Shown one piece after another: positions 1 through 51,360 of a stretch of DNA of 51,360 bases. A model generated the notes under the pieces. The model had not been told where the DNA came from and did not search any database. It saw nothing but the letters and a program-made list of their open reading frames with translations. The DNA is from Pseudofrankia coriaricola. Its GTDB lineage: Bacteria > Actinomycetota > Actinomycetes > Frankiales > Frankiaceae. The stretch spans positions 1-51,360 of the forward strand of contig NZ_MBLO01000034.1 in the NCBI RefSeq assembly GCF_001854805.1, in the 5' to 3' direction. The position numbers and the translations under genes were made by a program. Each line of letters begins with the position of its first letter. Position 1 is the stretch's first letter.

Positions 1-2
1 TC

Positions 3-74
3 GAGCAGGTCGCTGCCAACCGCGACCGGGTGCTCCCACTCCTCGTCACAGCCTGCGACAGACCAACGCGGTGA
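3..74 (+). CDS. C-terminal end of an upstream gene (partial)
   Basis: An open frame enters from the window edge and ends at TGA 72-74, encoding about 23 residues that end in LLVTACDRPTR. Its stop overlaps the GTG start of the next frame in a GTGA junction (71-74), the usual sign of translationally coupled genes in actinobacteria. The fragment is too short to identify. It could also be chance, or the two frames could be one gene with a frameshift. Confidence 0.3.
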   Translation, partial: EQVAANRDRVLPLLVTACDRPTR

Positions 75-718
75 GCTACCTCGCCGAAGCCCTGGGGTGG
101 ACCCGAGTTCAAGCCGCCCTGTGGAATCGGTACGATCTTTCTGCGCTGCGACGAGGGGGACCTGCTGTGAGGGAGCGTGTGAAGGTCGACGCCGTGATCG
201 AGGTTGGCATCCCTGGGTTCGCTTCGGTGTCGATTCAAGTACCGGACATCCTCAGTTATTTTGGACCGAGACGGGATCTAGCGGGCCCTTTCATGATCCT
301 GGAGCGCAAGTCCGGGCTGGCTCTAAGGACTCCGGAGAAGTGCCAGCTGGGTTGGCAGCCTTACCTGCAAGCTGCATATGGCGACCTCGCCGACCAGTGG
401 TTCTTCAAACGACCATCCCGTGGGTCCAGGGAACTGCTCATTGTCTCGGCCAGCAGTGGCATGGTGTTCGACAAGACCCCGGAGGATAGGAACGAGGCCC
501 CGTTAATTCTGTGGGAAGAACACGCCGGCGCGGTACAACGGTGGCTGCTTGCAGCCTCGCCCGACCGGTTGGGCTGGATCATCCAGAGCTGCCACGATGG
601 AAGGGTGCTCGATGTGGGTTTGACGCCGAGCGCGGATCGAAAGGCATGGACCTACGATGCGCACAGAGATCGTCATCAGCAGTTTCTGATTCTTCCGCTG
701 GGTAGGGTCCTCAGCTAG
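71..718 (+). CDS. Hypothetical protein with C-terminal beta-trefoil (ricin-lectin-like) domain
   Basis: The 215-residue product has no signal peptide or membrane segment. Residues about 70-213 look like a ricin-type beta-trefoil: three similar blocks each ending near an aromatic Q/W motif (DQWFF, QRWLL, HQQFLIL), as in the QxW repeats of carbohydrate-binding trefoils. The first 70 residues are not recognised. The GTG start is chosen because it overlaps the stop of the preceding frame (GTGA); the frame stays open to the window edge, so an earlier start is possible. The 3' end overlaps the tail of the opposite-strand TIR-NTPase frame by 216 bp, which is unusual for two intact genes and suggests that the neighbour, not this gene, was cut. 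Sugar binding is inferred from the fold only. Confidence 0.5.
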   Translation: MSYLAEALGWTRVQAALWNRYDLSALRRGGPAVRERVKVDAVIEVGIPGFASVSIQVPDILSYFGPRRDLAGPFMILERKSGLALRTPEKCQLGWQPYLQAAYGDLADQWFFKRPSRGSRELLIVSASSGMVFDKTPEDRNEAPLILWEEHAGAVQRWLLAASPDRLGWIIQSCHDGRVLDVGLTPSADRKAWTYDAHRDRHQQFLILPLGRVLS

Positions 719-2383
719 CTTTGGCCGGCACAGAGCGGCAGCAGAAGGTGCAGCTGCCGGGATCGCTGCCAGCGTGGCCAGCACCGGCAGCCCATGGTTT
801 CGCCAGCGGTTCACGCCGAGCTCGGCGCGCCAGCGGGCCACAGTGTCGGCGTAGTAGGAGGCCAGTCCTGAGGGCAGGCGGGCGACGTCGGCGGGGTCGC
901 GGGCGTGGTCGCGGATCTGATCGAGCACGGTCAGCGCATAGATCCACACTCCGCCCGAGCGGTCCAGGAGCATACGGCAGAATCGATCAACGGAAGGCCC
1001 GGAGATGCGCAACGCCTCGGACAGTTCGGGATCGCTGGCGGTGATGGCAGTCAGATAGTTGAGCAGGTCGCGGTGGTTGGCCGCGCTTTCCACGTCGATC
1101 CGCTCGACCACTCGTGCCTCTGCGGGCACCGCGACCATTTTTGGCCGCGTCGTCGCGATGATGACCGTTCCCGGGGGAAGGCTTGGCGGTAGTCCAAACG
1201 ACAGTTCGCCTGTCGGGGGCAGCGGGGCCTCGTCCAGACCGTCGATGAGCAGCACCACCGGCACACCTGGCGTTTCGCGGTCCCGGCGGGCGGCGGCCTC
1301 GGACAGCCTGCCCGACAACCATGCCGTCGACTCGGCGCGCTCGGGAAGGACTCCGTCTGGTGCGGCGTCCTCAAGCTGCCAGCGGGCGATGAGCTGCGCG
1401 CCGAGGTTACGCCGCGCGATCTGCGGCGAGCGGCCTTCGGCGAGGCGAGTGAAGTGCGCGGGCCAGACCCGGGTGTACGCGAGGTAGGTGGCCAACGCGG
1501 ACTTGCCCATCCCGGCTTCGGCCTCGACGAGCAGATAGCCACCGCGGCGCTGCTGGACGCAACGGTTCAGGAAGGCGTCGATCCGGCCGATCAACTCGGT
1601 GCGGCCCCGGAATCGGCTGACCGGGTTGTCCAAGTCCGCCGGATCAGCGAGCCGCAGGTCACCCGGCAGTGGGTCGAGCGGGATCACAGCCTGTCGTAGC
1701 GACTGGAAAGGCCCGGTGAACCGCCGCGCGAGCGCTGCGCGGTAGTTGACTCCGACGGCTGGCCCGCCTGATGGGAGCACATTCCCCGTCTCGCCACCGC
1801 CGGGCTTGCCGCGGCTCAAGGCCGGCGCGACTCCGCCGAGGTCGGGGGCGGCGGAGCCAGCCGGAAACGGAGGCGTGGCTGGGGCACCCGAGGAATCGGA
1901 TGGGAACGACGGCGCGCTGGTCGGCTTTGCTCGCCCACCGGACACCGCGAGCTTGGCCGCCTGTAACAGGTCATTGCGGGCTTGATGTTGTGAGATCCCG
2001 AACAGGTCGAACGACACGACGTGGTCAAGCAAACTGGGTCGATCGCAATCCGCCACCCGGGCGACGAGCAATCTGCGCCGCACCCCGGTCGGATCCGCCT
2101 TCCACGCGGCCTGCCACTCAGCGGTGCCGTGCACCGAACGGGCATAGCTGTCCGACAGCACTGCCAGGGTGCGGGCTGCGCGCCGGACGCCATTCTGCAT
2201 GCCGACTATCCAGTTCGAGCCAGGCACGAAGTCCCACGCCTGCAGTAGCACCCGATAGCCGGTCTCCTCCAGTACCCAGGCGATCCACTCGGCCCACCCC
2301 TGGTCCGCCTTGGTGTAACTGATAAAGAAGTCGCGTTCCTCCGCCGCGTCGTCCGCCTCATCGGTGACATCCCCACTTGTCAC
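503..2383 (-). CDS. TIR domain / P-loop (NACHT-like) NTPase, probably 3'-truncated
   Basis: The GTG start at 2383 opens an N-terminal TIR domain (residues about 17-145; FFISYTKAD). Glu89 in the GTAEW segment sits where TIR NAD-hydrolases carry the catalytic Glu. A Pro/Gly-rich linker (150-210) leads to an NTPase with Walker A EAGMGKSA (about 289-296) and Walker B VVLLIDGLDEA (about 376-386), as in STAND/NACHT signalling proteins. Such proteins sense a trigger, oligomerise and usually fire the TIR enzyme, often in antiphage defence or signalling. Homologues normally have C-terminal sensor repeats; here none exist. From about residue 556 the frame is simply antisense to the trefoil gene, so the original 3' part appears lost by rearrangement near position 718. 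Activity of the remnant is uncertain. Confidence 0.7.
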   Translation of the reverse strand: MTSGDVTDEADDAAEERDFFISYTKADQGWAEWIAWVLEETGYRVLLQAWDFVPGSNWIVGMQNGVRRAARTLAVLSDSYARSVHGTAEWQAAWKADPTGVRRRLLVARVADCDRPSLLDHVVSFDLFGISQHQARNDLLQAAKLAVSGGRAKPTSAPSFPSDSSGAPATPPFPAGSAAPDLGGVAPALSRGKPGGGETGNVLPSGGPAVGVNYRAALARRFTGPFQSLRQAVIPLDPLPGDLRLADPADLDNPVSRFRGRTELIGRIDAFLNRCVQQRRGGYLLVEAEAGMGKSALATYLAYTRVWPAHFTRLAEGRSPQIARRNLGAQLIARWQLEDAAPDGVLPERAESTAWLSGRLSEAAARRDRETPGVPVVLLIDGLDEAPLPPTGELSFGLPPSLPPGTVIIATTRPKMVAVPAEARVVERIDVESAANHRDLLNYLTAITASDPELSEALRISGPSVDRFCRMLLDRSGGVWIYALTVLDQIRDHARDPADVARLPSGLASYYADTVARWRAELGVNRWRNHGLPVLATLAAIPAAAPSAAALCRPKLAEDPTQRKNQKLLMTISVRIVGPCLSIRARRQTHIEHPSIVAALDDPAQPVGRGCKQPPLYRAGVFFPQN

Positions 2384-2940
2384 GCGGCCAGTGTGTCACC
2401 AGCACAAACTGCACTAAAACGTCCGTGCCCGTGGTGGGCTGGCGTTGAGATGCGACCGTGTGGTCGATGTCGCTCCTTGCGGGACGACTAACTGACCGTC
2501 GATGGCTACCTGTCGCGAGTGATGCAGCCAGGTCGGAGCCATCGCGAGATCTTGAGATGGCCCCGAAGTGATCGGAGACGCAGTCGACAGGGATGGCTTA
2601 GACAGTGTCGACTAAGGCTCCTATGTGATTTTGGCGGCGCGTGTCCTGTGGTGAGTAGTCGGCGACGATGTCCGTGTTCTGTAGTGCTACGCATTGGATG
2701 GGTTGTTCTGGCTGAGAGAATCTGCCCGTTCGCGAGATTTCTGGACTCGCGATTTCCTTGCCACGGGCAAGACGCGAGTTTGTGTACTCGTCCAGAGTCG
2801 CGCGCTGCAGTTGCCCAGGTAGAGGGGATGTTTTGGATCTTCAAGGATCGCGGCCCGAATCTGCGAAGGCGCGAATCAGGTACGGCGCGTGGTGATGTCT
2901 CGCCAGCTCGTCGTCTGGTTGACCAAGGAAGATCGGCGGC
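2384..2940. other. 557-bp gap without a convincing gene
   Basis: Lies between the TIR-NTPase start and the TnsA-like remnant. It is less GC-rich than the flanks, and its open frames resemble no known family. It holds several TCGCG-containing short repeats between 2730 and 2815 and a TGTCGAC motif at 2606, which may belong to the end of a decayed Tn7-like element. The promoter of the TIR gene should lie near 2390-2450, but no clear boxes are seen. Confidence 0.4.
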
Positions 2941-3170
2941 ATGTCGACGGATCTTGGGCTGCGGACTCGCCGAATGCGGGTGCGGTACCGCACCGACGAC
3001 GGCGCGGTCGTCGACACGACGCTCGACAGGCTGACCGTGGACGAGGTTGCCGGTGGGCTGCAGGTCCGGGAGTTCCGTTGGCGGAAGGGCCAGCGTCACT
3101 ACTCCGGATAGGTACTGGTCGTCCACTGCCGGCCGTCTGGTGATCTACGAGAGCCGTCTGGAACTGGGAG
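2941..3170 (+). pseudogene. Remnant of TnsA-like transposase endonuclease subunit (frameshifted, truncated)
   Basis: ATG 2941 begins MSTDLGLRTRRMRVRYR and runs for 56 residues to a TAG at 3109, ending WRKGQRHYSG. In the next frame the sequence continues directly as YWSSTAGRLVIYESRLEL (from 3113). Removing one base (an extra A in GGATAGGTAC) would restore SGWYWSSTAGRLVIYESRLEL, the N-terminal region of actinobacterial TnsA-like heteromeric transposase endonucleases, including the conserved YESRLEL stretch. The homology stops near 3170, where sequence next to the nitroreductase gene begins, so catalytic core and C-terminus are missing. This is a dead relic of a Tn7-like element, identified from memory of the family. 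Confidence 0.6.
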
Positions 3171-3203
3171 CGCGCGGAGTGGTTCTTCGGGCCGGCCCCC
3201 GGC

Positions 3204-3659
3204 TCAGGTCCGTTCGAGGAGCACGACCGGGATATCCCGATCCGTCCCGCTCTGGTAGGCATCGTAGTCCGGCCAGAGCGCCGTCATCGTGAGCCACAGG
3301 CGGGCCTTCTCGGCGGGCTCCGCCACCCGGGCCTTCGCTGGGAAGCGTTCCGTCCCGACCTGCAACTCGACCTCCGAGTGGGCGAGCAGGTTCAGATACC
3401 ACAGCGGGTGCTCGGGAAAGCCGCCCTTCGATGCGACGACGACGTAGTCGTTCCCGTCCCGCCCGTAGATCAGGGGCGTGCGGCGCGGCTTCCCACTGCG
3501 ACGGCCCCGCGTCGTCAACAGCAGCGTCGGGGCTCCCCGCTCGAACGAACCGTCGATGCCGTACCAGATGTGCCCATCGGCACCGCCGCTGTCGAGATAG
3601 CGGCGGGTGTGATCAGCTATCCAGTCCATCGGGCTGTCGCTGGGCGTCGTCTCGGTCAC
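3204..3659 (-). CDS. Nitroreductase-family deazaflavin-dependent oxidoreductase (Ddn/DUF385-like)
   Basis: The 151-residue protein fits the split-barrel deazaflavin (F420)-dependent nitroreductase family of actinobacteria. It shows the block LLLTTRGRRSGKPRRTPLIY, followed by YVVVASKGGFPEHPLWYLNL and the C-terminal DYDAYQSGTDRDIPVVLL. These proteins reduce varied substrates with reduced F420; the substrate here is unknown. The GTG start at 3659 is chosen because a GGAGA ribosome site precedes it by about eight bases and homologues start there; the open frame extends to 4007 but the extra residues are low-complexity. It is divergent from the FUSC-type gene. Confidence 0.8.
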   Translation of the reverse strand: MTETTPSDSPMDWIADHTRRYLDSGGADGHIWYGIDGSFERGAPTLLLTTRGRRSGKPRRTPLIYGRDGNDYVVVASKGGFPEHPLWYLNLLAHSEVELQVGTERFPAKARVAEPAEKARLWLTMTALWPDYDAYQSGTDRDIPVVLLERT

Positions 3660-3945
3660 GCGATCTCCAGGCGAGTTGGCGTCGGGGCGTCTCGGTGATA
3701 GAAGCGCGGCGAACCGCGGTCGTCCCCGAACGGGCCCGGATCCGTTCGATGCGGGCTCACGCTTCGTGCCAGCATCCGCCGGCGCGGGGATGTTCCCATC
3801 CCTACCTGGAGTAGGTGGACAGCCGTGGGCGGCGAGGGCGAGGACGTCGGCGACCATGCCGATCGACTCTTCGGCGGTCACCCCGTGAGCGGCGTTTTCC
3901 CGCGGGGGTGGCTCGTGGTGCCGAGGGGGTGGGCATAGCGCCGGG

Positions 3946-6117
3946 GTGGAGCTGGTGCGGCGGGGAGCGTCCGAGTCGGGTCCGGCTTCGTTGCGGGGCG
4001 CGTTCACAGTGCGGCGGCCCCCGCCCGGGCGGGGGCGCCTCGCGCTGGTCAGCGCGTTGGCGACGGGGATCCCGCTGGCCGCGGGGCAGCTGACAGGACA
4101 GCTCTCGCTGGGGCTGACGGCGACTCTGGGCGCGGCGACGGCGATCTACTACCCGAGGTCCAGCTGGCGCTACCGGAGCCGGGCGCTGCCGGTGGTCGCG
4201 GTGGGAGCTGCCGCGGCGGGAAGCCTGGGGGCGGTGGCCTGGGGGAATCCGTGGCGCACGGCCATCGTGGTGGCCACGGTGGCGTTCGTCGCCACAGCGT
4301 TGTTCGCCGCCCTGCTCGCGCCCCCGCCCGGCGCGGTGCCGATCGTGGTCGCCTGCGCGGTCGCCACCCAGCTTCCGCCGGGCGTTGCCCCGGTCGTGAC
4401 GCGGGCCGGACTCACCCTGGCCGGCGCGGCCTTCGCCTACCTGCTCACGATGATCGTTGCCCGCGGGGACCGGGCCGGGCCAAGCCGGCGCGCGGTCGCC
4501 GAGGCACTCGAGGCGCTCGCGACCATGTCCGACACACTGGGGACGGGGCGGACAGAGGTCACACGTCACGACGCCCAGCGGGAGATCCGCCGGGCGGAGG
4601 TGATCGTTGCCCGGGACCGCCCTGGCGGTCAGCTCGCCGCGATCGCCGCCCGTCTGCGTCGCGTCTTCACCCGGATCGTGGACTACGCGACGCTCACCGG
4701 GCGTCGGCCGCCCGCCAGCGTGTCCGGGCGCCTGCGGGACTACGCTGCCGGCGTCTCCGTCGGCCGGTACGACCCGGACCGAAGCACGCGTGCGCGGTGG
4801 TGGCGTCGCGCGCCCCCCGCCGACCCCGGACTGGCTGGCGACGCGGCGCTGGCCACCGCCTGGGCGGGCGCCGCGGCCCGCGCGTACGTGCTGGTTGACC
4901 GCGTGGACGCGCCGACCCACGCAGGGCGGCGCCCCTGGCCTGCGTCGCGGCCCATCACCATCGGGCCACCCATCCACCCCGGCCGGGTGGCGGCGCGGCG
5001 CGGGCAGGACCAGACGTCGCGGGCGTGGCATCGGCTCGCCGCGACGGTGGCCGAGATGACGCAACCGACGGGCGTGCGGCCGGTGGCGCCGATCATCGCG
5101 CCGACCCGGGACCTCCTCGCGGACGGGCTGCGGCTTCGGTCCCCGGCGTGGCCCTGGGCGGTGCGCAGTGGTCTGGCCACGGCCGCGGCGGCGCTGCTCG
5201 CGATCGCCGCCGGTATCGACCGGCCCTTCTGGGCTCCGGTAGCCGCCGCCACCGTCCTGGAGGTGCGGTCCGCCCGGGTCGCCGGGCAGCACACCCTGCA
5301 GCATCTGCTCGGAACCGCGCTGGGCACGCTCGCCGCCTTCGCGCTGCTGGTGGTCCCCTTCCCGGTGTGGTGGCTGATCCTGACCATCACCGTCCTGCAG
5401 GCCGCGATCGAACTGCTCGGCCCCGCCAACGGCGGTATCGGGGCGCTCCTGGTCATGCCGTCGACGATGCTCGTCGCCGAGTTCGCCGGCCCAGAGCAAC
5501 TGGCCGGGCCGCTGGTCACGTCGCGGCTCCTCGGCACGCTGCTCGGGCTCGTCGTCGGCCTCGTCGCCTCGCTGGTCCTCTGGCCGCGGGCCGCCGCCCA
5601 GAGACTGCCGGACGCGCTGGCCGACTGCCTGCGTGCGATCGGCGTTCTCCTGGCGAACCTGCTGGTCGAGTCCCGCACCGGAAGGACGCCCCCGGCCCTG
5701 CGGCCAGTCCCGACGTTCGAGCACCCTGCGCGACACGGAGCGCCCGATCAACGGCGTCCCCCAACCGAACGGCGGCGGGGGGCGGCGCGCCACCACGTCG
5801 AGGCGACGCTGGAATGGCTCTCCGAAATGCACGCCGAGGCAGAGAACGAGCCGGGAGAGGCGGCCCGAGCGATCTGGCCCGCGGTGATCGCCGCCCGCAG
5901 GCTCGGCTACCTCGTCCTGCTCGAGCCTCCCGGGCTGCGTGACGCGCTGCCCGCCACCGCGGCCTCACCCGAGGCCATCCGCCTGCTGTTCAGCCAGCTC
6001 GCCGCCGCGATCCGGGGCGACGGCCCGTCGCCACCACAGGAACCGCCCCAACTGCCGCCGTTCCCGCCGCTGCGGGGCGAGTTCGCCGCACTTGTCGGCG
6101 CCGCCCCCCAGCGCTGA
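3946..6117 (+). CDS. FUSC family (aromatic-acid-exporter-like) integral membrane protein
   Basis: This 723-residue protein has two hydrophobic blocks separated by a long hydrophilic stretch, the FUSC pattern: membrane helices at about 25-180, a cytoplasmic region at about 190-400, then a second helix set at about 405-555 containing FWAPVAAATVLEVRSARVAG and GTALGTLAAFALLVVP. A Pro-rich tail follows. FUSC proteins are associated with efflux of aromatic acids such as fusaric acid or p-hydroxybenzoate; the substrate here cannot be read from sequence. The GTG start at 3946 gives the expected N-terminal length. A 676-residue open frame on the opposite strand is a GC-bias shadow. Confidence 0.75.
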   Translation: MELVRRGASESGPASLRGAFTVRRPPPGRGRLALVSALATGIPLAAGQLTGQLSLGLTATLGAATAIYYPRSSWRYRSRALPVVAVGAAAAGSLGAVAWGNPWRTAIVVATVAFVATALFAALLAPPPGAVPIVVACAVATQLPPGVAPVVTRAGLTLAGAAFAYLLTMIVARGDRAGPSRRAVAEALEALATMSDTLGTGRTEVTRHDAQREIRRAEVIVARDRPGGQLAAIAARLRRVFTRIVDYATLTGRRPPASVSGRLRDYAAGVSVGRYDPDRSTRARWWRRAPPADPGLAGDAALATAWAGAAARAYVLVDRVDAPTHAGRRPWPASRPITIGPPIHPGRVAARRGQDQTSRAWHRLAATVAEMTQPTGVRPVAPIIAPTRDLLADGLRLRSPAWPWAVRSGLATAAAALLAIAAGIDRPFWAPVAAATVLEVRSARVAGQHTLQHLLGTALGTLAAFALLVVPFPVWWLILTITVLQAAIELLGPANGGIGALLVMPSTMLVAEFAGPEQLAGPLVTSRLLGTLLGLVVGLVASLVLWPRAAAQRLPDALADCLRAIGVLLANLLVESRTGRTPPALRPVPTFEHPARHGAPDQRRPPTERRRGAARHHVEATLEWLSEMHAEAENEPGEAARAIWPAVIAARRLGYLVLLEPPGLRDALPATAASPEAIRLLFSQLAAAIRGDGPSPPQEPPQLPPFPPLRGEFAALVGAAPQR

Positions 6118-6228
6118 CTGCCCGGACCGTGCATGGACGAGCCCGGACGCCCGCTGTGGCCATCAGCCCCGTGACGTACATCAGTGGACATCGGCGGAGT
6201 GGCGTTCGGTCCGGGCGTGCTGCTGGCC

Positions 6229-6370
6229 AGCGGCGGCGACGGTGCCGTCACCCAGACGCCGGTGAGCTCGGCGATGACATCAAGCGGTCCAGCGGTGCAG
6301 ATGACGCATCCCTGCGGTGTGCAGATGACGCATCCCTGCGGTGTGCGTTGCCATGCCCACTCGTCAGGCC
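6229..6370 (-). pseudogene. N-terminal fragment of a HIT-family hydrolase with internal duplication
   Basis: Read on the minus strand, this stretch encodes WARPDEWAWQRTPQGCVIC, then a second TPQGCVIC, then TAGPLDVIAELTGVWVTAP. The PLDVIAEL...WVTAP signature preceded by a GCxxC motif matches the N-terminus of actinobacterial HIT-domain proteins (nucleotide hydrolases/transferases). The HIT catalytic histidine triad lies downstream in the family and is absent; after WVTAP the frame becomes low-complexity. The cysteine motif is doubled by an in-frame 24-bp tandem repeat. It is a truncated relic. Confidence 0.5.
6296..6343. repeat. 24-bp tandem direct repeat, two copies
   Basis: Two identical adjacent 24-bp units (6296-6319 and 6320-6343), beginning TGCAGATGACGCATCC. 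The unit is eight codons long and lies within the HIT-family fragment, duplicating TPQGCVIC in frame on the minus strand. Confidence 0.9.
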
Positions 6371-6570
6371 TTGCCCACAGCGCCCCGCCGTTCGGCCCGA
6401 GGTCGGAAGGATCAGCCACGCTGCCATCTTCGCTGTGGGCGCGAGCTGCGATGGGCCGAAGCGTGCCCGCACGCGTTGCTTGACGAGTTCCCCGGCGATT
6501 GAGGTGGGGAGTGAAGCGGGCGATGGCGTGGCACTGGCTCGCCCGATCGCCGTCCTGACAGGATGGCGAC

Positions 6571-6924
6571 ATGGAACGTGTGCTTGGAATCGGTGGATAC
6601 TTCATGCGTGCCGCCGACCCGGTGGCCCTGGGTGCCTGGTATCGCGATTGCCTCGGCCTGGACGCTGATGAGCACGGCCTGTGGCATCAGGAAGTCGGGC
6701 TGACGGTGTTCGCGACGTTCGAGTCCGAGACCGACTACTTCGGGTCCCGTGCCCAGCAGGCTATGATCAACTTCCGGGTCCGCGACCTGGACGCGATGCT
6801 CGCGCAACTGCGCGCCAAGGGCGCGGACGTGGTTGAAGAGACGCAGGACATGGAGGGCGTCGGTCGATTCGGCTGGGTCACCGATCCCGCGGGTAATCGG
6901 ATCGAGCTGTGGCAGCCCGCCTGA
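6571..6924 (+). CDS. VOC superfamily (glyoxalase/bleomycin-resistance-like) protein
   Basis: A 117-residue single-domain VOC protein with two beta-alpha-beta-beta-beta repeats: the first half shows FMRAADPVALGAWYRDCLGL, the second INFRVRDLDAMLAQLRAKG and ends in the family hallmark WVTDPAGNRIELWQP. Length is normal for the family. The terminal Glu in IELWQ is the usual metal ligand. VOC proteins include glyoxalases, dioxygenases and antibiotic-binding proteins; the substrate is unknown. ATG start with no strong ribosome site. It stands alone between decayed gene fragments. Confidence 0.8.
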   Translation: MERVLGIGGYFMRAADPVALGAWYRDCLGLDADEHGLWHQEVGLTVFATFESETDYFGSRAQQAMINFRVRDLDAMLAQLRAKGADVVEETQDMEGVGRFGWVTDPAGNRIELWQPA

Positions 6925-7262
6925 CCGTGTCTTCACGCAGGCGATGATGTGCTGATGGCGCACCAGATTGTCGAGGTGTGAACTCTGCCAGAAGGCGTCG
7001 AACGCTCCACGGTTCAGCACGTAGTCAAGACCCGGCCCGAGAGCCAGGTTCTGGAGCCGGAATGGGCCCTACATGTAGCGGTACCGGATCCCGGCTCGCC
7101 AGCTCGACGGCCTTCTTGGCGTCCGGCTTGCCCCTGCACTTCTGGATGGCGTGACGGATACAGACCAGGACATCGTTCGCCAGGAGATCACAAACCAGGC
7201 ACGATGGCGACTTCGCCCTCACCTGTCAGTCCTCGCCCCGATATCGACGCGTCGACGCGACG
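6925..7262. other. Gap without a recognisable gene
   Basis: Short minus-strand frames here (ends near 7020 and 7222) match no family known to me. The position between a VOC gene and gene fragments suggests more decayed coding sequence, but this cannot be shown. Confidence 0.3.
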
Positions 7263-7400
7263 ATGGGAGCTATGACCGGACGCCACACCGGTGACCCCGT
7301 CGTCCGCCTCGCCGCGCGGGTCGTGCTCCTGCATGCCAACAACGCGGTGCTTCTCCAACTGCACGACTGGCCGCACGAACCACACTGGCCTGCCCTGGCG
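7263..7400 (+). pseudogene. N-terminal fragment of a NUDIX hydrolase
   Basis: From ATG 7263 the frame reads MGAMTGRHTGDPVVRLAARV then VLLHANNAVLLQLHDWPHEP. This resembles the first beta-strands of NUDIX hydrolases (VRLAARVVLLDADDRVLL...). The NUDIX box (GX5EX7REUXEEXGU) that should follow is missing; the sequence changes after about residue 42 and the frame ends in the 3' region of the polysaccharide deacetylase gene. It is interpreted as a truncated relic. Confidence 0.45.
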
Positions 7401-7483
7401 GCCCGGGAGGCCCAGCGCGCGCCTGACGTCAGCGTTCAGGCGGGTCTCGGCGATCGCCTGGGGCGGAGCCGCGTAGCCGCCTG

Positions 7484-8302
7484 TTACAGCGTCACGAACG
7501 TGTAGCCCTTGCTTTTCAGCTTGGGCAGCGCCACCTCCAGGGCCTTCACCGTCTCCGAGCGATCCGTGCCGTGCCCGCTCGGCCGGTCCCCGTCACCGTC
7601 ATGGCAGAGCAGGATGTCCCCGGGCTTCGCCGTCAGAAGGCTGTCGATGATCTTCTGCGTACCGGGGCGAGACCAGTCTCTGGGGTCGACGTTCCAGGCG
7701 ATCGGGGTCAGGCTGTGCTTGGCCGCCGCTTCGAACACGGCCGGCGACCAGTCGCCGCCCGGCGAGCGGAACAGGCGCGGGGCGGTGCCCGCGGCGCCCA
7801 CGATCGCGGACTGGGCGCTGCTGATCTCCTGTTCGATCGCGGCCGCGGACCGGTGAGCGAACGGCTGGGGATGCGTCATGCTGTGGTTACAGATCGCATG
7901 ACCATCAGCGACGATCTGCCGGACGAGATCCGGGTGGGCCTGCGCCTGTCTCCCGACAAGGCAGAAGGTCGCCCGCACGTCGTACTTCCGGAGCAGCGCC
8001 AGTACTCGCGGCGTCCAGGAGGGATTCGGTCCGTCGTCCAGGGTCAGCGCGACGGCGTTGGCCGGGGCCCGCGGAAGGATCTGGTGCACGGTGTAGACGG
8101 GCCGTTTCGGCATGGCCACTGACGCCGCCGCCGGCGGCGTTGGCGTTGCTGCCGCTGCCTCGGCCGCCAGGGCCGGTCGCGCGGACTCGATCACGCCCGC
8201 CGACGTCAGCGCGATGGCCCCAGCCACGATCCAGGCCACCAGCCGAGATCGGACGTTGCGCTCGTTCAGGTCCCGCCTCGCCTCCGGTGACCGACCGCGC
8301 AC
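7484..8302 (-). CDS. Secreted polysaccharide deacetylase (NodB domain)
   Basis: The 272-residue product starts with a positively charged n-region and a hydrophobic segment (VAWIVAGAIALTSAGVI) ending in ARPALA, a signal-peptide or anchor pattern. The NodB domain (about 75-272) contains motif 1 TLDDGP, motif 2 HSMTHP (metal ligands HxxxH), motif 3 FRSPGGDWSP and DILLCHDGDG. These enzymes remove N- or O-acetyl groups from peptidoglycan, chitin-like or other envelope polymers, metal-dependently. The GTG start at 8302 is chosen for GGGGAG five bases upstream; the open frame continues to 8635. No operon partner is apparent. Confidence 0.8.
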   Translation of the reverse strand: MRGRSPEARRDLNERNVRSRLVAWIVAGAIALTSAGVIESARPALAAEAAAATPTPPAAASVAMPKRPVYTVHQILPRAPANAVALTLDDGPNPSWTPRVLALLRKYDVRATFCLVGRQAQAHPDLVRQIVADGHAICNHSMTHPQPFAHRSAAAIEQEISSAQSAIVGAAGTAPRLFRSPGGDWSPAVFEAAAKHSLTPIAWNVDPRDWSRPGTQKIIDSLLTAKPGDILLCHDGDGDRPSGHGTDRSETVKALEVALPKLKSKGYTFVTL

Positions 8303-9062
8303 GCATGCTCCCCGACGGGGTCCACCCATCCGACCGTCTGCATGCCACGCGCTTCCGGACCGGTTACGCAGGGTGCTCCTGGCGCGGATTGACAAGAGAA
8401 ATGCTTTCCCGCGACACCTGCGGATGCCCGGAAAACCGGCACGTGAAACCGCGATCGGCTGGCCGCGCCCACGAGGAGAATGCTTCTTCGCACCCGCCCG
8501 GCGAACGCCTGCAGGTTCGCCGCTTCTGCCCCGCGAACAGATGAGATGACATGTACCGGAACCGTGGGCAGAACTCGGCGTCGGTCCGGCGTACGCGCCC
8601 CGGCGGGTTCGTGCTCCCGACCGGAACGAGTACAACGTTAGACAGGACTCGGGGCCGAGGGCAAACGCCCGGCATCACCGGGCACGGTGCCGATCGCTGA
8701 CCGAGCGCATTCTCCGCTCACCCACAAGGAGATCGGCGGCCGGCTTGTGACCATCGTCACACGCCGTCCACCGTTTGACGTATCCAAAACGTGGCTGGTC
8801 TGCGTCATGAAGTAATGAACGCGCCAGCAGGAGGGCCGGGTAGGCGCCGCGAACTACCAGATCATGGGACCGGTCCCAGGCGGTAGGAGCTGTACAGGCC
8901 TCCTCCACGAATATCAACGAGCCGCATGATCGAGGCGCTCGCCAGCAAAATCGTGTAGTTGCACGCTTCACCGTTCTGGAACGCCGGTCGGCCGGCGCGC
9001 ACCCCACGACGATGCCATGGGATCGCGACGCGGCCCGCGAAGGGAACAACCGCGAAGCGCCA
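8303..9062. other. 760-bp gap: 5' region of the deacetylase gene, otherwise empty
   Basis: No frame here resembles a protein. The long leader of the deacetylase gene (8303 to about 8650 on the minus strand) can form several stems but lacks the conserved segments of the c-di-AMP (ydaO) riboswitch often found before actinobacterial wall-hydrolase genes. The remainder contains no recognised signal. Confidence 0.35.
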
Positions 9063-9746
9063 TCAGGCCGCGCGAGCTGCGCGGAGACCTTCCTGACCGG
9101 CGACCCGCCACGACCAGGCGATTGTGATCAACGTGGCCACGACGGGCAGGGCGGTGCCGGTGATCCCGCGGACCGCGACGAAGACCTCGGTCGTCTGGGA
9201 TGTCAACAACCAGTACGTGAAAGCGGAATTCCCGAGATTCACCGCCGCCCACAGGAGGGTGAGCCCGAGGAACAGCTTGCGCACGCCGGGCCGGGCCGTC
9301 ACGCCGGGAGGCAGCGGGCAGAAGTCGCGAGCCAGCCGATGAACGAGGGGCCGCGGAGAAAGAGCGGACAGCAGGAACATCATTCCGATGATTCCAGCGA
9401 CGATGACGGGCTGAAGGAAGTAGACGAAGGCGCTGCCGCTTATGATCGCTACCGCGGTGCGCACGGTCAGCCCGACCGAGGACAGCACCAGCAGCGCCGG
9501 GATGCGCCGCCTGGTGGCCACACGCCGGCTCACCGCGGCGTATTCCCACACCAGCGCGGCCAACGCCGCCAAAGTGAAGCTGGAAAGGTGCAGGACGACA
9601 AGAAAAAGAACCGCCGGTATGACCGTCGCCTCGATGAGATGAGGCAGCCCGTGTCTGGCGATCATCGTAGGCTTGGGGAGCCGGGCGTCGGCCTGCGGGA
9701 CCACCTCGCCGGATCCCGCCGTGGCGGCGGTCGGGCGGTGGAGCAC
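9063..9746 (-). CDS. VC0807-like integral membrane protein
   Basis: A 227-residue membrane protein with about six hydrophobic segments. Typical stretches are RHGLPHLIEATVIPAVLFLV, LVWEYAAVSRRVATRRRIPA, SGSAFVYFLQPVIVAGIIG and RLARDFCPLPPG, matching the widespread actinobacterial VC0807 family, whose function is unknown. The GTG start at 9746 has a purine-rich GGGAGCGAGG upstream; the open frame reaches 9917, but the added residues are not family-like. It is transcribed toward the deacetylase gene on the same strand with a 760-bp gap, so probably monocistronic. Confidence 0.7.
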   Translation of the reverse strand: MLHRPTAATAGSGEVVPQADARLPKPTMIARHGLPHLIEATVIPAVLFLVVLHLSSFTLAALAALVWEYAAVSRRVATRRRIPALLVLSSVGLTVRTAVAIISGSAFVYFLQPVIVAGIIGMMFLLSALSPRPLVHRLARDFCPLPPGVTARPGVRKLFLGLTLLWAAVNLGNSAFTYWLLTSQTTEVFVAVRGITGTALPVVATLITIAWSWRVAGQEGLRAARAA

Positions 9747-9996
9747 CGACCTCGCTCCCGTCAGAAAAATCGTCGTCTCCAACGGGTCGGGGCTGGGCCA
9801 GCGGTCCGCTACCGCCCCAACCATACGCCCGTCCAACGGGCCTGTTTCATCCAGCCAAGTCGGCCGACTTTGGCGGCACATCTTCTCGTCCGGAGACCTC
9901 GCCCGCCCGGGCCCCACCGCGACGTCGGTCCGAGTTGGAGCGTCTCTCGCGGTGGTTCGGGTACATCTCTGATCATGGATGTGACGGAGAACAGCC

Positions 9997-12186
9997 TCAC
10001 TCCGCAGCCGTTCCGGATGATCCGTGGGAGCTGGCGGTGGTGGGTGTGGTGGGGGTGTTGAGGCGGGCCAACTCGGCGTCGACCATCACCTGATGTTCCT
10101 GCTCCTGGCGTCGGGCGGTGCTGGGGCGCCACGGCCCGGCCATCAGGAAGATGAGCGGGATGAACACCAGCTCACCCGCGACAGCGATCCAGAAGTAGGT
10201 CTGCCACTGGCCGGGGGAGTCCTCCGCGGCCTTCTGTACCTTCGCCCCGTTCTCGTCCAGGTACATCAGCACCGCCTGCACCTTCGGGTTCTGCAACGGG
10301 GTGCCGTACTTGTCGAGGTAGTCGAGGTCCGCCGCGGGCACGGCGGCGAGTGCGGTGAGCTGGTCGGCGGCCTGCTGCACCGCGTCGCCGTTGGCGTCCA
10401 TGAAAAGCAGATCGGGCAGCGGCACCGCGCGCAGGTCGGTGAGCCTGGTGTGGGCTACTTCCGGGGTGAGGCCGAGCTTCGCGGCGATCTCGCCCTCGGC
10501 TGTGGCCGTCGCCGCCGTGTCCGCCGGGTTCGTCAGAACTGTGACGATCGTCTGGTCGTCGATCGTTTCCGCCGTGGCGAGCTCCGCCCCGTAGCGGCCG
10601 CTGAGATCGATCACCCGGGCGACGTCGGCGACCGGCTTGCCGGAGATCTCGCTGAGCGCCGCGGCCTGCGTCGCGGTGTTCGCCGGGTCCTCGGACAGCG
10701 CGCTCTGGGTGGATGGGGTCAGCTTCGCGGCCGTCGCGAGCTGTGTCTCGTACTTCGTCGCGAGGGCCTGAACCTTCCCGACGATGGCCGGGTCCGCCGC
10801 GACGGCCTTGACGACGGCGTTCTGGGTGGCGTCGAGTGTCGGGTCCTGCCCGCTCGCCGCGGCCTGCACGGTGGGGCCGTCCTGGACCAGCGGCGTGACG
10901 GTGGTGACGACGTAGGGGAGCAGGAAGGTCGAGACGGTGACGACGGCGCGGATCGTCAGCCCCCACAGCGCCAGCCCGGTGGCGGTGAGGGCGGGGTTGC
11001 GCCGCTCGACGGTCTCGGTGAAGCTCGCCATCCACGGCGCGAACGCGAGGCCGAGCGAGATCGCGAGCGGGACGAGGATCCCGACGAACGTGTAGTAGCC
11101 CGTGTCGGCGTGACTGGTGCGGCCGATCAGCAGCAGCGTGCAGACGACCGCGCCGACCGCGCCGACGACCATGAACGGCTTGCGGACCCGCAGCCGGTCC
11201 GACACCCAGCCGATCAGGATCAGCGCCGCCGCCTCGCAGCCCCACATCCAGTTGCCCAACGCGTTCGCCTGCGAGGTGCTGAACCCGAACAGTGTCTGGA
11301 AGAAGATCGGGAAGAAGCCGACGGCGACGAAGTAGATGAACAGGAACAGGCTGATGGCGAGCGCCGAGCCGACGATGTCCAGGTGCAGCATCTGCCGCCA
11401 CGGCCGGCGCAGCGCCGCCTCGAGGTCGGCGGCGTCGAGGCCCCGGGCCCTGGCCTCGACCAGGGCGCGGTCGCGTTCGCTGACCATTACCTGATCCCGC
11501 AGCCGCGGCGAGAGTTCGCGCAGGAACAGCAGGGCGATGATGAACACGCCGAGCCCGGCGAAGCCGGCGATCACGTATTGGTCCCGCCAGTCGGTGAGGT
11601 GATCGGCGGTGTTGCTCACCACGACGCTGACGATCAGGCTGCCGGCGACGGGGCCTATCGTCCAGAAGCCCATCGCCGACGCCCGGCCCACCTGCGGGCT
11701 GAAATCACGGATCAAAGCCGGCGTCGCGACGAGCACGGTGCCCTCGATCGCGCCGAGCAGCGAGTAGAGAATCCCGACGCTCCAGCCCGACTCGACGTTC
11801 GGAAAGCCGAACAGGCAGATGAGCGCGCAAAGCAGCACGCCGATGGTCACGATGTTCGCTCGGCCGTAGCGGTCGCACACCCCGCCGGCGAGCGACGCCA
11901 GGGCGCTGGCGAGCGCGGACACCACGTTGATGTTGACGAAGAACAGGAACGAGATGCCGGTGCTGGTCAGCACCTGCTCGCTGACACCGCTGATCAGGTA
12001 GTACTGGTAGTAGAACAAGATCGTCGTCAGGACCACGATCGACAGAGCCGCCAGCCGCGGCCCGAGCGCGGGATAGTGCGCCAGTTCCCGCCGCCACAGC
12101 CGGCTGATCCCGAGTCCGGTCTCGTCACCGGTCCCGCCAGGCGGGAGGTCTCGGGGAGGAGTGCTGGCGGCGGCGGTTGCGCTCAT
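9997..12186 (-). CDS. MFS transporter with large extracytoplasmic insertion before the last helix
   Basis: The 729-residue protein is a major facilitator with helices from about residue 42 to 430 and one more at about 661-683. The MFS signature between helices 2 and 3 appears as GGVCDRYGRANI, and its repeat in the second half as GWVSDRLRVRKP. Between helices 11 and 12 lies an Ala/Thr-rich hydrophilic block of about 230 residues (433-660) with conserved-looking segments such as PLPDLLFMDANGDAV and YLDKYGTPLQNPKV, predicted outside the membrane. MFS proteins are usually 400-450 residues, so this is an added domain. Substrate unknown. ATG start preceded by AGGAC. It is separated by about 290 bp from the kinase gene and probably has its own promoter. 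Confidence 0.8.
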   Translation of the reverse strand: MSATAAASTPPRDLPPGGTGDETGLGISRLWRRELAHYPALGPRLAALSIVVLTTILFYYQYYLISGVSEQVLTSTGISFLFFVNINVVSALASALASLAGGVCDRYGRANIVTIGVLLCALICLFGFPNVESGWSVGILYSLLGAIEGTVLVATPALIRDFSPQVGRASAMGFWTIGPVAGSLIVSVVVSNTADHLTDWRDQYVIAGFAGLGVFIIALLFLRELSPRLRDQVMVSERDRALVEARARGLDAADLEAALRRPWRQMLHLDIVGSALAISLFLFIYFVAVGFFPIFFQTLFGFSTSQANALGNWMWGCEAAALILIGWVSDRLRVRKPFMVVGAVGAVVCTLLLIGRTSHADTGYYTFVGILVPLAISLGLAFAPWMASFTETVERRNPALTATGLALWGLTIRAVVTVSTFLLPYVVTTVTPLVQDGPTVQAAASGQDPTLDATQNAVVKAVAADPAIVGKVQALATKYETQLATAAKLTPSTQSALSEDPANTATQAAALSEISGKPVADVARVIDLSGRYGAELATAETIDDQTIVTVLTNPADTAATATAEGEIAAKLGLTPEVAHTRLTDLRAVPLPDLLFMDANGDAVQQAADQLTALAAVPAADLDYLDKYGTPLQNPKVQAVLMYLDENGAKVQKAAEDSPGQWQTYFWIAVAGELVFIPLIFLMAGPWRPSTARRQEQEHQVMVDAELARLNTPTTPTTASSHGSSGTAAE

Positions 12187-12475
12187 GGCGGGTCCTGTCG
12201 CTGGTGCGGCGCCAGATCCGGCGATCGACGGCGTGTGCGCAGGTTAGGGGGACCATCGGGCGGTTTCAAGCAGTTCGCCCCACTCCGGGACGTCCTTCGG
12301 TGCTGCGCTGGTGATGCGAGTACCCGCCGGATCGGTGCGTCACATCGCCGGCACGCACGGCGTCAGTCGACCGCTCGGCATGAGTGGGCCAGGCGGGCGA
12401 CTGCCGCGCTGACCGGCGGGACGCGGTTCGGGTGGGCGTTGGGAAACAGATGATCCGGTCAGTTGGGCCCCCGCC

Positions 12476-14125
12476 CTAGCCGCCAGTGACGTGGGCGTCG
12501 CCGAACACCGTGACCGATCGGTCCCAGTAGTCCGCCTGCACCTTCGTGGTCATGAGGCGCAATCGAAGGACTCCCGTGACGTTGATATCGACGGGGACGG
12601 AGTCGCCCAGTTTGACGGTGTGTGACGCCAGCCGGCGACCGTCGCCAAAGACCTCGATCAGGTAGACCGTGCCGCTCGTGGCGTCGTCCGAGAGCCCCAC
12701 CGTCGTCTGAAGGTGCTGGAAATGCCTTCCAAGGTCATATTCCACGTACGTTGGAGTTTCGCCGCTGTACCCGAGGTTGGCGGGGAGTCGAACGCTGTGC
12801 ACGTACGCGGCGCCACTGACCGAGGCCGATCCATTCGTGCCCGGAGCGGAAGAATCTACATTCTCCTGTACGATTTTCGAGTCCGAGAGATAGCGGTCGA
12901 CAGTCGTCGGTGCCGCGCTCGCGCTCGGGCCTGAACTACCTGTCCCAGCTGTGGCCGGGGATGTACCGCTGCTACCGTTGTTCTCCCGGCCCGACGGTTC
13001 GTTGGGTAGATTCGCGAGAATTCCGACGACGACCAAGACTACGAGCAACGCCGCGCCGAGTGCGCCGAAAACCCAGGGCAATGCGCGGGAGCGCGACGGG
13101 CGAGGAGATGGTGGCGACGGTATCCATGGCGCCGGCGGCTGAGGAGGCCCGGGTACGGTGCGCGCTTGGGACGGCGACGGGGCGGGCGCGGTGAGGGTGT
13201 AGCGGGTGAGGTCGGCGCGCACGGTCGCGGGCAGCCAGCCCCCACCGATGCGCAGCCGCTCATCGGTGGACGCCTCCCGACACAGTTCGATCAACTTGGC
13301 GGGAGTGGGTCGGCTTGCGGGATCCTTCCGCGTGCACTGCTCCAGCACCGCACGGACCTGATCCGGGCAGCTGTCCCAGTCGGGCTGTTCGTGCAGGATG
13401 CGATGGAAGACGGCGGCGTCACCGCCGAACGGGTATTCGCCCGTGGCCGCGTAGTAGGCGGTGGAACCAAGGGTGAACACGTCCCCAGCTGTGCCGAAAA
13501 CCTTTCCCTGTACCTGCTCGGGGGCCATGAACGCGGGCGTTCCAATCCGAGCCCCGGTCCCGGTGAGGGCCGCCGAGGAGGATTCGACCGCCCGCGAGAT
13601 GCCGAAGTCGATCACCCGCGGGCCCTCCTCCGCGAGGAGGACATTCCCCGGCTTGAGGTCACGGTGGACGACACCCGCGGCGTGGATCGACTGGAGTGCT
13701 TCCGCCACCCCGGCGATCATCACGAGGACGGTCTCCGCCGGTAGTGGCCCCTGTCGGGCCACGGAGGCGGCGAGCGAGGGAGCGGGTACGTAGGCGGTGG
13801 CCAGCCAGGGCAGGGGCGCGTGCGGGTCACAGTCGATGACGGGGACGGTATAGAGGCCTTGGACCCGCTGAGCGATCGTCACCTCTTTCTCGAAGCGACG
13901 GCGGAACTCCGGATCGGCGGCGAACTCCGCCCGGGCGACCTTGAGCGCCACCGGCCTGCCGCCGGGAGTGTAGGAGAGGTAGACGGCACCCATGCCGCCC
14001 GCGCCGATCCGGGCTCTGAGCAGGTATCCGCTGATCACACGAGGATCCTGCGGAGTCAGCGGTGTGAAGACCGCGGCCCAAAGCGGCTCCGTCCCGTCAG
14101 ACGTGTGAGGTGAAGCGCTCGTCAT
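12476..14125 (-). CDS. Transmembrane Ser/Thr protein kinase with NPCBM sensor domain
   Basis: A 549-residue Hanks-type kinase. The kinase domain (about 33-295) has the Gly loop IGAGGMGAVY, Lys62 in ALKV, HRDLKPGN (154-161), DFG (173-175) and the APEQ motif. A Pro-rich linker precedes one membrane helix (about 349-371). The extracytoplasmic part (about 405-546) ends in an NPCBM domain (carbohydrate-binding type: YVEYDLGRHFQHLQTTVGLS, VFGDGRRLASHTVKLGD, DYWDRSVTVFGDA). Such architecture suggests sensing of a cell-wall or environmental glycan with signalling inside by phosphorylation. The ATG at 14125 is chosen for GGGAGA just upstream; an in-frame extension to 14227 lacks support. Confidence 0.88.
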   Translation of the reverse strand: MTSASPHTSDGTEPLWAAVFTPLTPQDPRVISGYLLRARIGAGGMGAVYLSYTPGGRPVALKVARAEFAADPEFRRRFEKEVTIAQRVQGLYTVPVIDCDPHAPLPWLATAYVPAPSLAASVARQGPLPAETVLVMIAGVAEALQSIHAAGVVHRDLKPGNVLLAEEGPRVIDFGISRAVESSSAALTGTGARIGTPAFMAPEQVQGKVFGTAGDVFTLGSTAYYAATGEYPFGGDAAVFHRILHEQPDWDSCPDQVRAVLEQCTRKDPASRPTPAKLIELCREASTDERLRIGGGWLPATVRADLTRYTLTAPAPSPSQARTVPGPPQPPAPWIPSPPSPRPSRSRALPWVFGALGAALLVVLVVVGILANLPNEPSGRENNGSSGTSPATAGTGSSGPSASAAPTTVDRYLSDSKIVQENVDSSAPGTNGSASVSGAAYVHSVRLPANLGYSGETPTYVEYDLGRHFQHLQTTVGLSDDATSGTVYLIEVFGDGRRLASHTVKLGDSVPVDINVTGVLRLRLMTTKVQADYWDRSVTVFGDAHVTGG

Positions 14126-14298
14126 CGGTCTCCCTCGGCCGCTGCCCTCGGCGCGTGACTCCTGACAATACGCATTATTCCGATCACCAGGCGACGCAGA
14201 TGTGCAGAAAATACCGCGAGTCGCCACCAGCGGATCGCTCCCCGGTCAACGTCGAGCCGTGGCCGGGTACGGTCCGGGGCCTGCACGCGGCCCGTGAG

Positions 14299-15177
14299 TC
14301 AGGGCTGGATGACGTCGTCGATGGTGGTGGCGGTGCCGGCGCGGCGTAGCCAGGTGTCGAGCTGGTCGAGGTCGGTGCAGGCGAGGATCTGCTCGCGGGC
14401 GGTGTCGGGGACCGCCACATGGCGAGCATCCAGCACCGTCAGCACCGAGCGCCCTTCACCCTCCGCACGGCCCTCTGCGCGTGCTCGGGCGTCGAGCTGG
14501 CGGTAGAAGTCGCTGTAGTACCTGTGTCCAACAGCGCGGGCCATGTACGCCTCCCATCTGGTCCGGACCGCATGAGGCAACCCGGCCACCAATATGTCAT
14601 CGTACGAGGCCGCCACCTCGGTCGGAGCCGTTCGCAAGACCTCCGCGAGCGCGGGGAAGTGGTCGTCGATGTTGGGGTCGTTGCCGTGGCATATCGCGGA
14701 GAACACCGCGAGCGCGGGATTCGCACGAGCCTGGTCGACGTCGACGATCCGAGGCACATCCCGCGGCGAGAAGATGAGCGGTTCCTGCGGTGAGTAGCGG
14801 CCCCCGGGCTGGTATAGCCGCTGATAGCGCCGAGCCACGGTGGGGTCGGGACAGTAGACGAGCAGAAGCGTCCTAACCCGCAGGCGCACGGCCATGTGCG
14901 CCACGTAGAGCATCCATGTCCACTGCTTGCGCGGATCCCAGCCGCGCTGGATCTCCAGCACGACACCCAGTACCGGGTGATTGTCGGCATCCTTGAACAG
15001 CAGCGCCCCGTCGGCATGGTAGGTGCGGGGAGCAAGCATCCGCATGTCGGTGCTCGGCTCCGTGACCTCGCGAAAGCTCGGCACCTTGACTAGAAAGATA
15101 TCCGACAGTAGGTCGAGCACTACGTTCGGGGCAAGCGTGGCCAGCTCGATTGGCGCCTCGTGTTCTCCGCTCGGCAT
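14299..15177 (-). CDS. Rpn/PD-(D/E)XK nuclease-like hypothetical protein
   Basis: The 292-residue protein belongs to an actinobacterial family abundant in Frankia and Streptomyces, opening MPSGEHEAPIELATLAPNVV. An Asp (ADGALLF) followed by VVLEIQRG (E-x-Q) resembles the active site of the Rpn / transposase-like PD-(D/E)XK nucleases, and ICHGND and YDDILVAGLP are family blocks. A charged region ARARAEGRAEGEGR precedes a short C-terminal domain (DQLDTWLRRA), as in Rpn-like proteins. Start choice: ATG 15177 matches homologue starts as remembered; ATGs at 15189 and 15222 are alternatives. Function unproven; DNA cleavage is inference. Confidence 0.65.
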   Translation of the reverse strand: MPSGEHEAPIELATLAPNVVLDLLSDIFLVKVPSFREVTEPSTDMRMLAPRTYHADGALLFKDADNHPVLGVVLEIQRGWDPRKQWTWMLYVAHMAVRLRVRTLLLVYCPDPTVARRYQRLYQPGGRYSPQEPLIFSPRDVPRIVDVDQARANPALAVFSAICHGNDPNIDDHFPALAEVLRTAPTEVAASYDDILVAGLPHAVRTRWEAYMARAVGHRYYSDFYRQLDARARAEGRAEGEGRSVLTVLDARHVAVPDTAREQILACTDLDQLDTWLRRAGTATTIDDVIQP

Positions 15178-15189
15178 GGCGCCCACCAT

Positions 15190-15288
15190 AAACAAATCGG
15201 CCCGTATATGGCAAACCGGCACGGAAGGTAGTCGCTCGGAAAGCTCGTCGAAACAAATCGAGCGCTCGTCGAGCGCTTTTGTCGACGA
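15190..15288. promoter_or_regulatory. Operator-like repeats upstream of the Rpn-like gene
   Basis: A locally AT-rich upstream region. AAACAAATCG occurs exactly twice (15190-15199 and 15251-15260). An inverted repeat spans 15245-15288, with perfect AGCGCTCG/CGAGCGCT arms around one T (15261-15277) and outer TCGTCGA/TCGACGA arms. The arrangement suggests regulator binding or an RNA hairpin; no regulator is identified. Confidence 0.35.
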
Positions 15289-15446
15289 TTCGGCTCGCCG
15301 AGCCCACGTTCAAACAGTTACCCGGCTCAATAGTCAAATGCCGACGTCGACGCCAGGAAGACACGCGTACCGAGCCGTCCACCGCGCTGGCCGTCATTCG
15401 CTGGGCGTCGCGGCCGGTCGGTGGGCGGTGTTGGTGGCGGTGAGGA

Positions 15447-15600
15447 CTAAGGGGCCGAGGATGCGGCCACGGGCTGGCCGGTGAGCTCGGGGGCGCCGCC
15501 CGGGAGGGTCAGGTAGCTCATCGCCAGGCGGACCACGCAGTCGGCGACGAGCTGGCCGTCGCCCATCTCGCCGTCAGCCGGATCTTCGGCTCCGCATGGT
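15447..15600 (-). pseudogene. C-terminal fragment of a TetR-type regulator
   Basis: On the minus strand the frame ending at 15447 reads EMGDGQLVADCVVRLAMSYL then TLPGGAPELTG. The LVADxVVRLAxSYLxxPG pattern is typical of the last helix of TetR-family repressors. The DNA-binding N-terminus is absent: upstream of about 15600 the sequence becomes low-complexity. It is either a truncated relic or a chance resemblance. Confidence 0.35.
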
Positions 15601-15674
15601 CCGGGCCGCTCGCGGCCGCTGACCGGCGGGCCAGGCCGCCGTCGCGCGCGGGCCCTTGCGTGTGGGCCCCGTAA

Positions 15675-15706
15675 CCGGGCCGTCCGAGGATGCTCGGGCG
15701 GCCCGG
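15675..15706 (-). terminator. Strong hairpin downstream of the adenosine deaminase gene
   Basis: A 14-bp stem (15675-15688 with 15693-15706; one G-T pair) around a GATG loop, 129 bases past the add stop. There is no U-tract, as is common for actinobacterial terminators. Confidence 0.55.
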
Positions 15707-15834
15707 CCCCATTCTGAGAGGCCGCGGCGGGTGTCCTCGCGGTGGCCGCGCGCTCGCGCCTGGCCGGCCTGCGTCAGACAGTAACGCGGCGACGGCGCTG
15801 GGGGATCCGTGTTTTCCCTGAGTCCTGGTGCGCG

Positions 15835-16950
15835 TCAGCGTGCGGTGAGCGCGTCGACGGCGGCGCGCTGCTCGGCGACCAAGGCCTCCTTCCGGTCCTC
15901 GTCGAGGAACGAGTGGCGGACAGCGGCCGTGGCGAGCCCGGCGACAGCCGCGCGGGACAGGCCCAGATCGCGCAGCGCATGCAGGTACTCCTCGCGCAGG
16001 GTCGTGCCGAACATCGGCGGGTCGTCGCTGTTCAGCGTGACCGACAGCCCCTCGGCGATCAGCCTGGGCAGCGGGTGGCTCGGGTAGTCCGCGACGACGC
16101 CGGTGCACAGGTTGGACGTCGGCGAGACGTCGAGCGGGATGCCGTCCGCGCGCAGCCGCGCGAGCAGCGCGGGGTCCTCCAGCGAGCGGATGCCGTGGCC
16201 GATCCGGTCGGCGCCCAGGTACTCGACGCTGTCCCAGATCGTGCGGGCACCGGTCGTCTCGCCGGCGTGCGGGATGCTGCGCAGGCCGGCCGCCCGCGCC
16301 GCCGCGAACGCCTCGGCGAACTGCGGCCGGGGAACGCCCGCCTCGGCGCCGCCGACGCCGAGGCCGACGACGCTGTCACCGCCGTGGGCGATCGCGTACC
16401 CGACGGTGAGGTCGGCGACCTCGAGGATGTCGACGTCGGGCAGCCCGCCGGGGATGTCGGCCATCCAGCGGATCTCGATGCCGGTCGCCGCCCGCGCCTC
16501 GGCCCGGCCGCGGTTGATGCCGGCGAACACGTCCTCGATCGGGACGTCGCGCATCGTGTGGATGTACGGGGTGAAGTAGATCTCCGCGTAGCGGACGTTC
16601 TGCGCGGCGAGGCCGAGGGCGGTCTCGCGGGCGAGCAGCGCGAAGTCGTCCTCGTCGCGCAGCACCCGCACCGCCGTCCGGTAGACGCGCAGGAAGTGGC
16701 TGAAGTCCTTGAAGGCGTACCACTCGCGCAGCGCCTCTTCGGATGTCGGGATGTCGTCGACCTGGTGACGGCGGGCGAGTGCGAGCACCGTGCCGGGCAG
16801 CATCGAACCCTCGAGGTGGACGTGCAACTCGACCTTGGGCAGCGCGTCGACGAACTCCTCGTTGCTGACGGCGCTGCCAGCCGCGGCGTTGTTTCTGATC
16901 GCCCTGTCCCTGATCGTGCTGCTGTCGGCGACGTCCGGGTGCGACACCAT
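15835..16950 (-). CDS. add: Adenosine deaminase
   Basis: A 371-residue zinc hydrolase converting adenosine to inosine in purine salvage. Metal ligands lie in HVHLEG (His43, His45), the catalytic Glu in HAGET, and metal/active-site residues in GHGIRSLEDP and NSDDPPMFGT. Other family blocks are KVELHVHLEG, YAEIYFTPYIH and SNLCTGVV. The ATG at 16950 has GGAGAG about six bases upstream, and the next upstream frame to 17112 is not family-like. Cytosolic. The DPRs suggest the adenosine-deaminase-like clade close to aminodeoxyfutalosine deaminases, so substrate (adenosine versus a related nucleoside) is less certain than the fold. Confidence 0.88.
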   Translation of the reverse strand: MVSHPDVADSSTIRDRAIRNNAAAGSAVSNEEFVDALPKVELHVHLEGSMLPGTVLALARRHQVDDIPTSEEALREWYAFKDFSHFLRVYRTAVRVLRDEDDFALLARETALGLAAQNVRYAEIYFTPYIHTMRDVPIEDVFAGINRGRAEARAATGIEIRWMADIPGGLPDVDILEVADLTVGYAIAHGGDSVVGLGVGGAEAGVPRPQFAEAFAAARAAGLRSIPHAGETTGARTIWDSVEYLGADRIGHGIRSLEDPALLARLRADGIPLDVSPTSNLCTGVVADYPSHPLPRLIAEGLSVTLNSDDPPMFGTTLREEYLHALRDLGLSRAAVAGLATAAVRHSFLDEDRKEALVAEQRAAVDALTAR

Positions 16951-17131
16951 CAACAACTCTCCGGGGTCTCGGCCGCGCACGGCGCGGCATCGCGGGAAGC
17001 CAGCCTCGCCGACGCCGCCGCCAGGATGGCGGCGAGCGGGCTGCGTCCGTCCTGGTGACGGGTGCCGAAGCTGGCGATTCGGACGATCCGCCGCGCGGCT
17101 GGCTCCCGTCAAACAGCCTGACAGAAAGCCG

Positions 17132-18034
17132 TCAGGCCGCCGGGGGCGTCGTCTGCTCAGTCGGCGCCGCCGCGGTGCTCTCGGCGCCCGCCGGCGCCTG
17201 TTCCGCCGGCACCTGCTTCGCCGCCACCTGTACCGGCGACGCCCGCTCCGGTGACGCCTGGTCGGGCAGCGGGTGAGCCGTGGACGCCGCGGGAGCTGGG
17301 TCGTCAGGGCGGGTGGACGCGGCGTCCTGTGGGCGCGGCGGCGCGGAACCGCCCAGGTGGGCCGGCTGCCACCAGTCGGGCTCGCCGGGCGCGGGCGGCG
17401 GGTAGCGGTGCTGGTCCTCGTCGAGCAGCTTGCTCATCGCGTCGAACAGCAGGGCTGTGCCTGCCGCCGGGTCCGCCAGCTCCGCCGGCGGGATCGGGGC
17501 GCCGACCGTGAGCGAGACCGGGGTGTGCCGGGCCTTACGCAGATTGCGCGGCTGGCCCTTGGTCATGATCCGCTGGCTGCCCCAGATGACCAGCGGGATC
17601 ACCGGCACGTCGGCTTCCCTGGCCATCCGCGCCGCGCCGGACTTGAACGGCGCCAGGCAGTAGTGCGGGTGGATCGTCGCCTCGGGGAACACGCCGACCA
17701 GCTCGCCGGCGCGCAGCGCCTCGATCGCCACCTTCAGTGACCCGGCACCGGCGGCCCGGTCGACCGGGATGTGGTGCATGCCGCGCATCAGCGGGCCGGT
17801 CACCTTGCTCTCGAAGGTCGGCTTCTTCGCCATGAACCGGACCATGCGCTTGCGCTCGCGCCAGAACGGCACGCCGGCGAGCGCGAAGTCCAGGTAGGAG
17901 ATGTGGTTGATGAGCACCACAGCGCCGCCGGTCGCCGGGATGTTCTCCCGGCCGCGCACGTCGAGCTTCAGGTCGAGAGCCCGGAACAGCCCGAGCGCGA
18001 CGCTGATGACCGGCCGGTACACGTACTCCGCCAC
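17132..18034 (-). CDS. 1-acyl-sn-glycerol-3-phosphate acyltransferase (PlsC family)
   Basis: The 300-residue protein carries the PlsC domain (about 25-215): NHISYLDFAL (HX4D motif), FEATIHPH-type block III read as VFPEATIHPHYCLAPFKSG, and VPVIPLVIWGSQ. It transfers an acyl group to lysophosphatidic acid or a related acceptor at the membrane. The C-terminal 90 residues are Pro/Ala-rich and disordered. The GTG at 18034 has GGAGG five bases upstream. Divergent from the M50-like gene and 180 bp downstream of add on the same strand; not clearly an operon. Confidence 0.82.
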   Translation of the reverse strand: MAEYVYRPVISVALGLFRALDLKLDVRGRENIPATGGAVVLINHISYLDFALAGVPFWRERKRMVRFMAKKPTFESKVTGPLMRGMHHIPVDRAAGAGSLKVAIEALRAGELVGVFPEATIHPHYCLAPFKSGAARMAREADVPVIPLVIWGSQRIMTKGQPRNLRKARHTPVSLTVGAPIPPAELADPAAGTALLFDAMSKLLDEDQHRYPPPAPGEPDWWQPAHLGGSAPPRPQDAASTRPDDPAPAASTAHPLPDQASPERASPVQVAAKQVPAEQAPAGAESTAAAPTEQTTPPAA

Positions 18035-18409
18035 CTGTGCCTCCGTCCTGTCCAGCCGTCCGCCCAGAGTGCGCCGGCTCGCCCAGCGCCTGCCGGCCGG
18101 GTATGGCTTCGGCGACCTTCCGAGGTCAGGCCGCAGGTCGGGGTGGCCACGCGCCCGCTTCGGCGTGGGCCGCCGCGGCCGCCGCCGGCCGGCCAACATT
18201 ACCGCCACCGGCGGACACTTCCGGCCCATGCCGGCCGGGTGGCGACGGCCGGGGTGCACCTTCTCCTCGGAAACCGGTATGAACGGGCCGTAGGGGAATG
18301 CGGCCGACGACCGCGTGGTCACCGCGATGGCCCGTCATCGGGACGGGCCCGCCGTGGTGGCGCCGCCGCGCCGTCGCCGGCCACGAGGCTCCCCACCGAG
18401 GAGACGGCC
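18035..18409. other. Divergent promoter region, 375 bp
   Basis: Lies between the acyltransferase (minus) and M50-like (plus) genes. In-frame extensions of both genes are open here but lack family residues. No clear promoter boxes, operators or RNA structures were found. Confidence 0.35.
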
Positions 18410-19111
18410 CTGTCTGACCTGCTGCACCGCGCGCTCGTCGTCCAGCCGGCGCCGAGCCGCGCGGTACTCGCCGCCGCCGGCCTGCTCGCGCTGCTGGCCG
18501 TCGCCAGCAACCGTTCCTGGCCCGTCGCCCGGCACGTCATCACGATCGTCCATGAGGCCGGGCACGCCCTCGTCGCGCTGTGCGCCGGGCGCCGCCTCGC
18601 CGGGATCCGGCTGCACTCGGACACCTCCGGAGTGACGATCTCCTCGGGCCGGCCCCATGGACCCGGGGTGGTCTGCACGGTCGCCGCCGGCTACCCGGCG
18701 CCGGCGCTGCTCGGCCTCGGCGCGGCGGCGCTGGTGTCGACCGGGCGCACCGCGCTGCTGCTGCAGCTGTTCGTCGTGCTGCTGGTCGGCGTACTGGTCG
18801 TGATCCGCAACGGGTTCGGCCTGCTGTCGGTGGTGGTGAGCATCCTGATCGTGCTCGCCGTCTCGGTCGTCGCCCCGGACGCGTTGCGCGGCGGTTTCGC
18901 CGCCTGTGTGACCTGGTTCCTGCTGATCGGCGGCGTGCGGCCCGTGTACGAGGTGTCGCGGTCCCGCCGCCGGCAGCGGGGCGGCGGCTCCGACCCCGAC
19001 CAGCTCGCCCGCCTCACAGGCTTGCCGGCCGGCCTGTGGGTCGCCGTCTTCGCCGTGTCCAGCCTCGCCTGCCTGGCCGGTGGCACCGCGCTGCTCGCCG
19101 GTGTCTGGTAG
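18410..19111 (+). CDS. M50B-like membrane zinc protease
   Basis: The 233-residue membrane protein has the zinc-protease motif HEAGH (residues 48-52) inside VITIVHEAGHALVALCAG, followed by several membrane segments and VIRNGFGLLSVVV. This fits the actinobacterial M50B-like family of putative intramembrane proteases; the distal NPDG-type motif is weak (IRNGFG/DPDQ), so activity is uncertain. No ATG or GTG fits the N-terminus; CTG at 18410, six bases after GAGGAG, is the best start. It lies 45 bp before the HMCES-type gene on the same strand. Confidence 0.65.
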   Translation: MSDLLHRALVVQPAPSRAVLAAAGLLALLAVASNRSWPVARHVITIVHEAGHALVALCAGRRLAGIRLHSDTSGVTISSGRPHGPGVVCTVAAGYPAPALLGLGAAALVSTGRTALLLQLFVVLLVGVLVVIRNGFGLLSVVVSILIVLAVSVVAPDALRGGFAACVTWFLLIGGVRPVYEVSRSRRRQRGGGSDPDQLARLTGLPAGLWVAVFAVSSLACLAGGTALLAGVW

Positions 19112-19131
19112 CCGCGTGCGCTCCGAATCGT

Positions 19132-19148
19132 CGTAGGACGGTCCTACG
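19132..19148. promoter_or_regulatory. 17-bp perfect palindrome before the HMCES-type gene
   Basis: CGTAGGAC and GTCCTACG flank a single G, ending eight bases before the ATG at 19157. Possible operator controlling this gene, or a 5' hairpin affecting its ribosome site. It does not match the actinobacterial LexA box (TCGAAC-N4-GTTCGA). Confidence 0.5.
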
Positions 19149-19156
19149 CTGAACAC

Positions 19157-20059
19157 ATGTGCGGCCGGTATACCCAGACGCTAAGTGCGGACGACCTCGC
19201 CGACGCGATGTCGGCCCGTGACGACACCGGCGGCGAGGTGCGTGAGCGCTATAACGTCGCCCCGACCACCACCCAGCCGATCGTGACGGCTGAGCGCCCG
19301 AAGCCATCCCCCGGGGACTCCGCAGGCGGCGCCGACGGCGCCGACGGCTCCTCTGAGACCCCTGTCGCGAGCGGCCGCGTGCTGCGGCTGGCCCGGTGGG
19401 GGCTGGTGCCGTCCTGGGCGAAGGACGTCTCCATCGGCTCGCGGATGATCAACGCGCGGTCGGAGACGATCGCCGAGAAGCCGGTGTTCCGTAAGCCGTT
19501 CGCCGCGCGGCGCTGCCTCGTCCCCGTGACCGGCTTCTACGAGTGGCACCGGCCCGAGAGGAAGAAGCGCGGCCAGCCGTACTACATCCACCGCGGCCAG
19601 CACCCGGGCATCGGCCCGGCCGGTCCGCTGCTCGCCTTCGCCGGCCTGTACGAGGTGTGGCGCGGTGGCGACGAGCCACTGACCACCTACACGATCCTCA
19701 CCACCGGCCCGGCCGTCGGCCTGGAGTTCCTGCACGACCGCTCGCCGGTCGTCCTGCCGGCCGCCGCCTGGGACCGCTGGCTCGACCCGGGCTACGCCGA
19801 CACCGACGCCCTGCGCGCGTTGCTCGTCCCGGCGCCGGCGGGTGTGTTCGAGACCCACCCTGTCGACGCCGCCGTCGGCGACGTCCACAACCAGGGCCCC
19901 ACCCTGGTCGAACGCATAGAACTCCCGCCGGGCGCCCCCGACCCCCAGGCGACTGCCCCCGCCCCGGTGGCGGGCGAGCCCATCGACCTCTTCACCGCCC
20001 CCGACCCCGCATCCCCGACGACGGCCGAGGCCCCTGTCGATCTGTCCGGCCACGTCTGA
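19157..20059 (+). CDS. SOS response-associated peptidase, HMCES/YedK family
   Basis: A 300-residue HMCES protein that forms a stable thiazolidine crosslink with abasic sites in single-stranded DNA and so shields them from mutagenic repair. All key residues are present: Cys2 exposed after Met removal (MCGRYTQ), Asn33 (YNVAP), Glu129 (GFYEW) and His193 (LEFLHDRSP). The start is fixed by Cys2. An insertion at about 47-72 (Gly/Ala/Asp-rich) and a Pro-rich tail (about 270-300) are additions to the usual core. It is preceded by the palindrome at 19132-19148 and may be co-transcribed with the M50-like gene. Confidence 0.92.
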   Translation: MCGRYTQTLSADDLADAMSARDDTGGEVRERYNVAPTTTQPIVTAERPKPSPGDSAGGADGADGSSETPVASGRVLRLARWGLVPSWAKDVSIGSRMINARSETIAEKPVFRKPFAARRCLVPVTGFYEWHRPERKKRGQPYYIHRGQHPGIGPAGPLLAFAGLYEVWRGGDEPLTTYTILTTGPAVGLEFLHDRSPVVLPAAAWDRWLDPGYADTDALRALLVPAPAGVFETHPVDAAVGDVHNQGPTLVERIELPPGAPDPQATAPAPVAGEPIDLFTAPDPASPTTAEAPVDLSGHV

Positions 20060-20110
20060 AACGGCCGGCATCGGCCTGGAGCGTGCTGGGCACGTCCCCG
20101 CGGCCGCTCC

Positions 20111-20165
20111 CATGGCTTGGTGGGCTCGTCCGCGTCGCAGAGCGGAGGGAGCCCACCAGGCCATG
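20111..20165. terminator. Bidirectional hairpin terminator
   Basis: Stem of 17 pairs with one G-T (20111-20127 with 20149-20165; CATGGC...GGGCTC against GAGCCC...GCCATG), with a further TCCGC/GCGGA inner stem. It lies between the convergent HMCES-type and YceI genes and could end both transcripts. Confidence 0.7.
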
Positions 20166-20236
20166 AGCTAGCGGCGGAGCGGCGTCGCCGGCGCGCGGTA
20201 TGCGAACCAGCGACGGGTCGTGGGCGGCCGGGCGGG

Positions 20237-20803
20237 TCAGGCCTGCTTGATGGCGGAGATGTCGAGCTGGATCTTGACCTTGTCGCTGACGAGGACGCCA
20301 CCGGTCTCCAGGACGGCGTTCCAGGTCAGGCCGAAGTCCTTGCGGCTGATGGTGGTGGCGCCGGTGAAGCCGGTGCGGGTGTTGCCGAACGGGTCCAGCG
20401 AGCTGCCCTCGAACTCCATCGCCAGCTGGACCGGCTTGGTGACGCCCTTGATGGTCAGGTCGCCGGTCATCGTGTACTCGTCGCCGTCCTGGCTGACACC
20501 GGTGCTGACGAAGGTGAGCGTCGGGAAGCTCTCGACGTCGAGGAAGTCAGCCGAGCGGACGTGGCCGTCACGGTCCGCGACGCCGGTGTCGAAGCTGGCC
20601 GCCTGGATCGTCACGTTGGCCGCGGACTTGGCCGGGGCGGAGCCGTCCAGCTCGAGGGTGCCCTCGAACTGGTTGAAGTAGCCACGTACGGTCGTGACCA
20701 TCGCGTGCTTGGCCGAGAAGCCGATGCGCGAGTGCGCGGCGTCGACGGTCCAGGTGCCGGTCAGCGCGGACAGGTCGGTCGTGGTGACGGTGGCTTCGGA
20801 CAT
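20237..20803 (-). CDS. YceI family lipid/polyisoprenoid-binding protein
   Basis: The 188-residue protein is a complete YceI lipocalin-like barrel: GTWTVDAAHSRIGFSAKHAM at the start, VRSADFLDVESFPTLTF in the middle, TGDLTIKGVTKPVQL, and KDFGLTWN followed by LVSDKVKIQLDISA at the end. YceI proteins bind long polyisoprenoids in a hydrophobic cavity. There is no signal peptide, so this copy is probably cytosolic. ATG 20803 has AGGAGG with good spacing. The promoter region contains a GTTGC/GCAAC palindrome. Confidence 0.9.
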   Translation of the reverse strand: MSEATVTTTDLSALTGTWTVDAAHSRIGFSAKHAMVTTVRGYFNQFEGTLELDGSAPAKSAANVTIQAASFDTGVADRDGHVRSADFLDVESFPTLTFVSTGVSQDGDEYTMTGDLTIKGVTKPVQLAMEFEGSSLDPFGNTRTGFTGATTISRKDFGLTWNAVLETGGVLVSDKVKIQLDISAIKQA

Positions 20804-20882
20804 CTGGGTCCTCCTGGTAACGCGGATCTCCACCGCCGCCGGTGGCGGTGGACGTCTCGACCGGTGCTGGGTATCACCGATC

Positions 20883-20896
20883 GTTGCCCGAGCAAC
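20883..20896. promoter_or_regulatory. Operator-like palindrome upstream of the YceI gene
   Basis: GTTGCCCGAGCAAC (5-bp arms, 4-bp spacer) adjoins TATATA on the plus strand, about 80 bases upstream of the YceI start. It resembles the dyads bound by MarR-type regulators. No regulator gene is adjacent. Confidence 0.35.
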
Positions 20897-21084
20897 TATA
20901 TAGAGCGACGCGCGTATTCCCACCGCCGCTCCACGCCCGGATGGTGTGCCGCTCGTCCCAGCCGTCCTCACCATGCTGGCAGGGCCCCGGCCTGGATCGG
21001 GCAGGGCTGTGGACGGGCGGTCGCTGTCCACAGCGGCTCGCTGACCGGCCCGCGGCGGCGTCGCGCCGGCCTACGGTCCGGCCC

Positions 21085-22386
21085 ATGACCGATCAGCATC
21101 TCGACCGCCCTGACCGCGCCGGTCGCGCCGCCGCGACCGACCCCAGGCGCGGTCTGATCGACACCTCCGCCGACCGGACGTCGCCCGGTCGCGCCCACCT
21201 GCCAGACCTCTCCGAGCTTTCCCTCGCCGCCCTCCCGGCCCGCCCCGGCCCGCTCCTAGCCGGCCCCGGAGAGGATGAGGAATCGGCGGCGTGGGCCGCG
21301 CCTGACCCGGGCTTCCTGCCCGGCGAAGGCGCTCCACCCGGCCGGGACCCGGCGGATCGGGGTGGGGGTCCGGCGGGCTGGGCTGCCTCCGAGCGGGTGG
21401 TCCCCCCGGATGTCGCCGCCCTGCTCGGCCTGCGTTCGGTGGACTCAGGACTCGGCGCGGCGCGGCGCGAGTCCCACCCGGCGGACGATCATGACTGGGA
21501 GGGCGACGGCCCGGCGAGTGCGCGACCGTGGGAGGACGGCGGGGCGCCGCTCGGCGGGCCCGACGACGCGTACCTGAGCACGCTGGACCGCGGCGTCCCG
21601 TTCGAGCGGGAGCCCGAGCCCGAGCCGCCGGGCCGCCGGCGGGGGCGTGAGCTCGGTGCCAAGCTGCCGGCGGTGCTGCGGGGCGCCGTGTTCGACCCGG
21701 CGGCCCGCGGCGCGATGGTGCTCGCGCTCGTCGCCCTGGTGGCCGCGGCCGTCGCCGCATTCTTCGCCTGGCATGGCCGGCCGGTCCGGATCGACACCGC
21801 TGCCGGCGGGGGGACGGCGCGCCCGACGGCCGGGACGGGCGCTCTCCCCGGCGGCGCCACGTGGGCCGGCACGGCGTCCGCCGCGGCGAGCGCGTCCGGC
21901 GGGGCGAGCCAGAGCCCCACCCCGGCCGCCGAGGTGGTCGTCGACGTCGCCGGCCTGGTGCGCGAGCCCGGGGTGGTACGCCTGCCGGCCGGGGCACGGG
22001 TCATCGACGCGATCGAACGGGCCGGAGGAGTGCTGCCGGGTACCGACACCACCGGTCTCGCGCTCGCCCGCCAGCTCGTCGACGGCGAGCAGATCCTCGT
22101 CGACGGCAAACCGGGCCGCGCGCCCGCGGGGCCGACGGCTGAGGCGGGGACTGGCGGCGCCGGTGGCGGGCCAGGCGGGGGATCGGGAAAGGCGGGGCCC
22201 ATCCACCTGAACACGGCGACGGTCGAGCAGCTGGACACGCTGCCCGGCATCGGCCCGGTGCTCGCCGAGCGGATCGTGCGGTACCGGGAGGAGAACGGTC
22301 CATTCGCCTCGCCGGACCAGCTCGCCGAGGTCCCCGGTGTCGGGGACCAGCGCCTGGCCGAACTGCTCCCGCTGATCGCGCTGTGA
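21085..22386 (+). CDS. comEA: ComEA-like competence DNA-binding protein
   Basis: A 433-residue protein: a disordered Pro/Ala/Gly-rich cytoplasmic part (1-205), one membrane helix (about 211-232), an SLBB domain (about 290-350; VVVDVAGLVREPGVVRLPAG) and a C-terminal helix-hairpin-helix pair (about 372-433; HLNTATVEQLDTLPGIGPVL, VPGVGDQRLAELLPLI) that binds double-stranded DNA outside the membrane. It hands DNA to ComEC. The N-terminal extension is much longer than in Bacillus ComEA (about 205 residues in total). ATG 21085 fits; the frame extends upstream without support. Its stop overlaps the comEC GTG by four bases. Confidence 0.9.
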   Translation: MTDQHLDRPDRAGRAAATDPRRGLIDTSADRTSPGRAHLPDLSELSLAALPARPGPLLAGPGEDEESAAWAAPDPGFLPGEGAPPGRDPADRGGGPAGWAASERVVPPDVAALLGLRSVDSGLGAARRESHPADDHDWEGDGPASARPWEDGGAPLGGPDDAYLSTLDRGVPFEREPEPEPPGRRRGRELGAKLPAVLRGAVFDPAARGAMVLALVALVAAAVAAFFAWHGRPVRIDTAAGGGTARPTAGTGALPGGATWAGTASAAASASGGASQSPTPAAEVVVDVAGLVREPGVVRLPAGARVIDAIERAGGVLPGTDTTGLALARQLVDGEQILVDGKPGRAPAGPTAEAGTGGAGGGPGGGSGKAGPIHLNTATVEQLDTLPGIGPVLAERIVRYREENGPFASPDQLAEVPGVGDQRLAELLPLIAL

Positions 22387-24992
22387 GCGGGCGGCCCAAC
22401 CGGAAGCCGGCGGGCCAGGCGGTGGCATCGGATCACGGGGTGCCCGGCGGCGGACCCGCGGCGAGTGGCGATGGGCCCGTCGAGGCGGAGCGCCCGCCGC
22501 TGGATCTGCGGCTCGCGGTGCCGGCCGTGGCCGTGTGGGGCGGGGCGGCGCTCGCGGGGCGATGGGGGCCATCGGCCGCGGTCCTGATCGCGGCGGCGGT
22601 GGTCGGCGGGATCGCGCCGCTGGTCGGCGGGGCGCTGCTGGTCGCCGAGCGAGGCCGGTCTGGGGCGGGCCGCCGGGCGTGGCTGGCCGTGGCCGTGGCC
22701 GCGGTGGCGGGGCTCGCGGCGGGTGTGTTCGTGGCCGGGGCCGGCGGCCAGGACGGCCGGTCCGGAATGCTCGCCCAGCTGGCCGCCGCGCGGGCGACGG
22801 TCGGCGTCGAACTCGTCGTCACCGATGACCCGCGCCCCATCGGAGGCGGTCTCGCCGGCCCGGCCGGCGGTCCCGGCAATGTCGCCGTCCCCGCGCGGCT
22901 CGTCGAGCTGGCCACCAGCCAGCGCGCCGCCGGGACGCGCGTGGCGGCGTCCAGCGCCGCCCCGGCGCGCGCAACTGCTGGCGCCACGGCGAACACCGCC
23001 GCGAACGCCGCCGGTGCTGCCATCGGCACGGCGTCCGGCGGTCTGGTCGCGCGGCTGGACGTACCGGTCCTGGTCCTGGCACCGGGGGACGGCTGGTCGG
23101 GGCTGCTGCCGAGTACCAGGGTGGCTGTCGACGCGCGACTCGAGCCGCCGCGGCCGGGCGACCAGGTCGGCGCCGTTCTGTTCGTCCGCGGCCCGCCGAG
23201 ACCCGTGGCCGGGCCGGTCTGGTACCAGCGGGCCGCGGGCCGGCTGCGTGCCGACCTGCGCGCCGCCGCCGGTGTCCTGCCACAGCCCGCCCGCGGGCTC
23301 TTCCCCGGGCTGGTCGACGGCGACGTCAGCGGGCTGGATCCGGGCCTGCGCGCCGACTTCCGCGCCGCCGGGCTCACCCACCTCACCGCCGTCAGCGGCG
23401 GAAACGTGGTGATCCTCACCGGCGCGCTGCTGGCGGCCCTGCGGCGAACCCGCATCGGCGTGCGGTCCAGGGCGCTGTGGGCCGCCGCGACGATCGTCGG
23501 GTTCGTCGTCATCGCCCGGCCGTCCGCGAGCGTGCTGCGGGCCGGCGCGATGGGGCTGCTCGCGGCGGTGGCGACCGGCACCGGGCGTCGCGCCTCGGTG
23601 CTGCCCGCGCTGTCGGCCACGGTCGCCGTGCTGGTGCTGGCCTACCCGCGGCTCGCGCTCTCGGCCGGGTTCGCGCTGTCGGTGCTGGCCACCGCCGGCA
23701 TCGTCATCGTCGCGCCCGGCTGGCGTGACCGGCTCGCCCGGCGGCTGCCACCCCGACTGCACTGGCTCGCGGACGGCGCCGCGGTGGCGGCGGCGGCACA
23801 GCTGGCCTGCACGCCGGTGATCGCCTGGATCGGGGGCGGCGTCAGCCTGGTGGCGATCCCGGCGAACGTCGCGGCGGCGGTCGCGGTCGCCCCGGTCACC
23901 GTGCTCGGCGTCGTCGCGCTGGCCGTGGGGCCCGTCAGCGGCGGGCTCGCCCGGCTGGCCGCCTGGCTCGCGGGCTGGCCGTGTCGGTGGCTCGTCCTGG
24001 TCGCGCGGACGGCGGCGGACGTGCCCGGCGCGACCGTGCGCTGGCCCGGCGGCCCGCTCGGAGCGCTCGCCGCGCTCGCGGCCCTGCCGGCGGCGCTCGC
24101 GACGCTGCGCCGGCCGCGAGGGCGGCGGGTGTGCGCCGCCGCGGCGGCCGGGCTGCTGCTCGCCCGGTGCGTCCTGGTCGGCCGGCTCGCCGGCTGGCCA
24201 CCGCCCGGCTGGCTGCTCGTCGCCTGCGACGTCGGCCAGGGAGACGCCCTCGTGCTCGCCGCCGGGCCGGGCGCCGGCGTGTTGATCGACGCCGGGCCGG
24301 ACCCGGGCGCACTCACCGCCTGCCTCGACGACCTGGGGATCCGCCGGCTGCCCGTCGTGTTGCTCACCCACCTGCACGCCGACCATGTCGACGGGCTCTC
24401 GTCCGTGCTCGGGCACCTGCCGGTCGGCGAGGTCCTCGTCGGGCCGTTACACGAGCCGGCCGATCGGTGGGCGGCGCTGCGGGCCGAGGCGGAGGCAGCC
24501 GGCGTACCGCTCGTCGAGGTCGGCGCCGGGGCCAGTCGCGCGGTAGGGCCGGTCACCGTCCAGGTGATCGGGCCGGTGCGTCCCCTGCGCGGCACCGACA
24601 GCGACCCGAACAACAACTCCCTGGTCGCCGTCGCCCGCGCCGGCGGGCTGACGATCCTGCTCGCCGGCGACGCGGAACACGCGGAGCAGCGCCAGCTGCT
24701 GACCGCCGGGGCGGTCGCCGCCGCCGCGCCCCGCATCGACGTCCTCAAGGTCGCCCACCACGGCTCCGCCAGCCAGGAAGCCGGCCTGCTCGGCGCCTCC
24801 GGCGCCCGGACCGCGCTGATCAGCGTCGGCGCAGGCAACCAGTACGGCCATCCGGCGCCCGTCACCCTCGCCGCGCTGACCGCCGCCGGGATCCCCTACG
24901 CCCGCACCGACACGGATGGTGCCACCGCCGTCGTCGCCGCCCCCGCCGGCGTCCCCGCCCTGGTCGCCCGCCGCCAGCACCGTGACGCCTGA
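22383..24992 (+). CDS. comEC: ComEC/Rec2 DNA-uptake channel protein
   Basis: An 869-residue membrane protein. The N-terminal part has helices and an extracytoplasmic region; the competence domain (about 290-600) begins near GLVDGDVSGLDPGLRADFRA and HLTAVSGGNV. The C-terminal metallo-beta-lactamase-like domain (about 615-865) has HLHADHVDGL (HxHxDH), GDAEHAEQ and KVAHHGSASQ, so the putative nuclease that degrades the non-transported strand looks complete. It forms the inner-membrane channel for single-stranded DNA. The GTG start overlaps the comEA stop (GTGA), so the two are coupled. Confidence 0.92.
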   Translation: MSGRPNRKPAGQAVASDHGVPGGGPAASGDGPVEAERPPLDLRLAVPAVAVWGGAALAGRWGPSAAVLIAAAVVGGIAPLVGGALLVAERGRSGAGRRAWLAVAVAAVAGLAAGVFVAGAGGQDGRSGMLAQLAAARATVGVELVVTDDPRPIGGGLAGPAGGPGNVAVPARLVELATSQRAAGTRVAASSAAPARATAGATANTAANAAGAAIGTASGGLVARLDVPVLVLAPGDGWSGLLPSTRVAVDARLEPPRPGDQVGAVLFVRGPPRPVAGPVWYQRAAGRLRADLRAAAGVLPQPARGLFPGLVDGDVSGLDPGLRADFRAAGLTHLTAVSGGNVVILTGALLAALRRTRIGVRSRALWAAATIVGFVVIARPSASVLRAGAMGLLAAVATGTGRRASVLPALSATVAVLVLAYPRLALSAGFALSVLATAGIVIVAPGWRDRLARRLPPRLHWLADGAAVAAAAQLACTPVIAWIGGGVSLVAIPANVAAAVAVAPVTVLGVVALAVGPVSGGLARLAAWLAGWPCRWLVLVARTAADVPGATVRWPGGPLGALAALAALPAALATLRRPRGRRVCAAAAAGLLLARCVLVGRLAGWPPPGWLLVACDVGQGDALVLAAGPGAGVLIDAGPDPGALTACLDDLGIRRLPVVLLTHLHADHVDGLSSVLGHLPVGEVLVGPLHEPADRWAALRAEAEAAGVPLVEVGAGASRAVGPVTVQVIGPVRPLRGTDSDPNNNSLVAVARAGGLTILLAGDAEHAEQRQLLTAGAVAAAAPRIDVLKVAHHGSASQEAGLLGASGARTALISVGAGNQYGHPAPVTLAALTAAGIPYARTDTDGATAVVAAPAGVPALVARRQHRDA

Positions 24993-25002
24993 TCGCCTGA
25001 CC

Positions 25003-25108
25003 GCCTCCGGGCGCGCGAGGCTCCGCCATCGTCGCGCGCCCTTTGGCTGTGACAGCTCTGGTGGCCTCCGGGCGCGCGAGGCTCCGCCATCGTCGCGCGC
25101 CCTTTGGC
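25003..25108. repeat. 45-bp direct repeat, two copies, each a hairpin
   Basis: Identical 45-bp copies at 25003-25047 and 25064-25108, 16 bp apart, starting GCCTCCGGGCGCGCGA. Within each, GGGCGCGCGA pairs with TCGCGCGCCC (10-bp stem, 13-nt loop). The position, just after comEC and before holA, suits tandem terminators; repeat duplication or a small mobile repeat is also possible. Confidence 0.85.
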
Positions 25109-25194
25109 CGGGCCGGCTGATGGCGACGCCCACGACGCGAACGGAACGACCGGCGCGCGGCGGGCGTGATCGGCCGGACCGGCCGCGGTGTGCC

Positions 25195-26193
25195 ATGCTC
25201 GGTGCCGTGCCGCCGACCGTCCCGCCGCTCGTCCTCGTCCAGGGAGACGAGGAGCTACTGGTCGCCCGGGCCGTGCGCGAGACGCTCGCCGCCGCCCGCG
25301 CCGCCGACCCGGAGCTGGAGGTGACCGACCGGGCGGCGGGCGAGTTCACCGAGTCCGACGTCGTCGACCTCGGCGCGTCCTCGCTGTTCGGCGGGCTGCG
25401 CGCCGTGGTCGTCCGCGCCGCCCAGGAACTCACCGACGAGCTGCGCGACGCGCTGATCGCCTACATCGCCCACCCGATGGACGACGTCATCCTCGTTGTC
25501 GTTCACAACGGCGCGGTCCGCAACCGTAAGATCGCCGACGCGATGAAGGCCGCGGGCGCCAGGATGATCGCGGTTTCGAAGATCACGCGGCCCCGGGAGC
25601 GGCACGACTTCGTCGTCGCCGAGGTGCGCCGCGCCGGCGGGAAGATCGCCGACGCCGCGGTCACCGCACTGCTCGACGCGGTCGGCAGCGACCTGCGCGA
25701 GATCGCGGCCGTCTGCGAGCAGCTGGTCGCCGACACCGACGGCCCGATCGACGAGGCCGCCGTCCACCGCTTCCACCGCGGCCGCGCCGAGGCCAGCGGC
25801 TTCGCCGTCGCCGACGCCGCCGTCGCCGGCGACCTGGCCGGCGCGCTCACTCTGCTGCGCCAGGCGCTCGAGACGGGGACCGCGGCGGTGCTCATCAGCA
25901 GCGCGGTCACGGGCGGCCTGCGCGACCTCACCAGGGTCGCGGGCGCCGGCGGCGGCTCCAAGTTCGACCTCGCCCGCGCGCTCGGCATGCCGGACTGGAA
26001 GGTCGAGCGCGCCCAGCGCACCGCCCGCGCCTGGTCGGACGAAGGCCTGGCCCGCGCCCTGCGTGCCGCCGCCACCGCCGACGCCGGCGTCAAGGGCGGC
26101 GCCGCCGACCCCGCCTACGCGCTGGAGACACTCATCCACACCGTCGTCGAAGCCCGCGGACGCCGCGGCCGTGCCAGCGCGGGTGCCCGATGA
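25195..26193 (+). CDS. holA: DNA polymerase III, delta subunit
   Basis: The 332-residue clamp-loader subunit that opens the beta sliding clamp. Matching features are the N-terminal VPPLVLVQGDEELLVARAVR, the ASSLFGGLRAVVVRAAQEL region, AVGSDLREIAAVCEQLV, FAVADAAVAGDLAGALTLLR and MPDWKVERAQRTARAW in the C-terminal collar domain. Gene order comEA-comEC-holA is typical in actinobacteria. ATG 25195 is used; GTG 25207 is an alternative, and neither has a strong ribosome site. The stop overlaps the next gene by four bases (ATGA). Confidence 0.88.
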   Translation: MLGAVPPTVPPLVLVQGDEELLVARAVRETLAAARAADPELEVTDRAAGEFTESDVVDLGASSLFGGLRAVVVRAAQELTDELRDALIAYIAHPMDDVILVVVHNGAVRNRKIADAMKAAGARMIAVSKITRPRERHDFVVAEVRRAGGKIADAAVTALLDAVGSDLREIAAVCEQLVADTDGPIDEAAVHRFHRGRAEASGFAVADAAVAGDLAGALTLLRQALETGTAAVLISSAVTGGLRDLTRVAGAGGGSKFDLARALGMPDWKVERAQRTARAWSDEGLARALRAAATADAGVKGGAADPAYALETLIHTVVEARGRRGRASAGAR

Positions 26194-26564
26194 CCGGCCG
26201 CCACGAGGCGGGCCGTCCCGGGCCCGGCCGGGAGGCCGGTCACCCGGCCCCCTCCGCCGACCGCCCGGTCTCCGCCGACCGCCCGAGCGCCACGGGCGCG
26301 AACGGCGCCGGTCCGAGCGACATCGGTCCGAGCGACATCGGCCCGGCCAGGGACGGCGAGGCGGGGCGGGAGCAGACCGGGTTCGGCTTCCGGATTCTGC
26401 CCGCCGGCTGGATGCGCGGCCTGCTGTTCACGGTGACGGCGGTCCTGACCGTCGTGATCGCGCTCTCGGACCTGACCAGCGCCTGGGTCCTGCTCGCTCT
26501 GCCGCTCGTCGTCGTGATCGCCGTCGCCTACCTCGAGACCCTCGACCGCATCACCCGCCCCTGA
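26190..26564 (+). CDS. Small two-helix membrane protein
   Basis: A 124-residue protein with a low-complexity N-terminus (contains the tandem GPSDIGPSDIGP, from a repeated 15-bp unit) and two membrane helices (about 77-93 and 97-115; LLFTVTAVLTVVIALSDLTS and LLALPLVVVIAVAYLETLDR). The ATG overlaps the holA stop, so translation is coupled. Family not firmly recognised and function unknown. Confidence 0.6.
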   Translation: MTGRHEAGRPGPGREAGHPAPSADRPVSADRPSATGANGAGPSDIGPSDIGPARDGEAGREQTGFGFRILPAGWMRGLLFTVTAVLTVVIALSDLTSAWVLLALPLVVVIAVAYLETLDRITRP

Positions 26565-26655
26565 CCGCCCCGCCGCCCGGCCGCGATCGGTGGATCTCTC
26601 CACCCAACTCACACAACCCAGCCACCGTCGGTGACGGCGCATCGGCGCAGCGCCC

Positions 26656-26693
26656 GGGGTCCCTGCCGGATCGGCGGAGCCGATCTGGGAGGT
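26656..26693. repeat. Dispersed hairpin repeat, family A, copy 1
   Basis: GGGGTCCCTGCCGGATCGGC followed by GGAGCCGATCTGGGAGGT. ATCGGC/GCCGAT form a stem, extended imperfectly by CCTGCC/GGGAGG. The same core recurs at 26769 and 32836. Confidence 0.8.
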
Positions 26694-26768
26694 CTGCCAG
26701 CCACGTCCTCAGCCCGGTCCAAGCCCTACCACCGCCATATGCCAGGGCCTGGCACCACGCGAGGAGCA

Positions 26769-26814
26769 GGGTCCCTGCCGGATCGGCGGAGCTTGCGTAG
26801 CCGATCTGGGAGGT
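26769..26814. repeat. Dispersed hairpin repeat, family A, copy 2
   Basis: Same ends as copy 1 (GTCCCTGCCGGATCGGCGGA ... CCGATCTGGGAGGT), but the loop is longer by about eight bases (CTTGCGTA). It begins 113 bp after the start of copy 1. Confidence 0.8.
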
Positions 26815-26878
26815 CAGGCTCAGCGCCCGACACGGGGCGAGCGCGTCCAGCGCCTCGCCCCGACAGGCCGTGCCCGGC

Positions 26879-26901
26879 GCCCGGGCGCTCCGCGCCCGGG
26901 C
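26879..26901 (-). terminator. lepA terminator hairpin
   Basis: GCCCGGGCG and CGCCCGGGC form a perfect 9-bp stem around CTCCG, 12 bases past the lepA stop on the minus strand. No U-tract. Confidence 0.6.
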
Positions 26902-26913
26902 CGCGGGACGGCC

Positions 26914-28758
<1,845 letters not shown>

Positions 28759-29291
28759 GCGGGCAGGTCTCGTTTCTGGATGGGCACGCCGACGGTTCGG
28801 GTGGGCGGGTCCGGCCCACGGCCCCGCCCCGCCGGCCGGCGGCGCCGGACGGTGGTCCGCCCGCGCAAGGTGCGGGCTCCTCTCCATCGTGCCAGGATCC
28901 CGGGCAAGGCTGGACCGCGCGCCACGCATGGCGTGGCCGGCGACACCTCCACGACACCCCGGCGGCCCTCCGGCGGCACGGGTAAAGGATCGTCATGCCC
29001 TGTCGACGTCAGCCCGGCATAACTGTTGGTCCTAGGTGCGGTAAGGTTGACCGCGCTGCATCGGGTCCACCGTGCGCCGCGCGAGCAGACACAGCACGGC
29101 TGACGTGGTGGGGCGATCGTGGCGGACGGGCGGTCGGCTGACCTGTGGTTAGCTGACGGCGCTTCAGGCCGCCATGGTCCGGCCCCGACCCGCGGTACAC
29201 GGCTCACGGGCGCCCGCCCGCGGGCACGGCACCCTGGATGCGGCACCCAGACCGAAGATCTAGTCCCGACTCGACGACGAGGTTTCTCCGC
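28759..29291. other. 533-bp divergent region between lepA and rpsT
   Basis: Promoters for both genes must lie here. A plausible -10 (TAAGGT at 29042) for the rpsT direction is seen without a good -35. GCTGAC occurs three times (29099, 29137, 29152) with no clear meaning. No coding sequence is supported. Confidence 0.4.
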
Positions 29292-29561
29292 GTGGCCAAC
29301 ATCAAGTCGCAGATCAAGCGTATTCGCACCAACGAGCAGGCGCGGCTGCGCAACAAGGCCGTGAAGTCCGAACTGAAGACCGTGGTGCGCCGTTTCCGTG
29401 AGGCCGCCGACGCCGGTGACGTCGAGACCGCTACCGAGTCGCTGAAGATCGCCTCTCGCAAGCTCGACAAGGCCGTCAGCAGGGGCGTCATCCACGCCAA
29501 CCAGGCCGCCAACCGCAAGTCGGCGATGGCCAAGCAGCACGCGAGCCTCACCAGCTCCTGA
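29292..29561 (+). CDS. rpsT: 30S ribosomal protein S20
   Basis: The 89-residue basic protein is a complete bS20: [20 protein letters not shown] at the start, [14 protein letters not shown], and the terminal [17 protein letters not shown]. It binds 16S rRNA in the body of the small subunit. The GTG start follows the family N-terminus and a GACGAGG site. Monocistronic with its own terminator. Confidence 0.97.
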
Positions 29562-29587
29562 ACCGGCTCCCATACCGGAAGTCGGCG

Positions 29588-29619
29588 AAAAGCCGGGACG
29601 CATCCGCGTCCCGGCTTTT
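29588..29619 (+). terminator. rpsT intrinsic terminator
   Basis: A perfect 14-bp stem (AAAAGCCGGGACGC 29588-29601 with GCGTCCCGGCTTTT 29606-29619), loop ATCC, ending in TTTT. It is the clearest Rho-independent terminator in the window, 27 bases after the stop, and its A-tract makes it potentially bidirectional. Confidence 0.9.
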
Positions 29620-29712
29620 GCTGTGCCCGCGGTTGGTGCTGTGGCCGCGGTTGGTGCTGTGCGCCGCTTCGCAATCGCCCTGGGCGAGCCGTCCGCGTCG
29701 CGCTGGCGTTGG

Positions 29713-29907
29713 TTAGAGCTCGGCCACCGGCGACGCGAGGGGGGCGGGGACGGCCAGCGGGAGCCGGATGGGCTGGGTGACCGGCTCCTCGGCCCAGGGG
29801 TAGGAGACGGCGCCGGAGCGGTACTCGGTAGTCCGCGGCGGCAGCAGCGCCAGGCCCTCCTCCAACAGGTCCGCCTCGATGGGGAGATCCATGACGTCTT
29901 CGTCCAT
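29713..29907 (-). CDS. Small hypothetical protein
   Basis: A 64-residue acidic protein (MDEDVMDLPIEADLLEEGLA ... Pro-rich tail) preceded by GGAAGGAT eight to ten bases upstream of ATG 29907. No membrane helix or motif is seen. Its composition and ribosome site support a real gene, but the family is not recognised. It is convergent to rpsT and ends in a TAA. Confidence 0.5.
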   Translation of the reverse strand: MDEDVMDLPIEADLLEEGLALLPPRTTEYRSGAVSYPWAEEPVTQPIRLPLAVPAPLASPVAEL

Positions 29908-30119
29908 ATGTCCGATCCTTCCGCACAGATCGCGACAAAGCCACGACGACACGCCCATCATGGCTGCAACGCACGCCAACCGCGGGTAAACATTCGGCGA
30001 TGGGGTGGCGGGCTCACGCCCGCGCCAGTCGGTAAGACCACGCGGAACCTACAGGAACCGTGCCTATTACGTGGATTGGGGAAGCGGGACACCCCGGCGG
30101 CGGGCGCACACTGGAGGAC

Positions 30120-31346
30120 ATGTCCGCCAAGCCGCCCGAGGGCCAGACCCCACCGGCCGACGGGACGCTGCCGGCCGCGGCGCTCGCAGAGCTCCCTCGG
30201 CATGCGTTCGGGATCTACATCCACGTGCCGTACTGCGCGACCCGCTGCGGATACTGCGACTTCAACACCTACACCGCCGCCGAGCTCGGCGGCGGCGCGA
30301 GCGCCGCGACCTTCGCCACCACCGCGTCCGCCGAGATCCGGTTGGCCGCACAGCGGCTCGGCCCCGACGCGCCGGCGGTGGACACGGTGTTCTTCGGCGG
30401 CGGGACCCCGACGCTGCTGCCCCCGGCGGACCTCGCCGCGCTGGTCTGCGCCGTCGACGACGCGTTCGGCATGCGCCCCGGCGCCGAGGTCACGACCGAG
30501 GCCAACCCCGAGTCGGTCGACGCGGCCGCGCTGGAGCAGCTGCGCGCCGCGGGCCTCACCCGGATCTCGTTCGGGATGCAGAGCGCCCGGCCGCACGTGC
30601 TCGCCACCCTCGACCGCCAGCACACCCCCGGCCGGCTGCCCGACGTCGTCGGCTGGGCGCGCAAGGCCGGCTTCGAGCAGGTCAGCGTCGACCTGATCTA
30701 CGGCGCGCCGGGGGAGTCGGAACGGGACTGGGCGGCGAGCCTCGCGGCGGCGGTCGAGCTCACCCCCGATCATGTCAGCGCCTACGCGCTCACCGTCGAG
30801 GAAGGCACGAAGCTCGCCCGCCGCGTCCGTCGCGGCGAGCTGCTCGAGCCCGACGACGACCTGCTCGCCGACCGCTACATCCAGGCGGACGAGACCCTCC
30901 AGGCCGCCGGCCTCGCCGCCTACGAGGTGAGCAACTGGGCCAGCGGGCCGGACGCCTGGTGCCGGCACAACCTGGGCTACTGGCGCGGCGCGACCTGGTG
31001 GGGGATCGGCCCGGGGGCGCACAGCCACGTCGGCGGCGTGCGCTGGTGGAACGTCCGTCACCCGACCGAGTACACCCAGCGCCTGCGCGCGGGCCAGAGC
31101 CCCGCCCAGGCCCGCGAGACCGTCTCCCCGGGCGACCGCCACGTCGAGCGGGTGATGCTCGGGGTGCGCCTGGCCGAGGGCCTGCCGGTCGGCGAGCTCG
31201 CCCCTGGCGAGCTCGCCGCCGTCGACGGCCTGGTCGCCTCCGGCCTGGTCGACCCCGCGGGCCTCGCCGCCGGCCGGATCAGCCTGACCAGGCAGGGCCG
31301 GCTGCTGACCGACACCGTCGTACGCGCCCTCCTGCCCGATCTCTGA
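30120..31346 (+). CDS. hemW: Heme chaperone HemW (radical SAM, HemN-like)
   Basis: The 408-residue protein has the radical-SAM cluster motif CX3CX2C (Cys39, Cys43, Cys46 in VPYCATRCGYCDFNTY), then FFGGGTPTLLP, EANPESVD, ISFGMQS and the HemN C-terminal domain. HemW delivers heme to respiratory proteins; it lacks the coproporphyrinogen-oxidase activity of HemN, and the CX3CX2C followed by D rather than C-x-C supports HemW. ATG 30120 has GGAGG only two bases upstream; GTG 30060 is an alternative. Gene order rpsT-hemW-hrcA-dnaJ is conserved. Confidence 0.92.
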   Translation: MSAKPPEGQTPPADGTLPAAALAELPRHAFGIYIHVPYCATRCGYCDFNTYTAAELGGGASAATFATTASAEIRLAAQRLGPDAPAVDTVFFGGGTPTLLPPADLAALVCAVDDAFGMRPGAEVTTEANPESVDAAALEQLRAAGLTRISFGMQSARPHVLATLDRQHTPGRLPDVVGWARKAGFEQVSVDLIYGAPGESERDWAASLAAAVELTPDHVSAYALTVEEGTKLARRVRRGELLEPDDDLLADRYIQADETLQAAGLAAYEVSNWASGPDAWCRHNLGYWRGATWWGIGPGAHSHVGGVRWWNVRHPTEYTQRLRAGQSPAQARETVSPGDRHVERVMLGVRLAEGLPVGELAPGELAAVDGLVASGLVDPAGLAAGRISLTRQGRLLTDTVVRALLPDL

Positions 31347-31349
31347 CAG

Positions 31350-31367
31350 GCGCGGCTGCTGCCGCGC
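31350..31367 (+). terminator. Short hairpin after hemW
   Basis: GCGCGGC/GCCGCGC around TGCT, beginning four bases past the hemW stop. Seven pairs and no U-tract; it may separate hemW from the CIRCE-controlled hrcA transcript. Confidence 0.4.
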
Positions 31368-31387
31368 GCCAGCCGCCGGTTGCCGGT

Positions 31388-31419
31388 TAGACTTGGCACT
31401 CACGGCGATGGAGTGCCAG
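31388..31419 (+). promoter_or_regulatory. hrcA promoter -10 and CIRCE operator
   Basis: TTGGCACTC (31393-31401), nine spacer bases and GAGTGCCAG (31411-31419) match the CIRCE consensus TTAGCACTC-N9-GAGTGCTAA with one changed base per arm, keeping the dyad perfect (the changes are compensatory apart from the outermost base pair). TAGACT (31388-31393) abuts it as a -10 box, so bound HrcA would block transcription. This implies autoregulation of hrcA-dnaJ by HrcA, released on heat shock. Confidence 0.85.
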
Positions 31420-31730
31420 GTGGGTCGAGGTCAAATGGGTTGATCTGGCCACTCGTCGGGCCCGACATGCGCACCATGGACTATGCGAACAAAGACGGCG
31501 CGGACGACCAGGGTGCGCAGCGGCGCGGTCACCGGTCCCGGCGGGCATCGTCCCGCCGGCCACTGGCCGGCCCGGGTGGGGCTCGCGAGGCCGCGCCGCG
31601 TCGTCGCCGTCAGCCGGCCGGTGGCTGGCCGTGGCTCGACGGCGGAGGGGGCGCGTTGATCCCGCGCTCCGGCCGCCATGGCACCGGAGGCGGCCAGGGC
31701 CGCCGTGGCCCGGCGGATCTCGCCGGGTAC

Positions 31731-32789
31731 ATGGTGTCCGGTCCGGTGGTCACCGAGGGGGTGCGTGACGTGCTCGAGGAACGCCGCCTGGAAGTGCTGC
31801 GGGCGATCGTCGAGGACTTCGTGATCGGCAACGAGCCGGTCGGCTCCAAGGCACTCGCTGAGCGGCACGCGCTCGGGGTCTCACCGGCTACTGTCCGTAA
31901 CGACATGGCCGCCCTCGAGGAGGACGGCTACATCACCCAGCCGCACACCAGCGCGGGCCGCATCCCGACGGACAAGGGCTACCGGCTGTTCGTCGACCGG
32001 CTCTCCGGCGTCAGGCCGCTGTCGCGGGCGGAGCGGCGGGCCATCCAGAGCTTCCTCGAGGGCGCCGTCGACCTTGACGACGTGGTGCGCCGCTCGGTCC
32101 GGCTGCTCGCCCAGCTGACCCGGCAGGTCGCCGTCGTGCAGTACCCGTCGCTGACCACCAGCCGGGTACGCCACATCGAGGTTGTCCAGATCAGCCCCGG
32201 CCGGCTGCTGATCGTCCTGATCACCGACGCGGCCCGGGTGGAGCAGCGGGTCGTCGACGTCGCCGAGCCGATCGACGAGGACACGGTCGCCGAGCTGCGC
32301 ACCGTGCTCAACCGCGCACTCGGCGGACGCCGGCTCGCTGACGCCGCCGAGGCCGCCGCCGTCCTGCCGGACGAGGCGGGCCCGGGCCTTCGCACGCAGC
32401 TCACGGCACTCGCCACGGTCCTCATCGAGACGCTGGTCGAGCGGCAGGAGGAGCGGATCGCGCTCGCGGGAACGGCGAACCTGACCCGTTCGGCGCTGGA
32501 CTTCTCCGACTCGCTGCGGGCGATCCTCGAGGCGCTCGAGGAGCAGGTCGTCCTGCTCAAGCTGATCGGCTGGGCTCGCGAGCCAGGTACCGTTACGGTA
32601 CGCATCGGCCGTGAAACCGATGTTGACGCGCTGCGGTCCACCGCCGTCGTCGCGACCGGCTACGGCCGTGGCGCGGCGGCGCTCGGCGGCATGGGGGTGG
32701 TCGGTCCGATGCGGATGGACTACCCGGGGACAATGTCGGCGGTCTGGGCCGTTGCCAACTATGTGGGTGAACTCCTGGGTGCCGACTAG
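31731..32789 (+). CDS. hrcA: Heat-inducible transcription repressor HrcA
   Basis: The 352-residue repressor of CIRCE. Its winged-helix DNA-binding N-terminus reads [40 protein letters not shown] and [16 protein letters not shown]; a GAF-like middle and dimerisation region follow, ending in [23 protein letters not shown] 31731 is used. Homologues often begin at the later GTG ([12 protein letters not shown]), which has GAGGGG upstream; the frame also opens from 31380 with a low-complexity Arg/Gly-rich stretch after ATG 31467. The start is therefore unsettled. The CIRCE dyad lies about 310 bp before this start. dnaJ follows after a repeat-bearing gap. Confidence 0.92.
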
Positions 32790-32800
32790 CGGGTCAGCGG

Positions 32801-32830
32801 GGGTGCGAGAATGATCTTCCTTCGCACGCC
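32801..32830. repeat. Dispersed hairpin repeat, family B, copy 1
   Basis: GGGTGCGAGAATGATCTTCC then TTCGCACGCC, with GTGCGA/TCGCAC arms. The AATGATCTTCCTTCGCAC core recurs at 49450-49482. Confidence 0.8.
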
Positions 32831-32835
32831 TGGCC

Positions 32836-32871
32836 GGGGTTCCTGCCGGATCGCGAAGCGATCTGGGAGGT
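32836..32871. repeat. Dispersed hairpin repeat, family A, copy 3
   Basis: GGGGTTCCTGCCGGATCGCG followed by AAGCGATCTGGGAGGT. It has the same ends as the copies at 26656 and 26769, but the stem has co-varied to ATCGC/GCGAT, which supports selection for the hairpin. It sits directly after family-B copy 1 in the hrcA-dnaJ gap. Confidence 0.8.
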
Positions 32872-32925
32872 CCGGTTGTCACCGGGATCGCGAAAGGGTC
32901 GTGACTTCTAGCGGTGGGCTTCTAA

Positions 32926-34065
32926 ATGGCAGTGGACTACTACGCGGTGCTGGGCGTCTCCCGTGAGGCGACCGGGGACGAGATCAAGCGGGCGTACCGC
33001 AAGCTCGCCCGGGAGCTCCATCCCGACATCAACCCGGACCCGGAAGCGCAGCAGCGGTTCAAGACCGTGACCGCCGCGTACGAGGTGCTCTCCGACCCGG
33101 AGAAGCGCCAGATCGTCGACCTCGGCGGCGACCCGCTCGCCCCGGGCGGCGGCGCCGGAGCCGGCTCGCCGTTCGGCCCAGGGTTCGGCGGCCTCGGCGA
33201 CATCATGGACGCCTTCTTCGGGGGCGGCGCGAGCCGCGGGCCGCGCTCCCGAGTCCGCCGCGGCAACGACGCGCTGCTGCGGATCGACCTGGACCTCGCC
33301 GAGACCGCGTTCGGGACCAACCGCGACATCATGGTCGACACCGCGGTCGTCTGCGAGGTCTGCATCGGCTCCGGCGCCGCCCCCGGCACCGCGCCGATCA
33401 CCTGCCAGACCTGCGGTGGACGGGGCGAGATCCAGCAGGTCACCCGCTCGTTCCTCGGGCAGATGGTGACCTCGCGGCCGTGCACGCGCTGCTCGGGGAC
33501 GGGCACCGTCATCGAGCACCCCTGCCGCGAATGCGCCGGCGACGGGCGGGTGCGCAAGCGCCGCACCCTCACCGTCAAGATCCCGGCCGGCATCGGGGAC
33601 GGCATGCGCATCCGCCTGTCCGGCGAGGGGGAGGTCGGCCCCGGCGGCGGCCCGGCGGGTGACCTCTACGTCGAGGTCTCCGAGCGGGTGCACCCGGTCT
33701 TCACCCGGGAGGGCGACGACCTGCACTGCGAGCTGCGGCTGCCGATGACCGCCGCGGCGCTCGGCACGTCTGCGACGATCGAGACGCTGGACGGCACCGA
33801 GACGATCACCTTCAAGGCGGGCACCCAGCCTGGCGAGGTGGTCCGGCTGTCCGGGCGGGGCGTGCCGCACCTGCGCGGCGTCGGCCGCGGCCACCTGCAC
33901 GTCCACGTCCTGGTCGAGACGCCGATCAAGCTCGACGCCGAGCAGGAGCGGCTGATGCGCGAGCTGTCCCGGCTGCGCGCCGAGGAGCAGCCGACGGTCG
34001 TCAGCGCCGCCACGGCGCCCACGGGCCTGTTCAACCGCCGCCGCGGCGGCCGCCGCAAGACTTGA
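32926..34065 (+). CDS. dnaJ: Chaperone DnaJ (type I)
   Basis: The 379-residue co-chaperone of DnaK. The J domain (1-70) has HPD (32-34); a Gly-rich segment follows (about 74-110). The zinc domain has four CxxCxGxG motifs ([32 protein letters not shown]), and the C-terminal substrate-binding domains are complete. This is the HrcA-linked DnaJ2-type gene of actinobacteria, separate from the dnaK operon. Its stop overlaps the TTG start of rsmE by four bases. Confidence 0.96.
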
Positions 34066-34814
34066 CGACCACCCCGGTCTTCCACCTGGCGTCGCTGCCC
34101 GCCGTCGACGTGCTCACGCTCGATGGACCGGAGGGGCGGCACGCGGCGACGGTTCGGCGGCTGCGGGTGGGGGAGCGGCTCGACGTCACCGACGGCGCGG
34201 GCGGCCTGGCGCATTGCGAGGTCGCCGCCGTCCGCCGGGACGAGCTCGACTGCCGGGTGCTGGGCCGGGCGCACGTTCCCGAGCCGACGCCCCGGATCGT
34301 CGTGGTCCAGGCCCTGGCCAAGGGAGAGCGCGGCGAGCTCGCCGTCGAGATGCTCACCGAGGCGGGCGTGGACGAGATCGTGCCCTGGCCGGCGGCCCGT
34401 AGCGTCGTGCGCTGGGAGGGCGAGCGCGGCGCGCGCGCGAGGGCACGCTGGGTGGCCACCGCCGCCGAGGCGGCCAAGCAGTCCCGCCGGGCACGCTGGC
34501 CGGTCGTCGCCGAGCCCGCCCGCACCACCACCGTGCGCGACCGGCTCGCCACCGCCGGCCTCGCCCTGGTGCTACACGAGACGGCGACGGTTCCGCTGGC
34601 CGCCCTGCCCGGCCGGCACGAGCCGTGGCCGCCCCGCGGCGAGATCGCGCTGGTCGTCGGGCCCGAGGGCGGGATCGCCGACGAGGAGCTCGCCGTCTTC
34701 GAGAAGGCCGGCGCGACGGCCGTGCGGCTCGGCCCGACCGTGCTGCGCACGTCGACGGCCGGCGTCGCCGCCGCCGCCGTGCTGCTCGCGGCCACCGGTC
34801 GCTGGGACGGCTAG
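34062..34814 (+). CDS. rsmE: 16S rRNA (uracil-1498-N3)-methyltransferase RsmE
   Basis: The 250-residue SPOUT methyltransferase methylates U1498 in the 16S decoding region. An N-terminal PUA-like part ([22 protein letters not shown]) precedes the knotted C-terminal domain with [32 protein letters not shown] and [17 protein letters not shown]. The TTG start at 34062 overlaps the dnaJ stop (TTGA), giving a coupled pair. Confidence 0.93.
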
Positions 34815-34943
34815 ACTCGACCTGGAAGTTCGTAACGTGTTGTCCGTGCGCGCCTCGAGACCGAGACACGCGCCATGTGAGTACTACGCAGCCAGTCCTA
34901 CGCAGCCAGCCCCGCGCCCGACGAGACGCATGACCGACGAGAG

Positions 34944-36044
34944 GTGTCCCGGCCCGCCGTGGCCGTCCTCATGCCCGAATCCGCCACCACCACCGGCGCC
35001 ACGTCGCAGAGCGCCCAGACGGTCACCCGCTTCGTGGTGCCCGGCCCGCACAACATGGTCAGCCTGCTGGGCCACCAGGACGAGCTCCTGCGGGTCATCG
35101 AGCAGGCCCTCCATTCCGACATCCACGTCCGCGGCAACGAGATCACCATCACCGGGGAGCGGGCGGAGAACGACCTCGCCGTCCGCCTGTTCACCGAGCT
35201 GTCCGCGCTGCTGGACGCCGGCACGGTGCTCACCGCCCAGCACATCGACCACTCCCTGGCGATGCTGCGCAGCGGCGACGAGCGCCCGGCCGAGGTGCTC
35301 ACCCTCAACATCCTGTCCAGCCGCGGCCGGACGATCCGCCCGAAGACGCTGAACCAGAAGCGCTACGTGGACGCGATCGACGCGCACACGGTCGTGTTCG
35401 GCATCGGCCCGGCGGGCACCGGCAAGACGTACCTGGCGATGGCCAAGGCGGTGCAGTACCTGCAGGCCAAGAAGGTCAACCGGATCATCCTGACCCGGCC
35501 GGCCGTCGAGGCGGGGGAGCGGCTCGGCTTCCTGCCGGGCACCCTCTACGAGAAGATCGACCCCTACCTGCGCCCGCTCTACGACGCGCTGCACGACATG
35601 GTCGACCCCGACTCGATCCCCCGGCTGATCCAGAGCGGCACGATCGAGGTCGCGCCACTGGCCTACATGCGCGGCCGGACGCTCAACGACGCGTTCATCC
35701 TCCTCGACGAGGCGCAGAACACCTCGCCCGAGCAGATGAAGATGTTCCTGACGCGGCTCGGCTTCGGCGCCAAGATCGTCGTCACGGGCGACATCACCCA
35801 GGTCGACCTGCCGTCGGGCACCCGCAGCGGGCTGCGCGTGGTCCGGGAGATCCTCGACGGCATCGAGGACGTGCACTTCGCGAACCTGACCAGCACCGAC
35901 GTGGTCCGCCACCGGCTCGTCAGCGAGATCGTCGACGCGTACTCGCGCTGGGACGCGGCCGGCGGGGGCGAGGCTCCGGTGGCGCCACCCGGTTCCCCGC
36001 GCCCTCGCCCCACGGCCAGGGCCGCCCGCGGGGACCGCCGGTGA
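34944..36044 (+). CDS. phoH: PhoH-like ATPase
   Basis: A 366-residue PhoH protein: an N-terminal KH-like segment (about 40-110), then a P-loop ATPase with Walker A GPAGTGKT (155-162) and Walker B ILLDEAQN, plus NRIILTRPAVEAGERLGFLP and VVTGDITQVDLP. PhoH proteins next to ybeY are linked to RNA metabolism. GTG 34944 is used; ATG 34971 is an alternative. The Pro/Arg-rich tail is disordered. Gene order dnaJ-rsmE-phoH-ybeY is strongly conserved. Confidence 0.93.
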   Translation: MSRPAVAVLMPESATTTGATSQSAQTVTRFVVPGPHNMVSLLGHQDELLRVIEQALHSDIHVRGNEITITGERAENDLAVRLFTELSALLDAGTVLTAQHIDHSLAMLRSGDERPAEVLTLNILSSRGRTIRPKTLNQKRYVDAIDAHTVVFGIGPAGTGKTYLAMAKAVQYLQAKKVNRIILTRPAVEAGERLGFLPGTLYEKIDPYLRPLYDALHDMVDPDSIPRLIQSGTIEVAPLAYMRGRTLNDAFILLDEAQNTSPEQMKMFLTRLGFGAKIVVTGDITQVDLPSGTRSGLRVVREILDGIEDVHFANLTSTDVVRHRLVSEIVDAYSRWDAAGGGEAPVAPPGSPRPRPTARAARGDRR

Positions 36045-36113
36045 CGGCGGCCGCCGGTGGTACCGGCGGCGCCGCGGGCGCCGGCGCGAACGCTGTTTAG
36101 GAGAGACACCGAC

Positions 36114-36617
36114 ATGTCCGTGTTCATCGCCAACGAGGCGGGCGAGACCGACGTCGACGAGGTCACGCTCGCCTCGCTGGCCCGGTTCGTGCTGGACGCG
36201 ATGAAGGTCAACCCGCTGGCCGAGCTGTCCGTCATGCTCGTCGAGACGACGGCCATGACCGAGCTGCACGTGCGCTACATGGGCGAGGACGGCCCGACGG
36301 ACGTGCTCGCCTTCCCGCAGGACGAGGCGTTCGAGTCGAGCTACGCCGACTCGGCCGACTCCGACCCGACGACGCTGCTCGGTGACGTCGTGCTCTGCCC
36401 CGAGGTGGCCCGCCGCCAGGCGGGGAGCGCCGGCCACTCGGCCCAGCGCGAGCTGCACCTGCTGTGCGCCCACGGCATCCTGCACCTGCTCGGCTACGAC
36501 CACGCGGAACCGGCGGAGGAGCGCGAGATGTTCCGCCTGCAGGAGGACCTGCTGGCCCGCTGGGACGCCGCCAGCACCGCCGGCCAGGCCGGCCAGACCG
36601 CCGGCTCCGCGGGCTGA
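36114..36617 (+). CDS. ybeY: Endoribonuclease YbeY (rRNA maturation)
   Basis: The 167-residue metalloendoribonuclease takes part in 16S rRNA 3' processing and ribosome quality control. The zinc motif H-x3-H-x5-H is [11 protein letters not shown] (His120, 124, 130), and [11 protein letters not shown] is the other signature. ATG 36114 follows TAGGAGAGA with suitable spacing. The Ala/Gly-rich tail past about 155 is an extension. Confidence 0.95.
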
Positions 36618-36771
36618 GGCGACCCGACCGGCCGAGCGCGCGCGCCGGGCGGCCCGCGCCGTTCCCACGGTCTCCGCTCCATCCGGAAACCCACATCACG
36701 GATCCGGGTTCCGGGCATTCTGATGAACAGGACGTCCCGACGAGGGACGTCTCTATGAGAAGGGCGTCTCG

Positions 36772-38217
36772 ATGAGCTCGGCGGATGTGCCGCTCATCCT
36801 GCTGGCGGTCGTCGCCGCGTTGGCCGCGGCCGCCCTGGGGGGTGTCGACGCCGCGCTGACCCGGGTCTCCCGGGTCACAGTCGAGGAGTTCGTCCGCCAG
36901 TCCCGGCCGGGCGCGCGCCGGCTGGCGACGGTGGTCGCGGACCCGGGCCGGTACCTCGCGCTGCTCCTGCTGCTACGGATCATCGGCGAGATGGTCGCCG
37001 CGGCCTGCGTCACGATCGTCGCCGCGCACGCCTACGGCACCGGGTTCGCCGCGGTGTTCCTCGGCGCGGCGATCGCGACGCTGGTCTCCTACGTCCTCGT
37101 CGGGGTGATGTTCCGTACGCTCGGCCGTCAGCACGCCCCCACGGTCGCGCTCACCAGCGCAGGGCTCACGTTCGGGCTCGCCCGGGTCTTCGGCCCGCTG
37201 CCGCGGCTGCTGATCGCGTTCGGCAATGCGGTCACCCCGGGCAAGGGCTACCGCGACGGCCCGTTCGCCTCCGAGGCCGAGCTGCGCGACCTCGTCGACC
37301 TCGCCGAGGAGAACGAGGTCATCGAGCCGGAGGAGCGCGATATGATCGCCTCCGTCTTCGAGCTCGGTGACACGCTGGTGCGCGAGGTCATGGTGCCCCG
37401 CCCGGACATGGTCTTCATCGAGTCGACCAAGACCGTCGAGCAGACCATCTCGCTGGCGCTGCGCGGCGGCTTCTCTCGCATCCCGGTGGTCGGGGAGAGC
37501 GTCGACGACGTCGTCGGCATCGCCTTCCTCAAGGACCTCGTCGGCCGCGAGCGCGGGGGCGGCGGTGACGAGCCCGTCGGGTCGGTGATGCGCTCGCCGG
37601 CTCTCGTGCCGGAGAGCAAGCCGGCCGATGACCTGCTGCGCGAGATGCAGGCGTCGCGGACCCACATGGCGGTCGTGATCGACGAGTACGGCGGTACGGC
37701 GGGCCTGGTCACCATCGAGGACATCCTCGAGGAGATCGTCGGTGAGATCGTCGACGAGTACGACAGCGCGGTCCCGCGGGTGGAGTGGCTCGACGCCGAC
37801 ACCGCCCGGGTGACCGCCCGGCTCGAGGTGGAGGACCTCGCGGAGCTGTTCGGCGTCGCCGAGGACGACCTTCCGGGATCCGACGACGTGGAGACCGTCG
37901 GCGGGCTGCTGGCCAGCGCGCTCGGCCGGGTGCCGATCCCGGGGGCGATGGCCACGGTCGGCGGGCTGTCGCTGGTCGCGGAACGGGCCGCCGGCCGGCG
38001 CAACCAGATCGGTACCGTCGTAGTACACCGGGTGGCCGCCGACACCGACGGCGCGGACGACGGCAACGAGGCGGATGCCATCAGCCGCTCCGCGGCAAGG
38101 TCAGCCGGCTCGGCCGGTGGCCGGGAGGCCGGGACGGCAGGCGGCCGGGAGGCCGGCCGGGAGAAGGGTGACGAGCGCGATGGGCAGCGAGGCCAACCAG
38201 ATCATGCTGGCCGGTGA
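36772..38217 (+). CDS. Hemolysin/CorC-type membrane protein with DUF21 and CBS pair
   Basis: A 481-residue protein with an N-terminal CNNM/DUF21 membrane domain (about 5-135), two CBS domains (about 205-325; MVPRPDMVFIESTKTVEQTI, HMAVVIDEYGGTAGLVTIED) and a CorC/HlyC domain (about 340-425; ARLEVEDLAELFGV). Related proteins export Mg2+ or Co2+. The C-terminal 50 residues are Gly/Ala/Arg-rich and repetitive (GGREAGTAGGREAG). Its end overlaps the next gene by 38 bp if that starts at 38180. Confidence 0.9.
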   Translation: MSSADVPLILLAVVAALAAAALGGVDAALTRVSRVTVEEFVRQSRPGARRLATVVADPGRYLALLLLLRIIGEMVAAACVTIVAAHAYGTGFAAVFLGAAIATLVSYVLVGVMFRTLGRQHAPTVALTSAGLTFGLARVFGPLPRLLIAFGNAVTPGKGYRDGPFASEAELRDLVDLAEENEVIEPEERDMIASVFELGDTLVREVMVPRPDMVFIESTKTVEQTISLALRGGFSRIPVVGESVDDVVGIAFLKDLVGRERGGGGDEPVGSVMRSPALVPESKPADDLLREMQASRTHMAVVIDEYGGTAGLVTIEDILEEIVGEIVDEYDSAVPRVEWLDADTARVTARLEVEDLAELFGVAEDDLPGSDDVETVGGLLASALGRVPIPGAMATVGGLSLVAERAAGRRNQIGTVVVHRVAADTDGADDGNEADAISRSAARSAGSAGGREAGTAGGREAGREKGDERDGQRGQPDHAGR

Positions 38218-38584
38218 GCCGGTGACCGGCGAACTGGCCGCCGAGGACGCCAAGCTGGTGGTGCTCGCGCGTTCGGCCCGGCTGCGGGCCTACACCCCGC
38301 GCGGCGAGCGGGCCGAGGGCGCGGCCGTGCGGGACACCGACGGGCGGACGTATGCCGCGGCCACCGTCGGGCATGCCCGCCCGGACCTCGCGACCGCCGC
38401 GCTGCGCGCGGCCGTCGTCGCCGCCGCCGCGAGCGGGGCCCGCCGGTTCGAGGCCGCCGCGGTGGTGTCGGAGGTGGGCCAGCTCGCCGCCGACGACCTG
38501 GCCGTGCTCGCCGAGTTCGGCGAAGGTACTCCGGTTTTCCTTGCCGGGCCGGACGGCGTCGCGCGTACCAGGACGACGGTCTGA
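38180..38584 (+). CDS. Cytidine-deaminase-like protein lacking catalytic residues
   Basis: The 134-residue protein sits where actinobacteria place a cytidine-deaminase homologue, between the corC-like gene and era. It keeps the fold outline (LVVLARSARLRAYTPRGERA, GAAVRDTDGRTYAAATVGHA, TAALRAAVVAAAASGARRF) but has no H/CAE zinc motif, no PCxxC and no cysteine at all, so it cannot bind zinc as an active deaminase. Its role is unknown, perhaps structural or ligand-binding. ATG 38180 is chosen; GTG 38168 is possible. It overlaps the 3' end of the preceding gene, and its stop lies one base before the first possible era start. Confidence 0.75.
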   Translation: MGSEANQIMLAGEPVTGELAAEDAKLVVLARSARLRAYTPRGERAEGAAVRDTDGRTYAAATVGHARPDLATAALRAAVVAAAASGARRFEAAAVVSEVGQLAADDLAVLAEFGEGTPVFLAGPDGVARTRTTV

Positions 38585-38585
38585 C

Positions 38586-39647
38586 GTGCCGCGCCAGTTC
38601 CCGACCGAGAGATCCCGCCCGGCCACCGGCCGGCGCCCCGGCGGCTCCCAGGCCGTGACCGAGCAACCGGCAGGCGGCGCCCAGCCGGCCGGGGAGGAGG
38701 CCGGCCCGGTGTTCCGGTCCGGCTTCGCCTGCTTCGTCGGGCGGCCGAACGCCGGTAAGTCGACGCTGACGAACGCCCTGGTCGGCACCAAGGTCGCGAT
38801 CACCAGCGGTCGGCCGCAGACCACCCGCCACGCGATCCGCGGCATCGTGCACCGGCCTGACGCCCAGCTGATACTCGTCGACACCCCCGGCCTGCACCGC
38901 CCGCGCACCCTGCTCGGCCAGCGGCTCAACGACGTCGTCCGCGCCACCCTGTCCGAGGTCGACGTGGTCGGCTTCTGCGCGCCGGCCGACGAGCCGGTCG
39001 GCCGCGGCGACCGGTTCATCGCCGAGGAGCTGTCGCGGCTGCCCAAACGCACGCCCGTCATCGCCATCCTCACCAAGGCCGACAAGGTCACCGAACCGGA
39101 CCGGCTCGGCGCCCGGCTGCTCGAGCTCGCCGCCCTCGGCGACTTCGCCGAGATCGTTCCGGTGAGCGCCGCCCCCGGGGCCCGGGGGCCGTCCTCCGGG
39201 GGCGGTGCGGCGACCTATCAGCTCGACGTGCTCGCCGACCTGCTGGTCGCCCGGCTGCCGGAGGGGCCGGCGCTGTACCCGGACGGCGAGCTCACCGACG
39301 AACCAGAGCAGGTGATGGTCGCCGAGCTGGTGCGCGAGGCGGCGCTGGAGGGAGTGCGCGACGAGCTGCCGCACTCGCTCGCCGTCGTCGTCGAGGAGAT
39401 GCTGCCCCGCCCGGACCGGCCCGCTGACCGGCCGCTGCTCGACGTCCACGTCAACGTGTTCGTCGAGCGGTCCAGCCAGAAGGCGATCGTGATCGGCGCC
39501 GGCGGCTCACGTCTCAAGGAGGTCGGCACCAAAGCTCGCGGCCAGATCGAGGCGCTGCTGGGTACCCCGGTCTTCCTGGACCTGCATGTCAAGGTCGCCA
39601 AGGACTGGCAGCGCGACCCCAAGCAGCTGCGCCGCCTCGGTTTCTGA
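38586..39647 (+). CDS. era: GTPase Era
   Basis: The 353-residue GTPase binds the 3' end of 16S rRNA and assists 30S assembly. G1 GRPNAGKS (52-59), switch residues QTTRHAIRGI, G3 DTPG, G4 TKAD, and a C-terminal KH domain with KAIVIGAGGSRLKEVGTKAR and LDLHVKVAKDWQRDPKQLRR. GTG 38586 lies one base after the previous stop; GTG 38655 would give a more usual 330 residues, so the first 23 are doubtful. Confidence 0.95.
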   Translation: MPRQFPTERSRPATGRRPGGSQAVTEQPAGGAQPAGEEAGPVFRSGFACFVGRPNAGKSTLTNALVGTKVAITSGRPQTTRHAIRGIVHRPDAQLILVDTPGLHRPRTLLGQRLNDVVRATLSEVDVVGFCAPADEPVGRGDRFIAEELSRLPKRTPVIAILTKADKVTEPDRLGARLLELAALGDFAEIVPVSAAPGARGPSSGGGAATYQLDVLADLLVARLPEGPALYPDGELTDEPEQVMVAELVREAALEGVRDELPHSLAVVVEEMLPRPDRPADRPLLDVHVNVFVERSSQKAIVIGAGGSRLKEVGTKARGQIEALLGTPVFLDLHVKVAKDWQRDPKQLRRLGF

Positions 39648-39825
39648 GGGAGCTACCGGGCCGGCGGGGCGCGGGCCGGTGCCGTGGCCGCCGGTCGTGA
39701 GTGCTCTGACCTGGCCTTGCGGGCTCCGCCCGGTCGCGCACGGAGCGTGGCAGCCCGCACCGTGCGAAGCGGGACGGGGCAGGCCGAACCGTGGGCCAGC
39801 CGCGTGGCTATGCGACCATGGATGC

Positions 39826-40560
39826 ATGCCGGTGTACCGCGACGAGGGTGTCGTGCTGCGCACGATCCCCCTCGGCGAGGCCGACCGGATCATCACCGTG
39901 TTCACTCGGCGTAACGGTCGGGTGCGCGCGGTGGCGAAGGGGGTGCGCCGCACGTCGTCGCGGTTCGGCGCCCGGCTGGAACCGGCGATGTACGTCGACC
40001 TGCAGCTGCATCAGGGCCGCTCGTCACTGGACACCGTCACCCAGGCCGACCTGCTCGGGCCGTATGGCGCCGTCCTCGCGGGCGACTACGGCCGGCACAC
40101 CGCCGCCGCGGTCATGCTGGAGACGTCCGAGCGGCTGACCAGTGAGGAGCGCGAACCGGCGCTGCGGCTGTTTCTGCTGCTCGTCGGCGGGCTGCGCACG
40201 CTGGCGTCGGGCGAGCACCCGCCGGGCCTGGTGCTGGACGCGTTCCTGCTGCGGGCGCTCGCGGTCAGCGGGTACGGGATGGCCCTGGACGACTGCGTGC
40301 ACTGCGGGGAGCCGGGCCCGCATCCGTCCGTGTCGGTCGCGGCCGGCGGCATAGTCTGCCCACGGTGCCGGCCGCGTGGGGCCGCGTCGGCGTCGCTCGC
40401 CGCGGTCGGGCTGCTCGCGGACCTGCTGCACGGTGACTGGGCTGGCGCCGAGGCCACCGATGCCAGGACTAGACGGGAGTCGGCCGGGCTCGTCGCCGCC
40501 TACCTGCAGTGGCATCTTGAACGGGGACTGCGCGCGCTGCCGCATCTCGAACGAGCGTGA
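39826..40560 (+). CDS. recO: DNA repair protein RecO
   Basis: The 244-residue RecFOR-pathway protein. It has an N-terminal OB fold ([40 protein letters not shown]), a helical middle and a zinc-finger pair CVHCGEP ... CPRC (sites retained). It anneals single strands and helps load RecA. ATG 39826; the long upstream open frame is not family-like. Gene order era-recO-uppS is standard in actinobacteria. Confidence 0.94.
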
Positions 40561-40735
40561 CGGCGGTACCGGACCGTTGGCCCGCGCCTGGCCTGCGCCG
40601 ACGGCGGCGCGGGCCGAGACTAGGCGGCGGGCGACGGCCTGGCACCCCGGTGGGAACGGTCAAGGACCAGGCATGAAGATGGGGGAGGCAATGCGCGTCG
40701 GAATCGGGCCGGATCAGCGGGGAGGTGGACTTCCG

Positions 40736-41530
40736 GTGAGCCTGCAGGATGACGGGGTCAGGCCCCTTCGGGACCCGCATCCGCACCCGTCCGGAGCGCG
40801 TCCGCCGGCCCTGCCGGAGGAGCTGGTACCCCGCCACGTGGCCATCGTCATGGACGGCAACGGCCGGTGGGCGACGCTGCGCGGGCTGCCGCGGACGAAG
40901 GGCCACGAGGCGGGCGAGGACGCGCTGTTCGACTGCGTGGAGGGCGCGATCGAGCTCGGCGTCCGGTGGATGTCGGTGTACGCGTTCTCGACGGAGAACT
41001 GGAAGCGCTCGCCGGATGAGGTGGCCTTCCTGATGCGCTTCGTCGACGGCGTGTTCGGCCGGCGCATCGACGACATGGCCGCGCTCGGGGTGCGGGTCCG
41101 CTGGGCTGGCCGGCGCCCCCGGCTGTGGAACAGCGTCATCCGCCGGCTGGAGAAGGCCGAGGAGCGGACCCGCGCCAACGACCGCCTCACGCTGGCGATG
41201 TGCATCAACTACGGCGGCCGGGCCGAGATCGCCGACGCCGCCGCGGCCATCGCCCGGGACGTGAAGGACGGCCTGCTGCGGCCGGACAAGATCGACGAAC
41301 GTACCGTCGCCCGCTACCTCGACGAGCCGGACATGCCCGACGTTGACCTGCTCATCCGCACCTCCGGCGAGCAGCGCCTGTCGAACTTCCTGCTCTGGCA
41401 AGCGGCCTACGCCGAGTTCGCGTTCGTCGACACCCTCTGGCCCGACTTCGACCGCCGCGACCTGTGGGCCGCCTGCGAGGACTACGCCCGCCGCGACCGC
41501 CGCTACGGCGGCGTCGCCGCGAGTGCCTGA
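40736..41530 (+). CDS. uppS: Isoprenyl (undecaprenyl/decaprenyl) diphosphate synthase, cis type
   Basis: The 264-residue cis-prenyltransferase makes the polyprenyl diphosphate carrier for peptidoglycan and glycans. Motifs: [13 protein letters not shown] (catalytic Asp40), [23 protein letters not shown], and [20 protein letters not shown] then AEFAF. GTG 40736 follows GGAGG with nine bases spacing; ATG 40673 is an alternative. Chain length (C50 or C55) cannot be told from sequence. Confidence 0.95.
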
Positions 41531-41531
41531 C

Positions 41532-42005
41532 ATGCCCGAGCCCGGATTCGAGTCCCCGTCCCAGGTCCAGTCCGGGCCCGAGGTCGGCCGGGGCGCGGTG
41601 GCCCGGCCCGGCCGTCCGGTGGCGGCGCCCGTGCTCGCGATCGTGCGGTTCCGGCTGCCGGCCGGATCCGGCGAGACGGCCATGGCCGGTGAGTTCGCGG
41701 CGGGAGCCGACCGGGCGCTGACGGCGCTGGGGCAGGCCGACGGCTACCGCGCCGGCCGGCTCGCCCGGGCGGTCGACGACCCGGACGAGTGGGTGCTGGT
41801 CACCGAGTGGGACGGCCCGGGTGCCTGGCGGCGGGCGCTGGGCCGGTTCGACGTCAAGATCGAGCTGACACCGCTGCTGGTCCACGCCGTCGACGCGCCG
41901 GGCGCGTTCGAGGTGCTGGTCGGCCAGGACAGCCCGGCCGCCGCTTCCCGGCGCTACGGCTCGGCCCTCGCGCCCGACGCCGCCACCGCCGCGCCCGGCC
42001 ACTGA
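41532..42005 (+). CDS. Antibiotic-biosynthesis-monooxygenase (ABM)-domain protein
   Basis: The 157-residue protein has a ferredoxin-like ABM/dimeric alpha-beta barrel (about 35-130: VLAIVRFRLPAGSGETAMAG, GYRAGRLARAVDDPDEWVLV then TEWDGPGAWRRAL). An antibiotic role is not implied; many members are small oxygenases or heme-binding proteins. ATG 41532 lies one base after the uppS stop, so co-transcribed. The tail is Ala-rich, and its last codons lie in a short direct repeat. Confidence 0.7.
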   Translation: MPEPGFESPSQVQSGPEVGRGAVARPGRPVAAPVLAIVRFRLPAGSGETAMAGEFAAGADRALTALGQADGYRAGRLARAVDDPDEWVLVTEWDGPGAWRRALGRFDVKIELTPLLVHAVDAPGAFEVLVGQDSPAAASRRYGSALAPDAATAAPGH

Positions 42006-42052
42006 TCACCGCGACGCTTCTCCACCCCGGCCACTGATCACCCCGGCCACTG
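41994..42052. repeat. 17-bp direct repeat, two and a half copies
   Basis: CCCGGCCACTGATCACC at 41994-42010 and 42026-42042, and a partial CCCGGCCACTG at 42042-42052. The first copy spans the stop codon of the ABM-domain gene, so 3' slippage or duplication is likely. Confidence 0.7.
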
Positions 42053-42227
42053 GCCGTCCGGGCGGCTTTCCACCCCTCCCGCCCCTCGCGCTGGTCGGCA
42101 GCCTCGCCCTGGGGTCGCGCGGACGACTCCCATGGCCGGCGCCGGTCTGTAGGCTTCGCGTGCTGGTCAGCCCGATCTGACCTGTTGCGTGCGGGTGGCG
42201 GGGATAGGGCGGGATCGCGGGGGTGTC

Positions 42228-43043
<816 letters not shown>

Positions 43044-43186
43044 GACGGGGGCGCGGGGCGGCTCCGGGCTGGTGCCGGCGCGGTGCCGGCGCGGGCCGTC
43101 ACCGGGTGAGCGTCCGAGTCCGTAGGCTGGACCCCTGTACATCGCCTCGACGACGAGACGTCAGTGTGGTTAAGGAGCAGGGTCCC

Positions 43187-44572
43187 GTGGCAGGCACATC
43201 CGACCTGATGGACACCATCGTCAGTCTCTGCAAGCGGCGGGGACTCGTGTTCCCGTCGAGCGAGATCTACGGCGGTCTGCGTGCGTCCTGGGACTACGGG
43301 CCCCTCGGTGTCGAGCTGAAGAACAACGTCAAGCGCGCCTGGTGGAAGGCGGTCGTGCAGGGCCGCGAGGACGTCGTCGGCCTCGACTCGTGCGTCATCC
43401 TCGCGCGCGAGGTGTGGGAGACCTCCGGTCACGTCGAGGTCTTCACCGACCCGCTGACCGAGTGCACGAACTGCCACAAGCGCTACCGCGCCGACCACCT
43501 CGAGGAGGCGTTCGAGGCCAAGCACGGCCGCAAGCCGGCCGGCCTGTCCGAGGTCGTCTGCTCGAACTGCGGCACCCGTGGCAAGTTCACCGAGCCGAAG
43601 ATGTTCAACGGCCTGCTCAAGACCTTCCTCGGCCCGGTCGAGGACGCCTCCGGCCTCGCCTACCTGCGCCCCGAGACCGCGCAGGGCATCTTCATCAACT
43701 ACGCCAACGTCCAGTCGACGGCGCGGCGCAAACCGCCGTTCGGCATCGGGCAGATCGGCAAGTCGTTCCGCAACGAGATCACCCCGGGCAACTTCATCTT
43801 CCGGACCCGCGAGTTCGAGCAGATGGAGATGGAGTTCTTCGTGCCGCCGGGCGAGGACGAGACCTGGCACGAGTACTGGATCACCGAGCGGACCAAGTGG
43901 TACACCGAGCACGGCATGAAGCCGGACAACATCCGCCACTTCGAGCACGCGCGGGAGAAACTCGCCCACTACGCGAAGCGCACCGTCGACATCGAGTACC
44001 GGTTCAACTTCGCCGGCCTGGAGTGGGGTGAGCTGGAGGGCATCGCGAACCGCACCGACTTCGACCTGACCTCGCACGCGAAGGCCTCCGGCGCGGAGCT
44101 GTCCTACTTCGACCAGGCCACCGGCGTCCGCTACACCCCGTACGTCATCGAGCCGGCGGCCGGCGTCGACCGGGCCACGCTCGCCTTCCTGCTGGACGCC
44201 TACGACGAGGACGAGGCGCCGAACACGAAGGGCGGCGTCGACCGGCGCATCGTGCTGCGCCTCGACCCGCGGCTGGCCCCGGTGAAGGTCGCGGTGCTGC
44301 CGCTGTCCCGCCACGCCGACCTGTCGCCGATCGCCCGGGACCTCGCCGCCCAGCTGCGCCGGCACTGGAACGTCGAGTACGACGACTCGCAGGCCATCGG
44401 ACGCCGCTACCGCCGCCAGGACGAGATCGGCACGCCGTACTGCGTCACCGTCGACTTCGACACGCTGACCGATGAGGCGGTGACGGTCCGCGAGCGTGAC
44501 TCGATGGCCCAGCAGCGCGTCTCCCTCGACAAGGTCGTCACCTACCTGAACGCCCAGCTCGGCCCGATCTAG
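43187..44572 (+). CDS. glyS: Glycyl-tRNA synthetase (single-chain class II)
   Basis: The 461-residue alpha2-type glycyl-tRNA synthetase charges tRNA-Gly. Class II motifs: motif 2 [20 protein letters not shown] and motif 3 near [15 protein letters not shown]; the anticodon-binding domain (about 365-455) has [15 protein letters not shown]. Family blocks [17 protein letters not shown] and [13 protein letters not shown] are intact. GTG 43187 follows AAGGAG. No T-box leader was found in the short upstream gap. Confidence 0.97.
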
Positions 44573-44586
44573 GTGCCCGGCCGCGC

Positions 44587-44604
44587 GGCGCCCGGCCGGG
44601 CGCC
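44587..44604 (+). terminator. Hairpin after glyS
   Basis: GGCGCCC/GGGCGCC around GGCC, 15 bases past the glyS stop. No U-tract. Confidence 0.5.
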
Positions 44605-44644
44605 GGGCGGCCAGGCGTTGTCTCCCGTGTGTGCGATCCCGCAG

Positions 44645-44680
44645 ACATTTGGGGGACACGACTGGGACATTCGGGGGACA
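44645..44680. repeat. Two ACATTYGGGGGACA boxes
   Basis: ACATTTGGGGGACA (44645-44658) and ACATTCGGGGGACA (44667-44680), starts 22 bp apart and thus two helical turns. They lie in the convergent gap between glyS and the XpaC-like gene. Possible relic of an insertion-sequence end or a protein-binding array. Confidence 0.55.
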
Positions 44681-44796
44681 AGTTTGCTACCGTCAAATGC
44701 AGCGGCGTCGACCGGAAGTACCCCCCGAGCTTCCGGACGGCGCCGTTCTTCATTGCCCGGACCGGCATCGCCAGGCCCGCGGCGTCTCCAGGTCCG

Positions 44797-45549
44797 TCAT
44801 CCCGCCGAGCCGGGCGGAAAGGGCCTTGTCTCAGCGGCGTCGGCGCCGGGTGCTGGTGCTGGCGCGGGCCGGTCGGGGATCTCGAGGGCGTTCGGGCCGA
44901 ACCGGTCGGCCAGGAAGCGTTCGTGGGCGAGCAGGCGGCTTGCCTCGCCGTTGCTCGCGTCCTCGGTGACCTCGCGGACGGCCCGCTCCAGCAGCGCGAG
45001 CTGGTCGAGCAGCACCTGCCGCGGCGTGCGTCCGTCGGGCAGGTGGTGTGTGCCGGCGAAGGTCCGCGGCAGGCCCAGGTAGGTGTTCAGCGCGGTCGGC
45101 AGGTAGTCGTCCACGAGCCGCTCGACGAGGTCGGCCTCCTGCGAGCCCCCGCGCAGCAGCTCCGGCCGGTCGAACAGCTCGTCGAGCGCGCCGGTGACCC
45201 GCTCGGTCGCGCGGATCACCTCCGTCGGGGCCCGGCCGATGAGCGAGCTGCGGTGTGCCCGGGCCGCCGCCCGCAGCCGTTCGACATCCACCCCGTCGTC
45301 GTCCTCGCCGAGGCCGCCCAGGGCACCGGGGCCGCTCGCGGCCCGGCGGGGGAACGCCAGCGCGCCCGCCCCGTAGAGCGCCGCGACGCCGAACGGCCAC
45401 CAGGGCGCGGGGACGACCCCGACGACCCCGAGCACGACGCCGCCCAGCGCGCCGACGCACCCGAGGATGTTGCGGCCGGATCCGAGCCAGCCCATGGGGC
45501 CCCGGCCGGCGGCCCGGCGGTCCCGGTCGCGGTCCCTACTGGTAGCCAC
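44797..45549 (-). CDS. XpaC-like membrane protein
   Basis: The 250-residue protein has two close membrane helices (about 28-45 and 48-66: ILGCVGALGGVVLGVVGVVP, WWPFGVAALYGAGALAF) and a helical cytoplasmic part. In it, LVERLVDDYLPTALNTYLGL and LLDQLALLERAVREVTEDAS then GEASRLLAHERFLADRFG resemble XpaC (5-bromo-4-chloroindolyl phosphate hydrolysis-type proteins), partners of TelA in tellurite-resistance gene sets. The family match is moderate. Its GTG start lies 14 bp inside the end of the SBP-VWA gene, so it is the third gene of a tight operon. Confidence 0.6.
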   Translation of the reverse strand: MATSRDRDRDRRAAGRGPMGWLGSGRNILGCVGALGGVVLGVVGVVPAPWWPFGVAALYGAGALAFPRRAASGPGALGGLGEDDDGVDVERLRAAARAHRSSLIGRAPTEVIRATERVTGALDELFDRPELLRGGSQEADLVERLVDDYLPTALNTYLGLPRTFAGTHHLPDGRTPRQVLLDQLALLERAVREVTEDASNGEASRLLAHERFLADRFGPNALEIPDRPAPAPAPGADAAETRPFPPGSAG

Positions 45550-47203
45550 GGATCTCCCGGAATACGTCGGAGAGGGACACGCCCGGCGCGGTGGCGTCGA
45601 AGACCGCGCCGCCGGTGCTGGTGGCGATGGCGGTGAGCGCCTCGCGGTCCGCCTCGCCGAAGACGACCGCGAACGTGCGCACGGCGCGGGCTGTGGACGG
45701 CCGTGCGTCGTAACGGGAGGTGAACTCGTCGGCGTCGAGACCGCTGTTGGTCTCGCCGTCGGTCATCAGCACGATCGACGTCAGCGCGTTCGGGTCGTCC
45801 TTCATCGCCTGCGCCGCCTTGTCGTACGCGGCGTCGAGGGCGCTGTAGACGGCGGTGTTGCCATTGGCCCGTAGCGCCCCGGCGAAGTCGGTGATGGCGC
45901 GCAGGTCCGGCGAGCCGGGTCTGGGGTCGGTGATGGTGAAGTCGCGGGTGCCGGTCACCTTGCTGCTGAACGTGATCATGGTGACGTGCTCCCGGCCGCG
46001 GAACCGGGCGAACCGGCCGGCGAGGCTGTCGTCCGCCCCGGTCAGCCCGACGAGCGCCTGCTGGAGCGCGGCCAGCCGGGTGCCCTCCATGGAGCCCGAC
46101 ACGTCCAGTACGTAGATGGCGTGCGTGGGGCGCCGGTACTCGTCGAAGTAGGCGGCGAGCAGCTGGTCGGCGACCTGCTGGGTGGCCGGGAACGGCAGCT
46201 CGATCGGCGTGCCGGTGCCGAAGCGGGCGTCCAGCGGGACGCCGGGGACGGCGGGCCGGCGGCTGGTGTCGTTCTGGATGCGGCGCTGGGCCTCGGGGGA
46301 GCGCAGCCAGGTGACGACGCGGGTGTACTCGTCGCGCCGGTTGTCGGCGAGCAGCGCCATCGGGTAGTCGGCCGTGATGACGCCGTCGTGGGGGCGGATG
46401 ATCGTGATCGGGCCGGCGGCGCCGGAGCGTTGCAGGGTGAGCAGCACCGACTCGTAGTTGATCATCGCGCCGACGCTGGCGGCGGGGGCCTTGACGAAGG
46501 CGTCGGTCAGCCAGCCGGAGCTGCCGGCGGTGAGCACCTGGCCGGAGAAGAAGCTCTTGAGCGGGGCCGCCTTGATGTCGGAGGCCTGCAGCGCGTCGCC
46601 GGTGCCGGCGAACGCCGCCGCCACCCCGACGAGCGCGGAGAAACCGGAGTTGGAGGCCGCCGGGTTGGTCATGGCGTAGGTGAGCTGGCCGGAGGAGACC
46701 TTCGCGGCGATGTCACCCCAGGTGACCTGCGCGTCGCCCGTCCAGCCGAACTCCTGCGCGAGCGGCGTCCGCACGCCGAGGACTACCGGGGAGAGCATCA
46801 CCGGGGTGCGGACCAGTTCCTTGGCCGCGCCGCCGGGCAGGAGGCGCAGGTAGCGGTCGGAGGAGAACCACGCGGCGTCCGCGTCCGCGGTGCCGTGGAG
46901 GATCTTGTCCGCGCCGTCGAGGGTGCCGGTGTAGCTCAGCGTGACGCTGATGCCCGTCGCCGTCTTCAGGTCGGGCAGCAGCGGTTCGAGGTCCTTCAGC
47001 TCGGAACCAGCGAGGATGCGCAACGTTCCCGGCTTGCTGGGCGGCGGGGGCGACGAGGTGCTGGTGTCCGGGCCGCCCGAGCCGCCGTCGGTACAGCCGA
47101 CGAGCAGCGTGACCGCCGTGACGAGCGCTCCGAGCGCGCCAAGCGCGCCGCCCGACCGCCGCTGCCGGCCGCGCCGGGACTCCGAGGTGATTCCGCGGCT
47201 CAT
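45536..47203 (-). CDS. Lipoprotein: solute-binding domain fused to von Willebrand A domain
   Basis: The 555-residue lipoprotein (lipobox LLVGC, lipid on Cys37) has a periplasmic-binding fold of type 2 (about 55-340; LRILAGSELKDLEPLLPDLK, TYAMTNPAASNSGFSALVG, VITADYPMALLADNRRDEYT) followed by a VWA domain (about 358-552) with an intact MIDAS: DVSGSM, TMITFSS, LMTDGETNSG. The VWA domain binds a divalent metal and a protein ligand. The combination suggests an extracytoplasmic sensor or complex organiser rather than an ABC importer, since no permease or ATPase is nearby. ATG 47203 overlaps the stop of the upstream gene (ATGA). Confidence 0.85.
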   Translation of the reverse strand: MSRGITSESRRGRQRRSGGALGALGALVTAVTLLVGCTDGGSGGPDTSTSSPPPPSKPGTLRILAGSELKDLEPLLPDLKTATGISVTLSYTGTLDGADKILHGTADADAAWFSSDRYLRLLPGGAAKELVRTPVMLSPVVLGVRTPLAQEFGWTGDAQVTWGDIAAKVSSGQLTYAMTNPAASNSGFSALVGVAAAFAGTGDALQASDIKAAPLKSFFSGQVLTAGSSGWLTDAFVKAPAASVGAMINYESVLLTLQRSGAAGPITIIRPHDGVITADYPMALLADNRRDEYTRVVTWLRSPEAQRRIQNDTSRRPAVPGVPLDARFGTGTPIELPFPATQQVADQLLAAYFDEYRRPTHAIYVLDVSGSMEGTRLAALQQALVGLTGADDSLAGRFARFRGREHVTMITFSSKVTGTRDFTITDPRPGSPDLRAITDFAGALRANGNTAVYSALDAAYDKAAQAMKDDPNALTSIVLMTDGETNSGLDADEFTSRYDARPSTARAVRTFAVVFGEADREALTAIATSTGGAVFDATAPGVSLSDVFREIRGYQ

Positions 47204-48315
47204 CCGTAGGCCTCGTCGATCTTCTTGATCATCAATTCGGAGATCTTCTGGATGGGCGGCTCGACGACATTGGCCAGTTGCGGCGGCGGCGCGACGCCGC
47301 CGTCGCCCGAGTTGCCGGCTGGCTGGGTGGCGTTGGAGGTGCGGAAGCCGTTGTGAACGGCGAGCCGCTGCAGCTCCGGGTCGGTGGCCAGCAGCTTCGC
47401 GACGGCGTCGCCCTTGTCGTTCAGGGGGACCGCGGTGTGCTTCGCGTAGATCGTCGGGCTCGGGTACACCAGCACTCGGCCGTCCTTGATCGAGCCGTCG
47501 CCCGCGATCTGGCGCGCTCGGAACTGCGACTCGTAGATCATGACCATCGGCGTCTTGGTGATCCCGATCGACAGGTAGTCGTTGAACGGCCCCTCCGTGG
47601 ACGGGTCCGTGAAGCCCTGATGGGTGAACAACTTGGCAAGCTTGGGACCCAGCTTCTCCGCCGTCTCCGAGTCGCTCACGACCTGGTTGCCGTTCTCGAC
47701 GTAGGAGGCAATCGCCAGGTAGACGGCCGCCGAGTTCGAGGTGCGGACGTCCGTCGACTTGATGAGCACCGACCCAGAGTTCTGGTAGTCAGGGTTGTCC
47801 TTGAGCTGCGACCAGCGTTTGTCCGCGGCGACCAGGTCGAGGTAGCCGCGCATGTCGAAGTAGGAGACGTTTCCGTCGGCCTTGATGACCCCCTCGGCGG
47901 TGAGGGGCTTCACGATCTTCGTGAAGGTCGCGATCGCGATCGGCGTGAAGAACAGCACGTACTGCGGGCGGGTGATCGCCTTGTCGTGCTTGATCTGGTC
48001 GGCCTGCGGGGAGTTCGACGGGAGCGCGATGTCGTAGTCGTCCAACGTGCGCGAGACGATCTCGCGTGAGCCCGCAGTGTCGACCCGCAGCCGGTACCCA
48101 AGCTCCTCGAGGCGCTTGGTGACGTCCGGGTCGGTGAGGTAGGCCTGTGTCTCCGAGCCGGCCAGGATGCGGATGTCGGTGAGCTTGCCGCCCTGCCCGC
48201 CGCCGTCGTTGCCGCCGGTGAGCCGGGGGATGACCGCGAGCCCCACCACTCCGAACACCAGCAGCACGGCGAGGATCGGACCTACGACGCGGCCGCTGCC
48301 GCGACCAGTGGCCAC
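47200..48315 (-). CDS. Membrane-anchored solute-binding-like protein
   Basis: The 371-residue protein has one N-terminal membrane anchor (about 12-31; GPILAVLLVFGVVGLAVIPR, no lipobox Cys) and an extracytoplasmic binding-protein fold of type 2 related in sequence to the first half of the next gene: TDIRILAGSETQAYLTDPDV, YDIALPSNSPQADQ, STDVRTSNSAAVYLAIASYV, PMVMIYESQF and VLVYPSPTIYAKHT. The two proteins share the opening LRILAGSE, hinting at duplication. GTG 48315 follows GGAGG. First gene of the operon with the SBP-VWA and XpaC-like genes. Confidence 0.8.
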   Translation of the reverse strand: MATGRGSGRVVGPILAVLLVFGVVGLAVIPRLTGGNDGGGQGGKLTDIRILAGSETQAYLTDPDVTKRLEELGYRLRVDTAGSREIVSRTLDDYDIALPSNSPQADQIKHDKAITRPQYVLFFTPIAIATFTKIVKPLTAEGVIKADGNVSYFDMRGYLDLVAADKRWSQLKDNPDYQNSGSVLIKSTDVRTSNSAAVYLAIASYVENGNQVVSDSETAEKLGPKLAKLFTHQGFTDPSTEGPFNDYLSIGITKTPMVMIYESQFRARQIAGDGSIKDGRVLVYPSPTIYAKHTAVPLNDKGDAVAKLLATDPELQRLAVHNGFRTSNATQPAGNSGDGGVAPPPQLANVVEPPIQKISELMIKKIDEAYG

Positions 48316-48672
48316 CTGCCGGCCTCCTCTGTTGTCTGCGTGTCGGGTCCTCGCGGCGGATCGCCCCGTAGGACCGTTTCGCGGCGCATCGTGGCAAACA
48401 TCGGGCCGCCGCGCATGTCACGGGGGCGACTGCCGATGGCCTTGTCATGTGATGTTCATCTTCGGTTCAGTGGATCACCCGGCTGGCGGGAGCCGTCCCG
48501 CCGGGGCCCACTTCCGGGCGCGATCACGCCTGTCCCTGGGCGTGATCCGCGGCGGACGGGGAATGCAGAGCAGCATGGACCATCCGGACGCGAGGCACAG
48601 TCGCGGGCTGAGCGGGTGTCCCACGCAAAGCGGTGTAAGTCCGGCCGATAGGGTCTGCGGCGGAGGAGTCCA
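48316..48672. other. 357-bp divergent promoter region
   Basis: Separates the SBP/VWA/XpaC operon (minus) from the YdcF-like gene (plus). Sequence at 48640-48660 (GTAAGTCC...GATAGGGT) is weakly promoter-like. No operator or coding sequence was identified. Confidence 0.35.
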
Positions 48673-49440
48673 GTGATCCGAACCCTTGGCCGCCGCGCGA
48701 TGGGCAGGATGCCGGCCGCGAGCGCCGAGCCGCCCACGGCCCCGGTGCCGGCCACGCCAGCACCGGCGTCCACCCCGCGCCGCCGGCCGGGTCTGCTGCG
48801 CGGGCTGCGCGCGCCCTGGTGGCTGTGGCTGGCGCGTGGTGTGCTCGCTCTCCTGGCCGGGGTGATCGTTTTCGCCCTGGTCACGATCGGGCAGGTGTGG
48901 TGGGTCGGCAGCCAGGACCACCGGCCCCGTTCGGACGCCCTGGTCGTGCTCGGTGCGTCGCAGTACAACGGCCGGCCGTCGGCGGTCTTCGCGGCCCGGC
49001 TCGACCATGCCGCCGAGCTCTACCGCGCGGGCGTCGCCCCACTGGTGATCACCGTGGGAGGGCGGATCCCAGGTGACCCGTTCTCCGAGGCTGGCGTCGG
49101 CGCGTCCTACCTCGTCAAGCAGGGCGTACCAGCCTCGGCGGTACTGGCGGTGCCGGAGGGACGGGACACCCTCCAGTCGCTGGTCGCCGTCGCGGGGGAG
49201 ATGAACACGCGGTCACTGCGCAGCGCGGTGGTCGTCACCGATCGGTGGCACTGCCTGCGCTCGGTGGCCATGGCCCGCGACCTGGGCCTGAAGGCGACCA
49301 CCTCGCCGACCCGGACTGGTCCGGCGAACCGGGGGTGGGACACCCAGGCCCGCTACATCGTGCGGGAGGCGATCGGATACCGCTTCTACCAGCTGTTTCA
49401 CCGCGCAACCCCGTCCGGCGCCAGCCACCCCGCCGTCTAG
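48673..49440 (+). CDS. YdcF/DUF218 family membrane-anchored protein
   Basis: The 255-residue protein has an N-terminal disordered part, one membrane helix (about 52-73; WLARGVLALLAGVIVFALVT) and an extracytoplasmic DUF218 domain: DALVVLGASQYNGRPSAVFA, ARLDHAAELYRAGVAPLVIT, EGRDTLQSLVAVAGEMNTRS and VTDRWHCLRSVAMARDLGLK. Members are linked to envelope polymer or vancomycin-sensitivity functions; the reaction is unproven. GTG 48673 has GGAGGAG at ideal spacing. Confidence 0.85.
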   Translation: MIRTLGRRAMGRMPAASAEPPTAPVPATPAPASTPRRRPGLLRGLRAPWWLWLARGVLALLAGVIVFALVTIGQVWWVGSQDHRPRSDALVVLGASQYNGRPSAVFAARLDHAAELYRAGVAPLVITVGGRIPGDPFSEAGVGASYLVKQGVPASAVLAVPEGRDTLQSLVAVAGEMNTRSLRSAVVVTDRWHCLRSVAMARDLGLKATTSPTRTGPANRGWDTQARYIVREAIGYRFYQLFHRATPSGASHPAV

Positions 49441-49979
49441 AGGGCCAAAGGGTGCGCGAAAATGATCTTCCTTCGCACACCCGGCGGCCGTTGTCCCCAG
49501 GATCACTAACGGCTCCTGAGCCCGCGCGTCCGCAATCCGCACGAGGTAGCGGACCTGAGTGTCCCCGTGGCCCGCGCTTTTCGTGGTGTTCACCCCAGCC
49601 GGGGAGCTTCGGTCGTGGCCAGTTTGCTGTTTGCTCCAACAAACTTCGCGTGAGGTCTGTCGTGGCCGTCTGGCGATGTGGTTCGCTGGTCAGGGCGCGG
49701 TGTCCGCTGGCGACGCGACTCTGGCCGGCCAGTGGCTGGTGGCCGGAACTGATGCCCGCGCCCGACGCGGCGTATCTGGGCGGCGGGCGGTGCGCGACTG
49801 TTCTCGTCGCGCCGCTGAAGGCTGCCGGAACTCGGGATGTGACGCACATCCCCGTGGCCTGGCGGGCATAGAGGCCACCGGCCGCGCTGGTACGGTTCGG
49901 AACGCTTAGACGCCGGGTAGTGCGACGACGGGCGGGTCGATGTGGACCTGCCGCCGGCGTCGCTATGGAGGAGGCAGGC
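49441..49979. other. 539-bp gap before transketolase
   Basis: Contains repeat family B copy 2 (49450-49482) and a locally AT-rich inverted repeat, AGTTTG/CAAACT, at 49621-49645. The frames here do not resemble known proteins. The transketolase promoter presumably lies near 49890 (TACGGT at about 49891 is a candidate -10). Confidence 0.4.
49450..49482. repeat. Dispersed hairpin repeat, family B, copy 2
   Basis: GGGTGCGCGAAAATGATCTT then CCTTCGCACACCC; the arms GGGTG..GCGAA and TTCGC..CACCC pair. It shares AATGATCTTCCTTCGCAC with 32801-32830 and starts about ten bases past the YdcF-like stop. Confidence 0.8.
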
Positions 49980-51360
49980 GTGGCAAGTCCCGTGTCCGAA
50001 GCGGTGGGCGTGGCCGACCTGGAAACGGTTCGCGAACTCGCTCAACAGCTGAGGGTCGACTCGATCCGGTCCAGCACGTCGGCGGGTTCCGGGCACCCTA
50101 CGTCGTCGATGTCGGCCGCAGACCTGCTGGCCGTGCTGGTCGCCCGTCACCTGCGCTACGACTGGGACAACCCGGGCGACCCGGCGAACGATCATCTGAT
50201 CTTCTCGAAGGGGCACGCGTCCCCGCTGCTCTACTCCGTCTACAAGGCCGTCGGCGTCGTCACCGACGAGGAGCTGATGACCGGCTACCGCCGGTTCGGC
50301 CAGCGGCTGCAGGGCCACCCGACGCCGGTGCTGCCCTGGGTGGACGTGGCGACGGGCTCGCTCGGCCAGGGCCTGCCCGACGCGGTCGGCGTCGCGATCG
50401 CCGGCAAGTACCTCGACAAGAGCCCCTACCGGGTCTGGGTCCTCTGCGGTGACAGCGAGATGGCCGAGGGCTCGATGTGGGAGGCCTTCGACAAGGCCTC
50501 CGTCTACGAGCTGTCGAACCTGGTCGCGATCATCGACGTCAACCGGCTCGGCCAGCGCGGCCCGACCGAGCTCGGCTGGGACCTGGCGACCTACGCCCAG
50601 CGGGTGAGCGCCTTCGGTATCAAGACGATCGAGATCGACGGTCACGACATCGACGCGATCGACGCGGCGCTCACCGAGGCCGACGGATACAACGGCCCGG
50701 TGGCGATCATCGCCCGCACCATCAAGGGCGACGGGTTCAGCGAGATCGCCGACCACGAGGGCTGGCACGGCAAGCCGCTGCCGGCCGACATGGCCGAGCG
50801 CGCCATCGCCGAGCTCGGTGGCGAGCGCAACCTGCGCGTGCGCGGCCCGGTGCCCGGGCAGTCGCTGCCGCGGCCGGCGGCGCGGGCCGACGTGCGGGTC
50901 ACGCTGCCGACATGGGAGATCGGCACCAAGGTGGCCACCCGAAAGGCCTATGGCGAGGCGCTGGCGGCCGTCGGCGCGCGCGGCGACGTCGTCGCCCTGG
51001 ACGCCGAGGTGAGCAACTCGACGCACGCCGAGGACTTCAAGAAGGCCCACCCCGAGCGGTTCTTCGAGATGTTCATCGCCGAGCAGCAGATGGTCGCCGC
51101 CGCGGTGGGCCTCCAGGTGCGCGGCTACGTGCCGTTCGCGTCCACCTTCGCGGCGTTCTTCTCGCGCGCGTACGACTTCATCCGGATGGCCGCGGTCTCG
51201 CATGCCGACATCCGGCTCTCCGGCTCGCACGCCGGTGTGGAGATCGGCGCCGACGGGCCGTCGCAGATGGCGCTGGAGGACCTGGCGATGATGCGGGCGA
51301 TCGGCGGGTCGACCGTGCTCTACCCGAGCGACGCGACCAGCACGGCCAAGCTCGTCGCCG
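49980..51360 (+). CDS. tkt: Transketolase, animal-type (3' end beyond the window)
   Basis: About 460 residues are present; the gene runs off the window. Transketolase moves two-carbon units between sugar phosphates (pentose phosphate/Calvin-type reactions) with thiamine diphosphate. The N-terminus has SIRSSTSAGSGHPTSSMSAA and FSKGHASPLLYSVYKAVG; the cofactor motif is GDSEMAEGSMWEAFDKAS then NLVAIIDVNRLGQ (GDS instead of GDG), and catalytic Glu lies in FFEMFIAEQQMVAAAVGL. These blocks are closer to the short, animal-like transketolases (about 620 residues) than to the E. coli enzyme (663). GTG 49980 follows GGAGGAGG. The pyrimidine domain is partly seen and the C-terminal domain lies outside. 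Confidence 0.92.
   Translation, partial: MASPVSEAVGVADLETVRELAQQLRVDSIRSSTSAGSGHPTSSMSAADLLAVLVARHLRYDWDNPGDPANDHLIFSKGHASPLLYSVYKAVGVVTDEELMTGYRRFGQRLQGHPTPVLPWVDVATGSLGQGLPDAVGVAIAGKYLDKSPYRVWVLCGDSEMAEGSMWEAFDKASVYELSNLVAIIDVNRLGQRGPTELGWDLATYAQRVSAFGIKTIEIDGHDIDAIDAALTEADGYNGPVAIIARTIKGDGFSEIADHEGWHGKPLPADMAERAIAELGGERNLRVRGPVPGQSLPRPAARADVRVTLPTWEIGTKVATRKAYGEALAAVGARGDVVALDAEVSNSTHAEDFKKAHPERFFEMFIAEQQMVAAAVGLQVRGYVPFASTFAAFFSRAYDFIRMAAVSHADIRLSGSHAGVEIGADGPSQMALEDLAMMRAIGGSTVLYPSDATSTAKLVA

Follow-up and report, generated by a model that had tools for sequence, protein, structure and literature searches.

In the excerpts consulted, XpaC-TelA operons are tied to envelope stress in Bacillus subtilis and Lactococcus lactis (PMC3498285, PMC3139573, PMC12791056), and the metalation of secreted enzymes in B. 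subtilis is ascribed to TerC proteins, MeeF (once named YceF) among them (PMC12096827). The xpaC-yaaN operon of the two species combines TelA with a small partner protein, and the same excerpts name neither binding proteins nor a VWA lipoprotein in it. Here we describe a three-gene operon of Pseudofrankia coriaricola that supplies both, on a contig (NZ_MBLO01000034.1, assembly GCF_001854805.1) whose analysed stretch of 51,360 nt we call the window. We read the three genes, g1, g2 and g3, as the portion facing the envelope in a conserved TelA cassette that has here lost its telA.

All three open reading frames lie on the minus strand, with boundaries unchanged from the initial annotation (Table 1). 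That annotation had described a three-gene operon without a transporter gene, coupled by an ATGA between g1 and g2 and a 14-bp overlap between g2 and g3, and the sequence bears it out in each respect: the frames overlap by 4 nt (ATGA) and by 14 nt, and none encodes a transporter. The 14-nt overlap recurs in Deinococcus, Dormibacter, Nonomuraea, Sphaerotilus and further cassettes, and the order and strand of the adjacent genes match those of the g1-telA-g2-g3 cassette. Pairwise dN/dS is below 1 for g1, g2 and g3 in every computed pair, with 5/15 cassette pairs excluded for N bases and g2 represented by two pairs of relatives other than the window. An ECF-type promoter motif was sought upstream of g1, and the pattern is absent in the window.

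Table 1 Features of the operon and its neighbours in the window.
Feature	Position	Strand	Remarks
TerD-domain/Mrr restriction-endonuclease fusion	42189..43043	+	beyond glyS, outside operon
glyS (glycyl-tRNA synthetase)	43142..44572	+	convergent neighbour, adjoins g3
g3, membrane-segment and helical protein, 250 aa	44797..45549	-	conserved family
g3 predicted cytosolic helical domain, YLP motif, residues about 100-217	44899..45252	-	
g2/g3 overlap, 14 nt	45536..45549	-	GYQ-stop of g2 and M-A-T-S of g3
g2, binding-protein/VWA lipoprotein, 555 aa	45536..47203	-	PF00092 VWA, E 1.3e-11
g2 C-terminal IRGYQ-stop tail	45539..45553	-	last codons overlap g3 start
g2 VWA domain, Pfam residues 365-546	45566..46111	-	PF00092
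g2 binding-protein domain, about residues 58-345	46169..47032	-	profile comparison
g2 lipoprotein signal (LVGC), residues 19-37, ending in Cys37	47093..47149	-	hydropathy
g1, membrane-anchored binding protein, 371 aa	47200..48315	-	ORF
g1 IRILAGSE motif, residues 48-55	48151..48174	-	aligned with g2 LRILAGSE
DUF218 (SanA/ElyC-like) protein	48673..49440	+	divergent neighbour; PF02698, E 2.5e-28

The centre of the operon is g2, a lipoprotein that joins a binding-protein domain to a VWA domain and whose C37 is at least 90% conserved in a 25-row alignment and invariant in a second one (A4). Five further positions, D367, S369, S371, T450 and D482, are invariant in the 25 rows, and we take them, from the DxSxS, T, D motif definition, to be the MIDAS, which the initial annotation had rightly called complete. 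An IR[GA]YQ-stop ending occurs in 57/62 cassette-type g2 proteins vs 0/9 lone SBP-VWA proteins; with this ending and its MIDAS kept, the g2 of the window is of the cassette type. The nearest solved chains to its binding domain are ModA (1amf, E 0.002) and an ABC solute-binding protein (6lkg, E 0.0021), and 21 of 25 g2 family members match SBP_bac_11 at E 0.01 or better, a profile that is not among the matches listed for the window's own g2. Unlike ModA-type proteins, the domains found here are fused to VWA or anchored in the membrane, in an operon without a permease. Residue-level prediction of a g2 ligand from ModA was set aside, as the alignment leaves the matching residues unsettled.

Its partner g1 carries a single N-terminal hydrophobic segment (residues 11-29 by simple hydropathy) and by itself matches no Pfam family significantly; we call it a binding protein because it is homologous to g2, the two binding domains aligning over 263 columns in a profile-profile comparison (hhalign probability 98%, E 2.6e-13). 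The motif LRILAGSE, first reported as shared, is indeed common to both proteins, except that g1 reads IRILAGSE (7/8 residues the same). Since the motifs fall in register in the profile-profile alignment, the likeness is beyond chance, and S54 within the g1 motif is invariant in a 26-row alignment.

In a genome scan, 30 of 31 non-Frankiaceae loci, spread over six phyla, have telA immediately 5' of g2, and in the remaining locus the contig begins just before g2. The cassette of most relatives thus reads g1-telA-g2-g3, with telA between g1 and g2, where the window has none; what the window carries is this four-gene cassette cut down to three. Cassette telA is missing throughout the window's genus (7/7 loci) and in one more Frankiaceae genus. 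What we presume from reading the protein to be glyS adjoins g3 in 6/7 of the loci of the window's genus and also in three further loci, two of which carry telA between g1 and g2 (G421, G422) and one of which has a telA reaching the contig end (G418); in G425 a glyS match is absent from the 2.8-kb flank. In Deinococcus the locus lacking telA is on a plasmid, and the search covered the sequence of that plasmid. A g2 tree, built without the lone SBP-VWA proteins and from sequences of at least 400 aa, gives six changes in telA, which is an upper figure because L087, drawn as telA-less, has a divergent TelA by PF05816; L017 was also drawn telA-less but does not enter the count, as its contig begins too close to g2 to show whether telA precedes it.

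The genome itself holds a single TelA (PF05816) match, on another contig, in an operon telA-g3'-TerD in which TerD is confirmed by Pfam and g3' is a g3-family member without a predicted membrane segment. This operon resembles the TelA-TerD operons of Ter stress systems and differs from the window's, since g1 and g2 were not found there and no TerD, TerB or TelA lies within g1-g2-g3. The tie to TelA, XpaC and TerD systems proposed at first is right, and stronger than could then be seen: the neighbourhood survey that had been suggested finds telA in the cassette of nearly all relatives found, and the genome's one TelA is operonic with TerD. Exactly one TelA is encoded elsewhere in 12/12 Frankiaceae genomes with a telA-less cassette, and TelA is present in 16/16 cassette genomes vs 10/19 others. 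The surroundings read were telA-g3'-TerD in 15/15 loci, namely 8 of the 12 telA-less-cassette genomes (G414, G423, G425 and G428 fall outside these eight) and seven further Frankiaceae loci, assigned by similarity to the proteins of the window's genome, where alone TerD rests on Pfam. In trees that excluded ten near-copies and short rows (TelA and g3 alike), the TelA of these TerD loci forms one clade (SH-aLRT 99), separate from cassette TelA.

The third gene had been read as XpaC-like, with rejection by XpaC profiles set as the result that would count against it. That rejection is what we find: at a cut-off of E 1 the g3 of the window hits no Pfam or NCBIfam family, XpaC among them, in which it differs from the XpaC of xpaC-yaaN; 0/27 g3 members match the XpaC profile (PF10112), and the profile matches nothing in the window's genome at E 10 or less. 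Strict membership was set aside on this account, although PF10112 is a weak judge of g3 because at E 0.001 it misses the B. subtilis control too. A profile-profile comparison of the helical domain of g3 with XpaC yields a weak similarity (score 28.8, reached by 0/300 shuffles, against 24.3 for a TelA helical control and 19.6 for a reversed profile; probability 15-24%), and matches of the g3 profile to influenza HA2 (E 0.01-0.1) were taken as chance. Within the family L150, P151, Y157, Q183 and L184 are invariant. A hydrophobic segment spans residues 28-46 of g3 by hydropathy, with a second, weaker stretch read by eye, and a membrane segment is predicted in 53/55 cassette copies vs 0/17 copies beside TelA without g1 or g2.

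What stands of the original reading is position and co-occurrence, on account of which g3 behaves as XpaC's counterpart, next to TelA or in the TelA-cassette slot; in the window it holds only the cassette slot, with telA elsewhere in the genome. Among 396 actinobacterial genomes, 17 are TelA-positive, with XpaC in nine, g3 in seven, a weak g3 in one (G077; E 6.7e-4 in a local search, absent in the genome search) and both in none, a count that leaves out six sub-cut-off TelA matches and a g3 match in G236 (E 5e-4). The g3 of G307 carries one internal stop. In G099 and G120 a divergent cassette, g2-XpaC-g1-telA, has XpaC directly 3' of g2 (scoring under the cut-off in G120), and G228 shows the same order divided between two contigs. 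The partner rule is true per genome, not per gene: neither XpaC nor g3 was found alongside the second TelA of G139 or the C7 TelA of G196, and on plasmids of Arthrobacter and Curtobacterium telA genes occur without an annotated XpaC.

On balance, and with some reserve, we favour an envelope sensor whose signal reaches a cytosolic TelA, supplied in trans here, by way of the VWA protein and g3. Outside the membrane g1 and g2 would form a pair and recognise either a small ligand or a molecule set free by stress. Through its metal-dependent VWA domain and its constant C-terminal tail g2 would assemble with g3, whose cytosolic helical domain would dock TelA, and TelA may then build or release a sub-membrane assembly that protects the membrane. 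In the window's genus the receiver would be the TelA of telA-g3'-TerD, the only TelA found that could take the signal, because the cassette's own telA is gone; such sharing is suggested by co-occurrence in related genomes. The association of the cassette with TelA is well supported; signalling, the ligand and the sharing of TelA we infer.

The alternative that survives best, though we consider it unlikely, makes g1 and g2 the receptors of a transport system: they would capture a ligand, perhaps an oxyanion, and hand it to an ABC permease whose gene lies elsewhere in this genome, while TelA would play an accessory part. The kinship of the g2 binding domain to ModA and an ABC solute-binding protein fits this, as do three loci with ABC genes. 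In the divergent cassette L083, g1 is directly preceded on its own strand by importer genes, which encode an ABC ATPase, a binding protein of the NMT1 type and a BPD permease. In L018, genes for an ABC-2 type ATPase and a membrane protein follow just downstream of g3. A Vibrio plasmid cluster (L225, the one read of six) has adjacent genes for TelA, a VWA protein and binding proteins and also includes an ABC ATPase and a permease; it is unlike the cassette in that its VWA protein is separate and its two binding-protein-annotated genes carry OmpA domains. Against it, ABC_tran matches only 3/104 flanking ORFs from 31 cassettes (104 scanned of 154 listed, crude ORF calls), a similarity search of 64 cassette loci finds same-strand ABC genes within 500 bp only in L018 and L083, and the transporter types differ, an importer in the latter and ABC-2 in the former. 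In six Variovorax loci ABC genes lie 1.5-4.8 kb away on the opposite strand, and neither the window's operon nor the annotated loci L041-L043 contain an ABC permease or ATPase. Linkage to ABC permeases, looked for because its regularity had been named as grounds for rejecting the sensor idea, is therefore real but irregular. A standard ABC importer was rejected on these grounds, L083 and L018 notwithstanding; the initial statement that the operon is not an importer holds for the window and is not absolute for its kind.

The same flank survey bears on a role in assembly or metalation, in which the VWA lipoprotein and the binding proteins would serve secreted or wall proteins as a chaperone, with metal delivery tied to Ter; we regard this as rather improbable. 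The invariant MIDAS of g2 and the metalating activity of MeeF speak for such a role, and yceF and yceH belong to one operon (PMC3498285); the flanking families listed (25/109), of which the commonest are housekeeping, include neither TerC nor a MoxR-type chaperone family. Extra conserved partners were not retained either, as recurrent matches were read as antisense ORFs or as mainly Variovorax-like synteny (aldehyde-dehydrogenase-like and ABC ATP-binding ORFs). The DUF218 gene adjoins the cassette in 7/7 loci read of the window's genus. The TerD/Mrr fusion beyond glyS (Mrr_cat 1.7e-33; TerD 24.4 bits, under the cut-off of 25.3) has homologues near the cassette in same-genus relatives and is possibly a functional neighbour of the operon, not a member.

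Less probable still is that the telA-less cassette works independently of TelA or is heading to loss. Two Frankiaceae genera lack cassette telA, and in the second g3 was not found in 2/8 loci (L190, L191), which fits decay or TelA independence as well; the TerD operon of the standalone TelA also occurs in cassette-free genomes, and of the 37 genomes in which some SBP-VWA protein matches, 26 lack a TelA above the cut-off, so that TelA is not needed by SBP-VWA proteins at large. This reading is at odds with dN/dS below 1 in all computed pairs and with the intact MIDAS, g2 tail and YLP motif, and TelA is missing from 0/12 Frankiaceae genomes with a telA-less cassette. An anti-phage defence module is very improbable: Ter genes have been proposed as anti-phage (PMC7824862, in excerpt) and Wadjet genes lie near one Variovorax cassette, but PADLOC matches 0/7 proteins scanned and the commonest listed flanking families are housekeeping.

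Our literature search recognised no paper on this cassette, part of which the main comparative paper on Ter and TelA may already describe. The NCBI name 'substrate-binding and VWA domain-containing protein', a product name only, is borne by a Variovorax g2 orthologue, which has a 'toxic anion resistance protein' two genes upstream and a small hypothetical gene between. For the more distant Streptomyces member (L044), profile searches of a 21-kb locus bring up neither TelA nor g1 nor g3. Tentatively, the envelope sensor favoured above may be a phylum-spanning transmembrane module that provides extracytoplasmic ligand-sensing input to TelA and Ter, with two binding domains and a MIDAS VWA lipoprotein outside, a new membrane protein in place of XpaC and TelA inside, rewired in the window's genus to the TelA of the TerD operon.

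To our knowledge, the input that tells TelA and Ter proteins of trouble is an old open question, for which a conserved cassette of TelA, two binding proteins and a VWA protein is a concrete, testable candidate. Along with it come a protein family as yet without a name, g3, which seems to replace XpaC, and in the window's genus a natural experiment in which cassette telA is lost and another TelA is retained in the genome. If the sensor reading is true, a binding-protein sensor would there merge with the TerD system.

The operon encodes a membrane-anchored binding protein (g1), a lipoprotein combining a binding-protein (SBP) domain with a VWA domain (g2) and a protein with a membrane segment and a helical domain (g3); g1 and g2 overlap by ATGA, and g2 and g3 by 14 nt. 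The VWA domain of g2 matches PF00092 (Pfam, E 1.3e-11), while g1 and g3 have no significant family match in Pfam and NCBIfam profile searches. The opening motif that the initial annotation had seen in both binding-fold proteins reflects homology: a profile–profile comparison aligns the g1 and g2 families over 263 columns (E 2.6e-13) and keeps the AGSE motif in register, so that g1 is, at the level of sequence, a further copy of the binding domain found in g2. Among solved chains this domain comes closest, though weakly (E ~0.002), to ModA and a further ABC solute-binding protein, and the ligand is not readable from these. Simple hydropathy places hydrophobic segments near the N-terminus of g1 (residues 11-29), at residues 19-37 of g2, ending in Cys37, and at residues 28-46 of g3. 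From these positions we infer that g1 and g2 face outward and that g3 has its C-terminal helical domain in the cytosol.

Coordinates of the operon, its neighbours and the ABC-linked cassette of locus L083
Feature	Position	Strand	Remarks
g1	47200-48315	minus	ORF, 371 aa
g2	45536-47203	minus	ORF, 555 aa
g3	44797-45549	minus	ORF, 250 aa
TerD-like/Mrr restriction-endonuclease fusion	42189-43043	+	TerD 24.4 bits, just under cut-off; Mrr 1.7e-33
DUF218 (SanA/ElyC-like) gene	48673-49440	+	divergent from g1 in 7/7 loci of genus
ABC permease, NMT1-type binding protein, ABC ATPase into g1-g2-(weak g3)-telA (locus L083)	9900-14371	minus	

In pairwise comparisons dN/dS is below 1 in every computable pair (10 of 15 cassette pairs), and the positions of the MIDAS, the metal site of the VWA domain, are invariant across 25 aligned rows of g2. 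An IR[GA]YQ-stop C-terminus is present in 57 of 62 cassette-type g2 proteins versus none of nine lone SBP-VWA proteins; the five exceptions are a contig-end cut, a frameshifted piece and three endings in IRGYL, IRGCH and VKGYN. Although this tail overlaps the start of g3 at many loci, it is kept even where there is no overlap, and the protein end itself thus seems to be under constraint. A membrane segment is predicted in 53 of 55 cassette copies of g3, versus none of the 17 that accompany TelA where g1 and g2 are lacking. The window's genome (G000) encodes a second, distant SBP-VWA protein (locus L091, C259:230600-232180) without the IRGYQ tail; a profile search of its 18-kb locus found no TelA, g1 or g3.

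Peptide patterns from g2, run against a collection of 84,980 species genomes, matched 34 loci. The three from Frankiaceae have no telA beside g2; of the other 31, 30 have it immediately upstream of g2, and the last, in Deinococcales (L017), is on a contig that begins just before g2. By record titles and tree labels the 30 telA-bearing loci, many of them metagenome-assembled, span six phyla: Actinomycetota, Chloroflexota, Dormiibacterota, Pseudomonadota, Thermodesulfobacteriota and Vulcanimicrobiota. NCBI labels products of a Variovorax plasmid cassette 'toxic anion resistance protein' and 'substrate-binding and VWA domain-containing protein'; on the Variovorax sp. SRS16 plasmid (L042) the cassette has flotillin/OB-fold genes on one side and Wadjet anti-phage genes on the other. 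The set also occurs without telA, as g1-g2-g3 on a Deinococcus plasmid and as a second g1-g2 pair in genome G128, where the only TelA belongs to the first cassette. Among 396 actinobacterial genomes, 37 have some SBP-VWA match and only six the tight kind (at least 460 bits); more distant SBP-VWA proteins are common. No TelA scores over cut-off in 26 of those 37.

We then read the cassettes found in a search of 35 Frankiaceae genomes. Beside glyS, two relatives (G421 and G422) carry g1-telA-g2-g3 and a third (G418) telA-g2-g3 up to the contig end. In the window's genus all seven loci read g1-g2-g3, six of them beside glyS; in G425 a glyS match is absent from the 2.8-kb flank, and the opposite flank has the DUF218 gene common to the genus. 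In another genus (G412-G416) telA is likewise absent, the stretches read around these cassettes show no glyS, and g3 was not found in two of its telA-less loci. All 12 Frankiaceae genomes with a telA-less cassette have exactly one TelA elsewhere, and TelA is present in 16 of 16 cassette genomes versus 10 of 19 others, although these are related genomes and not an independent sample.

Downstream of the one TelA match (2e-90) in the window's genome come g3′, a g3 relative that lacks a membrane segment, and a TerD protein of 678 aa (3e-40); a TerB/Nudix ORF lies ~3 kb upstream. By similarity to these proteins, telA-g3′-TerD was found in all 15 Frankiaceae TelA loci read, eight of them from the 12 telA-less-cassette genomes. 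In a tree, the TelA proteins of these TerD operons group together (SH-aLRT 99) and separately from cassette TelA, which argues that the cassette copy was most likely lost, not moved.

The third gene had been called XpaC-like. None of 27 g3 members matches the XpaC profile, but this rejection is weak because the profile is silent at E 0.001 in a B. subtilis control too; the same insensitivity qualifies the lack of XpaC matches in all 30 cassette genomes of the 84,980-genome scan (L031 not included). TelA is over cut-off in 17 of the 396 actinobacterial genomes, of which nine have PF10112 XpaC (eight over cut-off), seven have g3 (E 1.2e-7 or better), one (G077) has weak g3 only, and none has both XpaC and g3. 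The rule holds by genome, not by individual TelA gene: neither partner was found alongside the second TelA of G139 or the C7 TelA of G196, and Arthrobacter and Curtobacterium plasmid TelA genes have no annotated XpaC. In divergent g2-XpaC-g1-telA cassettes (G099 and G120, the latter with XpaC below cut-off) XpaC directly follows g2; in G228 this order is split across two contigs. The helical domains of g3 and XpaC align with a score of 28.8 (shuffled mean ~12, none of 300 as high), but TelA as a control reaches 24.3 and a reversed profile 19.6. By TelA co-occurrence and the position of XpaC after g2, g3 takes the slot of XpaC, with which it may share an ancestor. In the divergent g2-XpaC-g1-telA cassettes of L087, G099 and G228 the FKEIRGYQ tail of g2 appears in the variant form FRQVKGYN.

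When 64 cassette loci were compared by similarity search and Pfam, two proved to have ABC genes beside them on the same strand. At the divergent L083 (G077) an ABC ATPase, NMT1 binding protein and BPD permease lie directly upstream of g1 (ATPase-g1 gap ~330 bp), and at L018 an ABC-2 type ATPase and membrane protein begin ~90 bp past g3. At six Variovorax loci ABC ATP-binding genes are 1.5-4.8 kb away on the opposite strand. The one-strand run at L083 resembles a Vibrio penaeicida plasmid cluster (L225; the one read among six Vibrio plasmids with TelA matches) in which TelA occurs with a stand-alone VWA protein, binding-protein genes that carry OmpA domains, a permease and an ABC ATPase. Given L083, L018 and the Vibrio cluster, the wider kind may be linked to transport; these ABC genes, the 26 genomes with an SBP-VWA match but no TelA over cut-off and the two telA-less loci where g3 was not found all weigh against the TelA-linked reading.

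Around the operon, a single gene, glyS, separates the TerD-like/Mrr fusion gene from g3. Homologues that combine the two parts are near the cassette at L005/L179, L177, L180 and L181 of the window's genus, with only the Mrr part seen at the edge of the stretch at L006/L176, and none is present in the stretches read of telA-containing relatives. The DUF218 gene and g1 may have a common promoter region; a block at 48440-48465 upstream of g1 (ATGAAC-TC then GTGAC or ATGAC) is better conserved than its surroundings in seven genomes and did not match the single promoter pattern tried.

TelA, XpaC-like partners and VWA proteins are already known in stress systems; a literature search, whose coverage excluded the central Ter/TelA comparative paper, found no publication joining them with two binding proteins. 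The envelope-stress setting proposed here is taken from papers on XpaC-TelA operons, in which xpaC-yaaN is a member of the B. subtilis sigma-W regulon (PMC3498285), an L. lactis XpaC-like/TelA pair, studied alongside the CesSR regulon, is induced by membrane-protein overproduction, its deletion partly impairing growth under that load (PMC3139573), and disruption of TelA in Listeria is cited as raising sensitivity to nisin (PMC12791056). What the sequence comparisons show directly is which genes are present and in what order, the loss of telA, the co-occurrence patterns and the conserved motifs; the MIDAS, the fixed g2 tail and the membrane segment predicted in cassette copies of g3 point to a complex. 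In such a complex, ligand would be bound on the outer side, assembly would depend on the MIDAS, and the signal would pass via g3 to TelA, which in the window's genus would be the TelA of the TerD operon.
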